DNA from: an uncultured Pseudohongiella sp.
GTDB lineage: Bacteria; Pseudomonadota; Gammaproteobacteria; Pseudomonadales; Pseudohongiellaceae
Direction: 5' to 3'
NCBI GenBank assembly: GCA_902537815.1
Contig: CACBCS010000001.1
Location: 83,213-147,212 of the forward strand
Length of the DNA: 64,000 bases
In this document: positions 1 through 64,000 of the stretch, piece by piece
How the letters are laid out: every line of letters starts with the position of its first letter
Numbering within the stretch: position 1 is the first letter of the stretch
Program-made: the position numbers and the translations under genes
Notes under the pieces: generated by a model
What the model was told of the DNA's origin: nothing
What the model saw: only the letters and a program-made list of their open reading frames with translations
The model's database searches: none

Positions 1-119
1 AGCCACCGCTCACGGTCTACAGCCTGACTGCCAAAGATGAAGAAGCTGCCGGCGCCCAGAAAGAACAGGAGCCAGTAGGTGACAGCCAGACCAAATTCGC
101 CGCCTAGGAGTTTGCTCAT
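1..119 (-). CDS. Small membrane protein, partial (N-terminal part only)
   Basis: The gene runs off the left edge, so only about 39 N-terminal residues are visible. The reading begins MSKLLGGEFGLAVTYWLL and continues into a hydrophobic, Phe/Leu/Gly-rich stretch, then a charged turn (VDRERW), which looks like one transmembrane helix and the start of a loop. The start at 119 is preceded by a good ribosome-binding site (GAGGGA). An in-frame ATG at 185 would add 22 mostly polar, acidic residues and cannot be excluded. I do not recognise the family. It is divergent from the ABA4-like gene at 421. Confidence 0.45.
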   Translation of the reverse strand, partial: MSKLLGGEFGLAVTYWLLFFLGAGSFFIFGSQAVDRERW

Positions 120-420
120 GAATGCGCGTCCCTCGGACTCAGAAGCGGATGGTTCAGTAGGTCGTATCTCTGACTCTGTGATCATGGGCTAAGTGTACCC
201 TACTGACAGGGTCGGGTGAATCGCCGCCATGTTGCTCAATCCGGCAGTTAAGGCCGCCCCGGACAGTCGGTGGCAGTGGTGTGAAGAGCCAGCCAGACTT
301 GCCAATGAACTCAGGTCAGCCGACCGGAAGTTCACATCAGCTCCGCGCACGGTATACTGCCGATGCAAAGTGCTGTTCCTGCCCGAAGGGCGCTTACCCG
401 GTTGGCTAGCAAGGAGTTCT

Positions 421-864
421 ATGAGCGCGGAGACTGTTTTTTCTGTTTGCAGCACCCTGGTGTTGCCCGGCTGGCTTCTGCTGCTCTTTCTGCCGCGGTG
501 GCAGTGGACCCTCGCGGCGATCAGCGCGGGTGTCATTCCCTTCTGTCTGGGACTGGTTTACCTGAGCCTGGTGGTTTACCAGGCTTCGGTCTGGCCAGAG
601 GGCGGGGGCTTCGGCTCGGTTCAGGAAGTAGCCGTGCTGTTCGAAAATCCCTACATGCTGACAGCGGGGTGGGTGCATTATCTGGCCTTTGATCTGTTTG
701 TCGGATGCTGGGAAACGCAGGATTCACACAAGCATCAGATTCCTCACGCAGTGGTCGTACCCTGCCTATTATTTACCTTCTTACTTGGGCCGGTGGGTCT
801 TGTAGGTTATCTGCTGGTCCGGTGGTTTACTGTCGGGCAGTGGATCGTGTTTGAAGGGTCCTGA
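421..864 (+). CDS. ABA4-like (DUF4281) integral membrane protein
   Basis: A 147-residue membrane protein with about four hydrophobic helices. Conserved features of the ABA4-like/DUF4281 family are visible: an early LPGWLLLLFLPRW segment, a central WVHYLAFDLFVGCW segment, and a C-terminal run ending GPVGLVGYLLVRW. In plants ABA4 is needed for neoxanthin formation; bacterial members have no established role, so only the family is assigned. The ATG at 421 was chosen because an ideal AAGGAG lies five bases upstream; the frame stays open to 229 without a comparable site. It ends 5 bases before the hydrolase gene at 870, so the two are probably co-transcribed. Confidence 0.7.
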   Translation: MSAETVFSVCSTLVLPGWLLLLFLPRWQWTLAAISAGVIPFCLGLVYLSLVVYQASVWPEGGGFGSVQEVAVLFENPYMLTAGWVHYLAFDLFVGCWETQDSHKHQIPHAVVVPCLLFTFLLGPVGLVGYLLVRWFTVGQWIVFEGS

Positions 865-869
865 CTTTA

Positions 870-1724
870 GTGAGGCTGATCAGTGAACCCGGTTCCGTCC
901 CCTGTCTTGAGCTTGGAGGAGAGGGTGAATGTCTGTTTTTCGCGCATGCCAATGGCTATCCGCCGCTTTCCTACCGTTCATTGCTGGAGCCTCTGACACA
1001 GTCGCATCAGGTGATCGCCGGGCTGCACCGTCCGCTCTGGCCGGAGCCTGATTCTCCTGATTCGTTGCAATCCTGGCGGGTATTCGGTATTGACGTGGAG
1101 TCGCTGCTGGCTTCGCGGGAGCAGGCGGTCTTTGGTATGGGGCACTCGATGGGCACGGCTGCGCTGATTTCCGCTGCGGCACGCCGGCCTGAGTTGTTCA
1201 AGGGCCTGATACTGATTGAGCCGGTTCTGGTGCCGGCGTGCTACTGTTGGTCGCTGCGAATGTTCAAGCCGCTTGTCCGCAGGACGTTGCCGCTCGTGCG
1301 ACGCACACTCGTCCGACAGCAGGAGTGGTCCGGTCGGCAGCAGGCCTTCGATCATTTTCGGCCGAAAGCCGTGTTCAAACGCATAGGCGACGATGCGCTC
1401 TGGGATTATGTGAATTACGGTCTCACTGAGCGTCAAAATGGCCGTGTCGGGCTGGCGTTTTCCCGGGAGTGGGAAGCCGAGTGTTATCTGAATGTGCAAA
1501 ATATCTGGCCCCTACTGGATAAACTGAAAATGCCGATTCTGGCCATCAGGGGTGAGCGATCCAATGTCCTTACCCGGCGCTCGTGGCAGCGGTGGCGTGA
1601 CAGGTCGCCACAGCATCGTTATGAGGAAATCGCCGGGACCGGTCATCTGGTGCCGCTTGAGCGGCCTCACGACATTCTCCAGCGGGTGTCTTCTTGGTTA
1701 GCTGATCACAGCCAAAACGCCTGA
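870..1724 (+). CDS. Alpha/beta hydrolase
   Basis: A 284-residue soluble alpha/beta-hydrolase. The oxyanion region is HANGYPP near residue 27. The nucleophile elbow is GHSMG near residue 93, where Ser is the expected catalytic residue. The catalytic His lies in GTGHLVPLERP near residue 262, just before the C-terminal helix. The substrate cannot be read from sequence; esterase, lipase or haloperoxidase-like activities are all possible. The start is GTG at 870, five bases after the ABA4-like gene, which implies one transcript. If the neighbour acts on carotenoids or lipids this enzyme might share that pathway, but that is inference only. Confidence 0.75.
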   Translation: MRLISEPGSVPCLELGGEGECLFFAHANGYPPLSYRSLLEPLTQSHQVIAGLHRPLWPEPDSPDSLQSWRVFGIDVESLLASREQAVFGMGHSMGTAALISAAARRPELFKGLILIEPVLVPACYCWSLRMFKPLVRRTLPLVRRTLVRQQEWSGRQQAFDHFRPKAVFKRIGDDALWDYVNYGLTERQNGRVGLAFSREWEAECYLNVQNIWPLLDKLKMPILAIRGERSNVLTRRSWQRWRDRSPQHRYEEIAGTGHLVPLERPHDILQRVSSWLADHSQNA

Positions 1725-1864
1725 TTCGGCTGGTCACGTCTTCTGCGTGCTCTGGCCGTCTGGCAGATCTGCCGCCAATGTTCTTGTGAGCTGAATTATC
1801 GAGATGACGGCTCGATTCGTCTGATTCGCCTCGCTTTCGCTCTGGCCCGGTCTCTTGTGTGTGG

Positions 1865-1910
1865 TTGACAAGAAATACATCAATATGATATCAATCTGAT
1901 ATTATTCAAT
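1865..1910 (+). promoter_or_regulatory. Promoter with overlapping TGATAT repeats, candidate RHH operator
   Basis: A perfect TTGACA (1865-1870) is followed by an AT-rich segment that contains TGATAT twice in direct orientation, ten bases apart (at about 1886 and 1897), plus inverted copies (AATATGATATC). Such short, regularly spaced half-sites overlapping a -10 region are typical operators for ribbon-helix-helix repressors. The gene at 2895 in the same operon encodes an Arc-type protein, so autoregulation is a reasonable guess. A small CGGGG/CCCCG hairpin lies at 1925-1941 between this element and the band-7 gene. Confidence 0.5.
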
Positions 1911-1968
1911 CGGCAGGCTTCGGTCGGGGTTCACATCCCCGGCTTTTGCGGGATGCGGGAGGTAATTC

Positions 1969-2832
1969 ATGATAGAAGAACGACAGGCCTCAACCTTTAA
2001 CGGTTACACAGCGATTATTGTTCTGCTGTTGCTCACGCTGGCAACACCGGTTGCCATTGGGATTCTGCCGATGATGTTGAAGATCCCGATGGCTCTGTTC
2101 GGATTGCTGGTGCTTGCCTGCTGGCTCGGCTTTTTTATGGTGGCACCGAATCAGGGCCGGGTACTCCAGCTGTTCGGCAGGTACGTAGGCAGTGAGCGCA
2201 GTGAAGGTTTGCGTTGGGCGAATCCGCTCTATATGAAGGCTAAGGTGTCGTTGAGGGTTCGAAACTTTGAGTCCGGTACGCTCAAGGTCAATGACAGCAA
2301 GGGCAACCCGATTGATATCGCGGCCGTTGTCGTCTGGAAAGTTGTTGATACCGCCGAGGCGTTGTTTGAAGTCGACGACTACGAGAACTACGTTCAGATT
2401 CAGAGCGAAGCCGCTCTGCGTAACCTGGCAACAACACATCCCTATGACAGTTTCGGCGAGGAAGGACAGGATTTTTGCCTGCGCGGTAGCCCGGAGGAGG
2501 TGGCTGCGCTTCTTAAGACTGAAGTTCAGAACCGCCTCAGCAAAGCTGGAGTCGAGGTCATCGAGGCGCGTCTCAGTCATCTGGCTTATGCGCCTGAAAT
2601 TGCGAACGCCATGCTGCAGCGGCAGCAGGCCTCTGCAATAGTTGCTGCTCGGGAGAAAATTGTCGAAGGGGCAGTCGGAATGGTAGACCTGGCCCTGAAT
2701 AAACTTGCTGATCAGAATGTCGTTGATCTGGATGAGGAGCGGAAAGCAGCCATGGTCAGCAATCTGCTGGTCGTTCTTTGTGGAGAGCACGCGGCCTCTC
2801 CGGTGGTCAATGCCAGCAGCCTGTATACCTAG
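1969..2832 (+). CDS. SPFH/band-7 family membrane protein
   Basis: A 287-residue membrane-anchored band-7 (stomatin/prohibitin-like) protein. Two N-terminal transmembrane helices lie at about residues 13-35 and 40-60. The SPFH domain follows, beginning APNQGRVLQLFGRYVG and including the VKVSLRVRNFE-like and VWKVVDTAEALFEVDDY strands. The C-terminal part (QQASAIVAAREKIVEGAV) is the usual helical, oligomer-forming tail. Such proteins form membrane microdomain scaffolds; the cargo is unknown. The start has a clear GGGAGGT. It is followed by an Arc-type repressor at 2895, a recurrent pairing in proteobacteria as I recall, and is preceded by a repeat-containing promoter. Confidence 0.85.
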   Translation: MIEERQASTFNGYTAIIVLLLLTLATPVAIGILPMMLKIPMALFGLLVLACWLGFFMVAPNQGRVLQLFGRYVGSERSEGLRWANPLYMKAKVSLRVRNFESGTLKVNDSKGNPIDIAAVVVWKVVDTAEALFEVDDYENYVQIQSEAALRNLATTHPYDSFGEEGQDFCLRGSPEEVAALLKTEVQNRLSKAGVEVIEARLSHLAYAPEIANAMLQRQQASAIVAAREKIVEGAVGMVDLALNKLADQNVVDLDEERKAAMVSNLLVVLCGEHAASPVVNASSLYT

Positions 2833-2894
2833 GCTGACCTGTGAGGCGAGTGAGCAAGCTCTAGCCTGGTCGATGACCTGCAGGTCTGATTCTG

Positions 2895-3086
2895 ATGAAG
2901 AGAAAATCTTTTCCCTTGCGAGTTCATCCGGATATTCTCGAGGCGATGCAAAAGTGGGCAAACGATGACCTGCGCAGTATCAATGCCCAGATCGAATTTG
3001 TCCTGAGAGAGTCGCTGGCCAGTGCGGATCGACTCGACCGGTCGCTTTACAGTACGTCGGCGCACGCGGAAAAACGCGAAGACTGA
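2895..3086 (+). CDS. Arc-type ribbon-helix-helix DNA-binding protein
   Basis: A 63-residue protein that is essentially one ribbon-helix-helix domain. The N-terminal strand KSFPLRVHPDILEAMQKWA resembles the Arc/MetJ beta-strand and first helix. The segment DLRSINAQIEFVLRESL is the second helix, which forms the dimer core. No other domain is present; the C-terminus is short and charged. It lies 62 bases after the band-7 gene and is probably its transcription partner and repressor, acting on the TGATAT repeats near 1886-1905 (inference). Confidence 0.75.
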   Translation: MKRKSFPLRVHPDILEAMQKWANDDLRSINAQIEFVLRESLASADRLDRSLYSTSAHAEKRED

Positions 3087-3116
3087 AGCCGTGAAGCCGA
3101 TACTCCAGATTCTTAC

Positions 3117-4442
3117 ATGAAAACTTCCCCTCTTGGTTATCGTCGGGTTATAGGGCTTGCCTGGCCTTTCATACTCGCCAACGCGGCTGTGCCGCTGCTG
3201 GGTTTGGTGGATACGGCGGTGATCGGTAATTTGGGGGCAGCCCAGGACCTCGGCGCGATCGCCTTTGGCGCGCTGATTTTTTTGTTTGTGTACTGGGGTT
3301 TCGGCTTTCTCCGGATGGGCACGACCGGATTTGTGGCGCAGGCTGCCGGAGCCTCAGATTTTCTTGAGGTGCGTGCCGTGCTGGGCCGCTCTTTGCTTCT
3401 AGCTGCCGGTCTTGGGTGTCTCCTGATAGTCTTGCAGCTGCCGGTTCAGTGGCTGGCATTCAGCTTTTTGAGCGGCAGTGACGACGTGGAGCAGATGGCA
3501 GCGCTGTATTTCTCGATTCGTATCTGGGGCGCGCCTGCAACTCTGATGGGGTTTGTTGGCACGGGATTTCTCGTTGGGATTGGGCGCAGTAAAACCCTGC
3601 TGGGGCTGCAGCTCTTTCTTAACGTATTGAACATTCTGCTTGATATTCTGCTTGCCGGTGTCTTGGGTCTGGGCGCGGCCGGTATAGCCCTTGGAACAGT
3701 TATTTCAGAATGGTGTGCTGTGCTTCTTGGTGCGGTTCTTCTGCACAGGGTGCTGCTCGAGATGAGTTCGGGAGGAGAATCTTTCTGGCCCTTGGAGAAA
3801 ATACTGGACCAGAAGAAACTTGCGCAGTCGCTGGCCGCGAATCTAGATATCATGATCAGAACGCTGCTGCTGGTTTTCTCATTCGCGTTCTTCACCAATC
3901 AGGGGGCCCGGTTCGGAGATATCGCTCTGGCGGCCAATCATATTCTGCTGCAGATCATCTCATTCAGCGCATTCTTCCTGGACGGGTTTGCCTTCGCTGC
4001 TGAGGGTCTCGTGGGCCGGGCTTTCGGCGCTGGCGATTCACTGCAGTTCATGACTGCGGTCAGGCGCACCAGTGTGCTGGCTGCAATATCGGCGGTTGTT
4101 CTGGCTTCAATCGTTCTGCTATCCGGCGCGGATCTGATTGCTGCTCTGACAGATTTACCAGCCGTACGGCTGGCTGCTTCCAATCTGACCTATCTGGCAG
4201 CGATTTATATCCTGCTGTCGGTTGCAGCATTTCAGCTGGATGGTATTTTCATCGGCGCGTCCTGTACGCGGCAGATGCGCTATGGCGCCATCCAATCTGT
4301 GCTGTTCTTTCTGTTGGTCTGCTGGATGCTTGTGCCGCGCTTTGGAATTCCGGGGCTCTGGTGGGCCATGATTCTCTATGTCGTTGTCAGGGCGATAGTG
4401 CTGTTCCGTTATTTCCCGCAAATGCTAAGCAAGCTGGGGTGA
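3117..4442 (+). CDS. MATE family (DinF-like) efflux transporter
   Basis: A 441-residue protein with about 12 hydrophobic helices arranged in two similar halves. The N-terminus (GLAWPFILANAAVPLLGLVD, then TAVIGNLG) is the standard MATE signature, and the second half repeats it (FSAFFLDGFAFAAEGLVGRAFGAG). MATE proteins export cationic or aromatic compounds using Na+ or H+ gradients; the DinF subgroup is suggested by the short loops and the LDGFAFAAE segment. The ATG follows the Arc gene by 30 bases, so read-through is possible. The substrate is not predictable. Confidence 0.85.
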   Translation: MKTSPLGYRRVIGLAWPFILANAAVPLLGLVDTAVIGNLGAAQDLGAIAFGALIFLFVYWGFGFLRMGTTGFVAQAAGASDFLEVRAVLGRSLLLAAGLGCLLIVLQLPVQWLAFSFLSGSDDVEQMAALYFSIRIWGAPATLMGFVGTGFLVGIGRSKTLLGLQLFLNVLNILLDILLAGVLGLGAAGIALGTVISEWCAVLLGAVLLHRVLLEMSSGGESFWPLEKILDQKKLAQSLAANLDIMIRTLLLVFSFAFFTNQGARFGDIALAANHILLQIISFSAFFLDGFAFAAEGLVGRAFGAGDSLQFMTAVRRTSVLAAISAVVLASIVLLSGADLIAALTDLPAVRLAASNLTYLAAIYILLSVAAFQLDGIFIGASCTRQMRYGAIQSVLFFLLVCWMLVPRFGIPGLWWAMILYVVVRAIVLFRYFPQMLSKLG

Positions 4443-4472
4443 CTGAACGGCTGGTAGTGGTGAATCTGACTG

Positions 4473-4808
4473 TCAGTGGAATTCACCCGGCTCGTCCGGC
4501 AGCAGATAGGGGTCAAGATGCAGGTTGACGGCCCGGAGTCCATGCATGGTGATGAAGCCTTGATGCCTGGCTTCACCGGTGCTGGTGAATTCGAATTGAT
4601 AGTGCCGTTTCAGGACCAGATTACCCACCTCGTTACGCACCGGAGCCAGACCTCTTAGCACCAGAGTCTGATCCAGTAACTGCAGCTGTTCCGCTGCGCA
4701 GCGATGCTGGACAAAATCGATCGCGAGGCGCTTGATTTTGTCGCTCTGCCACCAGAAGCTGGCCACCGCGGCCAGAAGAGTCAGGATAAAAATTGCTTCC
4801 AGAGACAT
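4473..4808 (-). CDS. DUF3301 family small membrane-anchored protein
   Basis: A 111-residue protein with one N-terminal transmembrane helix followed by a WWQSDKIKRLA segment and a small beta-rich domain. The string CAAEQLQLLDQTLVLRGL and the later LKRHYQFEFTSTGEARHQG match the DUF3301 pattern. The function of the family is unknown; it is common in gammaproteobacteria. It converges with the MATE gene and lies upstream of nothing on its own strand except the FabH-type gene (4906-5991), from whose stop it starts about 100 bases downstream. Confidence 0.75.
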   Translation of the reverse strand: MSLEAIFILTLLAAVASFWWQSDKIKRLAIDFVQHRCAAEQLQLLDQTLVLRGLAPVRNEVGNLVLKRHYQFEFTSTGEARHQGFITMHGLRAVNLHLDPYLLPDEPGEFH

Positions 4809-4905
4809 CAGCTTGTCGACAGCGCAGGGCAGATGCCGCAGGTGCTAACAGGTGTCAAGCAAGGTGAGTGTCCCCTGCAGGTTGTCCGTAGCCGGTTAAA
4901 AACCA

Positions 4906-5991
4906 TCAGCCGGCTTGCGCGTGCTCAATATAGCGCTTGATGTGCGGCTCCAGTATTTCCAGCGCGGTTTTGTCACAGGGAGGCAGTTCGGCATCAGAGT
5001 TGGCAAGCGGCTGAACCCGCTCTCCCCAGCGAATCAGCCCGGCGCCCCAGGTCAGTCCCGCGCCGAAAGTCGCGGACAAGATATAGTCACCCGGCGCCAC
5101 ACGCCCCTCTTCAAGCGCCTCAGTTAGCCCCACCGGGATGGTGCCGGCAGAAGTATTGCCGTACTTATGCACGTTCACGAAAACTTTGCTCTCATCAACC
5201 CCGACGCGTTTCGCCAGTGCGTCCAGAATCCGTTTGTTCGCCTGATGCGGAACCACCAGGTTGACATCCTCAACGCTCACACCGGACTCTTCGAGAACAT
5301 CAGCGCACGCCTGTGCCATGCTTTTCACGGCCCGTTTGAACACCTCCTGACCTTCAAAGTTCCAGCCTGTGTAGAGGAAATCAGTCGACAGTCGCGAGTA
5401 GGCAGAGCCCAGATTCGTGATCTGAATGGCATATTTTGCATCTGCCTCACAGCCGATTTTGGCGGAGATGAGGCCCACGGGCTGATCGGACGCTTCCAGT
5501 ATCACCGCGCCGCAGGCATCGCCGAACAGCACGGCTACGTCCCGTCGTGCCCAGTTCATGTAGTGCGAAATAAACTCGCCCCCGATGACCAGCACTTTTT
5601 GATGGGCGCCTGTGCGGATCAGATTCGTGCCGATATGCAGACCATACAGGAAGCCGGTGCAGGCGGAGTTAATATCCAGCGCTGCGGCGTTTCTTGCACC
5701 GAGCGCATCTGCAACCAGAGAGGCAGTGTTGGGACACATGGAATCGTTGGTCAGGCTGCCCAGCAGGATCAGATCAAGTTCGCTGGCATCGAGGTCGGCC
5801 GCTGCCAGTGCACGACGTGCGGCGACCAGAGCCATGTCTGAAAAATTGCAGTGACAGATGCGCCGTTCTTTGATGCCGGTCCTGGACGTGATCCACTCGT
5901 CTGACGTCTCCATAAAAGTAGCCAGGTCATCATTGCTCAAGACTGCAGGCGGAACACATTTACCCCAACCTGTAATTTCAGCGTGTTGCAT
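4906..5991 (-). CDS. Beta-ketoacyl-ACP synthase III (FabH-type)
   Basis: A 361-residue thiolase-fold condensing enzyme. The catalytic triad is visible: Cys in INSACTGFLYG (about residue 110), His in LVVPHQANKR, and Asn in KYGNTSAGTIP. The N-terminal MQHAEITGWGKCVPPAVLSN, and DEWITSRTGIKERR a little later, are typical of FabH, which condenses a short acyl-CoA with malonyl-ACP. It is about 40 residues longer than E. coli FabH because of a C-terminal extension (LPPCDKTALEILEPHIKRYI). It stands alone, away from other fab genes, so a specialised acyl substrate is possible. The start has weak upstream purines. Confidence 0.85.
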   Translation of the reverse strand: MQHAEITGWGKCVPPAVLSNDDLATFMETSDEWITSRTGIKERRICHCNFSDMALVAARRALAAADLDASELDLILLGSLTNDSMCPNTASLVADALGARNAAALDINSACTGFLYGLHIGTNLIRTGAHQKVLVIGGEFISHYMNWARRDVAVLFGDACGAVILEASDQPVGLISAKIGCEADAKYAIQITNLGSAYSRLSTDFLYTGWNFEGQEVFKRAVKSMAQACADVLEESGVSVEDVNLVVPHQANKRILDALAKRVGVDESKVFVNVHKYGNTSAGTIPVGLTEALEEGRVAPGDYILSATFGAGLTWGAGLIRWGERVQPLANSDAELPPCDKTALEILEPHIKRYIEHAQAG

Positions 5992-6226
5992 CCGTTTTCC
6001 TTCTTTGCAGCGCTCTGTGTTGCGATTCCGGAACCGGGGAATGCGGGTTTTTTCCAGAGGCAGGGCCCGGTGGCACTGCTTATTTTGTTATTCGGGCGGG
6101 CTTCGGGCCGAGTGATTTGGTATCTTGAAAGAATACTTCATTTTAGTATCACTGGATAGGTTTTAAACTGTGGGATTGAGACTGACGTTGTTTCCCCGTG
6201 ACCGGCGTTTTTCTAAATACAAAGCT

Positions 6227-7042
6227 ATGAAAAAAACTCAATGTTTATTGTTGGTAAGCGTAGTTTTGTGCGGCTCGACACTGGGGGCAGCAGAGGCTGA
6301 GCCCAGCTTTTCTCATGAAACATGGGACGGTCTGTTGACCCGTTTTGTGAAATTGTTGGCTGACGGCTCTGCAAGCCAGGTGGACTATGACGGTTTCGCG
6401 GAATCCAGACAGAAGCTGGCGGCCTATCTTGGCCAATTGGCCTCAGTGTCCAGAGTTGATTTTGATCGCTGGCCTGTGTCTGAGCAGCTGGCTTTTCTGA
6501 TCAATGCTTATAATGCCTGGACGGTTGAATTGATTCTTGAACACTATCCCGGGATTGAGTCGATTCGCGACATTGGGTTCTTGCCGGGCGCGGCATGGCG
6601 TATCAGGATTGTCGAGCTGTTCGGACGGAAGGTGTCCCTTGATAATCTGGAGCACGACATGATTCGCGGTTGGGGTCGCTTTCATGAGCCCCGCGTTCAC
6701 TTCGCTGTGAACTGCGCGGCAGTCGGTTGCCCGGCGCTGTCAGATCGCGCCTACAGCGGAGCAACACTGGATGAAGCATTGGATAGAAAGGCTCGCCAGT
6801 TTTTAAAAGACCGGTCAAGAAATTACGAGCTTGGGAGTGATCTCTATGTCTCTCCCATTTTCCGCTGGTACCGGGAAGATTTTCAGGATGGCTGGGGTGG
6901 ATATGCGTCCCTCACGATATTTCTGGCCGAATATGGCGAGGCCCTCGGGCTTTCGGAGGCGAAAAAGGCAGCACTGATGTCGGGTCAGATGCGCATCCGG
7001 TTCAGCCGCTATGACTGGCGTCTGAATTCGCTGGACCGTTGA
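6227..7042 (+). CDS. DUF547 domain secreted protein
   Basis: A 271-residue exported protein. A signal peptide (MKKTQCLLLVSVVLCGSTLG, cut near AAEA) decides the start at 6227; the frame is open upstream to 6170 but that extension is Arg-rich and would bury the signal. The DUF547 signature is present: LAFLINAYNAWTVELILEHY, then HFAVNCAAVGCPALSDRAY with two Cys, then FRWYREDF. The biochemical role of the family is unknown; members sit in the periplasm of many marine gammaproteobacteria. The gene ends 57 bases before tRNA-Sec. Confidence 0.8.
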   Translation: MKKTQCLLLVSVVLCGSTLGAAEAEPSFSHETWDGLLTRFVKLLADGSASQVDYDGFAESRQKLAAYLGQLASVSRVDFDRWPVSEQLAFLINAYNAWTVELILEHYPGIESIRDIGFLPGAAWRIRIVELFGRKVSLDNLEHDMIRGWGRFHEPRVHFAVNCAAVGCPALSDRAYSGATLDEALDRKARQFLKDRSRNYELGSDLYVSPIFRWYREDFQDGWGGYASLTIFLAEYGEALGLSEAKKAALMSGQMRIRFSRYDWRLNSLDR

Positions 7043-7099
7043 TCACCGTCGCACTGGGTTACTCCACAGCGTGGTCGAGCCTGTGATACACTTTCGAAC

Positions 7100-7195
7100 G
7101 GAAGAGTATCATCCCCGGTGGGGTGCCCGGACTTCAAACCCGGTGAAGTTTGTTTATAGCAGGCTTGGTGGGTTCGACTCCTGCCTCTTCCGCCA
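7100..7195 (+). tRNA. selC: tRNA-Sec (anticodon TCA), selC
   Basis: A 96-base tRNA beginning GGAAGAG and ending CTCTTCC-G-CCA with an encoded CCA. The anticodon loop GGACTTCAAACC has TCA, which reads UGA. The D arm (ATCCCC GGTG GGGT) and the T loop TTCGACT match E. coli selC in position. The long variable arm forms a 7-bp stem, AAGTTTG with CAGGCTT, around a TTTATAG loop. On the 3' side only seven bases lie between the T stem and the discriminator, where E. coli has eight, so the acceptor stem looks like 7 bp rather than 8. The partner genes selB (16244) and selA (25111) are in the same window. Confidence 0.93.
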
Positions 7196-7274
7196 CAACA
7201 GCGTCAGGTTCGCTCCTTCGATCAATCCCATATCTACATGTGTTTTCGATGCCGTTTTAGAGGTGATTACCCTT

Positions 7275-8006
7275 ATGACAAAGTCCCTTGGATTCATACT
7301 TTTATTCTTTTGTCCGCTTACATTTTCGCAAATGCCAACTAACTTAGAGGAGGCATTGAGCAGTTCGTCCCGTCCAGTTGCCGATCAAGAGAGGGATCAA
7401 AACCGCAATCCAACCGCAGTGTTAAGTTTTCTTGGCGTTGAATCGGGCGATAACATTCTAGATGTTATTGCGATGGGTGGATGGTATTCAGAAGTTCTTT
7501 CCCTGGCGTCTGGTCCGTCGGGAAAGGTATACATGCACAATAACCCTATACCAATAACTGAGCGAACTACTAACGAAAGAGCAGAGCGAGCAAGTCGCCT
7601 GGAAAATGTGGTTGATTACGTAGGGAGGATAGGGAGCTTGCCCGAAAATTCGGTTGATTTTGCGATTACAGCGCTCAATTTCCATGATGTGTATAACCGA
7701 TCACCCGATGAAGCAATCCAGCTACTGAAGGATATTTACAACACTCTTAAGCCTGGCGGCGTGCTCGGCATAATCGACCACAAGGGCAGCGAAGGGCTAG
7801 ATAATATAGCGCTGCATAGGATAACTTTTGAAGACGCGGTAGAAGCCAGCATGCGGGCAGGGTTCGTTCTTACAGGAACTAGCCGCATTTTGGAGAATTT
7901 AAACGACGACCATGTACTTCCGCCATTCGACTCCAGTTTAGAAAGGAATACCGACAGGTTTATCTTGCGATTAGAGAAACGAATCCAGCCGCCTGTCTCT
8001 CGCTAA
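7275..8006 (+). CDS. Exported class I SAM-dependent methyltransferase-like protein
   Basis: A 243-residue protein with a signal peptide (MTKSLGFILLFFCPLTFSQ) followed by a Rossmann methyltransferase fold. Visible parts are GVESGDNILDVIAMGGWYSE (motif I, modified from the usual DxGxGxG), DFAITALNFHDVYN (motif IV area) and LKPGGVLGIIDHKG (motif VI). Secreted methyltransferase-like proteins of this type are frequent in marine gammaproteobacteria; activity is unproven. The ATG at 7275 was chosen for the signal peptide; the frame is open upstream through the tRNA by chance. Base composition is clearly more AT-rich than the flanking genes. Confidence 0.75.
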   Translation: MTKSLGFILLFFCPLTFSQMPTNLEEALSSSSRPVADQERDQNRNPTAVLSFLGVESGDNILDVIAMGGWYSEVLSLASGPSGKVYMHNNPIPITERTTNERAERASRLENVVDYVGRIGSLPENSVDFAITALNFHDVYNRSPDEAIQLLKDIYNTLKPGGVLGIIDHKGSEGLDNIALHRITFEDAVEASMRAGFVLTGTSRILENLNDDHVLPPFDSSLERNTDRFILRLEKRIQPPVSR

Positions 8007-8109
8007 AAAACATGATACCTTGATGTCTATCAGCAAAACTTGTTAAGAACTCAAATATATCCAGGCTTTTGGATAGAGTTTTGTGGCCTTCACATTTGGA
8101 GTGTTATAT

Positions 8110-8574
8110 ATGAACAGCGTTAAATATTTAGTAATGACCTTACTTCTGTTTCTGCAAATGTTTCCATCAATTAACGCTCAAGATGGAGAGCCTTGTGGTC
8201 CGGCTAGGGTTCTTGATAGTGAGATTGCTTCCAACGTGGCCCAAGATTCGAGATGCTTTGAACTGCGTTTTTATACTGCTGACGCTACCGTTGAGGGAAG
8301 TGGTGGAGTCAACGATTTGCATCAAAGATTCCGTGAGAGGCAACAAGAGTTGCTTACTATGCACGGCGCCGAGTTGATCGGCTATTGGCAGAGGCTTGAC
8401 AATCCAAATACGATTGTTTGGCTCCTGGCTTTCAGGGATCGTGCTCATCGGGATGAGGTTTTCAGCAGTTTCCGGGCTGACCCTGAGTGGTTAGCTTTGA
8501 GAGAAAAATACAATGTACCAGTCCAAAGAGAGCTATTTTTTATGAGTGCAACTGACTACTCAGCCTTAAAATAA
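8110..8574 (+). CDS. Exported NIPSNAP family protein
   Basis: A 154-residue protein with a signal peptide (MNSVKYLVMTLLLFLQMFPS, cut near INAQ) and one NIPSNAP-type ferredoxin-like domain: CFELRFYTAD, then LHQRFRERQQELLTMHGAEL, IGYWQRLDNP, IVWLLAFRDRAHRDEV and RADPEWLALREKY. NIPSNAP domains are small alpha-beta barrels of poorly known function, often oligomeric. GGAGTG lies just upstream of the chosen ATG at 8110. It is part of the AT-rich block that follows selC, with genes of unrelated families on each side. Confidence 0.75.
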   Translation: MNSVKYLVMTLLLFLQMFPSINAQDGEPCGPARVLDSEIASNVAQDSRCFELRFYTADATVEGSGGVNDLHQRFRERQQELLTMHGAELIGYWQRLDNPNTIVWLLAFRDRAHRDEVFSSFRADPEWLALREKYNVPVQRELFFMSATDYSALK

Positions 8575-8747
8575 TAACTCGTCCTGATACGCCTTCTCAT
8601 GAGGGTTCTGAGTGCTGATAACCCAAATTACAGGGCTTGGTTTTTTGGTACAAGCAAGCGGTTTACGAAATAGCCTGTTTTTTATTTGCGTTCAACAAGG
8701 CGCGCTAAATGAAGAAATACTGAAACTCAAGAATAGAGGTAGGGCAA

Positions 8748-9296
8748 TTGAAAACTATAAAAATATTGGGCCAAATAATAGGTTTCATCGTGCTCATTTT
8801 CGTTATGGCGCTTGTCACTTTGCGGTTTCAGTACAGCGAAGCTGACGGCCCGTCCATTCTTTTTCCAGGGGGGGAGATGACGTCTGGGGAGCTACACGCT
8901 GGCCCTGAACCCGACTGGAGCTTCACGGATGAGATCTACACCGTCGATTTACAATTAAATGAGCCCATGGCTTCTCGGCGAATCTTTATTATAGAAAGTG
9001 AAGGCAAGATCTATGTAGTGTCGGGTTACATGCGTTCGCTCCTCGGTCGCATATGGAAAGAATGGGCATTTGAAGCTGATGCGGGGAACAACGAAGGCGT
9101 ATTGCGGGTCAATGGGATTCGCTACCTGAGAAGGCTGGTTCGAATTGAAGACGGCGATGCACTGAATGGGGTCGCTGCCAAGCTTGCGATCAAATATGGT
9201 GGAGCGCCAGCACCTGCCTCAGAAGAAGTCACACGGAACACTAGAGCCAGTTTTGAATCTGGTGACACGTGGGTTTTTGAGTTACAGCCCCGATAA
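8748..9296 (+). CDS. Hypothetical membrane-anchored protein
   Basis: A 182-residue protein starting at TTG (8748) behind a strong AGAGGTAGGG. One N-terminal transmembrane helix (KILGQIIGFIVLIFVMALVT) anchors a beta-rich extracytoplasmic domain. Recognisable strings are WSFTDEIYTVDLQLNEP, RRIFIIESEGKIYVVSGYM and IRYLRRLVRIEDGDAL. I do not recognise the family; a lipocalin-like or split-barrel fold could fit, but this is a guess. It is followed 18 bases later by a 44-residue ORF with its own ribosome-binding site, so the two are probably one operon. Confidence 0.6.
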   Translation: MKTIKILGQIIGFIVLIFVMALVTLRFQYSEADGPSILFPGGEMTSGELHAGPEPDWSFTDEIYTVDLQLNEPMASRRIFIIESEGKIYVVSGYMRSLLGRIWKEWAFEADAGNNEGVLRVNGIRYLRRLVRIEDGDALNGVAAKLAIKYGGAPAPASEEVTRNTRASFESGDTWVFELQPR

Positions 9297-9314
9297 ATTA
9301 AGGAGAAACCAAAA

Positions 9315-9449
9315 ATGACTCTAAAAAATTACTTGATCCTCTGCGGTGCTGGCTCGATAGTTACTATTCTTTCAATTCTTTTTGTGCCTGGAATTGCCGA
9401 TGCGTTCGAGAGCATACTGCTTCTATTTCTTATGACGAATGCAAGCTAA
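9315..9449 (+). CDS. Small hydrophobic peptide, 44 aa
   Basis: A short ORF preceded by AAGGAGAAA about ten bases upstream of its ATG. The product starts MTLKNYLILCGAGSIVTILS, continues ILFVPGIADAF and ends in a second hydrophobic patch before MTNAS. It looks like one or two short membrane helices. It follows the hypothetical membrane protein directly, which supports translation. No family is recognised, and a chance ORF cannot be ruled out. Confidence 0.4.
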   Translation: MTLKNYLILCGAGSIVTILSILFVPGIADAFESILLLFLMTNAS

Positions 9450-9668
9450 GGCATTCGATAAATTCTGCGCCAGACGTTGGGCCATAGTACAAAGCTATCC
9501 CGCTGGCTATCCTCTTGGCGCACAAATTTCAGAACGGGCGTGCGACGCCAATTTAAGAAGCTTCGCTTTATAGGATTTCGATTTTCTCTGATTATCACCG
9601 ACCTCTGTCAGTGAGTCAGAACCGAGGCTATAACGTAGCTATTGGTGACCTTGCAGGGGAACGAACGT

Positions 9669-10409
9669 TTGCTGACCACAATCAAAGTGCAATTTTTACT
9701 GCCACTGCTGTGCATCGTATTACTTGCGATCTCAGCTCCAATATATGCTCAACAACGAGAGTATAGACAGCAGGGGTTTCAAACATCCGACATTATTCCA
9801 GATGACATCATTTTGGAAACAATGGCAAGACTGCCGCAGGTGAACCGGGAAGCCCTCGATGATGTCTGCCGTAAAGCTTATGATACTTTCGTCCGCCCGG
9901 GAACGGGCTATGAAAATGGACCGCGCGGGCCGGTTGCGATGTGGTTGCATAGCCCGGTGCTGGCAGAGGCTATATTCGACGTTCGCCAGCGTGTGAGATA
10001 CGGGACGACGAAGGATCAGCGACTTACCGAGCTGATTATTCTATCCACCGCACGCGAAATTGATCATCAGTATGAGTGGTCTGCGCATGAGTCGCTTGCT
10101 CAGGCTGCAGGCCTCGAGCAGGAAATTATCGAGGTTATAAAATATCGGCGAGATCTGGCGGAGTTGCCTGCCACTGCAGGTCTTGGGGCGACGGAGAGGT
10201 TGCTCATTCAGTTCACTCGGGAACTGGTTAGTGAGGAAAAAGTCAGTTCAGATACATACATGCAGGCCATTGAGCAGTTCGGAAGCGAGGGTCTGATGGA
10301 TATCGTTGGTCTGATTGGCTACAACAACTTCGTAGCCATGACGCTGAAAGCCTTCGATGTTCAGCGGCCGATTGGGACCGAATTGCTGTTGCCAATGCCT
10401 GTCGAGTAA
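9669..10409 (+). CDS. Exported carboxymuconolactone decarboxylase (CMD/AhpD-like) protein
   Basis: A 246-residue all-helical protein of the CMD family, with an N-terminal signal peptide (LLPLLCIVLLAISAPIYAQQ). The CMD core is visible in RYGTTKDQRLTELIILSTAR, EIDHQYEWSAHESLAQAAGL and IEVIKYRRDL. The CxxC of peroxidase-active AhpD is absent (the segment is EIDHQYEW), so a decarboxylase or isomerase-like role is more likely than thiol peroxidase. I chose TTG at 9669 because AGGGGA lies eight bases upstream; an in-frame GTG at 9642 has no ribosome-binding site. It converges with the amidase gene. Confidence 0.7.
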   Translation: MLTTIKVQFLLPLLCIVLLAISAPIYAQQREYRQQGFQTSDIIPDDIILETMARLPQVNREALDDVCRKAYDTFVRPGTGYENGPRGPVAMWLHSPVLAEAIFDVRQRVRYGTTKDQRLTELIILSTAREIDHQYEWSAHESLAQAAGLEQEIIEVIKYRRDLAELPATAGLGATERLLIQFTRELVSEEKVSSDTYMQAIEQFGSEGLMDIVGLIGYNNFVAMTLKAFDVQRPIGTELLLPMPVE

Positions 10410-10451
10410 AGGCATCAGGCAAAGACCGTTTCGTGATCAAGCGCGGCTGGC

Positions 10452-11321
10452 CTATAAGTCATCAAGCTCTTCCGGTCTGTATCTTTCCAGCAAAGCCCAG
10501 ATAATAGCCATAGATTCGAGATCTACCGCTCCGGAAAAATCGCCCGGGCGAAAGTGCAACTGCATAGCGCGCATGGCGTACTGTGTTGCACGGTCATAAT
10601 TGCCGGAGGGTTCGATCTTGTAACCGAGACGATTAAGTGCGTCCTGAACGGTGTGCAGAGGCGGCGGCTCGCTGGTAAAGCGCTCTTCATATTTTGCCTT
10701 GGTGTCTGACTCGTACCAAGCGCCGATGCCGGCTTCATAAAGCTGCCGCCACGGGAACCGAGGCCCAGGGTCAGATTTCCTCAATATAGCGATGTCTGAA
10801 TGACCCACCACGTCGATAGGGTCGATGGATGGGAATCTGTCCAGAATTTCTGAAACAAGTTGAATGAGCAGTGCAATCTGATCGTCATCATAGCTCGGAA
10901 ACTCGCACTTAAAGTCATCCGGTGCCGTTTCTTCAATTGGGTTGTTCGTTCCGGTGCATTTGAATTCATTAACCACCTCAATGCCGATGGATCGGTCGTT
11001 AAGTGCGCTCTCACCTGCCCAGTAGCTGACTCCTGCGTGCCACGCTCTGTCAAGCTCAGGCACCAGCTGATAGACCTTCAAGTCGCTTCGGGGGTAAGTC
11101 GGATCGAACGGAGCAGGCACCAGATAATGTGAGCTCACCGGATTCGCGGTAGGTTGAGTTAACAGCCTCAGGGATTCGGCAAAGTCTTCAGAAGTTGCAT
11201 GGATAACCAGATAGTCGACCCGGCTATTGAAATTGGCCGAGGGCATTACAACGACGTTGCTGCAGGCAGTCAGCATAGCGCAGGTACAGGCTATTGACGC
11301 CCGTCTCATCCGACCGTTCAT
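10452..11321 (-). CDS. AmiD-type N-acetylmuramoyl-L-alanine amidase lipoprotein
   Basis: A 289-residue peptidoglycan amidase of the Amidase_2 (T7 lysozyme/PGRP) fold. The chosen start at 11321 has AAGAGGAG upstream and gives a lipoprotein signal ending LTACS, so it should be anchored in the outer membrane. Zinc-ligand segments are VDYLVIHATSED and DVVGHSDIAILRKSDPGPRF. The substrate groove has RSIGIEVVNE. A C-terminal peptidoglycan-binding helical domain (VQDALNRLGYKIEPSGNYD) completes the AmiD layout. It probably cleaves anhydro-muropeptides during cell-wall recycling. Confidence 0.85.
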   Translation of the reverse strand: MNGRMRRASIACTCAMLTACSNVVVMPSANFNSRVDYLVIHATSEDFAESLRLLTQPTANPVSSHYLVPAPFDPTYPRSDLKVYQLVPELDRAWHAGVSYWAGESALNDRSIGIEVVNEFKCTGTNNPIEETAPDDFKCEFPSYDDDQIALLIQLVSEILDRFPSIDPIDVVGHSDIAILRKSDPGPRFPWRQLYEAGIGAWYESDTKAKYEERFTSEPPPLHTVQDALNRLGYKIEPSGNYDRATQYAMRAMQLHFRPGDFSGAVDLESMAIIWALLERYRPEELDDL

Positions 11322-11382
11322 CGGCCGACTCCTCTTGGAGAGACTCACGTTTCTGAAAATTCGTAGTGCCATCGTTAAACTC

Positions 11383-12621
11383 TTAAGCCGTTTGGGCAGT
11401 GCTCAGCAGACTCTCTGAATAATCTTTCTCCTCGATGGGCCAGTGCAGCAGAGCTGCGACGATTCCGAGCAAGATGCCGGCATACCAAATCCCATCATAA
11501 GTCCCGTACTGCTCGTACAGCCAGGCGCCAAGCCAGACCCCGCTGAAACTCCCGAGCTGATGGCTCAGGAACACAATGCCGTAGAGAAAGGACATATAGC
11601 GGGTGCCAAAAAATAGTGCGACCAGCCCGGAGGTGGGTGGAACCGTCGCCAGCCACAAAAAACCCATGCCGGCGCTGAACACCATGATGCTCAAAATTGA
11701 AACTGGCATAGCCAAAAATACCGTGATTGCCACCACCCTCCCGAGATAAATCACGGTAAGCAGGCCCCGCATGGAGTGCGTGCTGCTCAACACGCCGGCG
11801 TAGTAGGCTCCGATCACATTACAAAGGCCAATGAGACTGATGCTCCAGGCACCAATCTGCGGATCAAAGCCCAGATCGACAACATAGCCGGGCATGTGCA
11901 CTGTGATGAAAGCAACGTGGAATCCGCAGACAAAAAAGCCGAACACCAATAGGCGGTAGGATTTAATCGAACAAGCTTTCAGAGCGACGTCTTTCAGGCT
12001 CATTGACGCGTCGGATTCTGCTCCCGCAGTGTCATTCGCCCCGCCGAATTTAGACAGGGGAATGCAGAGGAGCGCCATCAAAAAAGCGCTAAGTCCGAGG
12101 TACTGTAAGGCGTGCATCCAACCGACCACATCCACCACGGATGCAATGACAGGCACCACCAGAAACTGCCCGAAACTGCCGGCAGCAGTGCCAATACCGA
12201 GGGCGCGGGCACGTTTTTCTTCAGGCACTGCCCGGGCAATCGATGGCAGGACGATGCCGAAAGAAGTGCCTGCGATGCCGGCGCCGACGAGCAGTCCGGC
12301 GGTGCTGACAATCTGCGTTTCTGTGCCTGATAGGGACATGCCAAGCATACCGATTGCATAGAGCGCCACACCGCCGAGAAGCACCCGCAGGTTGCCGTAT
12401 TTATCAGCCAGTGCCCCCGCCAGAATTGCACACACGCCCCAGGACAGGTTCTGAACAGCGAGCGCGAGGCCAAAGACATCCCGTCCCCATTCTCTGGCCT
12501 CTGACATCGGCACCATAAACAGACCAAAGCCCGCCCGATAGCCGAAGGATAGCACCAGCAGCAGGCACGAACTGATGAGCACTGCTTGGTAGGGAGGGGT
12601 CTGTGACTTGACGATTGGCAT
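11383..12621 (-). CDS. MFS transporter
   Basis: A 412-residue major facilitator protein with 12 predicted helices. The A-like loop between helices 2 and 3 reads AGALADKYGNLRVLLGG, a standard MFS motif, and GIVLPSIARAVPEEKRARAL fits the loop before helix 5. The second half (VDLGFDPQIGAWSISLIGLC) is typical of the monocarboxylate/oxalate-like MFS group, so an organic-acid substrate is possible but not shown. It ends 61 bases upstream of the amidase start on the same strand and lies downstream of the phosphate transporter. Confidence 0.8.
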   Translation of the reverse strand: MPIVKSQTPPYQAVLISSCLLLVLSFGYRAGFGLFMVPMSEAREWGRDVFGLALAVQNLSWGVCAILAGALADKYGNLRVLLGGVALYAIGMLGMSLSGTETQIVSTAGLLVGAGIAGTSFGIVLPSIARAVPEEKRARALGIGTAAGSFGQFLVVPVIASVVDVVGWMHALQYLGLSAFLMALLCIPLSKFGGANDTAGAESDASMSLKDVALKACSIKSYRLLVFGFFVCGFHVAFITVHMPGYVVDLGFDPQIGAWSISLIGLCNVIGAYYAGVLSSTHSMRGLLTVIYLGRVVAITVFLAMPVSILSIMVFSAGMGFLWLATVPPTSGLVALFFGTRYMSFLYGIVFLSHQLGSFSGVWLGAWLYEQYGTYDGIWYAGILLGIVAALLHWPIEEKDYSESLLSTAQTA

Positions 12622-12682
12622 TTTCTGAGAGGATATAGGCAGGTTTGCCTCAGCAGTTCGTCAGTGGTTCTGATTGCTGAGC

Positions 12683-13957
12683 TTAGCCGAGAAGAGCCCT
12701 AAATAAAAAGAAGAAGACGATCGATAGGAGCGCGCCTACGGGCAGGGTCACGATCCAGGAGAGGAAGATCTTTCCGACTACCTTTAAGTTAAGGGCGCCG
12801 ACGCCGCGAGCCAGGCCGACGCCCAACACGGCACCGACGAGTGTGTGAGTGGTGGAGACGGGAATCCCGGTGCCCGAGGCGATCACCACCGTAGTTGCAG
12901 CCGCCAGTTCTGCAGCAAACCCGCGACTGGGAGTCAGTTCTGTGATGTTACGACCGATCGTTGCGATGACCCGATAGCCCAGAGTCGCAAGCCCCACAAC
13001 AATGCCGCCGCCGCCGAGCAGAAGGATCCATACCGGCAGTTCTGATTGGGCAGCGAAGGCGCCACCGTTTTGCACAACCCCATTAACCGCCGCCAGAGGG
13101 CCAATGGCGTTGGCGACATCGTTCGAGCCATGGGCGAACGCCATCGAGCAGGCGGTGAATATCATGAGCACGCCAAACAGGCGCTCGAGACCCGCCGTGC
13201 GGTCTTCGGCATTTCCGGCTTGCTCAGGTCTGATGTTGCGAATCGCGAGAAAGCCAATGGCCATCGTGAGCACTCCGACGCCCATGGCGTATAGTGCGGC
13301 TTCTTCATAGCTGACTTCCAGCCCCACGTGACGCAAGCCCTTGATTAGCGTCACCATGGCAATCATGAAACCCACCAGAAAAATGTAGCCCGGGATATAC
13401 CGTTTGGCGTTGCCAAAAGGATCATCGGTATCAAGCACCAGATGCTGGACGCTGAGAAACAAGCCGAAGGCGATCGTTCCGGAGAATACCGGAGAGATCA
13501 CCCAGCTTGCGATTATCGACAGCACCTGCCCCCACATCACGGAGTCGACAGACACGCCAGCCACGGTAAAGCCGATAATTGCCCCAATGATTGAGTGGGT
13601 AGTAGACACCGGCCAACCTTTCCAGGAGGCGATCAGCAGCCATACACCGGCTGCCAACAGGGAGGACAACATGCCGTAAACGAGCAGTTCCGGATTCGTG
13701 TCAAAACCTGCGGTATCTGCGTCAATGATTCCGCTTCGGATCGTTGAGGAGACTTCACCTCCTGCGAGGTAGGCGCCTGCGAACTCGAATACCATCGCAA
13801 TGATGATGGCCTGCTTGATGGTGATCGCCCGAGCGCCCACCGACGTGCCCATCGCGTTTGCTACATCGTTAGCGCCGACGCCATAAGCCATGAAAAAGCC
13901 GAACACACAGGCAAGAATGAGCAGTAAGGTGCCATGCTGGGCAAGAATTTCCGACAT
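12683..13957 (-). CDS. Inorganic phosphate transporter, PiT family
   Basis: A 424-residue membrane protein with the duplicated PiT signature: GANDVANAMGTSVGARAI in the N-terminal half and GSNDVANAIGPLAAVNG in the C-terminal half. Each is matched by a WPVSTTHSIIGAIIGF or GIPVSTTHTLVGAVLG segment. PiT carriers import metal-phosphate with H+ (or Na+). The 410-base upstream region holds its promoter. No PhoU-like partner gene (often adjacent to PiT) is present here. Confidence 0.9.
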   Translation of the reverse strand: MSEILAQHGTLLLILACVFGFFMAYGVGANDVANAMGTSVGARAITIKQAIIIAMVFEFAGAYLAGGEVSSTIRSGIIDADTAGFDTNPELLVYGMLSSLLAAGVWLLIASWKGWPVSTTHSIIGAIIGFTVAGVSVDSVMWGQVLSIIASWVISPVFSGTIAFGLFLSVQHLVLDTDDPFGNAKRYIPGYIFLVGFMIAMVTLIKGLRHVGLEVSYEEAALYAMGVGVLTMAIGFLAIRNIRPEQAGNAEDRTAGLERLFGVLMIFTACSMAFAHGSNDVANAIGPLAAVNGVVQNGGAFAAQSELPVWILLLGGGGIVVGLATLGYRVIATIGRNITELTPSRGFAAELAAATTVVIASGTGIPVSTTHTLVGAVLGVGLARGVGALNLKVVGKIFLSWIVTLPVGALLSIVFFFLFRALLG

Positions 13958-14368
13958 GGCTAGGCGCGCGTGGCTGTACGGCTATTGGCTGAGCGGTCTG
14001 CGGGCGCGTCAGCGCACAAAAAACCGAGCGATGTGCTGATGGAATGCGTCATGGAGAAACCGATCTAGTCTTGTTATGCCGCGTATTAAATCACTCCACT
14101 TCCTGTAGCGCCAGCACTGGTTCGTTTGTTTGTGTCGTTATTTTACCCTGTTGTTACAGTTCCGAAATAATTGACAATTTTGATCAGGCGAACTGAGCAG
14201 TTGCGGGCGTTCAGGGCTGAAAATTCAATGTGCTGAGCACGGCTTCCTGAGAGCACTGTTTCAGAGTGGCGAAAAATGGCTGGTCTGCACGCGGCAGAGC
14301 GGTCTTCACTTTTGTTGCGTCGCACTTCTTGGTATCGTAGCGCGCTCGAGATTAAGGGACCCCGTTTT
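13958..14368. other. 410-base divergent intergenic region (PiT / ferredoxin)
   Basis: No gene is supported here. The region must hold the leftward promoter of the PiT gene and the rightward promoter of the ferredoxin-P450 pair. On the + strand there is TTGACA at 14171 and an imperfect inverted repeat (CAGTTC ... GAACTG, about 14158-14197). Read leftward, 14125-14160 contains AAC/AAA-rich triplets (TAACAACAGGG, ACAAACAAACG), but they are far from the PiT start. A Pho box was looked for and not seen. Confidence 0.4.
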
Positions 14369-14689
14369 ATGGTGAAGATTAAATTCATTGAACATTCTGG
14401 TCAGGAACACGATGTTGAAACCAACCCCGGCGCCTCCGTTATGATTGCAGCAGTCAGCAATGGCGTGCCGGGTATAGATGCTGACTGCGGCGGCGCCTGC
14501 TCCTGCGCAACCTGTCATGTTTATGTTGATCAGGAATGGCTTGAGAAAACTGGCGAAATCAACCCGACAGAAGAGGCTATGCTCAGTCTCAGTACTGACC
14601 GAAAAGACAATTCCCGGCTCTCCTGTCAGATTCAGGTGACCGAGGACTTAGACGGGCTGGTTGTTACGATGCCCGAGTTCCAATTCTGA
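14369..14689 (+). CDS. [2Fe-2S] ferredoxin, adrenodoxin/putidaredoxin type
   Basis: A 106-residue vertebrate-type ferredoxin. The cluster ligands are visible as CGGACSCATCHVYV (three Cys) and LSCQIQV (fourth Cys). The N-terminal VKIKFIEHSGQEHDVETNPG and C-terminal VTMPEFQF are typical of P450-partner ferredoxins. AAGGGA precedes the ATG at 14369. The P450 gene starts 40 bases downstream, so this protein is the likely electron donor to it. A ferredoxin reductase gene is not adjacent and must be elsewhere. Confidence 0.9.
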   Translation: MVKIKFIEHSGQEHDVETNPGASVMIAAVSNGVPGIDADCGGACSCATCHVYVDQEWLEKTGEINPTEEAMLSLSTDRKDNSRLSCQIQVTEDLDGLVVTMPEFQF

Positions 14690-14729
14690 GCCAAAAATTG
14701 CATCACGCAGGAAAATGAGGGTAAACACG

Positions 14730-15989
14730 ATGACTGACGCTTCTGCCGATCAGAGTAAATGGAGCATGGTGGGGAAAGACCCCTGGACCATGCCGATTGA
14801 AAAGATTGATCTGTCGCATCCCGGAATCTGGCAGGCCAATGAGTTTCTGCCTTTTATGGAACGCCTGCGTCTTGAAGATCCTGTGCACTACTGTGCCGAG
14901 TCGGCGGTCGGACCTTACTGGTCCATCACTAAGTACAAAGACATCATGCAGGTTGATACCTCCCCTGAAATTTTCTCTTCAGAACCGACTATCGGCATTG
15001 TGGATACTTATGATGAGTATACGCTGCCAAGCTTTATTTCCATGGATCCGCCGAAACATGATGAGCAGCGACGAATCGCGCAGCCGGTAGTCGCACCTGC
15101 CAATCTCAAGCGTCTTGAGCATCTTATCCGTCAGAGGGTCTGCAACATCCTTGATGAATTGCCCTTGGAAACAGAGTTTGATTGGGTCAAGGAGGTTTCC
15201 ATTGAGCTCACGACGCAGATGCTGGCGACGCTGTTCGACTTCCCGTTCGAAAGCCGGCACAAATTGACGTTCTGGTCCGATGCCGCCACAGCGATTCCGG
15301 GGGCAGGCGTTGTGGCTTCTAACGAGGAACGCTGGGCTGCGATGGAAGAATGTTTGCAGGTATTCACCGGTTTATGGAACGAACGCGTAAACGCCGAGCC
15401 GGGGAATGACCTCGTTTCCATGCTGGCGCATGGTGAGGCTACTCAGAACATGTCGCCTATGGAGTACCTGGGCAATATCATCCTGCTGATTGTGGGGGGT
15501 AACGATACCACTAGAAATTCAATCTCCGGTGGCGTGATGGCGCTCAATGAAAACCCGGCAGAGTATGACAAGCTGCGCGCCGATCGCAGCATCATTCCCA
15601 ACATGGTTTCTGAAATAATCCGCTGGCAGACTCCGCTTGCCTACATGCGGCGCACTGCTCTGGTCGATACAGAACTGGGCGGCAAGCAGATCAAGGCCGG
15701 CGATAAAGTGGTGATGTGGTACGCGTCAGGCAACCAGGACAGCGAGGTAATAGACAGAGCGGATGAATTTCTCATTGACCGGGACAAGGCGCGTCAGCAC
15801 TTGTCCTTCGGCTTTGGTCTTCATCGCTGTATGGGCAACCGCCTGGCTGAGATGCAGCTGCGTATTCTGTGGGAAGAGATCATGCAGCGCTTCGACATGG
15901 TTGAGGTTGTAGGGCAGCCAGAAAGGGTTTACTCCAGCTTTGTGAAAGGCTACACCCATCTGCCAGTCAAGCTCCATGGCTTGAATTAA
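14730..15989 (+). CDS. Cytochrome P450, CYP153-type alkane/fatty-acid hydroxylase
   Basis: A 419-residue P450. The heme-binding loop is FGFGLHRCMGNR with the Cys ligand near residue 367. The I-helix reads GGNDTTRNSISGG, and the K-helix ExxR is EIIRWQTPL. Strings such as DPVHYCAES, GPYWSITKYKDIM, FISMDPPKHDEQRR and SIELTTQMLATLFDFPF closely resemble CYP153A enzymes as I remember them. Those enzymes oxidise the terminal carbon of medium-chain alkanes. The start at 14730 has GAGGGT upstream; the frame is open further up. The ferredoxin gene lies directly upstream. No alkane regulator or reductase is visible nearby. Confidence 0.88.
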   Translation: MTDASADQSKWSMVGKDPWTMPIEKIDLSHPGIWQANEFLPFMERLRLEDPVHYCAESAVGPYWSITKYKDIMQVDTSPEIFSSEPTIGIVDTYDEYTLPSFISMDPPKHDEQRRIAQPVVAPANLKRLEHLIRQRVCNILDELPLETEFDWVKEVSIELTTQMLATLFDFPFESRHKLTFWSDAATAIPGAGVVASNEERWAAMEECLQVFTGLWNERVNAEPGNDLVSMLAHGEATQNMSPMEYLGNIILLIVGGNDTTRNSISGGVMALNENPAEYDKLRADRSIIPNMVSEIIRWQTPLAYMRRTALVDTELGGKQIKAGDKVVMWYASGNQDSEVIDRADEFLIDRDKARQHLSFGFGLHRCMGNRLAEMQLRILWEEIMQRFDMVEVVGQPERVYSSFVKGYTHLPVKLHGLN

Positions 15990-16149
15990 GCGGGGCGCCG
16001 GACAGCAGAGAGCGCGGCGGAAAGTCGGGAAGGGCGCAGGGCAGGGTATAGGAAGAGTCCAGATCAGAATCCTGATCCGAGTACTGATCAGAGCCCAGAG
16101 CAGTTCGCTGCTGTCCTAAGTCAACTTGAAAACTTATCCCATGGTTCTA

Positions 16150-16173
16150 AAAGGTTAAGCGAAAGGTTAAGCG
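16150..16173 (+). repeat. Tandem 12-base repeat (two copies)
   Basis: Two perfect head-to-tail copies of AAAGGTTAAGCG lie between the convergent ends of the P450 gene and selB. Just upstream (about 16061-16090) are several CTGATC/GATCAG copies that can pair into small hairpins. These may form a loose transcription stop, but no T-tract follows. Confidence 0.6.
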
Positions 16174-16243
16174 CAGGCGTGGCGGGTAGCGCATACGCTG
16201 TAATCATGGCCTGCGCATAAAGGCCCGCAGGGATCACTGTCTA

Positions 16244-18217
16244 TCAGCCGAAAATGTTCTTTTTTTGTGTGCGAATAAGACGGCTATTACCTTCTCTTCG
16301 GGTAAAGCCCTTGGCATCAAAGTATTCCAGAATCTCAATGCAGAGGTTTCTTCCAATGCCGGAAGCATCTCTGAACGCGATCACTGTGAAAGCACCTTCC
16401 TCGTCCTGATTTGCCAGCGCCTGAGTAAAAGAGGCGAGTTCTGAGATCGTCTCGGGCAGGTAATGGCGATTGTCCGCAACCTGTATGACGCTACCTGATC
16501 TGCCGGCCTCTTTTAAAATTCTTTGCATTTCTTTTAACGGGATGCCGGTCATCTCCACTAATTCTCGGGTTCTGGGCGGCACCTTACCAGCCTCTTTCAG
16601 CAGCGGCTGTATCTTTTCCTGAAATTCGCGCTGCTCCCGATTGAGTTGTGCCTGATGACCGGGTAGATGAAAAAGGGTTCCGCTACGGCTAATCAGACCG
16701 CTCGAGCACATTAACTCAAGCATCTGACTAAGTATCTTGTGAGCGCCCGGAAAGTTGAGCTGATTTGACAGAGCAGATTCTGCAAGGCCCCCCTCACTCG
16801 GGCTTTCTCTGTGGAAGTCGGTCAGCAAGAGGCGTGTACGGTCACACCAGTGTTGATAATGCTCCTTAGACAGGCAATAACCCCCATTGTTGTCGTTCGC
16901 CTTTAAATTTATCGGGGGTGGGTTAATGACGGCGAGGAGCTTTTCCAATGAATCTTGCCTCAGCGCATGATTGAGACGAAACTGCTCAAGATTGACGCCG
17001 AGCGGGGATATGTTGAGTGATTTTTTCAGCGCGGTCTGAGTTGGATGGTCTGCCGCAGCGAGGGCATTGAGCCGTGCTTCAGTCGCTCTGCCACGCCTGG
17101 GCACGAACAGATCTATCACATGTCCTCCGGCAAGCGTTGTCGCCGCTGCCGGATCCCGGATAATGAAACGGTCACCATACGCCAGAGACAGCGGCGTTGA
17201 GCTCAGAATCTGGCAAAAGCCCTGATCAGGATCCAGAACTCGGATGTTGACGAGATGGTGGCCGCAACCGTGATAGAGGTGATATTGGGCGCTCGGTTTG
17301 AAACGATGCGGAAGCTCTGCTGCCTGAATACGGCAATCAAAACGCCTGACGGTGTGATGGATTGGACTGGCCAGCAACCAATCGCCTCGTTTGACGCTGG
17401 TCTGGTCAAGATTGATGTTGAGTGCGGCTCTCTGGCCTGCGCGCAGCGTTTGTATGGTGTCCCGATCCAGACGAATGCTGCGCACCCGCGCGACATCACC
17501 ACTGAGACCCTGTACAAGCTGATCTCCAGTGTTCATCTGGCCTGAACGCAGGCAACCTGTCACCACTGTGCCTATACCCTTGACGCTGAAACTCCGATCG
17601 ATGAGAAAGCGGGCTTCCTGATCAGATGGCTTAATTTTGGGGCTCAGCTTTTCCGCTGCCAGCGCCATCAGATGGGTTTTAAGCTCAGAGACACCTTCTC
17701 CGCTGACATTGCTGAGCGGGAAAAAATCAGGGGCAGAAAATCCGAATGTGGCCAGCAGTTCACTGAGCTGCTGCTCAACTTCCACTGCTCTGAATTCGTC
17801 AACCTTGTCGATTTTGGAAATTGCAACGATCAGTTGCTTGATGCCTAAGAGGCTCAGGATTGCGAGGTGCTCGCGGGTTTGCGGCATGATGCCGTCATCT
17901 GCAGCAACCACCAGTAGTGCTGAGTCGACGCTGCTGACGCCGGCCAGCATATTGTGGATGAAATCGGTGTGTCCGGGAACATCGACGAAGCCCAGCGTGA
18001 TTGGCGCTCCGGCAGGCTCCCCCTCAGTCCTGAAGTGATGATAGGCGTAGCCGAGATTGATGGTCAGCCCCCGCTCTTTTTCTGCCTGCAGCGTGTCTGT
18101 CTCTATCCCGGTGAGCTGCTTGACCAGCGCGGACTTGCCGTGGTCGATATGACCGGCGGTAGCAACGATCAGCTGTCTGGAATCACTGGGATAAGTTCGA
18201 GGAGGCGCGTCGCTCAT
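16244..18217 (-). CDS. selB: Selenocysteine-specific elongation factor SelB
   Basis: A 657-residue translational GTPase. The G motifs are TAGHIDHGKSALVKQLTG (G1, near residue 20), DVPGHTDFIHNM (G3) and SKIDKVDEF (G4). EF-Tu-like domains 2 and 3 follow (DRSFSVKGIGTVVTGCLRSG). The C-terminal third holds the winged-helix repeats that bind SECIS RNA (RELVEMTGIPLKEMQRILKE and IAFRDASGIGRNLCIEILEY). SelB carries Sec-tRNA to UGA codons followed by a SECIS hairpin. Length is slightly above the E. coli protein (614). selC lies 9 kb to the left and selA 7 kb to the right, so the system is split but local. Confidence 0.95.
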   Translation of the reverse strand: MSDAPPRTYPSDSRQLIVATAGHIDHGKSALVKQLTGIETDTLQAEKERGLTINLGYAYHHFRTEGEPAGAPITLGFVDVPGHTDFIHNMLAGVSSVDSALLVVAADDGIMPQTREHLAILSLLGIKQLIVAISKIDKVDEFRAVEVEQQLSELLATFGFSAPDFFPLSNVSGEGVSELKTHLMALAAEKLSPKIKPSDQEARFLIDRSFSVKGIGTVVTGCLRSGQMNTGDQLVQGLSGDVARVRSIRLDRDTIQTLRAGQRAALNINLDQTSVKRGDWLLASPIHHTVRRFDCRIQAAELPHRFKPSAQYHLYHGCGHHLVNIRVLDPDQGFCQILSSTPLSLAYGDRFIIRDPAAATTLAGGHVIDLFVPRRGRATEARLNALAAADHPTQTALKKSLNISPLGVNLEQFRLNHALRQDSLEKLLAVINPPPINLKANDNNGGYCLSKEHYQHWCDRTRLLLTDFHRESPSEGGLAESALSNQLNFPGAHKILSQMLELMCSSGLISRSGTLFHLPGHQAQLNREQREFQEKIQPLLKEAGKVPPRTRELVEMTGIPLKEMQRILKEAGRSGSVIQVADNRHYLPETISELASFTQALANQDEEGAFTVIAFRDASGIGRNLCIEILEYFDAKGFTRREGNSRLIRTQKKNIFG

Positions 18218-18263
18218 GCACTGGACTTTGATTGTGGTTCAGCAGATCTGATCTGATGCCTGT

Positions 18264-20045
18264 TCAATCGGGACGGGTGCGGTTGTATTTGACGATGTAA
18301 TAAATAAAGACAAACACAATCATCGTTGCAATCGCAAATCCGGGATTTAACAGGCCCTGATTGAGATTGACAACCCCGTAGCCGATTGAACCTGTCATCA
18401 GTGCATAGTAAAAGAACGGCAGAAGAGTTTTTCTGATCACTGCACCTTCTTTACCGATCAGTCCGGCAACAGCAGAGGCGGCAACTACGTTGTGGACACA
18501 TATGATGTTGCCTGAAGCACCACCAACTGCTTGCAGCGCCACAATCCAGGTTGGATCAACCAGGATACGCTCGCCGACCCCGAACTGGAAAAGAGAGAAC
18601 ATCATATTGCTGACGGTATTGCTGCCGGCTACGAAAGCGCCTAGCCCGCCGATAAAGGTTGCAAAGAACGGCCAGGCTGAACCGGCAAGATTTGCGACTC
18701 CCTCAGCGAGAGCGAGCGGCATTTGTTCATAGCCTGCCGCTCCACCACTGCTGTTTAAAAAGACTTGGACCATGGGCACGGTAAAAACGAGCGCCGTCGA
18801 GGCCGGCAGCAGCGTCTTCAGGGAGCTGGATAGCGCCCGTTGATACTCGGCGGCACTGAGCCTGTGCAGACCGATTGTGATCAGGCTGACCAGAATGAAA
18901 ATGGTACCGGGAGACCACAGCGGCTGGAACGAGGCAGAAATGTCACTGCCGAAAATCTCTGGCCAGCTCCAAGTGGTTAAGGGATGATCAGCGCGCAGAA
19001 AGGTTTCCAGATTCAGGACCCTGAGTCTTGTCAGTACGAGCAGTCCCGCCACAAAAACATAGGGCGACCACGCCGTAATTAAGCCCATGCTTTTTGATTG
19101 CGGCTCAACTTTGCTCTGATGCTCGCCGCTCCATTCTTTCTCCCATTGCTCTGGTGATTCGAAATCCCATGCATCGGATTTTTCAGGCATGAGGAATCCC
19201 GCTTTAGCGGAGCTGACTACAATGGCGAGCCCGATCATGCCGCCAAACATGGAGGGAAACTCCGGGCCGAGATAGGTGGCCACCAGCAGAAAAGGAATTG
19301 TCATCGCAAAAGCGGCGAACAGGGCAAACTGCCAGACCTGAAAGCCTTCAGCGAATGATCTGCTGGCGCCAAAAAATCGTGTCATCACGGAAGTAACCAG
19401 TAGAGGAATGAATGTCCCCGCCAGAGCGTGCATCAAGGCGACCTTGGCTGCAATGAATTCAAGAAATGGCTCGAACTCACTGAACCCGCGCGTTGCTGCA
19501 TAGGCAGACATGTCAGGATCCGCCGACAGCCCGGTGCTTACCCCCACTAAGATAGGGGTGCCCATCGCTCCGAATGACACCGGCGTACTTTGAATGATCA
19601 TGCCCGCCACAACCGCTGCCATGGCCGGAAAACCGAGGCCGACCATGAGCGGCACCGCGACCGCTGCGGGTGTGCCAAATCCTGCTGATCCCTCAATAAA
19701 AGAGCCGAAAAGCCAGGCAATGATGATGACCTGAATGCGGCGGTCCGGGGTGATGTCAGAAAACCCCTGGCGGATAGTGGCAATCGCGCCGCTTTGTTGG
19801 AGTGTATTAAGCAGCAAAATGGCGCCGAAGATAATGTAGATCAGGGTTCCGGCAACAATGAGGCCGTTAACGCTTGCCGCCATTATCTTTGTGCCCGAAA
19901 CCTCCCAGATAAAGTAGGCTAGGCCAGCGGCGACGACGTAAGCAATCGGCATTGACCTGCTGGCAGGCCATCTGAGTATGACCAGAAAAATGGCAACCGA
20001 AATGATCGGGAGCAGTGAAAGAAGGGCTAGGACACTGGTGCTCAT
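18264..20045 (-). CDS. L-lactate permease (LctP family)
   Basis: A 593-residue membrane protein of the lactate permease family, with about 13 helices. Diagnostic segments are [40 protein letters not shown] and [20 protein letters not shown], then [20 protein letters not shown] near the C-terminus. It imports lactate (and glycolate in some species) with H+. The leader carries an AAN-triplet motif typical of Hfq/Crc target mRNAs (20061-20080), and a GG-N10-GC match about 60 bases upstream of the ATG is a weak sigma-54 candidate. Its neighbour pyruvate phosphate dikinase would take lactate-derived pyruvate into gluconeogenesis. Confidence 0.9.
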
Positions 20046-20504
20046 GGCAAATTTCCGCCGCTGTAATTTTTATTGTTGAAGCACTGACACTGTCTTGAGC
20101 TTAGCAGATTATCGTCCAGTAGATAAACCGCGGTTCAGACAGGATTGGCGCAATTCCGCTGTTTTTGCTGCGGGGAGCAGCAAATTACGCGAGCGAGAGG
20201 ACTGTCATAGAGGGTATCGTTTCAGCTTGGTCAGACTGGAAGCGGAAGGGTTCGCTCATAGGCTGGCATTCTCGCCGGCGGCTCGTTGCTATCAGTCTGA
20301 ATAGAGCAGGGATATGAACGCCTTCCGCCGTGTTGAAGGTTGGCGCTGTGTCAGCATGGGGCCTTGCTCAAAACAACTGAAAGAGCCGAAGCCGTGGGTG
20401 AATGCAAAGCTTGCTCAGGATGGGCCGAGTCCCGGTGGCTAGCTCGGATGAGATGAACTTTCCAATACAACCTACGAACAGACTTCGGAGGATAGTCTGC
20501 CGCC
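20046..20504. other. Intergenic region upstream of lactate permease
   Basis: A 459-base stretch between lactate permease and pyruvate phosphate dikinase, both read leftward. I find no credible gene. Its left end holds the lactate-permease leader. At 20101-20120 the leftward strand has TGGAC-N7-TGCTAA, a GG-N10-GC arrangement that could be a poor sigma-54 promoter. The right end follows the dikinase stop without a clear hairpin-plus-T terminator. Confidence 0.4.
20061..20080 (-). promoter_or_regulatory. Candidate Hfq/Crc (CA) motif in lactate permease leader
   Basis: Read leftward, the leader contains TTCAACAATAAAAATTACAG, that is AAC-AAT-AAA-AAT triplets, ending 15 bases before the ATG. Hfq binds such A-R-N repeats on its distal face, and in Pseudomonas Hfq with Crc blocks translation at them. 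The first 14 bases are identical to the leader of the alanine-type symporter at 57930-57943. Function here is inferred. Confidence 0.6.
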
Positions 20505-23252
20505 TCAGCTGTTTTTTAACTGGGCTTGCGCCGCTGCAAGTCGGGCGACCGGTACTCTTGGGGGCGAGCAACTGACATAGTTCAATCCCAATCTATGGCA
20601 AAAATCAATTGATGACGGATCTCCTGCATGTTCGCCGCAAATGCCAAGCTTGAGATCTGCCCGCGTTGTCCTGCCGCTGGCGACAGCCTGTTGCATGAGT
20701 TTTCCTACACCGGATTGATCAAGACTGGCAAAAGGGTTTTGATTGTAAATCTCTTTTCGTTGGTATTCGTCGTAAAACAGCCCCATGTCGTCTCGGGATA
20801 GTCCAAGTGTCGTCTGCGTTAAGTCATTGGTGCCGAAGCTGAAAAAGTCGGCTTCTTCAGCTATTTGATCGGCAGTGATTGCCGCACGTGGCACTTCGAT
20901 CATAGTTCCTACCAGATAGTTGATTTTTACCTTTCGTGCTTTCATGACCTCTTTAGCAACCCGGTGCACGGTTCGTAGCTGGTCAGCAAGTTCTTCTCTG
21001 AATCCTACGAGTGGGATCATTATTTCAGGGTTCACTTTGACCTTGTTTTTGCTTTTAAGAACCTGTGCGGCCGCTTCAAAAATTGCGCGGGTCTGCATTT
21101 CCGTTATCTCGGGATGAAGAATACCAAGCCGGCATCCGCGACAACCGAGCATTGGGTTTTCCTCGTGAAGCGCTTTGATCCGTTCGATTACAAAATCAAA
21201 GGGTACGCCCAGTTTTTCAGCAAGCTGACGCCGCACCACGTCGTCATGTGGCAGAAATTCATGAAGTGGCGGATCGAGCAGTCGGATTGTAACCGGCCGT
21301 CCGTTCATTGCTTTGAAAAGCCCCACGAAGTCTTTTCGTTGAAAAGGCAGCAATTTTTTGAGCGCTGCCCTTCGCTGGACTTCGTCCACCGCCAGAATCA
21401 TCTGGCGCATATAATCAATGCGATCGCCATCAAAAAACATGTGTTCCGTGCGGCATAGCCCGATACCTTCCGCGCCGAAGGCGACAGCACTTTTGGCCAT
21501 GCTGGGGGTATCTGCATTAGTCCTGATCTTAAGCGTCCGGAATTTGTCTGACCACTGCATCACCGTCTGGAATAATTCGTAGGTGCAGCTTTTGTTAGCG
21601 CGCATCGTTCCGTCCAGAACCCGTTTTACCTCTGAGTCGGCGCTTTCAATCATGCCCTTGTAGATGGCTCCGGTGCTGCCGTCAATGGAGATATAGTCAC
21701 CTTCGCTGAGGACTACTTTACCGGCAGTTAGGGTGCGCTTTTCATAGTTAATTGAGATTTCGGCCGCGCCACAAACACAGACCTTACCCAACTGCCGGGC
21801 AACCAGAGCGGCGTGGGAGGAGACGCCGCCTCTTGACGTTAGGATGCCCTGTGAGTGCAACATGCCTTTCAAATCGTCCGGTGACGTTTCTGTTCTGCAT
21901 AGCACCACTTTATTGCCTTTGCGGGTCTCAATTTCAGCGGTTGCAGCGGTAAATGCGATTCGGCCGGTGGCGGCGCCTGGGCCGGCGGGCAAGCCCCGAG
22001 CGATGACAGTCGCGGCTTTTAGTGCTTTGGGATCGAAGACAGGAACCAGAAGGGAATCGATCGATTCTGCTGGAATTTTGAGCAAAGCGGCTTTCTGGTT
22101 CATTAGACGCTCGCGCTGCATTTCTACCGCGATTCTAACCGCTGCCAGGCCTGTTCGCTTGCCATTGCGGGTTTGCAGGATGAATAAGCGTCCGTTCTCA
22201 ATAGTGAATTCAAAGTCCTGCATGTCCTTGAAGTGGCGCTCTAATTTGTTTCTGACCTGCTCAAGATTCCGAAAGCTTTTTGGCATCGAAATCGCCATGT
22301 GCGAGATTGGCTGTGGCGTCCTCACACCAGCCACCACATCTTCTCCCTGAGCATTGATCAGGTATTCCCCGTAGAAAACTTTTTCACCATTTGCCGGATC
22401 CCGGGTAAAAGCCACACCAGTAGCACTGGTTTCGCCTGCGTTTCCGAAGACCATGGCTTGCACATTGACTGCAGTTCCCCATTCTGCGGGAATCCCGTAT
22501 TGCTGACGGTATAGAATTGCCCGCTCATTCTTCCAGGATCCGAACACTGCACCAATCGCTCCCCAAAGTTGTTCGTTGACATCCTGAGGGAATGCAGAGC
22601 GCGTTCGCTTAAGAATCAGCGCTTTGTAGCGTTTAACCAGTTCCTTGAGATCCCTGGTCGTCAAATCTGAGTCTACGGAAACGCCAGCTCGTTCCTTGAG
22701 CTTTTCAAGTACATGATGGAATGGATCTTCTTCTTCCTCGTTTCGCGCCTGCACTCCCATCACCACATCGCCATACATCTGTATGAAACGTCGATAGCAG
22801 TCCCAGGCGAAACGGGAATTTCCGGAAACTTCCGTGAGGCCCTCGACAGTCTCGTCATTTAGTCCCAGGTTAAGAATGGTATCCATCATGCCCGGCATGG
22901 AATCTCTGGCGCCAGATCGGACCGAAACCAGTAGAGGATTTTTCCTCGCTCCGAAGTTTTTGTTTAGCTGAGATTCCACCGATGCGATTGCCTTTTTCAC
23001 ATCGGTAGCGAGTGTTTTTGGATATTTTCGGTCGTGCTCGTAGAAATAGGTGCAGACTTCAGTGCTGATGGTGAATCCCGGTGGCACCGGAAGCCCTATG
23101 GAAGCCATTTCTGCCAGATTCGCTCCCTTGCCTCCCAGCAATTCTCGCATCGTCGCATTTCCGTCAGTCTTGGTGCCGAATTCAAAAACGAATTTGCTTT
23201 GTTTCACTTGAGCGTTCTTCTTGCTCATTCTCTTGCTTGTAACCGGTGCCAT
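20505..23252 (-). CDS. ppdK: Pyruvate, phosphate dikinase
   Basis: A roughly 915-residue enzyme that interconverts pyruvate + ATP + Pi with PEP + AMP + PPi. The N-terminal ATP-grasp part has [20 protein letters not shown] and [14 protein letters not shown]. The swivelling phosphohistidine loop is [18 protein letters not shown], slightly changed from the usual GGMTSHAA. The C-terminal PEP/pyruvate barrel has [18 protein letters not shown] and the catalytic Cys in [12 protein letters not shown] chose ATG at 23252, with AAGAAG upstream; the frame continues to 23312. Next to a lactate permease it probably serves gluconeogenesis, and the membrane pyrophosphatase in this window could use its PPi. 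Confidence 0.93.
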
Positions 23253-23822
23253 AGTATTCTTCTTGCATTTAATAAAAACGGGTGCGCGTCGAGTACACCC
23301 CATCAAGTTCATATTCTACCATCATACCTTTATCTTGATGCGATTTATGCTCGTGAATTGCATCATAATGTGGTGAGATAAATGGCTTAAATTTTTGTTC
23401 GCTGCTAACTTCCTGCGAGGACATCATCGCGAATATGCTCATACTAAGGAGCAGTGTGCCTGAATACCTACGCTCTGGAAATTTTGACTAGTTGCTGATT
23501 CCCATGACGCGCGGAACTCCTCTTTCGGTGATAAGATTGTTGAATGTATTTCGGGGTATGCAGAATAATGCTCCATCTCGTCGAGTGACTTACGTCAATC
23601 ATTTGATGCGTTTTTTTGCCCTGACATTTGGTTTGGTTCACCCTCATATAGGATTTCGGGATTGACCATATTCAGGAATCTTTCCATGCTCTTTGTTTTG
23701 CTGTTTCTCATTAAAATGACATGTTTATTGAGATTGATCTAAGAGATAGCGGTCTTGTAGGGAATTTTAGGGTGATGTACGGCAATGATGCGAGATACAT
23801 CTATTATCACTTGCTCGAATAG
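23253..23822. other. 570-base AT-rich intergenic region upstream of ppdK
   Basis: This gap separates the dikinase start from a small cysteine-rich gene and is clearly more AT-rich than its surroundings. It must hold the ppdK promoter. The only ORF of note is 23504-23665 on the + strand (53 residues, beginning MTRGTPLSVIRLLNVF), which has no ribosome-binding site and no recognisable family, so I do not call it. An unannotated small RNA or decayed gene is possible. Confidence 0.4.
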
Positions 23823-24023
23823 CTAGTTGTCTTCCCTGCGGACCGACACGAGCGCCTCGTCAGAAAACTCTTGTGTCACGACGCAACTTACTACCATTGG
23901 CCTGCAGCATACCTCGCAATCTTCGACATATTCCTGTTCGGCAATAGATGTATCGATAAGCAATTCTATCGGTTTGCCGCAGTAGGGACAGAAAGATTTT
24001 TCTAGGCTCTGTTGGATCATCAA
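23823..24023 (-). CDS. CPXCG-motif cysteine-rich small protein
   Basis: A 66-residue protein with two Cys pairs, FCPYCGKPIELL near the N-terminus and VEDCEVCCRPM in the middle, which should bind one zinc ion. This is the pattern of the CPXCG-motif cysteine-rich family, which has no known role. Two ATG codons stand in tandem at the start. It begins 4 bases after the stop of the hydroxyacid dehydrogenase and is therefore co-transcribed with it. Confidence 0.8.
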   Translation of the reverse strand: MMIQQSLEKSFCPYCGKPIELLIDTSIAEQEYVEDCEVCCRPMVVSCVVTQEFSDEALVSVRREDN

Positions 24024-24027
24024 TCGA

Positions 24028-24978
24028 TTACATCACTTCAGAAACGAGCGTGTCGTGTTCAAAAAAGGCCCGGATGTTGTCAAAAACGAGATTTCCCATC
24101 GCACGCCGAGTCTCTACTGTAGCGCTGCCAATATGCGGCAGCAAAATTACATTTTCCAAGGTTTTATAAGCATCTGGAATTTGAGGCTCATTTTTATAAA
24201 CATCAAGCCCAGCTGCCCGGACGGCGCCAGACCTCAGGGCTTCAATAAGTGCCTCATCGTCAACTGAATTTCCTCGTCCGACATTGATAAAAATCCCTGA
24301 TGGTCCGAGTTTCTTGAGGACGTTTGTATTGATCAGATTATCGGTTTCGGCCCCGCCTGGTAAGACGGACACAAGAATGTCGGAGATCTCGGCTAGGTCT
24401 TCCAGACTTTGACAAAACGTATAGGGTACCTGTTTAGGCTGGCGATTGTGGTAAGCAATATTGACCTTGAAAGGCTCGGCCCGCAGAGCGATGGCAGAGC
24501 CGATTCTCCCCAGCCCTGCAATGCCGAGGGTTTTGCCCGCCATAGAAGTGCCGAAAGGGAAAGGTCCATCTTTCCATAGATTATCTCTGCTGAAACTGTT
24601 GGCTCTGATAAGGTTGCGCATTATGGCGAGAATGAGCGCCATTGCCAAATCTGCTACCCCGTCGTCGAGCACGCCGGGTGTATTAGTTACGCGAATTCTC
24701 AAGTTGCGGGTCGTTTCAAAATCAATTCCGTCTACCCCGACCCCGAAGGCGGCGATGAGCTTGAGTGACTTTAGCCGGTATATAACCGAATCGCAGTTCC
24801 AGGAGGCACTGGCAGCAACCCGGCATTGGCCCTCTAGAGACTTGAGCAGTTGTTCTTGTTCAGGGCGCTCGAGTTTCCAGAGATGATGAGCCTGATAGGC
24901 TGAATCTAATCGCTCCAGCGTCTCCGGATGGAATGGGTTAACGATGATTACGTGGTCCTGCGTTGCCATGCGTGGCAT
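24028..24978 (-). CDS. D-isomer specific 2-hydroxyacid dehydrogenase
   Basis: A 316-residue NAD(P)-dependent dehydrogenase. The dinucleotide fold is GKTLGIAGLGRIGSAIALRA. The catalytic Arg sits in INVGRGNSVDDEALIEAL, and the Glu/His pair in the region up to LLPHIGSAT. GVGVDGIDFETTRNLRIRV is typical of the glyoxylate/hydroxypyruvate reductase group, so that substrate class is likely. I chose ATG at 24978, with CAGGA upstream; the frame stays open to 25098, where the translation is not family-like. It is divergent from selA. Confidence 0.85.
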   Translation of the reverse strand: MPRMATQDHVIIVNPFHPETLERLDSAYQAHHLWKLERPEQEQLLKSLEGQCRVAASASWNCDSVIYRLKSLKLIAAFGVGVDGIDFETTRNLRIRVTNTPGVLDDGVADLAMALILAIMRNLIRANSFSRDNLWKDGPFPFGTSMAGKTLGIAGLGRIGSAIALRAEPFKVNIAYHNRQPKQVPYTFCQSLEDLAEISDILVSVLPGGAETDNLINTNVLKKLGPSGIFINVGRGNSVDDEALIEALRSGAVRAAGLDVYKNEPQIPDAYKTLENVILLPHIGSATVETRRAMGNLVFDNIRAFFEHDTLVSEVM

Positions 24979-25110
24979 TAATCCTGTATTGACTGAGAAA
25001 TCGCAGGGGCAGTGTAGTACCATCGTCATTTTCACTGCAAGCCAGACCTGACTCCGAGTAACCAGAAACTCGCGGTAAACTTGCCCATCACGAGGCAAAG
25101 GAAATGATCA

Positions 25111-26541
25111 ATGTCGCGGCAATCTGACGCATACATGGCGCTACCTGCTATCGAAAAGCTGCTCAATCGCGAAGAGCTTTCCGATTTCACGTCAGTCGCA
25201 GAGCTTGCAGTTGTAAAGCAAGAGGCGCGGAATCAGGTAGAACAGCTGCGCTCTCAAATCGCACTGAATGACCCTGAGACCATCGCCTGGGTGATTGAGT
25301 CTGATGTACAAAAGGAGATCTGTCAGCGAATTATCGTCTCTCTTGCGGATCGATCTCCAGGCACATTAAAAGCAGTTTTCAATCTCACGGGCACGGTGAT
25401 CCATACAAATCTGGGGAGGGCCCGGTTGCCTGTCGAAGCGGTTGCGGCCATCGAAGTCGCTGCCTTGGGTGATGTCAATATCGAATATGACCTGGAGTCT
25501 GGCCGCCGAGGTGACCGAGATGCACACCTTGAAAAGCTGCTTGCCGACTTGACCGGTGCCGAGGCAGCGACGGTGGTCAACAATAATGCTGCAGCGGTGA
25601 TGCTGGTTCTCAATTCTCTTGCGAAAGGTCAGAACGTCGTCATTTCGCGCGGAGAGCTGGTTGAAATTGGAGGGGCGTTCCGAATCCCAGATGTCATGGA
25701 AAGCGCCAGTTGTTGCTTGCGCGAAGTGGGAACAACAAACCGAACACACCTTGCGGACTACGAGAAGGCAATTGATGAAAAGGCCGCAATGATCATGCGA
25801 GTGCATGCAAGCAACTATCAGATTCATGGATTTACCGCAGATGTGGCGGATGCGGCATTGTCGAAACTGGCGGTGGCATCAGGTATTCCCTTTGTCTCTG
25901 ATCTGGGTAGTGGAACTCTGATCGAGCTTACGCAGTATGGGTTACCCAAAGAGCCTACCGTGGCCGGTGCGCTCGCAGCAGGAGCCGACCTGGTCACCTT
26001 CAGTGGTGATAAATTGCTTGGTGGTCCTCAGTCGGGAATTGTTGCCGGCCGCAAGGATCTTATCGAAAAATTAAAGAGTAACCCGCTTAAGAGGGCGCTG
26101 CGCATTGATAAGATCACCATGGCGGCACTGGTCGCTGTCCTTGAACTTTACCGGCAGCCAGATCTGCTGAAGAGCCGCTTACCCTTGCTACGCGACCTCA
26201 CCCGCCCGCCCAATGAGATTGAAACTGTCTGCCGACGATTACTGCCACTGCTGTCGGACGGGTTGGCTGGAAGAGCAACGGTCGACGTGGTGCCCTGCAA
26301 AAGCCAGATTGGTTCCGGCTCGCTGCCAATGGATCTTCTTGACAGCTTTGCACTTTGCGTTGATCCGATAGCGGAAAGAGGGCAGAGAGATGCTGCTCTG
26401 CTGAATCTTGCGCGTCAGTTCAGAATGCTTCCCCGTCCCGTCGTTGGCCGGATAAGCGATGGGAGGTATCTTCTTGACATGCGCTGTTTGCGTGACGAGC
26501 ATGAATTTGTCGACCAGCTTTCAGCGCTGAATGTACACTGA
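25111..26541 (+). CDS. selA: L-seryl-tRNA(Sec) selenium transferase SelA
   Basis: A 476-residue PLP enzyme that converts Ser-tRNA(Sec) to Sec-tRNA(Sec) with selenophosphate. The N-terminal tRNA-binding part begins LPAIEKLLNREELSDF. The family signature VFNLTGTVIHTNLGRARLP is present. The PLP Lys lies in TFSGDKLLGGPQSGIVAGR. Length matches the E. coli enzyme (463). AAGGAA precedes the ATG. It is not linked to selB here and is divergent from the hydroxyacid dehydrogenase. selD is not in the window. Confidence 0.95.
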   Translation: MSRQSDAYMALPAIEKLLNREELSDFTSVAELAVVKQEARNQVEQLRSQIALNDPETIAWVIESDVQKEICQRIIVSLADRSPGTLKAVFNLTGTVIHTNLGRARLPVEAVAAIEVAALGDVNIEYDLESGRRGDRDAHLEKLLADLTGAEAATVVNNNAAAVMLVLNSLAKGQNVVISRGELVEIGGAFRIPDVMESASCCLREVGTTNRTHLADYEKAIDEKAAMIMRVHASNYQIHGFTADVADAALSKLAVASGIPFVSDLGSGTLIELTQYGLPKEPTVAGALAAGADLVTFSGDKLLGGPQSGIVAGRKDLIEKLKSNPLKRALRIDKITMAALVAVLELYRQPDLLKSRLPLLRDLTRPPNEIETVCRRLLPLLSDGLAGRATVDVVPCKSQIGSGSLPMDLLDSFALCVDPIAERGQRDAALLNLARQFRMLPRPVVGRISDGRYLLDMRCLRDEHEFVDQLSALNVH

Positions 26542-26550
26542 TCAGATCGG

Positions 26551-27747
26551 TCAAACCGGTCTGAGCTGGCTTTTAATGCCGAAATGGAACAGCCCCAAAG
26601 ACAATACCGACGCGCAGAGCATCATCAACAACAGGGGAAATGCGGTTCCATTGTAGATCCAGGCCACCGCCTGGGCAGCAACAGCTGAAAGCGCCATTTG
26701 CATGAAGCCGGTCAGGCCTGACGCGCTACCGGCGTATTGAGGGAACTCATTGATTGCCGCTGCTTGAGCGTTGGGGAGGGTAATCCCGTTGCCGAAGACA
26801 GCGATGGCGACAGGCACGAAAAGAGCCAGAGGGTGGCCGCTCCCCAGCATCTGAAAAGCAAGCGCAGCACTGATGCCGACTAATGCAATGCTGCCCCCAA
26901 GGCTGATCAGCTGATTGATGCTGAATCGCTGGTTCAGCATCTTGGTAGCATAGTTTCCTCCCATAAACCCCAGCGGGATCATGATGAAATAGTAGCCATA
27001 GTCGTTGGGAGGGCGATTAAATGCACTCACCATTATCTCTGGTGCTGCAGCAATAAAGCTGAAAAAAACGACAGAGACAAAAGCAACACAAAGGGCGTAG
27101 CTCCTGAAAGTAACGGACTGCAGCAGCAGTCCGTATGTCGACAGCATCGCAGAGAGCCCTTCAAAAGGAACAGACTCTTTTAAAGTTTCGGGCAGCAGAT
27201 AAAGCATGACGACAAACAGGACCACGCTGAAGCACGCCACAACCGAGAATACTGATTGCCAGCCAAATCTTGCCATCAGCTCTCCCCCTAAGGCGGGTGA
27301 GAGCATTGGAATGACGACCATCACCATAACGAGAGTGGCTATGACTCTGGCGGCATCATTCGCTTCATAGACGTCGCGAACCATGGCGCGAGCCAGTACC
27401 AGTCCCACGGCGCCACCAAACGCCTGAACAAACCTGCCCAAGATAAGAAATTCGATACTGTCTGCGAACAAACAGGCCAGAGAGCCTGCAAAGGTAATGC
27501 ACAGGCCGATCAACATCACCGGCTTGCGGCCGTACTTATCAGAAAGTGGTCCGTAGTAAAGCGTTCCCAGCGCGATGGCCAGCATGGAGAGACTGAGAGT
27601 CAGTTGGGCAATCTCGTTGCTGACGGTAAAGGTATCCTGAATAACCGGGAGGGCCGGCAGCAAAATTTGCATGGCGGTAGGTCCTAAAGCGGAAGCCACA
27701 GCCACCAGAACAATCAGTTTCTTGGTCAATACAGTAGGGCTGGACAA
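26551..27747 (-). CDS. Bcr/CflA family MFS drug exporter
   Basis: A 398-residue, 12-helix MFS protein of the DHA1 group. The loop after helix 2 reads YYGPLSDKYGRKPVMLIG, and helix 4-5 has GRFVQAFGGAVGLVLARAMV followed by RDVYEANDAARV, all typical of Bcr/CflA exporters. The N-terminal PALPVIQDTFTVSNEIAQ also fits. Such proteins expel bicyclomycin, chloramphenicol or similar compounds. It converges with selA; an 8-bp stem (26543-26563) without a T-tract spans the junction. Confidence 0.85.
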   Translation of the reverse strand: MSSPTVLTKKLIVLVAVASALGPTAMQILLPALPVIQDTFTVSNEIAQLTLSLSMLAIALGTLYYGPLSDKYGRKPVMLIGLCITFAGSLACLFADSIEFLILGRFVQAFGGAVGLVLARAMVRDVYEANDAARVIATLVMVMVVIPMLSPALGGELMARFGWQSVFSVVACFSVVLFVVMLYLLPETLKESVPFEGLSAMLSTYGLLLQSVTFRSYALCVAFVSVVFFSFIAAAPEIMVSAFNRPPNDYGYYFIMIPLGFMGGNYATKMLNQRFSINQLISLGGSIALVGISAALAFQMLGSGHPLALFVPVAIAVFGNGITLPNAQAAAINEFPQYAGSASGLTGFMQMALSAVAAQAVAWIYNGTAFPLLLMMLCASVLSLGLFHFGIKSQLRPV

Positions 27748-27815
27748 AGTAATTAGTCGGTTCCGGTTAATTGGGTAATATCTGCACAGGAGAGTCGGTA
27801 TCCTGGGTCTAACGC

Positions 27816-29852
27816 TTAACGCTTGAGGAAAACCTCTCCGCTATTCTGTCTGGTCGAACTTCTTTGCGCGCTCAGTATAACGTTTGAGCCCATCAGTATG
27901 GTTCGCTCGGCTTGACTGAGTTCAATTCCGATACCGAATGTCTGTTTATGGAAGTTCCGGGCAAACTCGGCGGAGAACGATCGAAGAACTTGCAGTGAGT
28001 CGACTGAATGACTGGCGCATGAAATCGCTTCACCCAGCCGGGTTCTCAGGCAAATCAGGGGCTCCGGGCTTGCAGAGACGCTGAGTATCAGACCGGACTG
28101 TCCAGCTCTGAAACGTGGTGATTCAGCCATCATTTTTCTGACTGATTCAGCCATTGGCGAATTATCAGACACAATGTCCACGGGCAGGCTGGTTTGAAGC
28201 CTCCGCATGACGCTTGGGTCCGTTCGGAGTGCGGCGGCGAAGTAATGGTTTGCTTCTGAAAAATCTCCCATCTGCCAGAGTGATTCCGCCAGGCGCGCTG
28301 AAAGGCGCGCCTTAAGAAGCACTTCCTGTTGAGGAAGTCCGGCGAGGGCTGTCGCAGCAGCCGTCGCAGCGGCCTCGAAGTTTTTGTTCAGGTACAAAAT
28401 TTCGGCTTTATAGCTCTGGTAGTAACTGTCATTGAGCTGAAACGCTCCGTTCTCCAACGCTTGATCCAGCACTTCGGTCATAATGCCGGTACCAATTACC
28501 GAGACGAGTTCCGGCTCCAGCCACTCCGGAATATGAACGTCCAATGGTGCGTAGGGCCTGACCCTGCTTTGCAATACCTCGAAATCTGCAAACAGAGAGG
28601 CGGCGCGACGTTCAGCGCGCCAGGCCTGCAGGCGTAGACCAAGTCTCTTTGCGCTCTGCGCAGCCAGTTCTGCCCAACTCAGACCAATACTGTTTTCCTT
28701 CTCAATTTCCAGCTGGACCCGACTGGCATGCATATTAACGAGAGCGGCATAGGCGTCCTTCTGCGCTTTATCAGCGCTGTATGAACCGTTCCGGTCGGGT
28801 TGATTCATTGCGGTTTGAGACAGCTTGATCGCGTCATCTGCGTAGCCTGCCACCATGAGAAAGTTGGCGCTGACCAAAAAATGCTCAGCTCTGTTCATTA
28901 CGCTGACGATGGGTTCTTGCTGCTCGCGCCAGATCAACATTCGTTCGAGAGCGTCATGTGCTTCTTCAAAACGGCCCTGATTAAGGGTGATATACAGGGT
29001 GTAGATCCAGGGGTCTGCAACGCTGTCGGGATTGAGATAACGTGTCGCCCTGCTGAGGTAGTCTTCTGCCTGTTCGATTTCCAGAAGACTGAGAGCGACC
29101 TCAGAGGCATTCGTCAGATACACCGTATCGGTATCGCTGGAGGACAGCTCGAGGGGATTTTCCTTATTAATGGCGCGCTCACAAGCGCTCGGTGAGCTCA
29201 CGGGGGTCAGACTAGCCAGGTCTGCTGCGCAAATGGTATTCCAGGCTCTGGCGCGTGCTCTGGGGTCTGCTTCGCTCTCAAGCACTTTCCTGGCACTGTT
29301 GCGGGCTGCCTCATACTGCTTGAGCTTGATCAGCGGCCAGCCCCTGAAGGATTCGACATCCTGGCCGTAGACAGCCTCCAACTGCTCCAGATACTCAAGC
29401 GAGATGACCTGCTCCCCCATCAATTGGTTCACATAGCTTAATTGGGTGAGTGTCAGGTAGTGCCATTGTAGATTACCTGATTCCAGTGATTGCTCGAATG
29501 TTTGATAGGGCATCAGTTGCTCGGCTCGATGCAGATGATATAGCGCCCTCGGCATATTGCCCTCAATGGTTAAGAGCACCTCGGAAAGTGCAAATTGCGC
29601 AGCGGGAGAGTCCGGTTCTGCGCGGACCCATTGCTCGCTGAGTTCTCTTGCTTTTACGTTTTCCCGTAGATTGAGCGCATCACAGATTTCCAGTGCCCAA
29701 GAATCGCCGACATCGGTAAAGCCAAAGCAGGGGGGTTGCTGCAGGGCTTCGGAAAGTGCTTCAAATTCTGAGTCATCCTGTGCGGAGAGCGACAGAGCGG
29801 CGCAGCAGAAACACAGCACTAGGCAGGTTTGGAGGGACTTCTTTATAGGCAT
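27816..29852 (-). CDS. Exported TPR-rich protein of the MoxR operon
   Basis: A 678-residue secreted or periplasmic protein. The start at 29852 gives a signal peptide (MPIKKSLQTCLVLCFCCAAL, cut near SAQD); ATG overlaps the MoxR stop as TGATG, so translation is coupled. Tetratricopeptide-like helix pairs run through most of the length, for example SPAAQFALSEVLLTIEGNMP, LYHLHRAEQL, RARAWNTICAADLASL and LARLAESLWQMGDFSEANHY. The C-terminal 100 residues are different and beta-rich. It is the last gene of the DUF58 / transglutaminase / MoxR set and probably scaffolds that envelope system. No exact family is recognised. Confidence 0.7.
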   Translation of the reverse strand: MPIKKSLQTCLVLCFCCAALSLSAQDDSEFEALSEALQQPPCFGFTDVGDSWALEICDALNLRENVKARELSEQWVRAEPDSPAAQFALSEVLLTIEGNMPRALYHLHRAEQLMPYQTFEQSLESGNLQWHYLTLTQLSYVNQLMGEQVISLEYLEQLEAVYGQDVESFRGWPLIKLKQYEAARNSARKVLESEADPRARARAWNTICAADLASLTPVSSPSACERAINKENPLELSSSDTDTVYLTNASEVALSLLEIEQAEDYLSRATRYLNPDSVADPWIYTLYITLNQGRFEEAHDALERMLIWREQQEPIVSVMNRAEHFLVSANFLMVAGYADDAIKLSQTAMNQPDRNGSYSADKAQKDAYAALVNMHASRVQLEIEKENSIGLSWAELAAQSAKRLGLRLQAWRAERRAASLFADFEVLQSRVRPYAPLDVHIPEWLEPELVSVIGTGIMTEVLDQALENGAFQLNDSYYQSYKAEILYLNKNFEAAATAAATALAGLPQQEVLLKARLSARLAESLWQMGDFSEANHYFAAALRTDPSVMRRLQTSLPVDIVSDNSPMAESVRKMMAESPRFRAGQSGLILSVSASPEPLICLRTRLGEAISCASHSVDSLQVLRSFSAEFARNFHKQTFGIGIELSQAERTILMGSNVILSAQRSSTRQNSGEVFLKR

Positions 29853-30907
29853 CAAAGTAAGGTGCTGCGTGCAAGTTGTTCCATCGGGGCCTGCATACAA
29901 TCACTGAAGACTTTGCCTTTGTCTGTTACTCCCGGAGCCAGTTCGACTCGGTGCCCTAACACCTTCGGCAGGAGCAATTCAATGTCGTCTGCGCTGACAA
30001 AATTTCTGCTTTGCAGAGCAGCAGCAGCCTGTAGCGCCGGTAACATGAGTACCAGACTGCGCGTAGAGTTACCTTGCAGAACTCTGTCATCACCTCTCAG
30101 ATTTCTTGAGATGTCCACCAGGCAAGCCTTGATCGCAGAGTGAATGTGGACCTTATCTTCAATGGACTGTCGGGCACAAAGCACTTGCTGCCGGGTAACA
30201 AATTCGCTGTTCAGTTTGTGATCCCTGCGATCAATATATGTTTCAAGCACATTCATTTCGGAGTCACGGTCGATGTGCTCCATGGTGATTTTAAACAGGA
30301 AACGATCGAGTTGTGGTGTTGGCAGCGGATAGGTGCCCACCATATCAAGGGGATTTTGTGTCGCTACGACAAAGAACAACTCATCCAGCTGATAAGTTGT
30401 GTTGTCAACGGTAATCTGCTTTTCACCCATGGCTTCCAACATCGCCGCCTGGACTTTTGGCGAAGTCCGGTTTATCTCGTCTGCCAATACGATATGGGCG
30501 AAGAGCGGGCCAGGGCGAAAGTGAAAAGCATTGGAATTCGAGTCAAAAACAGGCGCACCGGTGACGTCTGAGGGCAGTAGGTCAGGTGTAAATTGTATCC
30601 TTCTGAATGCGGCAAAAGCTTGCTCTTCCGCGCTCTCCTCCGATTTGATGGCTTCACCCAAGGCTTTGGCCAATGTGGTTTTCCCAGATCCCGGAAAATC
30701 TTCCAGCAGAACATGGCCACCGGCAACCAGAGCGATGACCGCCAGATCAATCACATCATCCCTGCCGAGTACCTGCTTTTTGACTGAGCCTACCAGCGCG
30801 TGCAGTACCGAGATAGCCTGCTGCAGATTCTGATCGCCTGCTGGCTGGCTGGCACTGTCGTCTGCGTGTGAATCAGTCTTAGAGTCTGCAGGCAATTCTT
30901 GGGACAT
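29852..30907 (-). CDS. MoxR family AAA+ ATPase
   Basis: A 351-residue AAA+ ATPase. Walker A is EDFPGSGKTTLAKALG and Walker B is HIVLADEINRTSPKVQAAML. Sensor and arginine-finger regions follow (VVATQNPLDMVGTYPLPTPQ and LDRFLFKI). The lid domain has GNSTRSLVLMLPALQAAA. MoxR proteins act as chaperones for VWA-type and envelope proteins; their usual partners are DUF58 and transglutaminase genes, both present directly upstream in this operon. Its first 30 residues are acidic and polar, a variable extension. Confidence 0.9.
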   Translation of the reverse strand: MSQELPADSKTDSHADDSASQPAGDQNLQQAISVLHALVGSVKKQVLGRDDVIDLAVIALVAGGHVLLEDFPGSGKTTLAKALGEAIKSEESAEEQAFAAFRRIQFTPDLLPSDVTGAPVFDSNSNAFHFRPGPLFAHIVLADEINRTSPKVQAAMLEAMGEKQITVDNTTYQLDELFFVVATQNPLDMVGTYPLPTPQLDRFLFKITMEHIDRDSEMNVLETYIDRRDHKLNSEFVTRQQVLCARQSIEDKVHIHSAIKACLVDISRNLRGDDRVLQGNSTRSLVLMLPALQAAAALQSRNFVSADDIELLLPKVLGHRVELAPGVTDKGKVFSDCMQAPMEQLARSTLL

Positions 30908-30950
30908 AAGTTAAATCCAAAATAGTTGAAGATCGTCAGAGAGTCGGCGC

Positions 30951-33095
30951 TCAGCGGGTGAAGGCCCAGGAGTACGGGTTGATGAAGGCCAGGACCCGCC
31001 GATAGGTAGGCACGTTTTCGCTAACTTCCTGTGCCAGAGCGCGACGGAATCGGTTCCAGTCAACACTGCTGATCGGCCGAGCTGCGCCCAAAGAGCATAA
31101 CAGATGGGACGCAGTAGCAGATTGAATTGTAGGGAAGGTATTTGCCGCCCGGGCGGCAAAGTGCTCTCGACTTTCGCCATAGCGGCGGGTCATACCGACT
31201 GCTGCCAGTTGATCTAATATTGCCCGATAGGCTAGCTGGTCCTGTTGTTCCGCACTGCAAAACCTTGGCACTAAAGAACGATACGCGCGGACTACGTATC
31301 CCAGGCACATAAGCGCCGCTGCTATAGCAGCGATCGCATTCACGAGCGTCCTGATATCAATCAGCTCTGCTTGTTGAGACTCCATAAACTCTGCGTATGA
31401 GGTGTCGTCCCTGAGCATGTCTCCCAACAGCTGCTGCAATTCATTCTGTGGGTCGGTCGACATATCGACAAGCGTTTGCTGTGGGGCAGGATCAATAATC
31501 ACCCAGCCGATATCCTTGAAATAGATTTCTGGCCAGGCATGTCCGTGCACAGCCTGGATAAGCAGGGCAGATCCTCCAGCACGATTTGAAGCAGGCACGG
31601 AGTATCCAATGCCGACTCTGGCGGGAATTCCAAGACTCCGATACAGGTAAGTCGCTGCGAACGAAAAGTGCATGCAGTAGCCAGTCAGATCACCGAACAG
31701 AAACGATGCAGCGGGATCTTTCTCATAGGCGTGATCGTTCTTGAGGCTATAGATGCCATTTTGGTCCAGATAAGCCTTAATCGCCCAGGCTTTGGCAAAC
31801 GGGTCACTGGCATATTCCGGTTTAAGCTCGGCAACGATTGATTCTGCCAGCTCTTGATAACGTGAATCATCGGGTAACTGTAGATATTCTGACCGAACCG
31901 CATCTGACCAGTTTTCATTTCCGGTTTCCCGCCCAAGCAGGAACTCAAAATTGTAAGTTGGTGCCCAAGAAACTGTGTCATAGGTCCTTTTGAAACGTGA
32001 AGCATTCGGATTGGTTGTACTGGAGTAAGTCACAGGGCTTTCAAGGCCAAAAGGATTACGATGCGGAATTAACATGCCGACGGTAGTTTTCACTTCCTTG
32101 TGATGTTCTTCTGCTTCAGGCAACAATGTCGCGGACACCTCGGTATTCGTGAATGTGGAAATCAAGTCCAGATCCATATCATCCCTAGTGCTGTAATCAA
32201 GCATGACTCCGTTAAATTGCGAGTAGGCTGATTCTCTGAAGTAATAAGAGCCATTCAGTGGTCCATAATCATCCCGAAAAACAACAACTGCGACCGGAGC
32301 TTGCTTATCTTCTGCAGTATTTTCACCGTCCCTGAAAGGATTTTCTCGCTGCCTGCTGTTGCCTGTCAGCTCCTGACCGGTCAGGCCCATATCATCAGTG
32401 ACGCCCGGGGTCGGCAGCCCGAACAATTGGACATAGCCAGCCAGAGAAGAGCAGAGCAGGGCGATGACTACGAAATGATAAGGCAGTCTCCTCTGGTCGT
32501 TCTCGGCCATCAGCAGAGCCGACATCGCAATCACTGCAAAGCAGCCGATTCCCATAAGAATAGTCCCCGGATCGATGCCCCGTATTAGGGCATAATCGCC
32601 AATGAAAAAGGGCCGATGAATCATGCCGTTGCGGTGGGCGGACAGCGTGATGATAAATGCCGCGGCGACAAAAATAATCTCCAGAACACCACCAATCGGG
32701 GTCCTGAGAGCTAGGCTACGAAGCAGGATCGACATCATGCAGCTAAACCCGAACCACAGCAGCGCTTCAGCGGTATTAAATGCGCCGATCGGCGTCAGCA
32801 GAGAAGACATCAATTCAGACTTTACAATCAGACCCGCCAGCCAATAAGTCAACGCGATAAAACACAGAGCCGTCAGCACAAGCGACGAGAGCCGAATCTG
32901 ATTCAGAGGCCTGGCGTTGATCCACCGATCAGTTAACAAACAGGCGATGAGACAGCCGGCAACAGCGCTGACGGAGCCACTTTCAATTGTCAGGCTAAGA
33001 CTCAGCGCCCAGAACGCACTGGCAATGATGACAGCGCGCAGCACGCCCGGTATGCGCTGAGCAGTATAGCTTGATGCTGAAATATGCATTGACAT
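30951..33095 (-). CDS. TgpA-like membrane transglutaminase (DUF3488 domain)
   Basis: A 714-residue protein with about six N-terminal transmembrane helices (residues 10-220), a large periplasmic transglutaminase-like domain, and a further helix near residue 585 before a cytoplasmic tail. The catalytic Cys is in GYCMHFSFAATYLYRSLGIP, the His in VHGHAWPEIYFKDIGW and the Asp in VIIDPAPQQ. The layout matches Pseudomonas TgpA. Its start overlaps the DUF58 stop by one base. Substrate is unknown; a role in envelope protein crosslinking or proteolysis is inferred from the family. Confidence 0.88.
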   Translation of the reverse strand: MSMHISASSYTAQRIPGVLRAVIIASAFWALSLSLTIESGSVSAVAGCLIACLLTDRWINARPLNQIRLSSLVLTALCFIALTYWLAGLIVKSELMSSLLTPIGAFNTAEALLWFGFSCMMSILLRSLALRTPIGGVLEIIFVAAAFIITLSAHRNGMIHRPFFIGDYALIRGIDPGTILMGIGCFAVIAMSALLMAENDQRRLPYHFVVIALLCSSLAGYVQLFGLPTPGVTDDMGLTGQELTGNSRQRENPFRDGENTAEDKQAPVAVVVFRDDYGPLNGSYYFRESAYSQFNGVMLDYSTRDDMDLDLISTFTNTEVSATLLPEAEEHHKEVKTTVGMLIPHRNPFGLESPVTYSSTTNPNASRFKRTYDTVSWAPTYNFEFLLGRETGNENWSDAVRSEYLQLPDDSRYQELAESIVAELKPEYASDPFAKAWAIKAYLDQNGIYSLKNDHAYEKDPAASFLFGDLTGYCMHFSFAATYLYRSLGIPARVGIGYSVPASNRAGGSALLIQAVHGHAWPEIYFKDIGWVIIDPAPQQTLVDMSTDPQNELQQLLGDMLRDDTSYAEFMESQQAELIDIRTLVNAIAAIAAALMCLGYVVRAYRSLVPRFCSAEQQDQLAYRAILDQLAAVGMTRRYGESREHFAARAANTFPTIQSATASHLLCSLGAARPISSVDWNRFRRALAQEVSENVPTYRRVLAFINPYSWAFTR

Positions 33096-34411
33096 CAGAC
33101 CTTGCGAAGAAACCTGTCGAAGCCCAACCCGGTTTCACGATCAATAACCACAGTGGATTCTACTTGCTGACCAATTTCGGTCAATAAATCGAGGAGTTCC
33201 GCTCGGTAGCCTGGTTTCTGAGAGGCGGTTTTGGATAAGATTTTCCTGCGTAGCATAAGCGCCTGCCACCACGGCGGCACCTGCCTTTCCTGCAGGCTGT
33301 CAGTGGCCAGGATCAGGGAGCACTGCCCGGGATGGGCTGCAAACGTTTTACGGAGATTCTGCAGATTGACATGAGGCGCCGCCGCTGCAAATACAATGCA
33401 GTGGGCAGGTTGGTTACTGCCCGCCTGGTCGAGAAAGCGATCCAATCCATAGGCATGAGGCCGTTTCAGCCCTCTCGATCCGGCAATAGCTGACAGTGCT
33501 TCGACATAGTCTGAAATCGGTTTTTCGTAGCCATCTGCACCAAAAGCCCAGTCTTCACCCAAAGCGCCGCTTTGTAGTGCAACTCTTGCAACAGCAGCTG
33601 CCGCTTCGTCGTTTTCACTGGTAAGGAGAAACGCAAGTGTTCTCTTGCTCTGAAAGACGCTGTGCTCGGGCAGTCTTACGTTAAGCTGTCGGCTTCTTGC
33701 ATAAACCTTCCACATGATGTTCTTAACTGAATCACCCGGCGCATAAGGCCTAATTTCCATCCGGTCACCCTCTGGTTGGCCGCTTGGGTTTGGTATGCCA
33801 TCTTCTGCGGTTAGAGAGCGCAACAGAGGTAGCTGTTTGATGGCATCTAGTTGCGGCAGGGCCTGACACCGTACTTTTTGGCCTGTTTGCCAGGAAAATT
33901 GACACAGTCCCAGGACATCCCGCACCGAGAATTCCCTGAACAACACGTCAGTCAGGCAGCGTTTCTTCGGAAGGACTTCTTCATAAAGCCGCTTGTGCTC
34001 TCCTAAGCGGTTACGGGTTTCGATGGCATCAGGAAAGATGATTTTCCAGCTTAGTGTGACCAGAGGGGGAAATGTTGTTGCCGGTATGCTGAAACCGGTT
34101 TCATTGGGATAGCCTACTTCGATCTCCACCTTGTCAGATGCGCCGGGCCTGGCTATTTCCAGGCGGATCCGTCGCTGCATAAACAATCCGAAGCCAATGG
34201 TACAAAACAAACAGCTGATAAGAATGGCGAGGGCTGATATGGTCAGTGCAAAGACCACAAGATCCATCGAGCCGTAACCAAAAGTGCGTAGTGCCCAAGC
34301 GGATACCGTCAGGGTTAGCAGGCCTTGTGAGGTCAGGGGAAACAGGCCTGCAAGGCTACGTAAAGATTTCTTGGCCGACAGCATCGCGGCAGATGAAGTG
34401 CGCTCTGACAA
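33095..34411 (-). CDS. DUF58 domain protein
   Basis: A 438-residue protein with two N-terminal transmembrane helices (about residues 15-75), a beta domain, and the DUF58 signature RMEIRPYAPGDSVKNIMWKV, then YARSRQLNVRLPE near residue 230. DUF58 proteins contain a VWA-like fold and are regular clients of MoxR ATPases. It is the first gene of the operon that continues with the transglutaminase, MoxR and TPR genes. Gene order is unlike the usual MoxR-first arrangement. Confidence 0.85.
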   Translation of the reverse strand: MSERTSSAAMLSAKKSLRSLAGLFPLTSQGLLTLTVSAWALRTFGYGSMDLVVFALTISALAILISCLFCTIGFGLFMQRRIRLEIARPGASDKVEIEVGYPNETGFSIPATTFPPLVTLSWKIIFPDAIETRNRLGEHKRLYEEVLPKKRCLTDVLFREFSVRDVLGLCQFSWQTGQKVRCQALPQLDAIKQLPLLRSLTAEDGIPNPSGQPEGDRMEIRPYAPGDSVKNIMWKVYARSRQLNVRLPEHSVFQSKRTLAFLLTSENDEAAAAVARVALQSGALGEDWAFGADGYEKPISDYVEALSAIAGSRGLKRPHAYGLDRFLDQAGSNQPAHCIVFAAAAPHVNLQNLRKTFAAHPGQCSLILATDSLQERQVPPWWQALMLRRKILSKTASQKPGYRAELLDLLTEIGQQVESTVVIDRETGLGFDRFLRKV

Positions 34412-34588
34412 AGCGTTATGACCTCAGGCGTATATCGAAGGTGGAATTCTGGCATGAGCCAGATGGCAGCTCAACAACATTGCCCGGTCATGAGTCTGGC
34501 CGATCCAGGCAGACTTACCATGCGCCGTTTTCAATTGAATGCTTGAGCCGCCAGTTGTGGCAACGGTCCAAACGGAGTAGCCAGGGCT

Positions 34589-36526
34589 CTATTTATTTGC
34601 TCGATTGTCTATCAGTTGCTGGACTACCGCCGGATCAGCTAGAGTCGAAGTGTCTCCCAGATTGTCAAGTTCGTTCGCAGCGATCTTTCTCAGGATGCGT
34701 CGCATGATCTTTCCGGAGCGGGTCTTCGGGAGTCCCGGCGCGAACTGAATGATTTCTGGTTTGGCGAAAGATCCGATTTCGCCTGCGACGAATTGGGTCA
34801 ACTCCTGACTGAGCGTGCCGCTCGGTTCGGTACCTGTCATGAGCGTGACATAGGCATAGATACCCTGACCCTTAATGTCATGGGGATAGCCGACAACGGC
34901 AGCCTCCGCAACAGCATCATGGAGCACCAGCGCACTTTCTATTTCCGCCGTTCCCAGTCGGTGGCCGGATACGTTAATGACATCGTCCACCCGGCCTGTT
35001 ACCCAATAGTATCCGTCTCCATCTCGTCTGGCGCTGTCTCCTGTCAGATAAAAGCCCGGATAGGCCGAGAAATAGGTATTGATGCAGCGTTCATGATCGC
35101 CAAATACGGAGCGAATCTGGCTCGGCCAGCTTTGCGAAATCACCAGATTGCCCTCAGCCGGGCCATCAAGCTCGTTTCCGCCGGCATCCAGCAGGGCGAG
35201 CTTAACCCCAAAAAACGGTTTTGTTGCGGAGCCGGGCTTGAGGTCTGTTACTCCCGGTAAGGGAGTAATCATGATCGCGCCGGTTTCAGTTTGCCACCAG
35301 GTGTCTACAATCGGGCAACGCGAGTCCCCAACTACTGAGTAATACCATTCCCAGGCTTCTGGGTTTATTGGCTCTCCAACGGATCCCAGGATGCGTAATG
35401 AAGTGCGGGAAGTGCTGCTGACCGGTTGGTTGCCCGCAGCCATTAATGCTCTGATGGCTGTCGGTGCGGTGTAGAAAATATTGACCTGATGCTTGTCCAC
35501 GACTTGCCAGAACCGTGAATTGTCCGGATAGGTCGGCACTCCTTCGAATATCAGAGTCGTGGCGCCATTTGCCAGCGGTCCGTAGACAATGTAGGAGTGG
35601 CCCGTGACCCAGCCGACGTCCGCAGTACACCAGTAAATGTCGTTTTCGTGATAATCGAAAACATACTTATGTGTCATCGCGGCGCCGAGCAGGTAGCCTG
35701 CCGTGGTGTGCATCACGCCTTTTGGCTTACCTGTGGATCCTGACGTGTAAAGTATAAACAGAGGATCTTCAGCATCCATGATTTCTGGTGCGCATTCGGC
35801 ACTCGCAAGAGAAACGGCTTGCCGGTAGTCCACGTCACGACCTTCAGTCCAGGAGATTTCTGCGCCGGTTCGCCTGACCACAAACACCGAGTGGACGTTG
35901 GGGCATTCATCCAGGGCCGTATCAACGTTTGCTTTGAGCGGAATAATTCTGCCTCCGCGCACACCTTCATCAGCGGTGATGACAGTCCGGCAATCCGAAT
36001 CCAGAATACGATCTTTGATGGATTCGGGCGAGAAACCTCCGAATACCACTGAATGAACGGCTCCGATTCTGACGCAGGCGAGCATCGCATAGGCCGCTTC
36101 CGGAATCATGGGCATGTAAATACAAACCCTGTCGCCTTTCCCCACGCCCCGAGTCCTAAGAGCGTTTGACAGGCGGCATACAGCCTCATGCAGATCCCGG
36201 TAGCTTATTTTGAGGTCCTGATCTGGCTCATCGCCTTCCCAGATTATTGCGGTTTGGTCGCCACGTTTTTCCAGGTGTCTGTCAATACAGTTATAGCTGG
36301 CATTAAGTTTCGCGCCGCGGAACCAGGTCGCAGTGGCGGTGGTGAAATCGCTGGAGCTGACCTGATCCCAGGTTTCAAACACAGTGAGAAACTCGTTGGC
36401 CTGCTCTGCCCAGAAAGTTTCGGCATCATCGATGGATTTCTGATACATCTCATTATACTGAGAGACAGAGAGATGGCTCTGGGACGCCGCGGCTTCTGAT
36501 ACCGGATAGGTTTTTTCTTCTGACAT
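34589..36526 (-). CDS. acs: Acetyl-CoA synthetase (AMP-forming)
   Basis: A 645-residue enzyme converting acetate, ATP and CoA to acetyl-CoA. The phosphate loop is [19 protein letters not shown]; the acetate-site region has [15 protein letters not shown] and [18 protein letters not shown]; the hinge is [20 protein letters not shown]. The acetylatable Lys lies in [16 protein letters not shown], close to the C-terminus. Length is the family standard (about 650). In Pseudomonas acs stands in the same neighbourhood of panB/panC and answers to CbrB or related regulators. No CA motif was seen in its leader. Confidence 0.95.
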
Positions 36527-36733
36527 GCTGTTCTCTCGGAAGGTCCGTGTTTAAACCAAGTCGCAACCCACCCGATAAATACTCGTGCATACAGAACTCG
36601 GCGCACGTGGGCAGGCCCTGCACGACAATCTGACGGTTCTAGGAGCGACTTTTCAGTATGCCCTAAAGGTCGTAGTGCCTCAACAAACAGCCGACCGGTT
36701 GACTTCAGTTCTGTGCTCGCCGGATAAACCTGA

Positions 36734-37582
36734 TTAAATCGTCAGGGACACGTTGTCGATAAGGCGGACATCACCTGCGAATACCGCAGCGAGGATCACG
36801 AGATCTTTGTCATGCTGACAGGCCATCTCAAGACTCATGGCATGGCAAATGTTGAAATAATCCGGTTTGAGCCCGCAGGCAGCGAGGGATTGGCTGGCCT
36901 CGCTCTCAAGCCGGCGGAAATCTTGATTGCCTCGCCGGATCAATTCTGCGGTTTGTTGTAACTGTTGATACAGTACCGGAGCTAACCGGCGCTGCTCTGA
37001 TGTAAGTCTGCTATTCCTGGAGCTAAGCGCCAGGCCGGAATCTTCGCGAGCGGTCGGCAGGCCATTGAGCTCAATGGCAAAGTCAAGGTCAGCGATCAAC
37101 TGTTCGATCACCCGGTATTGTTGATAGTCTTTGAGACCAAAATAGACCTGGTCAGGCGAAATCAGATTAAATAACTTCGTTACTACGGTTGCGACACCCT
37201 CAAAGTGCCCCGGCCTTGTTTTGCCGCAGTGGTTCTGTGTGAGACCTGAGACCGCGATGTGGGTTTTCATCGAGGACCGGGTGCCATACATCTCCGCGTT
37301 ATCGGGCGCGATCAGCAAATCACAGCCTGCTTCGGCCAGCAAACCCATGTCAGACTCTAGACTTCGGGGATAGTTGTTAAGATCTTCGTTTTTTTCGAAC
37401 TGAAGCGGATTGACGAAAATGCTTGCCACGGTGTACTGACAGTCAGCCGCCGCAGCCCTGATAAGCTGCAGGTGACCGTCGTGAAGATTGCCCATGGTAG
37501 GGACTAACCCAATTGTGTGGCCGGCAAGTCGTGCCTCATGCAGCGCCTGACGTAAATCCGATTTTGTCTTGACGGTTAACAT
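36734..37582 (-). CDS. panC: Pantoate-beta-alanine ligase (pantothenate synthetase)
   Basis: A 282-residue enzyme that joins pantoate and beta-alanine with ATP to make pantothenate. The HIGH-type nucleotide motif is VPTMGNLHDGHLQLIRAA near residue 28, and the KDYQQ segment (YFGLKDYQQYRVIEQL) and ALSSRNSRL loop complete the active site. The start lies 16 bases after panB, so the pair is an operon, as in Pseudomonas. The 150-base stretch between panC and acs shows no gene. Confidence 0.95.
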   Translation of the reverse strand: MLTVKTKSDLRQALHEARLAGHTIGLVPTMGNLHDGHLQLIRAAAADCQYTVASIFVNPLQFEKNEDLNNYPRSLESDMGLLAEAGCDLLIAPDNAEMYGTRSSMKTHIAVSGLTQNHCGKTRPGHFEGVATVVTKLFNLISPDQVYFGLKDYQQYRVIEQLIADLDFAIELNGLPTAREDSGLALSSRNSRLTSEQRRLAPVLYQQLQQTAELIRRGNQDFRRLESEASQSLAACGLKPDYFNICHAMSLEMACQHDKDLVILAAVFAGDVRLIDNVSLTI

Positions 37583-37598
37583 AGTGTGTGGCGCAGAA

Positions 37599-38411
37599 TT
37601 AATCGAAACAATGTTCTGCAGCCGGAAAGGCCTTTTCCTTTACCGCACTGACATAGCTCTCTATCGCGCCGGGTATTCCATTGATATTACCCGCGAGAAA
37701 ATTCTTCACGAATTTTGGTGTGATCGGAGAGACGCCGAGTACGTCATGAAGCACCATGATCTGCGCAGTGGTATCGGGACCTGCTCCGATTCCGATCACC
37801 GGAATCTCCAGAGAGTAAGTGATGGTCTTTGCCAGTGTTCGGGGGACGCACTCCAGCAACAGAATATTGGCACCTGATTCCTGCAGTAATAAAGCCTCTT
37901 CGAGGATGACCTGGGCCTGTTCCGTATCTCTGCCCTGAACGTGAAAACCGCCGATCCGATTGACAGACTGGGGGGTCAGCCCCATGTGTGCGCAAACGGG
38001 AATGCCGCGTTCGGCCAGAAGCCTTGTCGTATTCGCAATCCAGGCGCCTCCCTCAAGCTTCACAATCTGGGCGCCGGCCCTCATCAGAGACGCCGCATTT
38101 TCAAGAGTCTGACTCTCGGAGGCATAACTCATAAAGGGCAGATCAGCCATGATTAGCGCGCCTTTATTGCCCCGTTTCACGCATGCCACGTGATAGATCA
38201 TATCCGCCATGGTGACTGGTAAAGTGCTGTCGTGGCCCTGGAGTACCATCCCCAGCGAATCGCCAACGAGAAGAACTTCCACGCCCGCGCTACTGGCAAT
38301 ACCGGCAAAGCAGGCATCGTATGCCGTCAGGCACGCGAATTTCTGGTCGGCTTCTTTGATTTTTTGCAGCGTTGTCAAGGTGACATGCTTGTTTTGAGTT
38401 TGCGTACTCAT
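37599..38411 (-). CDS. panB: 3-methyl-2-oxobutanoate hydroxymethyltransferase
   Basis: A 270-residue TIM-barrel enzyme, the first step of pantothenate synthesis (ketopantoate from alpha-ketoisovalerate and methylene-THF). Metal and substrate motifs are [62 protein letters not shown] and [19 protein letters not shown]. It is followed by panC and preceded by a deoxynucleoside kinase gene on the same strand. Confidence 0.95.
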
Positions 38412-38508
38412 AGGATCCTAAAGCCCTTGAAAGTGAAGCGAGATGCAATAAATGGGAAGGGTGGCGGTCTACGGTGCCGGGTCCCGGCAATCCGTGCGGC
38501 AAACTTTT

Positions 38509-39177
38509 CTACAACAAAGTCGGTTTCGGATTGAAATAGTGTGTGCCGTTTGGCAAAGACAGAATGTATGTTACCAGTTGCTCGTAGTCCTCGTCATTAG
38601 CGACGAGGTCAATCTCTGCGCTATTAACTATCAGCAATTTGGAATCCGAATAGTAGTGAAAAAACTCCGTGTAGGCCCGGTTCAACTGGTTCAGATACTC
38701 GGACTCTATCATCTGCTCTGAGGGGATCCCCCGTTTCTGAATTCTCTGCAGCAAGACTTCTGTCGGTGCCTGAAGATAGATCACAAGATCTGGTTTGGGT
38801 GCGTCAATGACAAGATGTTGATAAACCTTGTGGTACAAGTCGTATTCGTCTTTTTCCAGATTCAATTCTGCAAACAGCCTGTCCTTGTCAATAAGGAAGT
38901 CTGAGACACGGACAGGTTCGAATAAATCACTTTGTCGCGATTCTGCGATTTGTTGAGCCCGCTGGAACAGGAAAAACAACTGCGTGGCCAAGGCATACTG
39001 TCTTGGATTCTGATAGAAGCGATCGAGAAACGGATTTTCTTCAGCATTTTCCAGCAGAAGTTCATAGTTGAAGGTTTCAGCCAGGCGCTTGGTCAAACTG
39101 GTCTTGCCAACACCGATGGGCCCTTCGACTGCGATGAATCGGGGTTCCTGTTTCAGGTCTTGCAGGCCGCTGCTCAT
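38509..39177 (-). CDS. Deoxynucleoside kinase
   Basis: A 222-residue kinase of the dNK/dCK/dGK family. The P-loop is FIAVEGPIGVGKTSLTKRLA at the N-terminus; the DRY-like segment is LIDKDRLFAELNLEKDEYDL; the LID has YLQAPTEVLLQRIQKRGIP. It phosphorylates deoxynucleosides for salvage. Its start overlaps the pcnB stop as ATGA. In Pseudomonas folK occupies the place between pcnB and panB; here this kinase is the only gene in that space and folK is missing from the locus. Confidence 0.85.
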   Translation of the reverse strand: MSSGLQDLKQEPRFIAVEGPIGVGKTSLTKRLAETFNYELLLENAEENPFLDRFYQNPRQYALATQLFFLFQRAQQIAESRQSDLFEPVRVSDFLIDKDRLFAELNLEKDEYDLYHKVYQHLVIDAPKPDLVIYLQAPTEVLLQRIQKRGIPSEQMIESEYLNQLNRAYTEFFHYYSDSKLLIVNSAEIDLVANDEDYEQLVTYILSLPNGTHYFNPKPTLL

Positions 39178-40523
39178 GGATTGCTTCCTGCGGGGCGTCG
39201 CTTGCGTTGGCGCCTTCTTCTGGTTTTAGGTAAGCCTTCAATCAATTCTTGCTTTTGTATGTCATCTCCGAATTGGTAAACCGTCCACCACTCTCCACTG
39301 TCTCCGAGTGCTTCCCCCGCTGCTTCGCGAAGCAGCAGAAAGTCATAGGCTGCTCGAAAACGAGGATGATTGAGTGTCGCGTCCACTGTTTGCCGGGTTC
39401 GCGTTGTAAGTCTGCCTTGTAATTCCCAGATTTCCCGACAGGCATAGCTGATCCGCTTGGGTATCGAGGTGAATTGATTTTGTTCGGCGAGGGTCTGGCT
39501 GGCTAGTCGCAGAAACTGGGTGCTGGAGTCGAGCGATCCGCAGTCGGCCTGCCGCATGCTCAATCGCAGGGGCGGCCAGAGAAGCGCCGCAAAGAGGAAA
39601 TAGGGTGTCACTGCCTTTTCCAGCGCAATTCTTGCATCGGTGTTGCTGAAAGCCAATTCGAGTAATCTTGCTTCCTCGGGCTGGCAGTGTTCAAGCGCTT
39701 CGAAAGTTGGCGCGAGCAGTGCGTGTTTCAGGCCGCTATTGCGCAACAATTGATATGCGCTTTGACTGTAGCCGGTGGAAAATAGCTTTATTAACTCATC
39801 GAACAGACGTGCAGGGGAGATCCCGCCCAGCAGCTCAGAGAGCGATTCGACAGGAGCTGCAGTTTCATCGGAAATTTCAAAACCCAGCTTTGCCGAAAAT
39901 CTGAGGGCTCTGAGCATTCGGACCGGGTCTTCCCGGTATCGCTCCTGAGGATCTCCGATCATTCTGATCTGATGTGTCTTTAAGTCAGAGAGGGCGTTGC
40001 AGAAATCGAGCAGCTTGAAACCGTCCGTCGTGTAATACAGTGCGTTGATGGTAAAGTCTCGGCGTCTGGCATCTTCGTCGATTTGACCATAGACGTTGTC
40101 CCTGACCATTAAACCGTCTTCATTCTGAGCGGCATCCACATGCTTCAGACTTCGTCGTGGCGATTTCTCATCTACAGTGAGTTGCTTCTCTGGCGCTCCC
40201 CTGAAAGTCGTCACTTCGATGATTTCCCGGCCAAAACGTACATGCACAATTCGGAAGCGACGGCCGATAACTCGTGAATTACGAAATAATTGCCGGACTT
40301 CTTCGGGGGTTGCGTTGGTGGCTACATCAAAATCCTTCGGCTTTTCGCCAAGGAGCAAATCGCGGACGCCTCCTCCGACAAGAAATCCATAGAAGCCCGA
40401 GGCGGCAAGACGGGATAACACTTTCAGAGCATGCGGCGAAATATCCTTGCGAGATATGGAGTGCTCCTCGCGGGGAATAATCCGTGCGCTTTCGATGCCC
40501 GGTAGTTCTGCTAACTCAGGCAT
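39174..40523 (-). CDS. pcnB: Poly(A) polymerase I
   Basis: A roughly 449-residue nucleotidyltransferase that adds poly(A) tails to RNA 3' ends and promotes decay. The class II signature is FLVGGGVRDLLLGEKPKDFD, followed by VATNATPEEVRQLF; the RNA-binding helices contain RREDPVRMLRALRFSAKLGF-like text (YREDPVRMLRALRF). The C-terminus is strongly basic (KTRRRRQRKRRPAG), as in proteobacterial PcnB. The start is uncertain: ATG at 40523 looks best, but the frame is open to 40592 and PcnB often uses rare starts. The crcZ-like RNA lies just upstream, as in Pseudomonas. Confidence 0.9.
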   Translation of the reverse strand: MPELAELPGIESARIIPREEHSISRKDISPHALKVLSRLAASGFYGFLVGGGVRDLLLGEKPKDFDVATNATPEEVRQLFRNSRVIGRRFRIVHVRFGREIIEVTTFRGAPEKQLTVDEKSPRRSLKHVDAAQNEDGLMVRDNVYGQIDEDARRRDFTINALYYTTDGFKLLDFCNALSDLKTHQIRMIGDPQERYREDPVRMLRALRFSAKLGFEISDETAAPVESLSELLGGISPARLFDELIKLFSTGYSQSAYQLLRNSGLKHALLAPTFEALEHCQPEEARLLELAFSNTDARIALEKAVTPYFLFAALLWPPLRLSMRQADCGSLDSSTQFLRLASQTLAEQNQFTSIPKRISYACREIWELQGRLTTRTRQTVDATLNHPRFRAAYDFLLLREAAGEALGDSGEWWTVYQFGDDIQKQELIEGLPKTRRRRQRKRRPAGSNP

Positions 40524-40690
40524 GAGGATTCGCTGGCACGGATGTACTGGGTGGGGATTGATAAAACTGCAATGCTCGAGCCTGCTTGGCATCAGAAACC
40601 GAAGACGTCAGTCATGATACCGCGGTTTCACTGTGGATGCTCGGTGTAGTGGTGCAAGAGATGAGTGGCAGAGGAAAGCTGGAACGTTCA

Positions 40691-40713
40691 GGGGAGGCGA
40701 CTCGCGCCTCCCC
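40691..40713 (-). terminator. Strong hairpin, possible 3' end of the crcZ-like RNA
   Basis: A perfect 9-bp stem (GGGGAGGCG with CGCCTCCCC) closes a five-base loop. It directly follows the last CA motif. No T-tract follows in the leftward direction, so it is not a standard intrinsic terminator; it may instead protect a processed 3' end or only slow transcription into pcnB. Confidence 0.45.
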
Positions 40714-40959
40714 GTTGGAAGGAGTCTGTTATTGTTATTATTGCTGTTAGCAATCTGATTGTTATTGTTATTCCACAGCTGAGCAAGGTGCTCTGCCAAT
40801 TTTCTTCAGGCGGTTATGATGCAGCCTGGCGACAATCTGCCGCGTGTAGACTTGCAAACCCTACCTTATTCTTATTTAAGCACTAACCTTAGTTCGAAAC
40901 TTAGTAATGCGATTTTTGTTATTTTTAGAGCTTATTGTTGTTATTTATTATTATTGTCA
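40691..40959 (-). ncRNA. crcZ: CrcZ-like small RNA (Hfq/Crc decoy), candidate
   Basis: This leftward transcript candidate lies between cbrB and pcnB, exactly where Pseudomonas has crcZ. It begins about 12 bases after a perfect GG-N10-GC sigma-54 promoter. It holds four clusters of A-A-N triplets: 40931-40957 (AATAATAATAAATAACAAC...), 40912-40926 (AAAAATAACAAAAAT), 40757-40772 (AATAACAATAACAATC) and 40728-40746 (CAATAATAACAATAAC). The last two are separated by a small hairpin (ATTGC-TAACA-GCAAT). In Pseudomonas these CA motifs titrate Hfq/Crc and lift catabolite repression. Size would be about 270 bases against about 400 for CrcZ. The 3' end is placed at a strong GC hairpin and is uncertain. 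Confidence 0.75.
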
Positions 40960-40967
40960 GCGATTTA

Positions 40968-40986
40968 CTTGCACGTTACATGCCAA
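40968..40986 (-). promoter_or_regulatory. Sigma-54 (-24/-12) promoter of the crcZ-like RNA
   Basis: Read leftward the sequence is TTGGCATGTAACGTGCAAG, which keeps the invariant GG and GC exactly ten bases apart and matches TTGGCA and TGCAA around them. The start of transcription is expected near 40959. Upstream, between 41054 and 41107, are TTCGTTACGAA (palindromic) and a TGTTACC element, which resemble the GTAACA half-sites reported for CbrB; they could be the activator sites. CbrB is encoded directly upstream. Confidence 0.8.
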
Positions 40987-41151
40987 AAAGTAAATAGTAA
41001 ATAAAATCAGCAAGCTAACTCTGCGATGACCTAACTAAAGCTTGGTTATGGCGGAATTCGTTACGAAATAACCCGAAATTGGTGGGTAAATGGGTATCGG
41101 TAACATTTTCCAGTCGGGTAATGTCTTCCAGCCCCTACCAGAGCGACTGAT

Positions 41152-42534
41152 TTACCCCGCCGTCTTCTTTTTTCTGGGAATGCCGAATCGCTGGCGACGT
41201 TCCCACAGACACTTTCGGCTAATTCCTAATTTTCCGGCAAGTTGTGTTTCATTCATCGTGTCTTGATGTTCCAGCACGAATCGCTGGAAGTAATCTTCGA
41301 GTGACAATTCTTCGGTCGGTTCTACTGACTGGGATTGAGCTGGTGCTAAGTGGTCCGTACGCTGGAGTTCTGGCTGGGAATCCATGTCGATTGCCAGCAA
41401 TTCCTCGCCGATCTCAGCGCTCTCAGCGAGAACCACTGCTCGCTCAATCGCATTCTCCAGTTCCCGCACATTACCTGGCCAGGTGTAGGTCGCGATGGAC
41501 TGACTTGCGCCTTCACTGAACACCATAGTCGGCGCCTTCAGCCGGCGGCAGGTTCGTTGCAGGATCACATCGGCGAGTTGTAGAACATCGCTTCCGCGTT
41601 CTCTGAGAGGAGGAATCAGTAAGGTCATAACGTTGATTCTGTAGAAGAGATCTTCTCTGAACAGCCCGTCTTCTACCAGCTGTTTCAGATCTCTGTGGGT
41701 TGCTGCGACGAGACGCACATCAACCTTTCTTGACTGTACCGAACCGACCTTGCGAATTTCGTTTTCCTGCAAAACTCGAAGCAGTCGAGCCTGAGCTTCA
41801 AGAGGAAGTTCGCCGATTTCATCGAGGAATAGGGTGCCTCCGTTCGCGGCTTCTACCAGCCCTGTTCTCGTGGCTGTGGCGCCGGTGAATGCGCCTTTCT
41901 CGTGACCGAAAAGCTCCGATTCAATCAGGTTCTCAGGGATGGCAGCACAGTTTACCGAGATCATTTCCTGGCCCTCCCGATTACTCAAATCATGAATTCC
42001 CCGGGCGACCAGTTCTTTGCCAGTGCCTGATTCGCCATTGATAAGCACCGTAGAGTTCGTTAGAGCGACTTTCCGGATGCGTCGAAACAGCTCTTGCATC
42101 TGCGAACAGCTTCCGATCATGCCGGTTATTGGCGCGCACTCATCTTCGCTGCCTGCAGCGTTTTCTTGTCGCTGGCTAGGATTATCGCGAATTATTTTGG
42201 CTACAGCTTCAATGATCTCATTATGCTCGAACGGCTTGGCAATGTAATCGACCGCACCCATCTTCATAGAGTCGATGGCTGACTTGATGCTCGAGTAACT
42301 AGTCATGATCAAAACCGGCGCTGAGGTCGCTTTGATCAGATCGGTGCCGGGGGCGCCCGGAAGTCGTAAATCGCTGATGATGACGTCGAATGCGTCCATG
42401 TCGTATTTTTCCAGCGACTCTTTCACCGATCCGGCTTCGCTTACCCTGTATTCATGCCTCTCCAGAAGACGTCTCAAGGCAGCCCGAATGACCGCTTCAT
42501 CCTCTACGACAAGAATTTGATTCATCGACATCAT
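41152..42534 (-). CDS. cbrB: CbrB, NtrC-family sigma-54 response regulator
   Basis: A 460-residue regulator with three domains. The receiver (residues 1-120) has the phosphoacceptor Asp55 in [10 protein letters not shown]. The AAA+ domain (about 145-380) has Walker [16 protein letters not shown] and the sigma-54 contact loop [13 protein letters not shown]. The C-terminal helix-turn-helix is [20 protein letters not shown]. Position between cbrA and pcnB, plus the NtrC architecture, identifies CbrB, which in Pseudomonas answers to CbrA and activates crcZ. Three possible ATG starts lie within ten bases; the first is listed. It is separated from cbrA by 87 bases. Confidence 0.93.
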
Positions 42535-42621
42535 CTCTATCTGTATTCAACTAAGCAAAATTTATCAGTGTTCAACTAACCATAAACCTAAGAACGGCGC
42601 CAATTTCTTGCTTCAGAGGCT

Positions 42622-45543
42622 TCATGCTTCAGAGGCGCCAAAATACCCGGAAAAGGTCAGTATGACCTGAGTGCCGGTGCCATGCCCTTTATTGCACGGA
42701 CTCAGTATATCAATATCTCCGCCCAATTCCTCAACTATGCTGAATACCATAGAAAGTCCGAGTCCGGTGCCTTCGCCAGCTTCTTTGGTCGTGAAGAATG
42801 GATCGAAAACCCGGTCCCTGATTGCTTCGGGGATGCCAATACCATTGTCGGTAACGGTGATCTTAATCTGATCGTCAGCTTGATGGGCTGCCATGAGCAC
42901 TTCGCTGCCTGCCGCGCTGGCATCGCGTGCGTTGTTTACAAGGTTCACCATGACTTGCAGCAGTTTTTGCGCGTCACCGAGAATATTCAGGTTTTCATCG
43001 CATTGCGTGCTGATCCGGATTTCCTTGCTCTTTTTGTCAAGCGAGATCAAGGTCAAGGTTTCCTGCATGCACTGGCGTACATTGACTACTTGCTTCTCAT
43101 AGCTTCCCAAACTCGCGCCCGCATGCGCAAAATTTACCAGTGACTGAAGAATCTTTGACGTCCGGTCGGTTTGTTCAATGATCTGGGTTGCAAGCTGTCC
43201 CAGTTCCTTACCCTGATATTCATCCCGAATGGTTTGAGCGAGGCAGGCAATGCCAGTGATCGGGTTTCCTATTTCATGGGCTACCCCAGCAGCAAGCCTG
43301 CCAATTGAAGCCAGACGCTCGCTATGGGTCAGGCCTGCCTCGAGTATCTCAGTTTCGGAAATGTCTTCGATGAGCAGGATAACCCCTTCATGATTCAGCT
43401 CTCTGGGATCTGACTGATCGATGTAAGCTTTATGCAGATTGACAGATTTTTTCTGGCCGTTGAGTTGAAAATTATTCTTATAGGTATGGTGCTCATCCTC
43501 TCGGAGGAACTGATGGAGGAGCTCGTACCAGGGATTTGGCAGATCCTGTAGCTGCGATCCGACGGCCTCACCGGAATCAATTCCGGTTATCTCCGTCAAC
43601 GCCTGATTCCACATTACAATCTCGTCCTCGGTGCTCAGTGAGCAAACACCGAGGGGAAGTTCCAGTAAGACCTGTCTGTGATATCGCCGAAGATTGTCAA
43701 GATCAGCGGCCATGCCCGATAAATTACTGCGGTAAGACTCGATTCTGCTCTCAATGACATTAAGGTCTGTGCTGCCGTGTCTGGCGACGATGCTAAAGGG
43801 CAGGTAGCTGTCGATGATGTCCCCTGCTATAGACGGGCCTAGCAGCCCGGAAAGATTTGCTTCGAGGCGCCCACGCAGCAAGCGAAGCGACGAGGGACGA
43901 CTGTCGTCGTAACGAATTTTGAGATCTTTCAGTGCTTGATTGACTTCCCGGATAGCCGCTTCCTGACCAAGCGGTTTGCTCAGGGCTCGCTCGAACTCCT
44001 CGGGAGATTTTGCGACCAGTCCGCTGCGGATACGGCGACGGATGGTGTCTAGGGCACAGATGTCAGCAGAATTCCTTTCTTTATCTGTCGTGGTAGTTGT
44101 TAGGGAAATTCCAAAAAAGAGTGCTGCGTTGACCATTAGGGACAGTGCAGCGATGCTGCTCCAGTTAATGGACGTCAGAGTAATCGTCGGATCATCACCG
44201 AAAAGGGGAATCAGTAGAAATCCAAGCCAGATGGCAACGCCGCTCAGCAGGCCAGCCAGAAACCCCTTTTTGTTGCCCTGAGGCCAATACAAAATGGCGA
44301 CTATTCCGGGCAGGAATTGCAGGCCGGCAGAGAAGGCTACGGTACCTATCGCCTGAACACTAGTGGTGTTTTCAGACAGGTAGTGCACCAGGAAGCCAGC
44401 CCATATGAGTGCTGTCGTGAGGACCCGCCGGTGCCAAGCCAGCCATCTGTAAATATCCTGTTTCGCCGATGGTTGGGTGACCGGCAGAATCAGGTGGTTC
44501 AGGCACATATTCGACAATGCCAAAGTGATGACGATAATCAGGCCGCTGGCGGCAGAGAGCCCGCCCAGATAGCCAACGAGCGTCAGCATCGGGTAGTCAT
44601 AGGCAGCGCCGATGATCACTGGGAAATATTCTACCTGCACGTCGCTTCCGGACTGAATACCGGCCCACAGAATTGGCAGAACGGGGAGGCTGATTAAAAG
44701 AAAGTAGAGAGGTAATGCCCAGCTGGCAAAGGTCAGAGAGGCCTGTCCGTTACTTTCGTTGAAAGTCATGTAGAACATGTGGGGCATGGCAACGGCGGCA
44801 GTAAAAAACAACAGCGCTGAAACATGGAATGAGCTGAAATAATCTGTTTCCTTCAGTCCCGAAACCAGATCCGGTCGGGACTGAAGCCACAGGTCGATTC
44901 CGTCGAGTCCACCAAAAGCCCCGTAGACTGCGAACACCCCCACCGCGAGGTAGGCCGCAAGTTTGGCCAAAGATTCGAAGGCGATAGCCATGACCAGACC
45001 ATCGTGGCGGGTGCGACCGGCGCGGCGGGACGTGCCGAACAGAATCGCGAATAAGGTGATCAGGACGCAGAAGCCAGCGGCCACGAGGACTTCGCTGGAT
45101 TCTTCCGTCAGAAGATTTGCCGTATCGGCCACAGCACGGATCTGTAAGGCAAGCAGGGGCGTGACCCCGACCAAAATCACGATGGTGGCCACGGTTCCTG
45201 CCCAAGGTGACTGGTACCTGAAAGCCACCAGATCGGCAAGGGAACTCAATTGGTAGGTTCGCGACAGCTCCAGGAGAGGTTTTAAGAGCAGGGGCGAAAA
45301 CAAAAAAGCAAGGGAAATGCCGATGGAGTTGGCCAGGTATCCATAACCGCTTTCAAGTGCATTACCAATTGACGTGTAATACGCCCAGATGCTTGCGAAC
45401 ACACCCAGAGCCAGCACATACACAACCGGCGACTGTACGATAGAAGTCGGAATCCAGCCACGATCTGTGATGTAGGCAACACCAAAAAGCATCAGCAGGT
45501 AGCTGCTTCCCAGAATGAACAGTATGCTCAGATCAAGGCTCAT
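42622..45543 (-). CDS. cbrA: CbrA, SSS-transporter-coupled sensor histidine kinase
   Basis: A 973-residue hybrid of transporter and kinase. Residues 1-480 form about 13 transmembrane helices of the Na+/solute symporter fold. A linker, then a PAS domain (about 610-720, including LPLGVCSLSTEDEIVMWNQA) follows. The dimerisation helix has His756 in ASIGRLAAGVAHEIGNPITG. The ATPase domain shows the N box (VNLVNNARDA), TDNGIGIP, and TTKEAGEGTGLGLSMVF. In Pseudomonas CbrA senses the carbon/nitrogen state and transports histidine. It overlaps the small cbrX-like ORF. It is not CrbS, whose partner is a LuxR-type regulator. Confidence 0.93.
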   Translation of the reverse strand: MSLDLSILFILGSSYLLMLFGVAYITDRGWIPTSIVQSPVVYVLALGVFASIWAYYTSIGNALESGYGYLANSIGISLAFLFSPLLLKPLLELSRTYQLSSLADLVAFRYQSPWAGTVATIVILVGVTPLLALQIRAVADTANLLTEESSEVLVAAGFCVLITLFAILFGTSRRAGRTRHDGLVMAIAFESLAKLAAYLAVGVFAVYGAFGGLDGIDLWLQSRPDLVSGLKETDYFSSFHVSALLFFTAAVAMPHMFYMTFNESNGQASLTFASWALPLYFLLISLPVLPILWAGIQSGSDVQVEYFPVIIGAAYDYPMLTLVGYLGGLSAASGLIIVITLALSNMCLNHLILPVTQPSAKQDIYRWLAWHRRVLTTALIWAGFLVHYLSENTTSVQAIGTVAFSAGLQFLPGIVAILYWPQGNKKGFLAGLLSGVAIWLGFLLIPLFGDDPTITLTSINWSSIAALSLMVNAALFFGISLTTTTTDKERNSADICALDTIRRRIRSGLVAKSPEEFERALSKPLGQEAAIREVNQALKDLKIRYDDSRPSSLRLLRGRLEANLSGLLGPSIAGDIIDSYLPFSIVARHGSTDLNVIESRIESYRSNLSGMAADLDNLRRYHRQVLLELPLGVCSLSTEDEIVMWNQALTEITGIDSGEAVGSQLQDLPNPWYELLHQFLREDEHHTYKNNFQLNGQKKSVNLHKAYIDQSDPRELNHEGVILLIEDISETEILEAGLTHSERLASIGRLAAGVAHEIGNPITGIACLAQTIRDEYQGKELGQLATQIIEQTDRTSKILQSLVNFAHAGASLGSYEKQVVNVRQCMQETLTLISLDKKSKEIRISTQCDENLNILGDAQKLLQVMVNLVNNARDASAAGSEVLMAAHQADDQIKITVTDNGIGIPEAIRDRVFDPFFTTKEAGEGTGLGLSMVFSIVEELGGDIDILSPCNKGHGTGTQVILTFSGYFGASEA

Positions 45544-45709
45544 CGCTGTCCCTGCCCCTGTGAGCCCAGCTTGCTACGAGAATAATGAGCAGGCCGAGGA
45601 AAAACGGCCGGTACCAGGCCCCGGTGGGCTGGTTGATCCAGTCAACGCTAACGAGAAATAGCAGGTAAATGACTACGATAAGAATCAGTATAGTGCGTGG
45701 TATGTACAC
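45533..45709 (-). CDS. CbrX-like small membrane protein overlapping cbrA
   Basis: A 58-residue ORF that starts at GTG (45709) behind GAGAAG and ends 11 bases inside cbrA, so the cbrA ATG lies within it in another frame. The product begins MYIPRTILILIVVIYLLFLV, then VDWINQPTGAWYRPFF, then a second helix, LGLLIILVASWA, and a charged tail. Two short membrane helices are likely. Pseudomonas putida has a small ORF, cbrX, translationally coupled to cbrA at this position; I take this as its counterpart, by position and size, not by alignment. The overlap suggests coupling of cbrA translation here too. Confidence 0.7.
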   Translation of the reverse strand: MYIPRTILILIVVIYLLFLVSVDWINQPTGAWYRPFFLGLLIILVASWAHRGRDSDEP

Positions 45710-45730
45710 GGGTTCTTCTCGGCGACCGGA

Positions 45731-46624
45731 CTATCTGGTCATCTTAGCCAACTTGGGCACGCGCTGTATATCCCAGCGCTCGGCGGCCCATGTCACCAGA
45801 GAGACAGGAGCTGCTCCAATCAGGGAGGGCGGAGGTGTCATGCCAAGAAACTGTAACGCAGAGATCAGTGATGAAGAGGCGTTTTTGAGGTCGATCGGCT
45901 CGGCAAAATGCTGCTTGCTGAGTTTTTGTCCGAGTGCATTAACAATGATTGGGATGTGCGCGTAGCTGGGTGTTGGCAAGTCGAGTAGCTGCTGCAAATA
46001 AATCTGTCTCGGGGTGGAGCTCAGTAAGTCGTAACCTCTCACAATGTGGGTGATTTCCTGCTCGGCGTCATCAGCAACCACCGCCAGCTGATAGGCGAAT
46101 AAACCGTCCTTTCTCCGAAGAATGAAATCGCCAACTTCGTGCTCCAGATTCTGGGCGCAGTCACCCTGAATCCTGTCGGTGAACCGGACAGTTTCCGGTC
46201 TGATTTTTAGCCTGATGGCTAGCCCCGGGGCGGAGGTGAGTCCCCTGCTGCGACAGCGGCCGTCGTAGATGCCTTCCAAGCCGCTGACACGCTGCCGGCT
46301 GCAATCGCAGTGAAAGCAAATTTTCCGGTGTTCAAGCTGTCCTAGAATGCTTTCATAGGCGCTCAAGCGTGTGCTCTGGTACAGGACGTCCCCGTCCCAG
46401 TCCATTCCAAGGGCTCGCAATTGCTCTAGAATAAGCGACGATGATCCGGTGACTTCCCTTGGCGGGTCAAGATCTTCAACGCGAACCAGCCACTTACCAC
46501 CATTTGCCCTGGCATCGAGACAACTGGCCAGCGCGGTTACCAGAGAGCCAAAGTGCAGTGGACCTGTCGGTGAGGGGGCGAAACGCCCGACGTATCGGTG
46601 ATTGATCACTGATCTCTGATCCAT
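45731..46624 (-). CDS. gluQ: Glutamyl-Q tRNA(Asp) synthetase
   Basis: A 297-residue truncated GluRS-like enzyme that glutamylates the queuosine base of tRNA(Asp). The HIGH-like segment is GRFAPSPTGPLHFGSLVTAL. The zinc site is HCDCSRQR followed by YDGRCRSRG. The KMSKS-like loop is GQKLSKQHFAEP. No anticodon-binding domain follows, as expected for GluQ-RS. It lies 93 bases after dksA, the usual order in gammaproteobacteria, and 22 bases before the cbrX-like ORF. Confidence 0.93.
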   Translation of the reverse strand: MDQRSVINHRYVGRFAPSPTGPLHFGSLVTALASCLDARANGGKWLVRVEDLDPPREVTGSSSLILEQLRALGMDWDGDVLYQSTRLSAYESILGQLEHRKICFHCDCSRQRVSGLEGIYDGRCRSRGLTSAPGLAIRLKIRPETVRFTDRIQGDCAQNLEHEVGDFILRRKDGLFAYQLAVVADDAEQEITHIVRGYDLLSSTPRQIYLQQLLDLPTPSYAHIPIIVNALGQKLSKQHFAEPIDLKNASSSLISALQFLGMTPPPSLIGAAPVSLVTWAAERWDIQRVPKLAKMTR

Positions 46625-46717
46625 CGAGGCGCCGCGCCTGGTGCAAGAAGCCGCGTCGGTGTGCGGAGAGAGAATCGAATTGGGGAGGTTATGTCCAGAT
46701 GGTCGACGCTCCGGACG

Positions 46718-47161
46718 CTAACTACCCAATTGTTTCTCTTTGATTTCGTCCAGTGTTTTACAGTCAATGCATTTATCGGCTGTAGGGCGGGCCTCAAGCC
46801 GACGAATGCCAATTTCGATGCCGCAAGATTCGCAGAACCCATAGTCGTCCTGAACGATGGCTTCTATGGTGTTGTCGATTTTCTTGATCAGCTTTCTCTC
46901 CCGATCCCGGGTTCGTAACTCAAGGCTAAATTCTTCTTCCTGGGTCGCGCGGTCTGCCGGATCAGGGTAATTTGCGGCATCATCCTGCATGTGGTGCACG
47001 GTTCTGTCGACTTCTTGCATGAGCTGCTCGCGCCAATCAAGTAATATCTGCTTGAAATGCTCACGCTGCTTCTCGTTCATGTACTCCTCGCCTTTTTTTG
47101 GCTTGTACGGAACGAAATTTTTCAACACGGGTTGTGAGTTGGAGCTTCGAGTACCGGTCAT
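46718..47161 (-). CDS. dksA: RNA polymerase-binding transcription factor DksA
   Basis: A 147-residue protein that works with ppGpp at RNA polymerase. The coiled coil carries the tip motif DPADRA (the functional DxxDxA), and the zinc finger is [20 protein letters not shown] followed by CIDC. Length is close to the E. coli protein (151). The ATG at 47161 has GGAG just upstream; the frame is open to 47251. The leftward region upstream contains TATAGC near 47410 as a possible -10. Confidence 0.93.
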
Positions 47162-47607
47162 AATCTCCGTCGCTTCGCGGATTCTTCCGCTTGAGGTAAC
47201 TGATTGGAAGTCTTGTAAAACGGGGCCTGATTGCACATGTCTGATCTGCATGAGATCGAGCCGAAAGGGGAAGACTTGTCGCGTTTTTCCGTCTCAGCCG
47301 GCTCGAGTCGCACCCTCGAATCGCCAGTGTCCTTTACAGGAAAGCGTGCCGCGGGTATGCCCCAATTTTCAGAAAGCTGCGTAAGCTACCAGATTATTTA
47401 GTGCGATGCTATAAAAAAAATCCCCCTTCAACTGGTCGCAGAAACCTGCAAGGAAAAAACTGGATAAGTCGCCAATCTGCGGGCTTTTTCAGCGTGCCAC
47501 CTACTTGATATTCATGCTTTACTTTATAATCTACGTTATGCCAAGCGCATTCGCCCTGCGTCGCAGTGACAACGCAGTTTAACTGGTTATTTCGACAAAG
47601 AAATATT
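47162..47607. other. Divergent intergenic region dksA / aminotransferase
   Basis: A 445-base region with no supported gene. It holds the leftward dksA promoter (a run of T and TATAGC near 47401-47420 on the leftward strand) and a rightward promoter near 47505-47530. In the rightward frame a GTG at 47566 could be an alternative start of the aminotransferase. Confidence 0.4.
47505..47530 (+). promoter_or_regulatory. Possible sigma-70 promoter for the aminotransferase-sfsA pair
   Basis: A perfect TATAAT lies at 47525-47530. The nearest -35-like hexamer is TTGATA at 47505-47510, but the spacing is only 14 bases, so recognition may depend mainly on the -10. Transcription would start near 47537, upstream of both candidate start codons. 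Confidence 0.35.
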
Positions 47608-48792
47608 GTGAACCTAACACCGGATATACATCAGCCCGCCAAGCTCAAAGAACTGGAGAAAATCAATCCATTTCGGGTCATGACTGTCATGCATCGCGCG
47701 GCAGCGCTGGAGGCAGAGGGCAGGAAAATAGTTCACATGGAGGTTGGGGAGCCAGATTTTAATACGGCAACCCCGATAATCGAGGCGGCGAAAAACGCAC
47801 TCGACGCCGGCTTTACGCACTACACGGCAGCGCCGGGTATCGATGAGCTCAGGCACGCTCTGGCGGGCCACTATTTGGAGCGTTACGGTGTCACGGTGGA
47901 CAAAGAAAGGATCCTCGTTACGCCCGGTGCCAGTGGCGGCCTGAGCCTCTTGGCCAATCTTCTTGTCGGGGAAGGTGACGGGGTGCTGATTACTGACCCT
48001 GCTTATCCCTGTGTGCGAAATTTTATCCAGTTGATGAATGCCAGTCCTCAGTTGGTTCCTGTTGATAGGTCGCAAAATTTTCAGCCTACGGTGCAGCAGC
48101 TCGGAAGCGCTGCTGATTCGAACACTTGTGGAGTCTGGTTGGCATCTCCGAGCAATCCCGCAGGATCGGTCCTCGATCGCGAGGCTCTGGCCGATATCAG
48201 CAACTGGTGCGCGGATAAATCGCTTCATCTTCTGGTTGATGAGATCTATCACGGCCTTCACTACGTTGACGACCTGCCCAGCGTACTGGAGATCGACGAC
48301 TCGGCTTTTGTGGTAAACAGCTTTTCCAAATATTTTGGTATGACCGGCTGGCGGCTGGGTTGGATTGTTGTTCCAGACTATGCCGTCGACAAGGCCAGCA
48401 TACTTGCTCAGAATTTTTATATTTCTCCTTCCTCCATCGCACAGCACGCTGCACTTGCCGGATTTACGGAGGCAACCCGCCTGATTCTGGAGCAAAGACG
48501 ACAGAACTTTCGCGAGCGCCGCGATTTTCTCTGTGCCTCGCTCCGGGAGATCGGATTCATCCTCGCGGAAGAAGTGCAGGGTGCCTTCTACGTTTATGCT
48601 GACATTTCCGCTTTTTCCGAGAATTCAGAGCAGTTTTGCCATGACACGCTGGAAAACCACGGCGTTGCAATAACGCCGGGTACCGATTTCGGCGACTTCA
48701 AGGCGCGGCAATTCGTTCGATTTGCCTTTACGACCAGCATGGATGATCTTGCTCTGGGCGTTGAGCGTCTGCGTCGGGCGTTGCAGGGGTGA
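47608..48792 (+). CDS. Class I/II PLP-dependent aminotransferase
   Basis: A roughly 394-residue aspartate aminotransferase-fold enzyme. The N-terminal arm has [20 protein letters not shown] and the [18 protein letters not shown] segment. The substrate/PLP loop is [19 protein letters not shown], and Asn in ASPSNPAGS. The PLP Lys is in [23 protein letters not shown] at 47608 is listed because the family has little before PFRVM; GTG at 47566 would add 14 residues. It overlaps sfsA by four bases. Substrate is not predictable, though the same gene type precedes sfsA/dksA in Pseudomonas. Confidence 0.87.
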
Positions 48793-49514
48793 TTATCGAA
48801 CCGCCTCTACAGCCTGCCCGGCTGATTAAGCGCTACAAAAGGTTTCTCGCTGACGTTGAATTGTCTGATACGTCTTCGATCACGCTGCATTGCCCGAACA
48901 CGGGATCAATGAAAAACTGCCTGTATCCGGGTAATCGGGTCTGGTATTCGGACTCCGGGAATCTAAAAAGAAAATACCCGTGTACCTGGTATTTCACCGA
49001 GGATCCTCAACAAAACATCATTGGCATCCACACGGGGCTATCCAACCAGTTGGCCCGCGAAGCGATTCTGTCTGGCCGGATTGCAGATCTGTCTGGTTAC
49101 GGAAAACTGATAAGCGAGATGCGCTACGGTGACCAGAGCAGTCGTATCGATTTGTACCTGTCTGAGCATGAAAACGAGTTACCGGAATGTTATGTCGAGG
49201 TGAAAAACGTCAGCCTGCTGTCACAGGATAGGGTGGGTCTGTTTCCGGATGCTGTGACGGTCCGCGGTCAGAAACACCTCGAAGAGCTCATGCTGGTGCG
49301 TCGGCAGGGGTATCGCGCCGTGTTGTTGTTCTGTGTTCAGCATTCAGGCATCGAGAAACTCATGCCGGCAGATCAGATAGATCCGGTTTATGGCGCGCTA
49401 CTCCGTAAGGCGGCGGCTGAGGGTGTCGAGATCCTGGCTTATGGGGCCCGCTTTGAATTGGAGTTATCGCAAGTCGAGCTTGATAGGGCTCTGCCGGTAA
49501 TTTTAGAGAATTGA
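48789..49514 (+). CDS. sfsA: SfsA family DNA/RNA nuclease-like protein
   Basis: A 241-residue protein of the sugar fermentation stimulation family. The N-terminal OB-like part has [20 protein letters not shown], and the PD-(D/E)XK-like core has [11 protein letters not shown] and [12 protein letters not shown] with the expected Asp and Glu-x-Lys. It starts at GTG inside the stop of the aminotransferase gene (GTGA), so it is translationally coupled. SfsA genes sit near dksA across gammaproteobacteria. Confidence 0.92.
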
Positions 49515-49524
49515 GCTTGCCGGG

Positions 49525-49869
49525 CTAGAAAGCCATTGGCTGCTTCAGGCTTGATTCGTCAATCATTAAAGCGCCTTCCCGGATTTCGAATTCAATGGCA
49601 TGCAGGGCCTTGCCCTTACAGGGGCCGACCAGACATTGCCCATTCCCGATCTCAAACAGTGCGCCGTGGGTAGCACAGCGGATGAGGGCGCCATCGTCAT
49701 CCAGAAATCGATCCTCTTCCCACTCCAGCGGGGTCCCAAGGTGTGGGCAGCGATTGTAGTAGAGATGCAGCTGTTCGTCCTTCTTTACAGCAAACAGAAA
49801 CGTGCCATTGACTTCGAACCCTTTTGAGGTGCCCTCCCCGATCTCCTCTGTTCTGCACAAGGTAATCAT
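49525..49869 (-). CDS. Rieske [2Fe-2S] ferredoxin-like protein
   Basis: A 114-residue protein that is one Rieske domain. The ligands are CPHLG and CATHG: NRCPHLGTPLEWEE and LIRCATHGALFEIGNGQC. It has no signal peptide, so it should be cytoplasmic, like dioxygenase-type ferredoxins. It begins within the stop codon of the cystathionine gamma-synthase-like gene (TGATG), so the two are co-translated. A functional link between the two is not known. It converges with sfsA. Confidence 0.88.
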   Translation of the reverse strand: MITLCRTEEIGEGTSKGFEVNGTFLFAVKKDEQLHLYYNRCPHLGTPLEWEEDRFLDDDGALIRCATHGALFEIGNGQCLVGPCKGKALHAIEFEIREGALMIDESSLKQPMAF

Positions 49870-51098
49870 CAGGCGAGGGCCTCTTCAAAATCGTGCAGCA
49901 AGTCTTCAAGCTCTTCGAGACCTAGTGAAAACCTGATCATCGAATCAGGAATACCCATCGTCGCCCTGCGTTCAGCACCCATTTCGTGAAATATGGTGTG
50001 GGCGACGGGAATGCCGAGGCTGCGGTTGTCTCCCAAATTGCTGGAAGATACAACGGTATTCATGCGGTTGAGAAATTCGAAACAATCCAGTTCGTCGGCC
50101 AGTTCTACTGAGAAAATTGCCCCGTATTTCCTGAACAGATTCCCCGCTCTCTGGTGTTGAGGGTGGGAATTGAGTCCGGGGTAGAAGGTTTTTTTAATTC
50201 CCGGGTGCGATTCGCAAAATTTTGCAAGCGCCAGTGCATTGTCGCACGCCCGGTCCAGTCGTAGCGGGAGCGTTTCAGATCCCACGGCCAGGTGATGAGC
50301 TGCTTCTGGACCGAGCGTACCGCCCATATCTCGCAGCCCTTTTTTCTTGATCTGCGTGATACCCCACATCGAGTAATCATCGGATTTATAGGTGTCGAGG
50401 ATATTGGGGTAGCTTTCCCAGTTGAAGCAGCCCGTGTCCGTAACGGTGCCCCCAAGCGCATTGCCATGCCCCCCAATGTACTTGGTCAGCGCATTAACGG
50501 ATAAACTCGCGTTCACCGAGCGCGGGAGGAAGAGATGCGGCGAGGTCATTGTGTTATCCACCACATATAGGATCGAGTGACTGCTGCAGAGCTTTCCGAT
50601 GGCTTCAAGGTCTGCCACCTGAGTTGCCGGGTTCGCGATGGTTTCGACAAATACGATTCGGGTGTTGTCCTTTACAGCGGCGGCCACATTTGACACATCA
50701 GTGGCATCGACAAAACTGACCTCAATGCCGAATCGTTCCAGAGTGGTGAAGAAGCTGTTCGTGTTGCCGAACAAAAAGGCGCTTGCGATAAGATGGTCAC
50801 CTGATTTCAAAAGGGTAAGCATCGTCGAGGTAATTGCTGCCATTCCGGTAGCGAACGCAACGCTGGCTCTGCCGTGCTCCATTTTTGTGATGCGCTTCTG
50901 CAGCGCCGTCACAGTGGGATTTAACTGTCGACCGTAGTTGTATCCATCGCGTTTGCCCTGAAACACCTCGGCCAGATGGCGCGCATCCTCATAACCGTAG
51001 GCAACCGATGGATGGATGGCTTTATGAAGGACACCATGCTCCGGAGAGTCTTCGCGATCAGAATGTAGGTTCGTGGTGAAAAAGCCTTTTTTTGGCAT
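49869..51098 (-). CDS. Cystathionine gamma-synthase family PLP enzyme
   Basis: A 409-residue enzyme of the Cys/Met metabolism family. N-terminal segments HPSVAYGYEDARHLAEVFQG and YNYGRQLNPTVTALQKRITK fit, and the PLP Lys is in SVNALTKYIGGHGNALGG. The C-terminal domain has MGAERRATMGIPDSMIRFSL, then GLEELEDLLHDFEEAL. It could be a cystathionine gamma-synthase, O-acetyl/succinyl-homoserine sulfhydrylase or methionine gamma-lyase; specificity cannot be read here. It is coupled to the Rieske gene. Confidence 0.85.
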   Translation of the reverse strand: MPKKGFFTTNLHSDREDSPEHGVLHKAIHPSVAYGYEDARHLAEVFQGKRDGYNYGRQLNPTVTALQKRITKMEHGRASVAFATGMAAITSTMLTLLKSGDHLIASAFLFGNTNSFFTTLERFGIEVSFVDATDVSNVAAAVKDNTRIVFVETIANPATQVADLEAIGKLCSSHSILYVVDNTMTSPHLFLPRSVNASLSVNALTKYIGGHGNALGGTVTDTGCFNWESYPNILDTYKSDDYSMWGITQIKKKGLRDMGGTLGPEAAHHLAVGSETLPLRLDRACDNALALAKFCESHPGIKKTFYPGLNSHPQHQRAGNLFRKYGAIFSVELADELDCFEFLNRMNTVVSSSNLGDNRSLGIPVAHTIFHEMGAERRATMGIPDSMIRFSLGLEELEDLLHDFEEALA

Positions 51099-51187
51099 GG
51101 CGGCTTTGGCTCTGATGAAAAAAGTACTGTGTGGTTAAATTGCCCGCGGTTTATACAACAGCATTGCCGGTATTGGAAGTTCCCTTT

Positions 51188-51556
51188 TCACTGGTTGTCC
51201 AGCGAAGATTGGCAACTCAGGCAAAGAGCCGACTCAGGCTGCGCCTTAAGTCTTCTGTATCCGATAGGTTCCTCGCATTTGCGGCAACAGCCAAACTCTT
51301 GCGTGTCAAAGCGCTTTAGTGCATTCGCCACTTTTTGCAGAGTGGTCGATGTGTGTTTGTGGGCTGAAGCGGCGACTCCTTGTTGCTGCATTGCATCCAT
51401 TCTTGAGACTCTGCCCTGCAGGGTTTGATCGAGTGCGACGGGTTTCAGGGCGTCGCGAGATTCACTGAGCTGTGATTCAAGCTTTTCCCGTTTGTGCAAC
51501 AACAAGTCGAACAGTTCTTTGATTTGTGCTGATGTTAGTTCTGCTTCGGCCGGCAT
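51188..51556 (-). CDS. DksA/TraR-type zinc-finger protein (second DksA-like)
   Basis: A 122-residue DksA-like protein, shorter than DksA. The coiled coil spans about residues 8-75, and the C4 finger is FGCCRKCEEPIGYRRLKAQP followed by ALCLSCQ. At the tip, SRMDAMQQQ has one Asp where DksA (46718) has DPADRA, so the two-Asp pattern is lost. It therefore may bind RNA polymerase with different effect or be ppGpp-independent, like TraR-size relatives. It starts 12 bases after the unknown gene at 51569, so the two form an operon. Confidence 0.8.
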   Translation of the reverse strand: MPAEAELTSAQIKELFDLLLHKREKLESQLSESRDALKPVALDQTLQGRVSRMDAMQQQGVAASAHKHTSTTLQKVANALKRFDTQEFGCCRKCEEPIGYRRLKAQPESALCLSCQSSLDNQ

Positions 51557-51568
51557 TAAATCGTCAAC

Positions 51569-52891
51569 TTATTGCTGATTGGCAAAAAACGGGCGCTCGG
51601 CAATCATCGTCTGAATTTCACGCAAGCGTTGTGCAAATTCAGTGCTGCTGCGATCTCGGTACTGATCTGAAAAAGCGGCTTCGGTCATGCCATCCCGGTT
51701 ATTTCCCACGACAGGCATGTATTCGGCGTCGTCTGAAAGGGCAATAACTCGGCGCTGAAATTCCAATGCGGATGCGTCACTCTTCGTCGCGAATTCTGCC
51801 AGAGCGACCCCGACAGAATTCGCGGTCAAATCTGAAAAACTGAAGCCCGTCCTGTAACGGGCATCGTAGGCTTCCTTTGTGGTTGAGAGCAGTTGTGCCA
51901 ATTCCGCGCCGGCCGAAGAAGAAATGGCGGCGATGCTTGCAACGTGTTGGGCCAGATCTTCACGTTGCTGCAGGCGCACCTCTACCGGTCTGGGGTTTGC
52001 GAGCACTTGGGCGTTTTTAATGCCCATTGTGTAAGCGATGTCCTCTCCGTTTAAGTAAACGGAGAGCGCCTGAAAAGCGGCTCGATTTTCTGCGACAGGG
52101 TTTCTGGACACGGCGCTTTCTTCCCTGACCGCTGAGAACAGCGGAATCAGCAGGGTGTGCATCGGCACTGCGCGAATGTCAGTCGGAACGGCTGCGACGG
52201 TGTTGCTTATCTGGGTATGGTAGTAAGCAATGCGTCTGCGGTCGTCGTCAGAGACGAACAGTTGCCGAATCTGGTTGCTTAGCCCGGCAATCTGCTCCGG
52301 CTGCCACTGAATGTCAAAGCTCACCGCCGCGGGTGAAATTTGCAAGTTACTGACCTGATCGGTGAGTTCTGCCAGTCCTGTTCTGGCTGGATTGGCAACC
52401 ACCAGATTCGTAACCACGAGATCCAGGAACGGATCGAGCAGGCCAGCTGGCACCGACAGTTTGCCCAGCGTAAGTTGCTGGAGCCTCAAGCGTCCTTGGT
52501 CGAGGCCCAGAGTGCTCTCGATATTGATGAAAAAACGGGATGGGAAGTCAATCAGACCAATGTTCGCATTTACGTGGAGTTGTTCATTAAACAACTCTAT
52601 CCGGGCAGCCCATGGATGCGAAGCTGTCAGCAACTGTGCGCTGTAGCGCAGCAGTAGGTTAAGTTCTTCGGTATCCAGGGTGATTGATTTTTGGCTGGCG
52701 CGGGAGGTCGACGCAGGTGCGTTCTCCAGCAAAATTTCCTCGAGCTGACTGAATTCAGAGGGAGACAGCGCTGGCAAGGGTGCCAAGGAGGGCTCAGAGT
52801 CAAGCGAAAGGAGAAGCAGCACGACCGGCAGACTGAACAATAAGACCAAGGGGGGCATCAGAGCCATGCGAAGGGCGGTGAGTTTTGCCAT
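51569..52891 (-). CDS. Hypothetical membrane-anchored protein, 440 aa
   Basis: A 440-residue protein with one N-terminal transmembrane helix (PPLVLLFSLPVVLLLLSL), a Pro-rich spacer, and a large extracytoplasmic part. Segments include LDTEELNLLLRYSAQLL, LHVNANIGLIDFPSRFFIN, RLRLQQLTLGKLSVPAGLLD and, late, YMPVVGNNRDGMTEAAFSD. The middle resembles lipid- or ligand-binding beta sheets (AsmA/DUF-like), but I do not recognise it. It is co-transcribed with the second DksA-type gene, which may regulate or merely accompany it. Confidence 0.6.
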   Translation of the reverse strand: MAKLTALRMALMPPLVLLFSLPVVLLLLSLDSEPSLAPLPALSPSEFSQLEEILLENAPASTSRASQKSITLDTEELNLLLRYSAQLLTASHPWAARIELFNEQLHVNANIGLIDFPSRFFINIESTLGLDQGRLRLQQLTLGKLSVPAGLLDPFLDLVVTNLVVANPARTGLAELTDQVSNLQISPAAVSFDIQWQPEQIAGLSNQIRQLFVSDDDRRRIAYYHTQISNTVAAVPTDIRAVPMHTLLIPLFSAVREESAVSRNPVAENRAAFQALSVYLNGEDIAYTMGIKNAQVLANPRPVEVRLQQREDLAQHVASIAAISSSAGAELAQLLSTTKEAYDARYRTGFSFSDLTANSVGVALAEFATKSDASALEFQRRVIALSDDAEYMPVVGNNRDGMTEAAFSDQYRDRSSTEFAQRLREIQTMIAERPFFANQQ

Positions 52892-53167
52892 TTTTGACTA
52901 CATCCCGGAATACACTGTGGAATTAATCCTGAGAACCTTGGGACAACTGGGTTTATGCCGATATCGGGGTGTTACGTTCAGAGCGGTCAGTTTACTGTCT
53001 CTGGGGGCATTTTTCGAAAGAAAACTGGCAAAAATCTCTGGAATCTAAAAATTTTATTCAGTAAAAAATTCATAAATCCGCAGCATGGCGTTAGTATCTG
53101 GACTCATACCCCAAACGGTTTCCTCGAATAACTCAGATCAGCAAAGATTCAAAGCAAGGAGTGGTGA

Positions 53168-53815
53168 ATGGACAGTAGTCAAAAGAGCGGTTCAGGTCTA
53201 AGTCGCCTGGCTCACGGACGCCCCTTAGTTTTCGGAGTCTTACTGTCAGTGCTTGCTGCCTGCGGCTCGCAGTCTGCACGCGAAGCAGCGCTCGCTGAGG
53301 CCGAAGTGGCTGATATGGCGGCTGAGCAGGCAGCCGCAAGGGAGGCTGCCGAGGTCGAGAGGCAACGGGCAGAGGCCGAGGAGCGCCGGCGACTGGCAGA
53401 AGCTGAGGAAAGGGAACGTCGTCGTCTGGCGCAGGAAAGACAGGCAGCGGAAGCGGAAGCCCGTGCCGAGGCCCAACGGTTGGCCCGTGAGCAGGCGGAA
53501 CGCGCCGCGCGCGAGCGCCGGGCTGCAATGGCAGTGGCCCGCGCTGAGCGGCAAGAAAAAATGGACCGGATTGCAGCACTCGAGCAGCAGATTGCTGACA
53601 TTCAGGCCGAGATTGATTCGGATTCTGAGCAAGCGCTGATCATGCAGCAAGCGATAGCAGCAGCCGAAGAATTGCTGGCGGCACTGACTGCTGATGTCGC
53701 AAAATACGAGCTGACCGATGAGTCCGGTAACACGCTTGAACCGCTGTCCAAAGACCTGATCGCCGAGCTGGAAGCGCGGAAGGATGAGCTTGTCGAGCGG
53801 GCGCGGGGACTCTGA
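53168..53815 (+). CDS. Lipoprotein with long Ala/Glu/Arg-rich coiled coil
   Basis: A 215-residue protein with a lipobox LLSVLAACGS near residue 33, so Cys is probably lipidated. Residues 40-155 are almost wholly A/E/R/Q with regular heptads (AEERRRLAEAEERERRR and similar), a long coiled coil or single alpha-helix. The C-terminal part (LTADVAKYELTDESGNTLEP) is more ordinary. GGAGTGG precedes the start. It could span the periplasm like other coiled-coil lipoproteins; function is unknown. The opposite strand carries a long open frame that is only a mirror of this biased sequence. Confidence 0.7.
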   Translation: MDSSQKSGSGLSRLAHGRPLVFGVLLSVLAACGSQSAREAALAEAEVADMAAEQAAAREAAEVERQRAEAEERRRLAEAEERERRRLAQERQAAEAEARAEAQRLAREQAERAARERRAAMAVARAERQEKMDRIAALEQQIADIQAEIDSDSEQALIMQQAIAAAEELLAALTADVAKYELTDESGNTLEPLSKDLIAELEARKDELVERARGL

Positions 53816-53827
53816 GTCTTTTAGCTG

Positions 53828-53995
53828 ATGAACGATAATGTCCTGGACTTCCAAACCCGCAAATCGTCTCATGTTGAAAAGCGAAAAGAAGCTCGTATCG
53901 ATGCCCTGAGGCAGTCCTTCCGGGAGGCCAGGGGCGAATCCAAACCCGAAGTGTCCAAAAACAAGCAAAAGCGAAGCCGCAAAAAACCCCGATAG
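53828..53995 (+). CDS. Small basic protein, 55 aa
   Basis: A short ORF beginning 13 bases after the lipoprotein stop. The product MNDNVLDFQTRKSSHVEKRK continues with KEARIDALRQSFREAR and a very basic tail (KQKRSRKKPR). Such a tail could bind nucleic acid. There is no strong ribosome-binding site, but the spacing suggests coupling to the lipoprotein gene. No family is recognised. Confidence 0.5.
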   Translation: MNDNVLDFQTRKSSHVEKRKEARIDALRQSFREARGESKPEVSKNKQKRSRKKPR

Positions 53996-54151
53996 ATGAC
54001 CGTCAAATCTGCGCCCGACCGGTGTGCAGACGACCCATTACTCAAGCCCGAATTACCAGCCCTGGCGCGACTTGCAGCCTTTGTTTGTCACCGGCGTTGT
54101 GGTACAGTTCGCGCCTTTGATTTTTCTACTAAAACGGGGAGAGACACGTAG

Positions 54152-56281
54152 ATGTCGGGGATCACGATAACAGTCACCACGGTGCTGTCGCTACTGGGCT
54201 TGGGAATCGCATTCTATTACATGCGAAAGGTCACATCTGTGCCAGTGGATATGGGCCTGGATGAGAAGGACGGCGAGCGCCTCAGGTTCATCCATGGTGC
54301 AATCGCTGATGGTGCTATGGCCTTTCTAAAGCAGGAATATAAGTTCCTCGCGATCTTTATGGTGGTGTTTGCCGCAATTATTGCCATCTTGATTGACGAC
54401 TCCCACACGCCGGATTACCGCGAGGGGATTTATACCGCGATCGCATTTCTGTTCGGGGCAGCAATCTCTATTGCGTCCGGCTATATCGGCATGATGGTCG
54501 CCACACAAGGCAATGCACGAACAACCGTTGCTGCTACAAAGAATATCTCCGAAGCTTTCGACATGGCGATCAACGCGGGCGCCGTAATGGGTTTCGCACT
54601 GGTGGGCCTCGCCGCGCTTGGGCTGGTGATTATTTACGTGGTGATGAGTTCCCTGCTGTCGGGATTGGGGCCTGAAAATAACCACATCCTGATGGAAGTA
54701 ATTGCGGGCTTTGGCCTTGGTGGCTCGACTATTGCGCTGTTCGCGCGGGTTGGTGGAGGTATTTTCACCAAGGCCGCTGACGTCGGTGCGGATCTGGTTG
54801 GTAAGGTTGAGAAGGGCATTCCTGAAGATGATCCCCGCAACCCTGCCGTGATTGCCGACAATGTGGGTGATAACGTCGGAGACGTTGCCGGCATGGGCGC
54901 TGACCTGTTTGGTTCCTGCGCTGAGTCTACTTGTGCAGCGATGGTAATCAGTGCCGTGGTCTTCGCCGCCGATCCCAATGCGCTGCTTTATCCGATTCTG
55001 ATCACGGCTGTTGGAATTCCGGTGAGTTTGGTGACAAAACTGCTCATTGGAGTCAAGACTGAAGAAGATGTTGCCCCAGCACTGCGGAAGCTGTTGATCA
55101 TATCCAGTGTTCTGATGGCGATAGTGATGTTTTTCTTCACCATGGCCTTGGTGCCTGAATTTTTTGAGCTCAACGGTGAGCAATACACCAATTTGGGTGT
55201 TTACTGGTGTTTCCTGTCTGGACTCATTGCCGGGCTGGCGGTCGGTCTTCTGACTGATTACTACACCTCGGACAATTACACGCCGGTTCAGGAGCTGGCC
55301 GGATCCTGTGAGACAGGTGTGGCCACCAACATCATTTTCGGCTTATCGCTGGGTTATAAGAGTACGGTCTATCCGTACCTCTGCATCGCGGCCAGTATCT
55401 TCATTTCCTGGGGGCTTGCCGGCATGTATGGTGTGGCGATTGCCTCTCTGGGGATGTTGGGTACGCTGGTGATTGCCTTGATGATCGATGCTTATGGCCC
55501 GGTCGCTGACAATGCCGGTGGGATCGCCGAGATGGTCGGCCTCGAGAGCGCGGTCAGAGAGCGCACCGATATTCTGGACTCAGCAGGCAATACTACAGCG
55601 GCGATAGGGAAGGGATTTGCCATCGGCGCGGCCATTCTCACTTCACTGGCCTTGTTTGCCGCTTTCATTACAGCGGCATCAAACCTCCAGGGCGAGCCGA
55701 TTACCATGAGTCTCCTTGATCCGTTGGTCTATACGAGCGTGTTCGTCGGTGCGGTTCTGCCTTTCCTGTTCATGGCGATGACCATGCGTTCAGTGGGTGA
55801 CGCTGCGTTTGAGATGATTGAAGAAGTGCGCCGCCAATTCCGCGAAATCCCGGGTATAATGGAAGGTACGGCTACGCCCGACTATGCGCAGTGTGTCGCG
55901 ATCTCGACCAACGCCGCCCTGAGGGAGATGATTGCGCCCGGCGTGCTGATCATGGGTTCTCCTCTTGTTGCAGGCTTCCTGTTTGGCGTTGAGGCTGTGG
56001 CCGGAATTCTGGTCGGTTCTCTGGTTGTGGGTGGCGTGCTGGCGATCTCAGCTTCTAATAGCGGCGGTGCGTGGGACAACGCCAAAAAGTATATCGAAGC
56101 GGGCAACCACGGTGGCAAGGGTTCGGAAGAGCACAAAGCTGCTGTGGTCGGAGACACTGTGGGTGATCCTCTCAAAGACACATCCGGACCATCGCTCAAC
56201 ATCCTGATTAAGCTGTCAGCGATTCTGAGCCTGGTTTTCGCGCCTTTCTTTGTACAATACGGCGGTATCCTGCTGGGTTAA
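54152..56281 (+). CDS. hppA: Membrane-bound ion-translocating pyrophosphatase
   Basis: A 709-residue, roughly 16-helix protein that couples PPi hydrolysis to H+ (or Na+) pumping. The substrate-binding loops are [20 protein letters not shown], then [20 protein letters not shown], and near the C-terminus [20 protein letters not shown]. The segment [17 protein letters not shown] has Ala where K+-independent enzymes have Lys, so this is the K+-dependent subfamily. Whether H+ or Na+ is pumped cannot be settled by eye. PPi from pyruvate phosphate dikinase and acetyl-CoA synthetase could feed it. GGGGAGA precedes the ATG. Confidence 0.95.
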
Positions 56282-56332
56282 TCACAGCCAGGGCCCAAGC
56301 GATCAGTTGTAGCATGTAGGGCAACGGTTCTT

Positions 56333-56368
56333 GGAAAAAAAGGGGGCGCAAGCCCCCTCATTTTTTTA
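56333..56368 (+). terminator. Intrinsic terminator, bidirectional
   Basis: A GC stem GGGGGC (56342-56347), loop GCAA and GCCCCC (56352-56357) is followed by TCATTTTTTT and preceded by a run of A. It can stop hppA transcription rightward and the gene at 56377 leftward. Confidence 0.9.
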
Positions 56369-56376
56369 CTCCAAAT

Positions 56377-56907
56377 TCAGTCTTGCCGCGTCTCGAAGTG
56401 GTACAGAATCCATCCCTCTTCGGTTCTCCTCACGCCACGAGAATCTCCTGACGTTTCCCGCCAACGCGTTCGGATTGTTTCGACACACTGGTAGATTCTG
56501 AAAGAATCGGTGTTCTCTATAATCAGGTTTCTGACCGACGGATTGAGCGTATAGTTGGACACCTCAACCAGTCTCCAGTTGCTGTCCATCGTGCGCTGGA
56601 TGCACTCATTGTCCGAAAGCAGATCTGTATAGCGGAACTCGGCTTCAGCGTAGCGTCCGGCAGGAACAGTAAGCCCGACCCTGAGGAGGATATCGTCATC
56701 AGCAGCTTCTGGTTTTTTGAGAAATCTGACCTCCTCCAGCACCACACCTTTGCTGCTCTTATTACTGACCACCAGACGTAATCCATCATCCGTATTTTCG
56801 CCCCATGCTGCAGAATAGAACGCAAATTTCAGTTCGCCCTCATCTCGAAGTTCCGCTGAAAACGCGGGCGCTGCGAAAAGAATTAGCAGAAAGCTCAGTG
56901 GTCTCAT
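56377..56907 (-). CDS. Hypothetical exported protein
   Basis: A 176-residue protein with a signal peptide (MRPLSFLLILFAAPAFSAEL). The mature part is a single beta-rich domain with GLRLVVSNKSSKGVVLEEVR, VGLTVPAGRYAEAEFRYTDL and a Cys pair (DNECIQRT and IYQCVETIR). The start at 56907 is chosen for the signal peptide; a GTG at 56934 is possible. I do not recognise the family. It shares the bidirectional terminator with hppA and is divergent from apbC. Confidence 0.6.
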   Translation of the reverse strand: MRPLSFLLILFAAPAFSAELRDEGELKFAFYSAAWGENTDDGLRLVVSNKSSKGVVLEEVRFLKKPEAADDDILLRVGLTVPAGRYAEAEFRYTDLLSDNECIQRTMDSNWRLVEVSNYTLNPSVRNLIIENTDSFRIYQCVETIRTRWRETSGDSRGVRRTEEGWILYHFETRQD

Positions 56908-57029
56908 TCGATTGATTCTATCGAGCCTGATCACTTCGTGTCATGACTATTTTATTTTTCGCGGCTAATCACTGATAATTCTCGCGTGGCGAGTTCGCAG
57001 TCTTAGTTTTACTAACAGAAGGACCATTG

Positions 57030-57851
57030 GTGAAAAAGCTTCCGCAAATCAAGCATATTGTCTGTGTCGCATCAGGCAAGGGTGGCGTTGGAAAATCGAC
57101 TACCGCGGTCAATCTTGCGGTCGCTCTGCGGCAACTAGGTTGCACCGTAGGGTTGCTTGACGCTGATATTTATGGGCCCAGTGTCCCTTTGATGATGGGT
57201 ATCGCCCCTGGTACACGCCCTGAAGTCCGGGAGCAACGATTGTTGGTGCCCATCGAAGCGCATGGAGTTGAATGTATGTCGATAGGGGTGCTGGTGGATG
57301 CCAAGGCTGCCATGGTGTGGCGCGCCCCAATGGTGATTTCGGCGTTCAATCAGATTCTCACAGATACGGCCTGGTCTGAGTTGGATTTCCTGATTGTTGA
57401 TATGCCGCCCGGCACGGGCGATATACAACTGAGTCTAGCTCAGTCTGTAGAGGTAACTGGCGCGGTCATCGTCACGACACCGCAAGATGTGGCGCTGGCC
57501 GACGCCCGAAAAGGTATCGAGATGTTTCAGAAGGTTGGCGTCCCCATTCTAGGCATTGTTGAAAATATGGCGATGCATGTCTGCTCGCAGTGCGGGCACA
57601 GCGAGGCGATCTTCGGTTCTGAAGGAGGCAGTCGCCTGGCAGCGGAATACGGTGGAGAAGTCATTGGAAGACTCCCGCTTGACATTCGAATCAGAGAAAA
57701 AACCGACGGTGGTGATCCTATGGTAGCATCAACTACAGACTCGGCAGTTGCCAGGGCCTATGCAGAGCTTGCTGAAAACGTGGGTTCTGCCGCAGCGCAC
57801 GTCGACGCACTTCGGGCAGAAGCGCCAAAAATTTCGATCAGCGATGACTGA
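57030..57851 (+). CDS. apbC: Mrp/ApbC-type iron-sulfur carrier ATPase
   Basis: A roughly 273-residue deviant-Walker ATPase of the Mrp/NBP35 family that delivers Fe-S clusters. The P-loop is CVASGKGGVGKSTTAVNLAV, then DADIYGPSVPLMMGI, the switch DMPPGTGDIQLSLAQSVEVT, and the cluster-binding CxxC in MHVCSQCGHSEAIFG. It lacks the N-terminal DUF59-type domain of E. coli Mrp. AGAAGGA lies six bases before GTG 57030; a TTG three bases earlier is the alternative. Confidence 0.9.
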   Translation: MKKLPQIKHIVCVASGKGGVGKSTTAVNLAVALRQLGCTVGLLDADIYGPSVPLMMGIAPGTRPEVREQRLLVPIEAHGVECMSIGVLVDAKAAMVWRAPMVISAFNQILTDTAWSELDFLIVDMPPGTGDIQLSLAQSVEVTGAVIVTTPQDVALADARKGIEMFQKVGVPILGIVENMAMHVCSQCGHSEAIFGSEGGSRLAAEYGGEVIGRLPLDIRIREKTDGGDPMVASTTDSAVARAYAELAENVGSAAAHVDALRAEAPKISISDD

Positions 57852-57929
57852 CAGGACACAGAAGACTGAGCCGGGAGTGGTTACAGCGTAATCACAAGCG
57901 CCGAGGCAGCCTGTTATCAGCAGCTTTGA

Positions 57930-57949
57930 TTCAACAATAAAAACGACAG
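57930..57949 (+). promoter_or_regulatory. Candidate Hfq/Crc (CA) motif in alanine-type symporter leader
   Basis: The leader reads TTCAACAATAAAAACGACAG immediately before the GGGGA ribosome-binding site and the GTG at 57959. The AAC-AAT-AAA-AAC triplets fit Hfq distal-face binding, and 18 of 20 bases equal the lactate permease leader at 20061-20080. Binding there would hide the ribosome-binding site. Confidence 0.6.
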
Positions 57950-57958
57950 GGGACTTTC

Positions 57959-59617
57959 GTGGACGCAGTGAATAACTTTTTAATATATATCGATGGTTTC
58001 CTGGGCAGCGCGATCTGGTTCCCGACGTTTTTGCTGGCAACCGGTATCTTTTTCACGTTATACCTCGGGTTCCCGCAGATTCGTTACTTCAGGCATGCGA
58101 TCGGTGTCACCACGGGAAAATTTGACAAGGAAGGGGCGAAGGGCGACACCTCCCACTTCCAAGCCCTTGCGACCGCGCTCTCGGGCACTGTCGGTACCGG
58201 CAACATCGGCGGCGTAGCTCTTGCTTTGCACCTTGGCGGTCCCGCCGCCTTGTTTTGGATGTGGATGACCGCTTTCTTTGGGATGACCAGCAAATTCGTC
58301 GAGGTCACACTGTCGCATAAGTACAGGAATGAAACTGCAGACGGCACAATGGCTGGCGGCCCCATGTATTACATGGAGAAGGGTCTCAATGCGAAATGGT
58401 TAGCGGTTGTGTTCGCTGTTGCCACAGTATTGAGCTCATTCGGAACTGGCAATCTTCCGCAGATCAACAGTATTGCTTCAGGGCTGGAGAGCACGTTTGA
58501 TCTCGATCCCCTCATTACGGCAAGCGTGCTTTCAGTCCTTCTCGCTCTGGTAATCATTGGCGGAATAACCCGTATCGCAAAGGTCGCTGCAGCGATAGTG
58601 CCCACAATGGCAATGATTTATCTGATCGGAGCATTCGCCGTCATCATCCCGAATATCGGCAACATCATTCCTTCATTTTTATCAATTTTCAGTAATGCCT
58701 TTTCCGGCTCAGCCGCTGCGGGCGGGTTCCTCGGTGCGTCATTTGCGTATGCATTCGACCGGGGTGTAAATCGCGGGCTGTATTCCAATGAGGCGGGTCA
58801 AGGGTCAGCCCCGATTGCGCATGCCGCAGCGCGCACTGATGAGCCTGCGGATGAGGGCATGGTGTCCATTCTTGAGCCGTTTATTGACACGATCGTGATT
58901 TGCACGATTACCGGATTGGTGATTCTCTCTTCCGGTGTCTGGATGGAAAAGTTCGAAAACGAATTTCAGCGGGCAGACATGAGCTTTGTTACCGGCACCT
59001 ATACTGAGGCTGACGCCGATGATGTCGCCAGCTTATTTTCCTACCTAAGTGGCGAGGAATCCGATACCCGAAGTTATAGCGGTCAAATTGAACTGATCAA
59101 TGGTTTGCCTCAGAACAACGAGGCGTTCACGCTGATTGCTGCCCGTTCACTGGCAGAGAATACACGTTACTCACATGAGGGTGAGCTTATCACCGGCACC
59201 CTGAATGTGTTTGATGGGCAGCTGGAGGATTTGACTGTCGTTGTCACCGGAGATTCGCTTCTGCATTCAGTGCCGCTCACCACTCAGGCATTCACCAAGG
59301 GTCTGTTTGGACAGTATGGCCAATACATCGTCTCCATCGGATTGATGTTGTTTGCATTTTCCACAGCGATTGCCTGGTCCTACTATGGGGATCGCGCCAT
59401 GACTTATCTGTTCGGTACGAGATCCGTTCTGCCTTATCGAATTGTCTATGTGGTCGGATTTTTCACCGCTGCGCTTGCAGACACAACGATTGTCTGGAAC
59501 ATCTCCCTAATTACCATTGTGCTTATGACCGTGCCGAATCTGGTCGGTATTCTGCTAATGCACAAGGAAATGAAATCCACGGTGGCAGAGTACTGGGAGA
59601 GAGCGAACAGAAGCTGA
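57959..59617 (+). CDS. Sodium:alanine/glycine symporter (AGCS family) with loop insertion
   Basis: A 552-residue symporter. The family signature is [20 protein letters not shown], then [20 protein letters not shown], and later [20 protein letters not shown]. The C-terminal half has [19 protein letters not shown]. Between about residues 325 and 445 there is a soluble stretch (for example [19 protein letters not shown] and [20 protein letters not shown]) that ordinary AGCS proteins lack or have much shorter, which explains the extra length. It starts at GTG with GGGGA upstream and is probably repressed through the CA motif in its leader. Confidence 0.88.
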
Positions 59618-59634
59618 AGCTGCTTGCTGAGCGA

Positions 59635-61323
59635 CTAGCGCTTGATGGCTTCTCCGGGAAGTCTGATGTCTTCAACGATGGCCTGCACGTCTTCGGGCGG
59701 CTCCGGTGTAAAGGAGGCCACCAGCCAGGCGACTGCGAGATTGATCAGAGTTCCGAACGTGCCGATGCCCTCCGGTGAGATTCCCAGCAGCCAGCCCTGT
59801 GCATTATCCATTGCGGGGTTCAGGCTCTTAAAGTAGATGATATACCCGGCAGTGAACAGAAAACCGGCTATCATGCCGGCAATGGCCCCCTGTTTGTTCA
59901 TGCTTTTTTGGAAAATACCCAGGACAATCGCTGGAAAAAATGACGCGGCAGCCAGCCCGAATGCGTAGGCCACCACCTGGGCGACATAGGCGGGCGGATT
60001 GATCCCCACATAGCCGGCGACCAGCACCGCAATAAATATTGCCATACGGGCATAGAGCAACTCCTGCTTTTCCGAGATGTCTGGCATAAAGCTACGCTTC
60101 ATCAAGTCATGAGCCACAGAGGTTGAAATCACCAGGAGTAATCCGGCTGCGGTGGACAGCGCAGCAGCGAGGGCTCCTGCCGCTACCAACGCCACGACCC
60201 AGTTCGGCAAGTTGGCGATTTCAGGGTTGGCCAGCACCATGATATCCCGATTCACTTCGAGTTCATTTGTCTCGGGATCTCCGACATACTGAATGCGGCC
60301 GTCACCATTCTTGTCGTTGAATGAGATCAGGTTGGTGGTCTCCCATTTGCTGAACCACTCCGGCATAGCTGTGTATTCTGCATTGTTAACGGTGTTGATT
60401 AAGTTGGTACGAGCAAATGCGGCAACAGCGGGCGCAGTCGTGTAGAGAATTGCGATGAAAATAAGTGCAAAACCTGCTGACCTTCGTGCGTCTCGGACAT
60501 TAGGCACGGTAAAGAAGCGGATGATTACATGAGGTAAACCAGCGGTGCCGAACATCAGTGCGGCAGTGATAAAGAACACATCCTGCGTACTGCGTTGTCC
60601 CTCTGTGTAGACGGCGAAGCCCAGTTCCTGACTTATTCCGTCCAGTCTGTCCAGCAAGTAGCCACCGCCAAAAGCTTCTGTCAATTCGGCACCGAATCCT
60701 ATTTGTGGAATGGGAATGCCCGTCATCAGGATGGAAATAAAAATTGCCGGCACCATGAAAGCGAAGATCAGTACGCAGTATTGCGCTACCTGGGTGTAAG
60801 TAATCCCCTTCATTCCTCCGAGAACCGCGTAGAAGAAAACGATTGCCATGCCGATGATGACGCCTGCGGTGATATCGACCTCAAGAAACCTTGAGAAGAC
60901 GATTCCGGCACCCTGCATCTGACCGCACGCGTAGACAAATGACACCGAAATGGCGCAAAAAACCGCGATCAGTCTGGCCGTTCTTGAATAGTAACGATCC
61001 CCTATGAAGTCAGGGACAGTGAATTTGCCAAATTTCCTGAGATAGGGTGCGAGCAGCAGGGCGAGCAAGACATACCCTCCTGTCCAGCCCATCAGATAAA
61101 ACGTGCCGTCTCTGCCAAGAAAGGAAATCAGCCCGGCCATGGAAATAAAAGAGGCTGCGGACATCCAGTCTGCAGCGGTTGCCATGCCATTAGCCAGTGG
61201 CGGTACACCGCCGCCTGCGACGTAGAAATCAATGGTCGAGCCGGCACGGGACCAGACTGCTATGCCGATATACAGCCCGAATGTCAGAAAGACAAAAATA
61301 AACGTCCAGATCTGTACGCTCAT
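59635..61323 (-). CDS. Sodium:solute symporter (acetate-type, DUF4212-associated)
   Basis: A 562-residue SSS-family carrier with about 13 helices. N-terminal GGGVPPLANGMATAADWMSA and AASFISMAGLISFLGRDG, followed by VPDFIGDRYYSRTARLIAVF, fit the acetate/monocarboxylate branch (VC_2705-like). A polar insertion, NDKNGDGRIQYVGDPETN (about residue 330), resembles an EF-hand-like loop. It overlaps the DUF4212 gene by four bases (ATGA) and is therefore co-translated with it. With acs in the same genome region, acetate or a related acid is a fair guess as substrate. Confidence 0.88.
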   Translation of the reverse strand: MSVQIWTFIFVFLTFGLYIGIAVWSRAGSTIDFYVAGGGVPPLANGMATAADWMSAASFISMAGLISFLGRDGTFYLMGWTGGYVLLALLLAPYLRKFGKFTVPDFIGDRYYSRTARLIAVFCAISVSFVYACGQMQGAGIVFSRFLEVDITAGVIIGMAIVFFYAVLGGMKGITYTQVAQYCVLIFAFMVPAIFISILMTGIPIPQIGFGAELTEAFGGGYLLDRLDGISQELGFAVYTEGQRSTQDVFFITAALMFGTAGLPHVIIRFFTVPNVRDARRSAGFALIFIAILYTTAPAVAAFARTNLINTVNNAEYTAMPEWFSKWETTNLISFNDKNGDGRIQYVGDPETNELEVNRDIMVLANPEIANLPNWVVALVAAGALAAALSTAAGLLLVISTSVAHDLMKRSFMPDISEKQELLYARMAIFIAVLVAGYVGINPPAYVAQVVAYAFGLAAASFFPAIVLGIFQKSMNKQGAIAGMIAGFLFTAGYIIYFKSLNPAMDNAQGWLLGISPEGIGTFGTLINLAVAWLVASFTPEPPEDVQAIVEDIRLPGEAIKR

Positions 61324-61613
61324 TGCGCTTCCTCCCCGTTTTCGGCGGTTTTGACTTCATCTTGATTCAGATTATAGGCGTCGTCGAGTTTATCCATCAG
61401 GTAGATGTACACATAGACAAGAATGACAAAGACAAAGATCGCGCCCTGCTGCGCAATCCAGAATCCCAATTTGAAGCCGCCAATCCGGATGTCATCTAAA
61501 GTGTCCACCAGCAAGATGCCGCAACCGAAAGAGATAAAGAACCAAACTCCCAGAAGAGACAAGACGATTCTGATGTTAGATTTCCAGTACTCGAGGGCAT
61601 TCTTGTCGGACAT
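61320..61613 (-). CDS. DUF4212 small subunit of the solute symporter
   Basis: A 97-residue protein with two helices (VLSLLGVWFFISFGCGILLV and GAIFVFVILVYVYIYLMD). N-terminal SDKNALEYWKSNIRIV is the DUF4212 pattern; such proteins always accompany SSS carriers of the type encoded next. I chose ATG 61613, with AAGGTGG six bases upstream; a GTG at 61622 is in frame but would overlap that site. The ribosome-binding site is fused to a CA motif. Confidence 0.88.
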   Translation of the reverse strand: MSDKNALEYWKSNIRIVLSLLGVWFFISFGCGILLVDTLDDIRIGGFKLGFWIAQQGAIFVFVILVYVYIYLMDKLDDAYNLNQDEVKTAENGEEAQ

Positions 61614-61621
61614 TGAGACCA

Positions 61622-61641
61622 CCTTGTTGTTATTGTTTGTG
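61622..61641 (-). promoter_or_regulatory. Candidate Hfq/Crc (CA) motif fused to the DUF4212 ribosome-binding site
   Basis: Read leftward: CACAAACAATAACAACAAGG, that is AAC-AAT-AAC-AAC-AAG, whose last triplet is the start of the AAGGTGG ribosome-binding site for ATG 61613. Binding of Hfq/Crc here would directly block initiation of the DUF4212/symporter mRNA. This is the strongest of the three leader motifs in the window. Confidence 0.7.
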
Positions 61642-61805
61642 CTCAGGGTGCGCAGATCGTTCCGTGTCGGGAATAGAGCCTTGTGACACAGCTGGCTAAA
61701 ATACGTCTCCAGAGTGTCATTCGGCTAGAGCGAAGCGTCTGCTTCTTCGCCGGATGGTACCACCTTCCTCACAGAACGGGCCAGCAGGACCGGCGTTTAA
61801 CGGGC

Positions 61806-62303
61806 TCACAGATACTCTGAGACATAAGCATGCAGTTGCTGCCGTATTTTGTTCAGTTCGGCAGTTTCCTTGGCTTTGCTGGCATTGCGCTGCAGTTGCC
61901 TGAGTTTCTGGCGATCAAGGGCAGGGGCCAGATGCAGGAGGGATTCAACGACGGATGTGTCTTCTCTTAACACGCTTTCTGTCCAGATTTCCGCCGGGGT
62001 AAGTTCTCGCTGAGACGGGGCGGGCGCCTCCAGAGCTTGAAGTTGCTTCTCAATAGCCGGTTGATCGATGTCCCGCATCAGTCTTCCAATAAATTGCAAT
62101 TGTCGGCGGCGGGCAAGATGACTCGTCGGCAGACGATGGAATTCCTCAATCGCCTCAAGTAGTGCTTCCGGAAGTTCGAGTGCCCTGAGTTGTCTCGTGA
62201 CCAGCCGGGCCAGTCTTTCCCCCAGTGCCTGTTGAGCGTGCGCGGTCCGTTTGAGCTCTGATTTACTCGGCCCGGCTTTTTGGTTTGTGTCGTTATCGAT
62301 CAT
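61806..62303 (-). CDS. darP: DarP/YjgA, 50S ribosome assembly factor
   Basis: A 165-residue helical protein of the DUF615 family. Typical text is GPSKSELKRTAHAQQALGER, then LVTRQLRALELPEALLEAI, RRRQLQFIGRLMRDID and, late, LRQLQRNASKAKETAELNKI. E. coli YjgA/DarP binds late 50S precursors. It begins three bases after mgtE, so both are one unit; in Pseudomonas it also lies near the pts/rpoN region. Confidence 0.9.
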   Translation of the reverse strand: MIDNDTNQKAGPSKSELKRTAHAQQALGERLARLVTRQLRALELPEALLEAIEEFHRLPTSHLARRRQLQFIGRLMRDIDQPAIEKQLQALEAPAPSQRELTPAEIWTESVLREDTSVVESLLHLAPALDRQKLRQLQRNASKAKETAELNKIRQQLHAYVSEYL

Positions 62304-62306
62304 GAT

Positions 62307-63665
62307 TCATAGATAGAAGGACTGGGCGAGGCCCAGGAATGCAAAGAATCCGATAGTGTCAGTGACTGTAGTCAATGCCACCGAACCCGCCAGGGCTGGG
62401 TCAATATCCAGTCGTTTCAGTATAAGAGGCAAATAAGCGCCAGCCAGTGCCGCAGTGACCAGATTGATCATCATGGCTGCGGCAATGATGTAGCTCAGCT
62501 GTAAGTCCTGATACCAGAGGAATGCGACCACTGAAATAACCAGCGCCCACAGCGCGCCGTTTATCCCTGCAACGCCCAGTTCTCTCGCCAGAAGCCAGCG
62601 AGAATTTGCGGAGCTGATGTGTCCAAGTGCCAACCCGCGGATCACCAGAGTTAATGTCTGTGTTCCGGCGACTCCGCCCATATTTGCGACGATGGGCATG
62701 AGTACCGCCAGGTAGACGACCTGATCAAGCGTGTCCTGAAAAAGGAAAATAACCAGCGAAGCAAGAACCGCGGTGAACAGATTTACACCGAGCCATAAGG
62801 CACGCCTTCTGGCTGTTTTCACCACAGGTGCGAAGGTGTCATCCTCTTCGTCCAGGCCGGCCATACTCATCAGGGAATGCTCACTGCTGTCCCGGATTAC
62901 ATCTACCACATCGTCAATTGTGATCCTTCCCAGCAACTTACCGTCATGGCCAACGACGGGTGCCGAAACCCAATCATGCTGTTCGAACAATTGCGCAACC
63001 TGAGTGGCCTCCATGTCGACCGGTATCGCCTCGACCTCAGAATTCATGACATCCCTGACTGAGGTGTTCGGATCTGATACTAAAATTTCGCGCAGGGGGA
63101 GAATTCCTAGAAATTCATCTTCCCTATTGACCACTAAGATATTGTCAGTCATTTCTGGAATCGAGTCGTGTCGCCGTAGATAGCGAAGAACCAGTTCAAC
63201 AGTGTGATTTCGCCTCACCGTTATGGTGTCCAGGCTCATCAGGCCGCCTGCGGTGTCCTCGTCGTATGAAAGAATTGTCTCAACGCGCTGTCGATCTTGC
63301 TGATCCATTGCCTGCAGGACTTCAGTTGCGAGCTGCTGGGGAAGCTGCTGCAGGATGTCGGCAAGGTCGTCATCTTGCAGCCCCTCGGTGAGCTGGGCGA
63401 CCTCTTCTGCGTTTAATTCACTCAGTATGTCATTCTGCAGATCTTCATGAAGGTACTGGATGACTTCACCTTCCGAATCCTTGTCGATTAGTTGCCAGAG
63501 TACTCGTCGGGTTTTTGGCGGTGACGATTCAAGAAGGTGCGCAATTCCCGCCGTAGGCAGGGTTTTGATCATCTGTCGAACCTGGTAGAGCGATCCGCTG
63601 TCGATCGCTTGATTCAGCTCAAGCACATGATCTTTTTGGAATTGCGATTCTTTGAGCTGGGGCAT
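62307..63665 (-). CDS. mgtE: Magnesium transporter MgtE
   Basis: A 452-residue Mg2+ channel. The N-terminal superhelical domain (residues 1-130, for example LTEGLQDDDLADILQQLPQQ) is followed by two CBS domains (TVELVLRYLRR to DNILVVNREDEFLG and EAIPVDMEATQVAQLF) and a five-helix pore with VANMGGVAGTQTLTLVIRGL and the C-terminal ALTTVTDTIGFFAFLGLAQS. Mg2+ bound between the cytosolic domains closes the channel. A perfect palindrome lies about 60 bases before its start. It is transcribed away from the HPr-like gene. Confidence 0.93.
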   Translation of the reverse strand: MPQLKESQFQKDHVLELNQAIDSGSLYQVRQMIKTLPTAGIAHLLESSPPKTRRVLWQLIDKDSEGEVIQYLHEDLQNDILSELNAEEVAQLTEGLQDDDLADILQQLPQQLATEVLQAMDQQDRQRVETILSYDEDTAGGLMSLDTITVRRNHTVELVLRYLRRHDSIPEMTDNILVVNREDEFLGILPLREILVSDPNTSVRDVMNSEVEAIPVDMEATQVAQLFEQHDWVSAPVVGHDGKLLGRITIDDVVDVIRDSSEHSLMSMAGLDEEDDTFAPVVKTARRRALWLGVNLFTAVLASLVIFLFQDTLDQVVYLAVLMPIVANMGGVAGTQTLTLVIRGLALGHISSANSRWLLARELGVAGINGALWALVISVVAFLWYQDLQLSYIIAAAMMINLVTAALAGAYLPLILKRLDIDPALAGSVALTTVTDTIGFFAFLGLAQSFYL

Positions 63666-63723
63666 GTCTCACTCCACGGACCATCAGGTGGCCCTGCCCA
63701 GTTTCTGATCTAGATTTCGCGGG

Positions 63724-63747
63724 GTCATCACCTGATCAGGTGATGAC
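63724..63747. promoter_or_regulatory. Perfect 24-base palindrome upstream of mgtE
   Basis: The half-site GTCATCACCTGA is followed directly by its exact mirror complement. A further partial copy, ATCAGGTG, lies at 63683-63690, nearer the mgtE start. It is either a dimeric regulator operator or, as RNA, a 10-bp hairpin in the mgtE leader or after ptsO. No T-tract follows, which argues against a simple terminator. Confidence 0.65.
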
Positions 63748-63845
63748 TGGACCACCATGGATGGGTTCCTAGGAGAGTTATGTTACAGCTATTTCACAGT
63801 TTTTAGAATTGGTGCGAGAAAAAAGGCACCTTTCCTAGAGCCGAA

Positions 63846-64000
63846 TTACTCAGACTCACCGAACCGCTCGTTGACTAGGTCGGCAACCGCTTTCAAACCT
63901 TCCTGTTGGTCTGGACCGTCTGCCCGTACGGTCAGTGTGGTGCCCTTCACCGCGGCCAACATCATCAGCGACAGGATACTCTTGCCGTCAACCTTTTTTT
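63846..64000 (-). CDS. ptsO: HPr/NPr family phosphocarrier protein, partial
   Basis: Only the C-terminal 51 residues lie in the window, read from the right edge. The text KVDGKSILSLMMLAAVKGTT, then LTVRADGPDQQEGLKAVADL and NERFGESE, is the second half of an HPr-type protein; the Ser46-equivalent region is GKSILSLM. The active-site His is outside. Because mgtE and darP follow, as in the Pseudomonas rpoN-ptsN-rapZ-ptsO region, this is probably the nitrogen-related NPr (PtsO). Confidence 0.85.
   Translation of the reverse strand, partial: KKVDGKSILSLMMLAAVKGTTLTVRADGPDQQEGLKAVADLVNERFGESE

Follow-up and report, generated by a model that had tools for sequence, protein, structure and literature searches.

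A predicted CrcZ-class decoy RNA between cbrB and pcnB in an uncultured Pseudohongiella, a member of a family group in which no canonical Crc was found

The regulatory pair CbrAB and the small RNA gene crcZ are described as exclusive to Pseudomonas and Azotobacter in a 2022 review (PMC8871633; cited, like the other papers below, from excerpts). When P. aeruginosa Hfq was tested in E. coli, it sufficed to repress amiE, and in vitro it was titrated by CrcZ; Crc of P. aeruginosa has an ancillary role, full repression in vivo depending on it (PMC4063720). A version of this circuit that works without Crc is therefore plausible. In P. putida, CbrB recognizes a forward half-site, TGTTAC, and a reverse half-site, GTAACA, with the R2 site of crcZ reading GTAACg (PMC6296734). 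Among the titles and abstracts listed from the open-licence PMC literature, we found no report of CrcZ or CbrAB outside the Pseudomonadaceae, nor a paper there that treats Pseudohongiella and catabolite repression together; cbrAB transcripts have been detected in mesopelagic sea water, with no host named in the excerpts (PMC5073097), and the excerpts of PMC5295007 carry CrcZ in the reference list only.

In the window, i.e., the whole stretch of 64,000 nucleotides from an uncultured Pseudohongiella assembly that was analysed here, we identified a predicted CrcZ-type RNA of about 269 nt (40691..40959, minus strand), based on a match to the Rfam CrcZ model and on conservation in relatives. This RNA lies in a 559-base gap in which a σ54 promoter is followed by six minus-strand A-A-N runs and then by a terminal GC hairpin. 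The gap is bordered upstream by cbrB (41152..42534, minus), which encodes a σ54 enhancer-binding response regulator identified by its Response_reg and Sigma54_activat domains and by its relatives, and downstream by pcnB (39174..40592, minus), which encodes a poly(A) polymerase with PolyA_pol domains. A 973-aa sensor kinase with HisKA and HATPase_c domains is encoded at 42622..45543 (minus); its transporter half had no Pfam match at E ≤ 0.001, and the name cbrA is therefore given by position and length only. No open reading frame of at least 80 codons is listed inside the gap and stops occur in all three frames, and a coding gene there was rejected. Two further features of the window are a gene of the deoxynucleoside-kinase family (38509-39177, minus), which overlaps pcnB by 4 bases and lies between pcnB and panB, a place occupied by folK in Pseudomonas, and a selenocysteine tRNA (7100-7191, plus; 64.5 bits). 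Our main reading, to which we give a probability of roughly 0.85, is that the gap encodes a stand-alone, trans-acting RNA of the CrcZ class, which would be driven by CbrB and σ54 and would titrate Hfq off the mRNAs of uptake genes, probably without Crc.

The Rfam CrcZ model (RF01675) matched the gap over its full length (40957-40659) with 26.9 bits and an E-value of 2.5e-5, under the curated gathering cut-off of 95 bits, and no CrcZ match was obtained in the window at the gathering threshold; the expectation in the preliminary description that similarity searches would miss this RNA thus holds at the curated threshold and fails at an E-value threshold. The same gap gave the sole CrcZ match in the 2.14-Mb host assembly (E = 2.3e-5), and none of 14 control genomes had a match. 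A search of 97 genomes with the model yielded 23 matches in 21 genomes, two of them above the Rfam cut-off (G080 and G061). Nineteen of the 23 matches adjoin the cbrB gene of their own genome, according to coordinates compared by hand, and four do not (one in G061, two in G067, and one in G073); the match in G061 probably represents the usual locus, because it is located at a contig start and the contig with cbrB ends 365 bases after this gene. Matches to SorY (E = 0.82) and eiav_FSE (E = 3.5) in the gap are weak and were taken as chance. Judged from sequence, by locus and architecture, the RNA is a divergent CrcZ homologue that falls below the line of Rfam membership.

When a run is defined as at least four A-A-N triplets on the minus strand, runs 1 to 3 are found at 40955-40944, 40942-40931, and 40926-40912 (together 40912..40955), run 4 at 40865..40876, run 5 (AATAACAATAACAAT) at 40758..40772, and run 6 (AATAATAACAATAAC) at 40728..40742; run 2, read in another phase, comprises five triplets (40945-40931). 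With the first three runs merged, these are the four leftward-read clusters noticed previously. Several A-rich (A-R-N)n stretches, a trait of the CrcZ family, are thus present. The 559-base gap contains 12 AAYAAYAA words, compared to a mean of 0.14 and a maximum of three in 2000 dinucleotide shuffles, and six runs of at least four triplets, compared to 0.06 in dinucleotide shuffles of the gap; four of the six runs of at least five triplets found on both strands of the whole window fall in this gap. Among the stretches listed, the best 281-base stretch outside the RNA region contains three words. The bias extends to other genomes: at 66 loci where pcnB was found and the gap measured at least 250 bases, AAYAAYAA occurs 503 times in sense and 11 times in antisense orientation, with at least one word at 64 of these loci.

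The array is preceded by a σ54 promoter (TGGCATGTAACGTGCA, 40970..40985, minus), which was read directly, is conserved in relatives, and stands ahead of the clusters as initially proposed; transcription is predicted to start around 40959, 12 bases past the GC of this site. The pattern TGGCAYRN5TGCW occurs once in the whole window and at least once in 32 of 100 shuffles, so the weight of the promoter comes from its position and conservation. Two putative CbrB half-sites are present upstream at crcZ spacing, F1 (TGTTAC, 41100..41105, minus), 120 bases upstream of TGGC, which is conserved in position and follows the P. putida consensus (PMC6296734), and R2 (GTAACG, 41059..41064, minus), 79 bases upstream of TGGC, which has the letters of the P. 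putida crcZ R2 site (PMC6296734). An exact R1 site (GTAAC near -103) is absent in the window, R2 being the only GTAAC upstream in the gap; R1 is present at most Pseudomonas loci examined. We surveyed the best 80 named loci, of which 42 were classified as Pseudohongiella-like by CbrB identity (a grouping of our own) and 38 as other (37 from Pseudomonas or Stutzerimonas and one assembly, L210). The σ54 pattern was found at 34 of the 42 Pseudohongiella-like loci, 29 of which also have TGTTAC at -119 to -121 and GTAAC at -79 or -80, and 37 of the 38 other loci have TGTTAC at -121 to -126 and GTAAC at -79 to -82. Where the whole gap was available among these best 80, at least three sense words were present at 36/36 and 35/36 loci of the two groups, and no locus had three antisense words. 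The named records and the genomes analysed below are not independent sets, because many are probably the same genomes.

Host CbrB is 98% identical to proteins from an uncultured Pseudohongiella and an unclassified gammaproteobacterial assembly, and 80% identical to that of an OM182 assembly; the NCBI taxonomy places Pseudohongiella in the Pseudohongiellaceae, Pseudomonadales. The group formed by the host and 60 genomes (G001-G060) was treated as a family rather than a genus, because the identity of CbrB orthologues drops to 58% within it, and it probably corresponds to the Pseudohongiellaceae. Loci with CbrB orthologues were obtained from 89 of 97 genomes, the eight left out having weaker CbrB relatives only (G007, G015, G034, G037, G051, G053, G078, and G084), and an array was scored as present when at least three runs of four A-A-N triplets were found. 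Among the 55 loci of the family group, the array is present at 40, weak at three, absent at seven, and unreadable at five that lie at contig ends, which gives 40 of 50 readable loci and shows conservation of the triplet clusters in close relatives. Among 34 loci from other families, represented by one genome each, the array is present at 22, weak at five, absent at four, and unreadable at three (22 of 31 readable); four of those scored as present (G071, G088, G092, and G093) have no recognized pcnB, and scoring there covered the 1000 bases that follow cbrB; in one of those scored as absent (G096), the CbrB match reaches 38% and may not be an orthologue. The view that Crc-type RNAs are confined to the Pseudomonadaceae, repeated in the preliminary description, is hence accurate as an account of the published literature (PMC8871633) and does not fit the spread of the locus through the order.

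The seven members of the family group that lack the array are G018, G021, G022, G030, G033, G038, and G057, and their nuclease-type Crc relatives (see below) form one clade that includes G037, G021 having no row in the tree; the RNA-less subclade represents one evolutionary event. Individual genomes showed other arrangements. Two sets of σ54 site and A-A-N runs occur in a single cbrB-pcnB gap in G065 (L104) and G089 (L094), possibly representing tandem decoy RNAs, and G067 carries a copy (L004, G067:C154) on a contig other than that of cbrB, where a σ54 site with GGTAACA upstream, A-A-N runs, and a U-tracted terminator were read by eye; the end of a tRNA suspected by eye upstream of this copy was rejected, since ARAGORN found no tRNA. 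Eleven A-A-N runs occur in the 1000 bases past cbrB in G088 (L096), where canonical Crc was not found, and G068 (L089), which has a Crc-clade protein, keeps a σ54 site after cbrB with no A-A-N runs in its 288-base gap.

The RNA stretch folds better than shuffled sequences (z = -2.95). Hairpin 1 (40880..40910, minus) is conserved, with 93% of cells paired in 33 sequences, i.e., those of the 55 family loci with a recognizable 5′ end. Its covariation is weak, as the count of pairs changed on both sides was reached by 25 of 500 shuffles and the covariation score by 95 of 500; RNAalifold, applied to the 5′ module, gave a consensus of five pairs, none changed on both sides, and structure was therefore not taken as strong support. 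The weak covariation is what might be expected if the gap were simply AT-rich intergenic sequence with fortuitous A-A-N runs and no functional RNA, an explanation that we find barely credible given the shuffle statistics, the 503:11 strand bias, and the conserved position of the runs behind the σ54 site.

At its 3′ end, the RNA is closed by a hairpin with a 9-bp GC stem (GGGGAGGCG-CGAGT-CGCCTCCCC, 40691..40713, minus), a probable terminator; the predicted start and the end of this hairpin agree with the limits given in the preliminary description (40691-40959). No U-tract follows the hairpin in the window and a terminator scan of the gap was empty. Together with the location directly upstream of pcnB, this missing U-tract could suggest that the A-rich sequence belongs to pcnB as its 5′ leader and serves in cis as a site for control of poly(A) polymerase by Hfq. 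We consider such a leader improbable, as U-tracted terminators close the RNA in the relatives G012 and G025, the G067 copy has its own σ54 site and a U-tracted terminator (by eye) away from the cbrB contig, and the first aligned residue of pcnB comes 0-79 bases after the stop of cbrB in the seven array-less family members. The tandem sets in G065 and G089 and the off-contig copy in G067 favour action in trans over a pcnB leader.

The preliminary description had proposed a decoy for both Hfq and Crc, of which the Hfq part is supported and the Crc part is not. The host protein most similar to Crc (L013, G000:C14) is 49% identical to P. aeruginosa Crc, and among PDB entries it scored higher with Neisseria NApe (297 bits) than with Crc (272 bits). 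In a tree of 98 proteins, P. aeruginosa Crc falls inside a clade of 25 rows (support 100/99), to which 24 of the 36 other sampled families contribute one member each. The 55 rows of the family group, including the host, fall in a separate clade of 62 rows (97/89) together with nuclease-type paralogues, some of which are second copies from families that have Crc as well. G018 has a second protein, placed by the tree as xthA-like, and the RNA-less G033 has two copies of the nuclease-type relative (L253 and L255); outside the tree, G087 has a partial second profile match that is Crc-like (59% identical to the Crc of G090 over 129 residues). Host L013 has intact active-site letters (LQET, DWN, and SDH), and the active-site residue D245 is kept in 66/66 nuclease-type rows versus 5/25 Crc-clade rows. 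Each of K77, A78, K135, K139, R140, and R141 is kept in 24 or 25 of the 25 Crc-clade rows; the host protein has L, K, G, K, R, and R at these positions, with K77, A78, and K135 missing, and R140 is kept in 19 of 55 family rows.

A profile built from nine Crc-clade proteins returned a single match, the nuclease-type gene, in each of 23 genomes of the family group, and two matches in each of the positive controls (G063 and G080); completeness is 90-100% for 22 of the 23 genomes and 71% for the host assembly, in which the absence of Crc, taken alone, would not be secure. A query with the host protein (E ≤ 1e-20) gave no placed match of the family group in the Crc clade, with six of 61 genomes lacking a match and partial matches in G005 and G010 not all placed. 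At the level of these searches, canonical Crc was thus not found in the family group (Pseudohongiellaceae). In a further six genomes, the RNA is present and we could find no protein of the Crc clade (G076, G081, G085, G088, G092, and G093, with pcnB unrecognized in the last three), and three show the reverse, a Crc-clade protein and no array after cbrB (G068, G069, and G096). The weak second profile matches of G085 and G092 and the sole match of G093 were rejected as Crc because they are xthA-like (56-60% identical to the xthA-like protein of G080).

Both hfq and rpoN are present in the host genome. Host Hfq (L314) keeps Y25, L26, I30, K31, L32, Q33, Q52, and T61, residues whose roles as A-R-N contacts come from cryo-EM work (PMC6422490), leaving an intact distal face that the A-A-N runs of the RNA would be expected to bind, thereby titrating Hfq. 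Conceivably, the RNA acts on an Hfq/Crc-type complex in which the nuclease-type relative (G000:C14) doubles as co-repressor throughout the family. Besides its 49% identity to Crc, the host protein keeps the motif RRKRRE, which matches Crc 137-142 and includes R140 and E142, residues at which exchanges weaken repression in P. aeruginosa (PMC6422490); moreover, this motif is degraded in 8/8 rows of the RNA-less subclade. We nevertheless judge such a double role unlikely: the protein lies outside the Crc clade, among nuclease-type paralogues, with LQET, DWN, and SDH intact; L, K, and G replace K77, A78, and K135, and R140 is found in just 19/55 family rows; and the host has alanine in place of Hfq T49, a contact of Crc A78 in one assembly (PMC6422490). 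RRKRRE was dropped as a mark of Crc, since the nuclease paralogues of G072 and G091, genomes that encode Crc separately, contain it too, and several RNA-bearing members of the family (e.g., G025, G044, and G046) lack it.

Three candidate Hfq sites near uptake genes were identified inside the window. One (AACAATAAAAAT, 20066..20077, minus) is located 21-32 bases before the start of a gene encoding a 593-aa L-lactate permease (18264..20045, minus; Lactate_perm), another (AACAATAAAAAC, 57933..57944, plus) precedes the start of a Na/alanine symporter gene (57959..59617, plus; Na_Ala_symp), and the third (AACAATAACAACAAG, 61623..61637, minus) abuts the first start codon of a putative target operon (59635..61622, minus) that encodes a DUF4212 small subunit (61320-61622) and a sodium/solute symporter of the SSF family (59635-61323). 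In a host sample of 398,582 bases with 322 called genes, whose start codons were assigned by a simple script, four A-A-N triplets in a row at -45 to +30 of the start were found in sense orientation at six genes and in antisense orientation at none. Four of the six are uptake genes (an SSF symporter, the L-lactate permease, the Na/alanine symporter, and the DUF4212-SSF operon), the other two being gluconate dehydrogenase subunit 3 and a gene without a Pfam match. A sample from G011, which has the RNA, contains three such genes, including the same SSF symporter and lactate permease, and a sample from the RNA-less G057 contains one.

Three of these gene families were compared across orthologues in 60 genomes, 39 of them from the family group, using the rows with loci (30 of 35 for the lactate permease, 29 of 31 for the SSF symporter, one partial row being dropped, and 30 of 49 for DUF4212-SSF). 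Rows were assigned by tree, "RNA-less" comprising the array-less subclade and G037 and "RNA-positive" all others, including several with an unreadable or weak gap or with no cbrB found. At least three A-A-N triplets are present at the start in 24/26 RNA-positive versus 1/4 RNA-less lactate permeases, 12/25 versus 0/4 SSF symporters, and 17/26 versus 0/4 DUF4212-SSF operons (pooled Fisher p = 1e-4), compared to 0/89 in the antisense control for the three families together. The RNA-less subclade is one event, and its G+C is higher (G057 sample, 0.588; host, 0.526; G011, 0.550), so the contrast is not independent and the antisense control is the better argument. Over all genes, at least three triplets at the start were found 10 times in sense and five times in antisense orientation in the host (of 322), 11 and two times in G011 (of 344), and six and five times in G057 (of 325); given the host ratio, a wider regulon is unproven. 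Genome-wide, AAYAAYAAYAA has 22 matches in the host, seven inside this RNA; of 14 other sites, six are no farther than about 40 bases from a possible start, two of these belonging to the symporters of the window, and eight are located within coding sequence or run antisense to an open frame.

By analogy with P. aeruginosa and P. putida, the trans-acting RNA of our main reading may operate as follows. Exhaustion of good carbon sources would lead CbrA to activate CbrB, which, bound to the TGTTAC/GTAACG half-sites, would promote σ54-dependent transcription of the approximately 269-nt RNA. The A-A-N runs would fill the distal face of Hfq hexamers, and Hfq would be drawn away from A-A-N stretches at uptake-gene ribosome-binding sites, allowing translation of the lactate permease and of the sodium/solute and sodium/alanine symporters. 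Because no canonical Crc was found in the family group, the decoy probably acts on Hfq alone there; the nuclease-type Crc relative may assist, or not.

These observations place an array after cbrB in a marine family and in 22 further families of the order, of 31 that were readable, compared to the published limit of Pseudomonas and Azotobacter. A broader proposal, to which we assign even odds, is that CrcZ-class RNAs are a trait of the whole order Pseudomonadales with no need of Crc; RNA, CbrB, and Hfq would form a self-sufficient catabolite-repression circuit in the Pseudohongiellaceae and six other sampled families, and Crc, joined by the tree to nuclease-type paralogues, would be a co-repressor added in part of the order. 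Families that have the RNA and lack Crc would be a natural setting in which to test the contribution of Crc beyond that of Hfq, and the finding predicts which transporters are kept shut by this uncultured clade until better food is exhausted.

Compared to the described decoys, the predicted RNA is most like CrcZ of Pseudomonas and Azotobacter, with which it shares the order cbrB-crcZ-pcnB, CbrB half-sites, a σ54 promoter, an A-rich 5′ start, repeated A-A-N clusters, and a terminal GC hairpin; the term CrcZ-like used in the preliminary description is supported by this synteny, by half-sites near the Pseudomonas spacing, by the weak but unique Rfam match, by conservation, by the presence of hfq and rpoN, and by the candidate target sites. 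As that description also stated, length and the sequence outside the motifs differ, with about 269 nt predicted here versus 407 nt for P. aeruginosa CrcZ (PMC4063720), a different sequence between the clusters, a sub-cut-off Rfam score, and a host family without canonical Crc. CrcY and CrcX resemble the predicted RNA in being CbrB/σ54-driven, A-rich decoys. Their loci are distant from cbrB, an arrangement of which we examined one stand-alone copy, that in G067. RsmY and RsmZ, the decoys of the Rsm/Csr system, share the logic of titrating an RNA-binding regulator and act on another protein through another motif.
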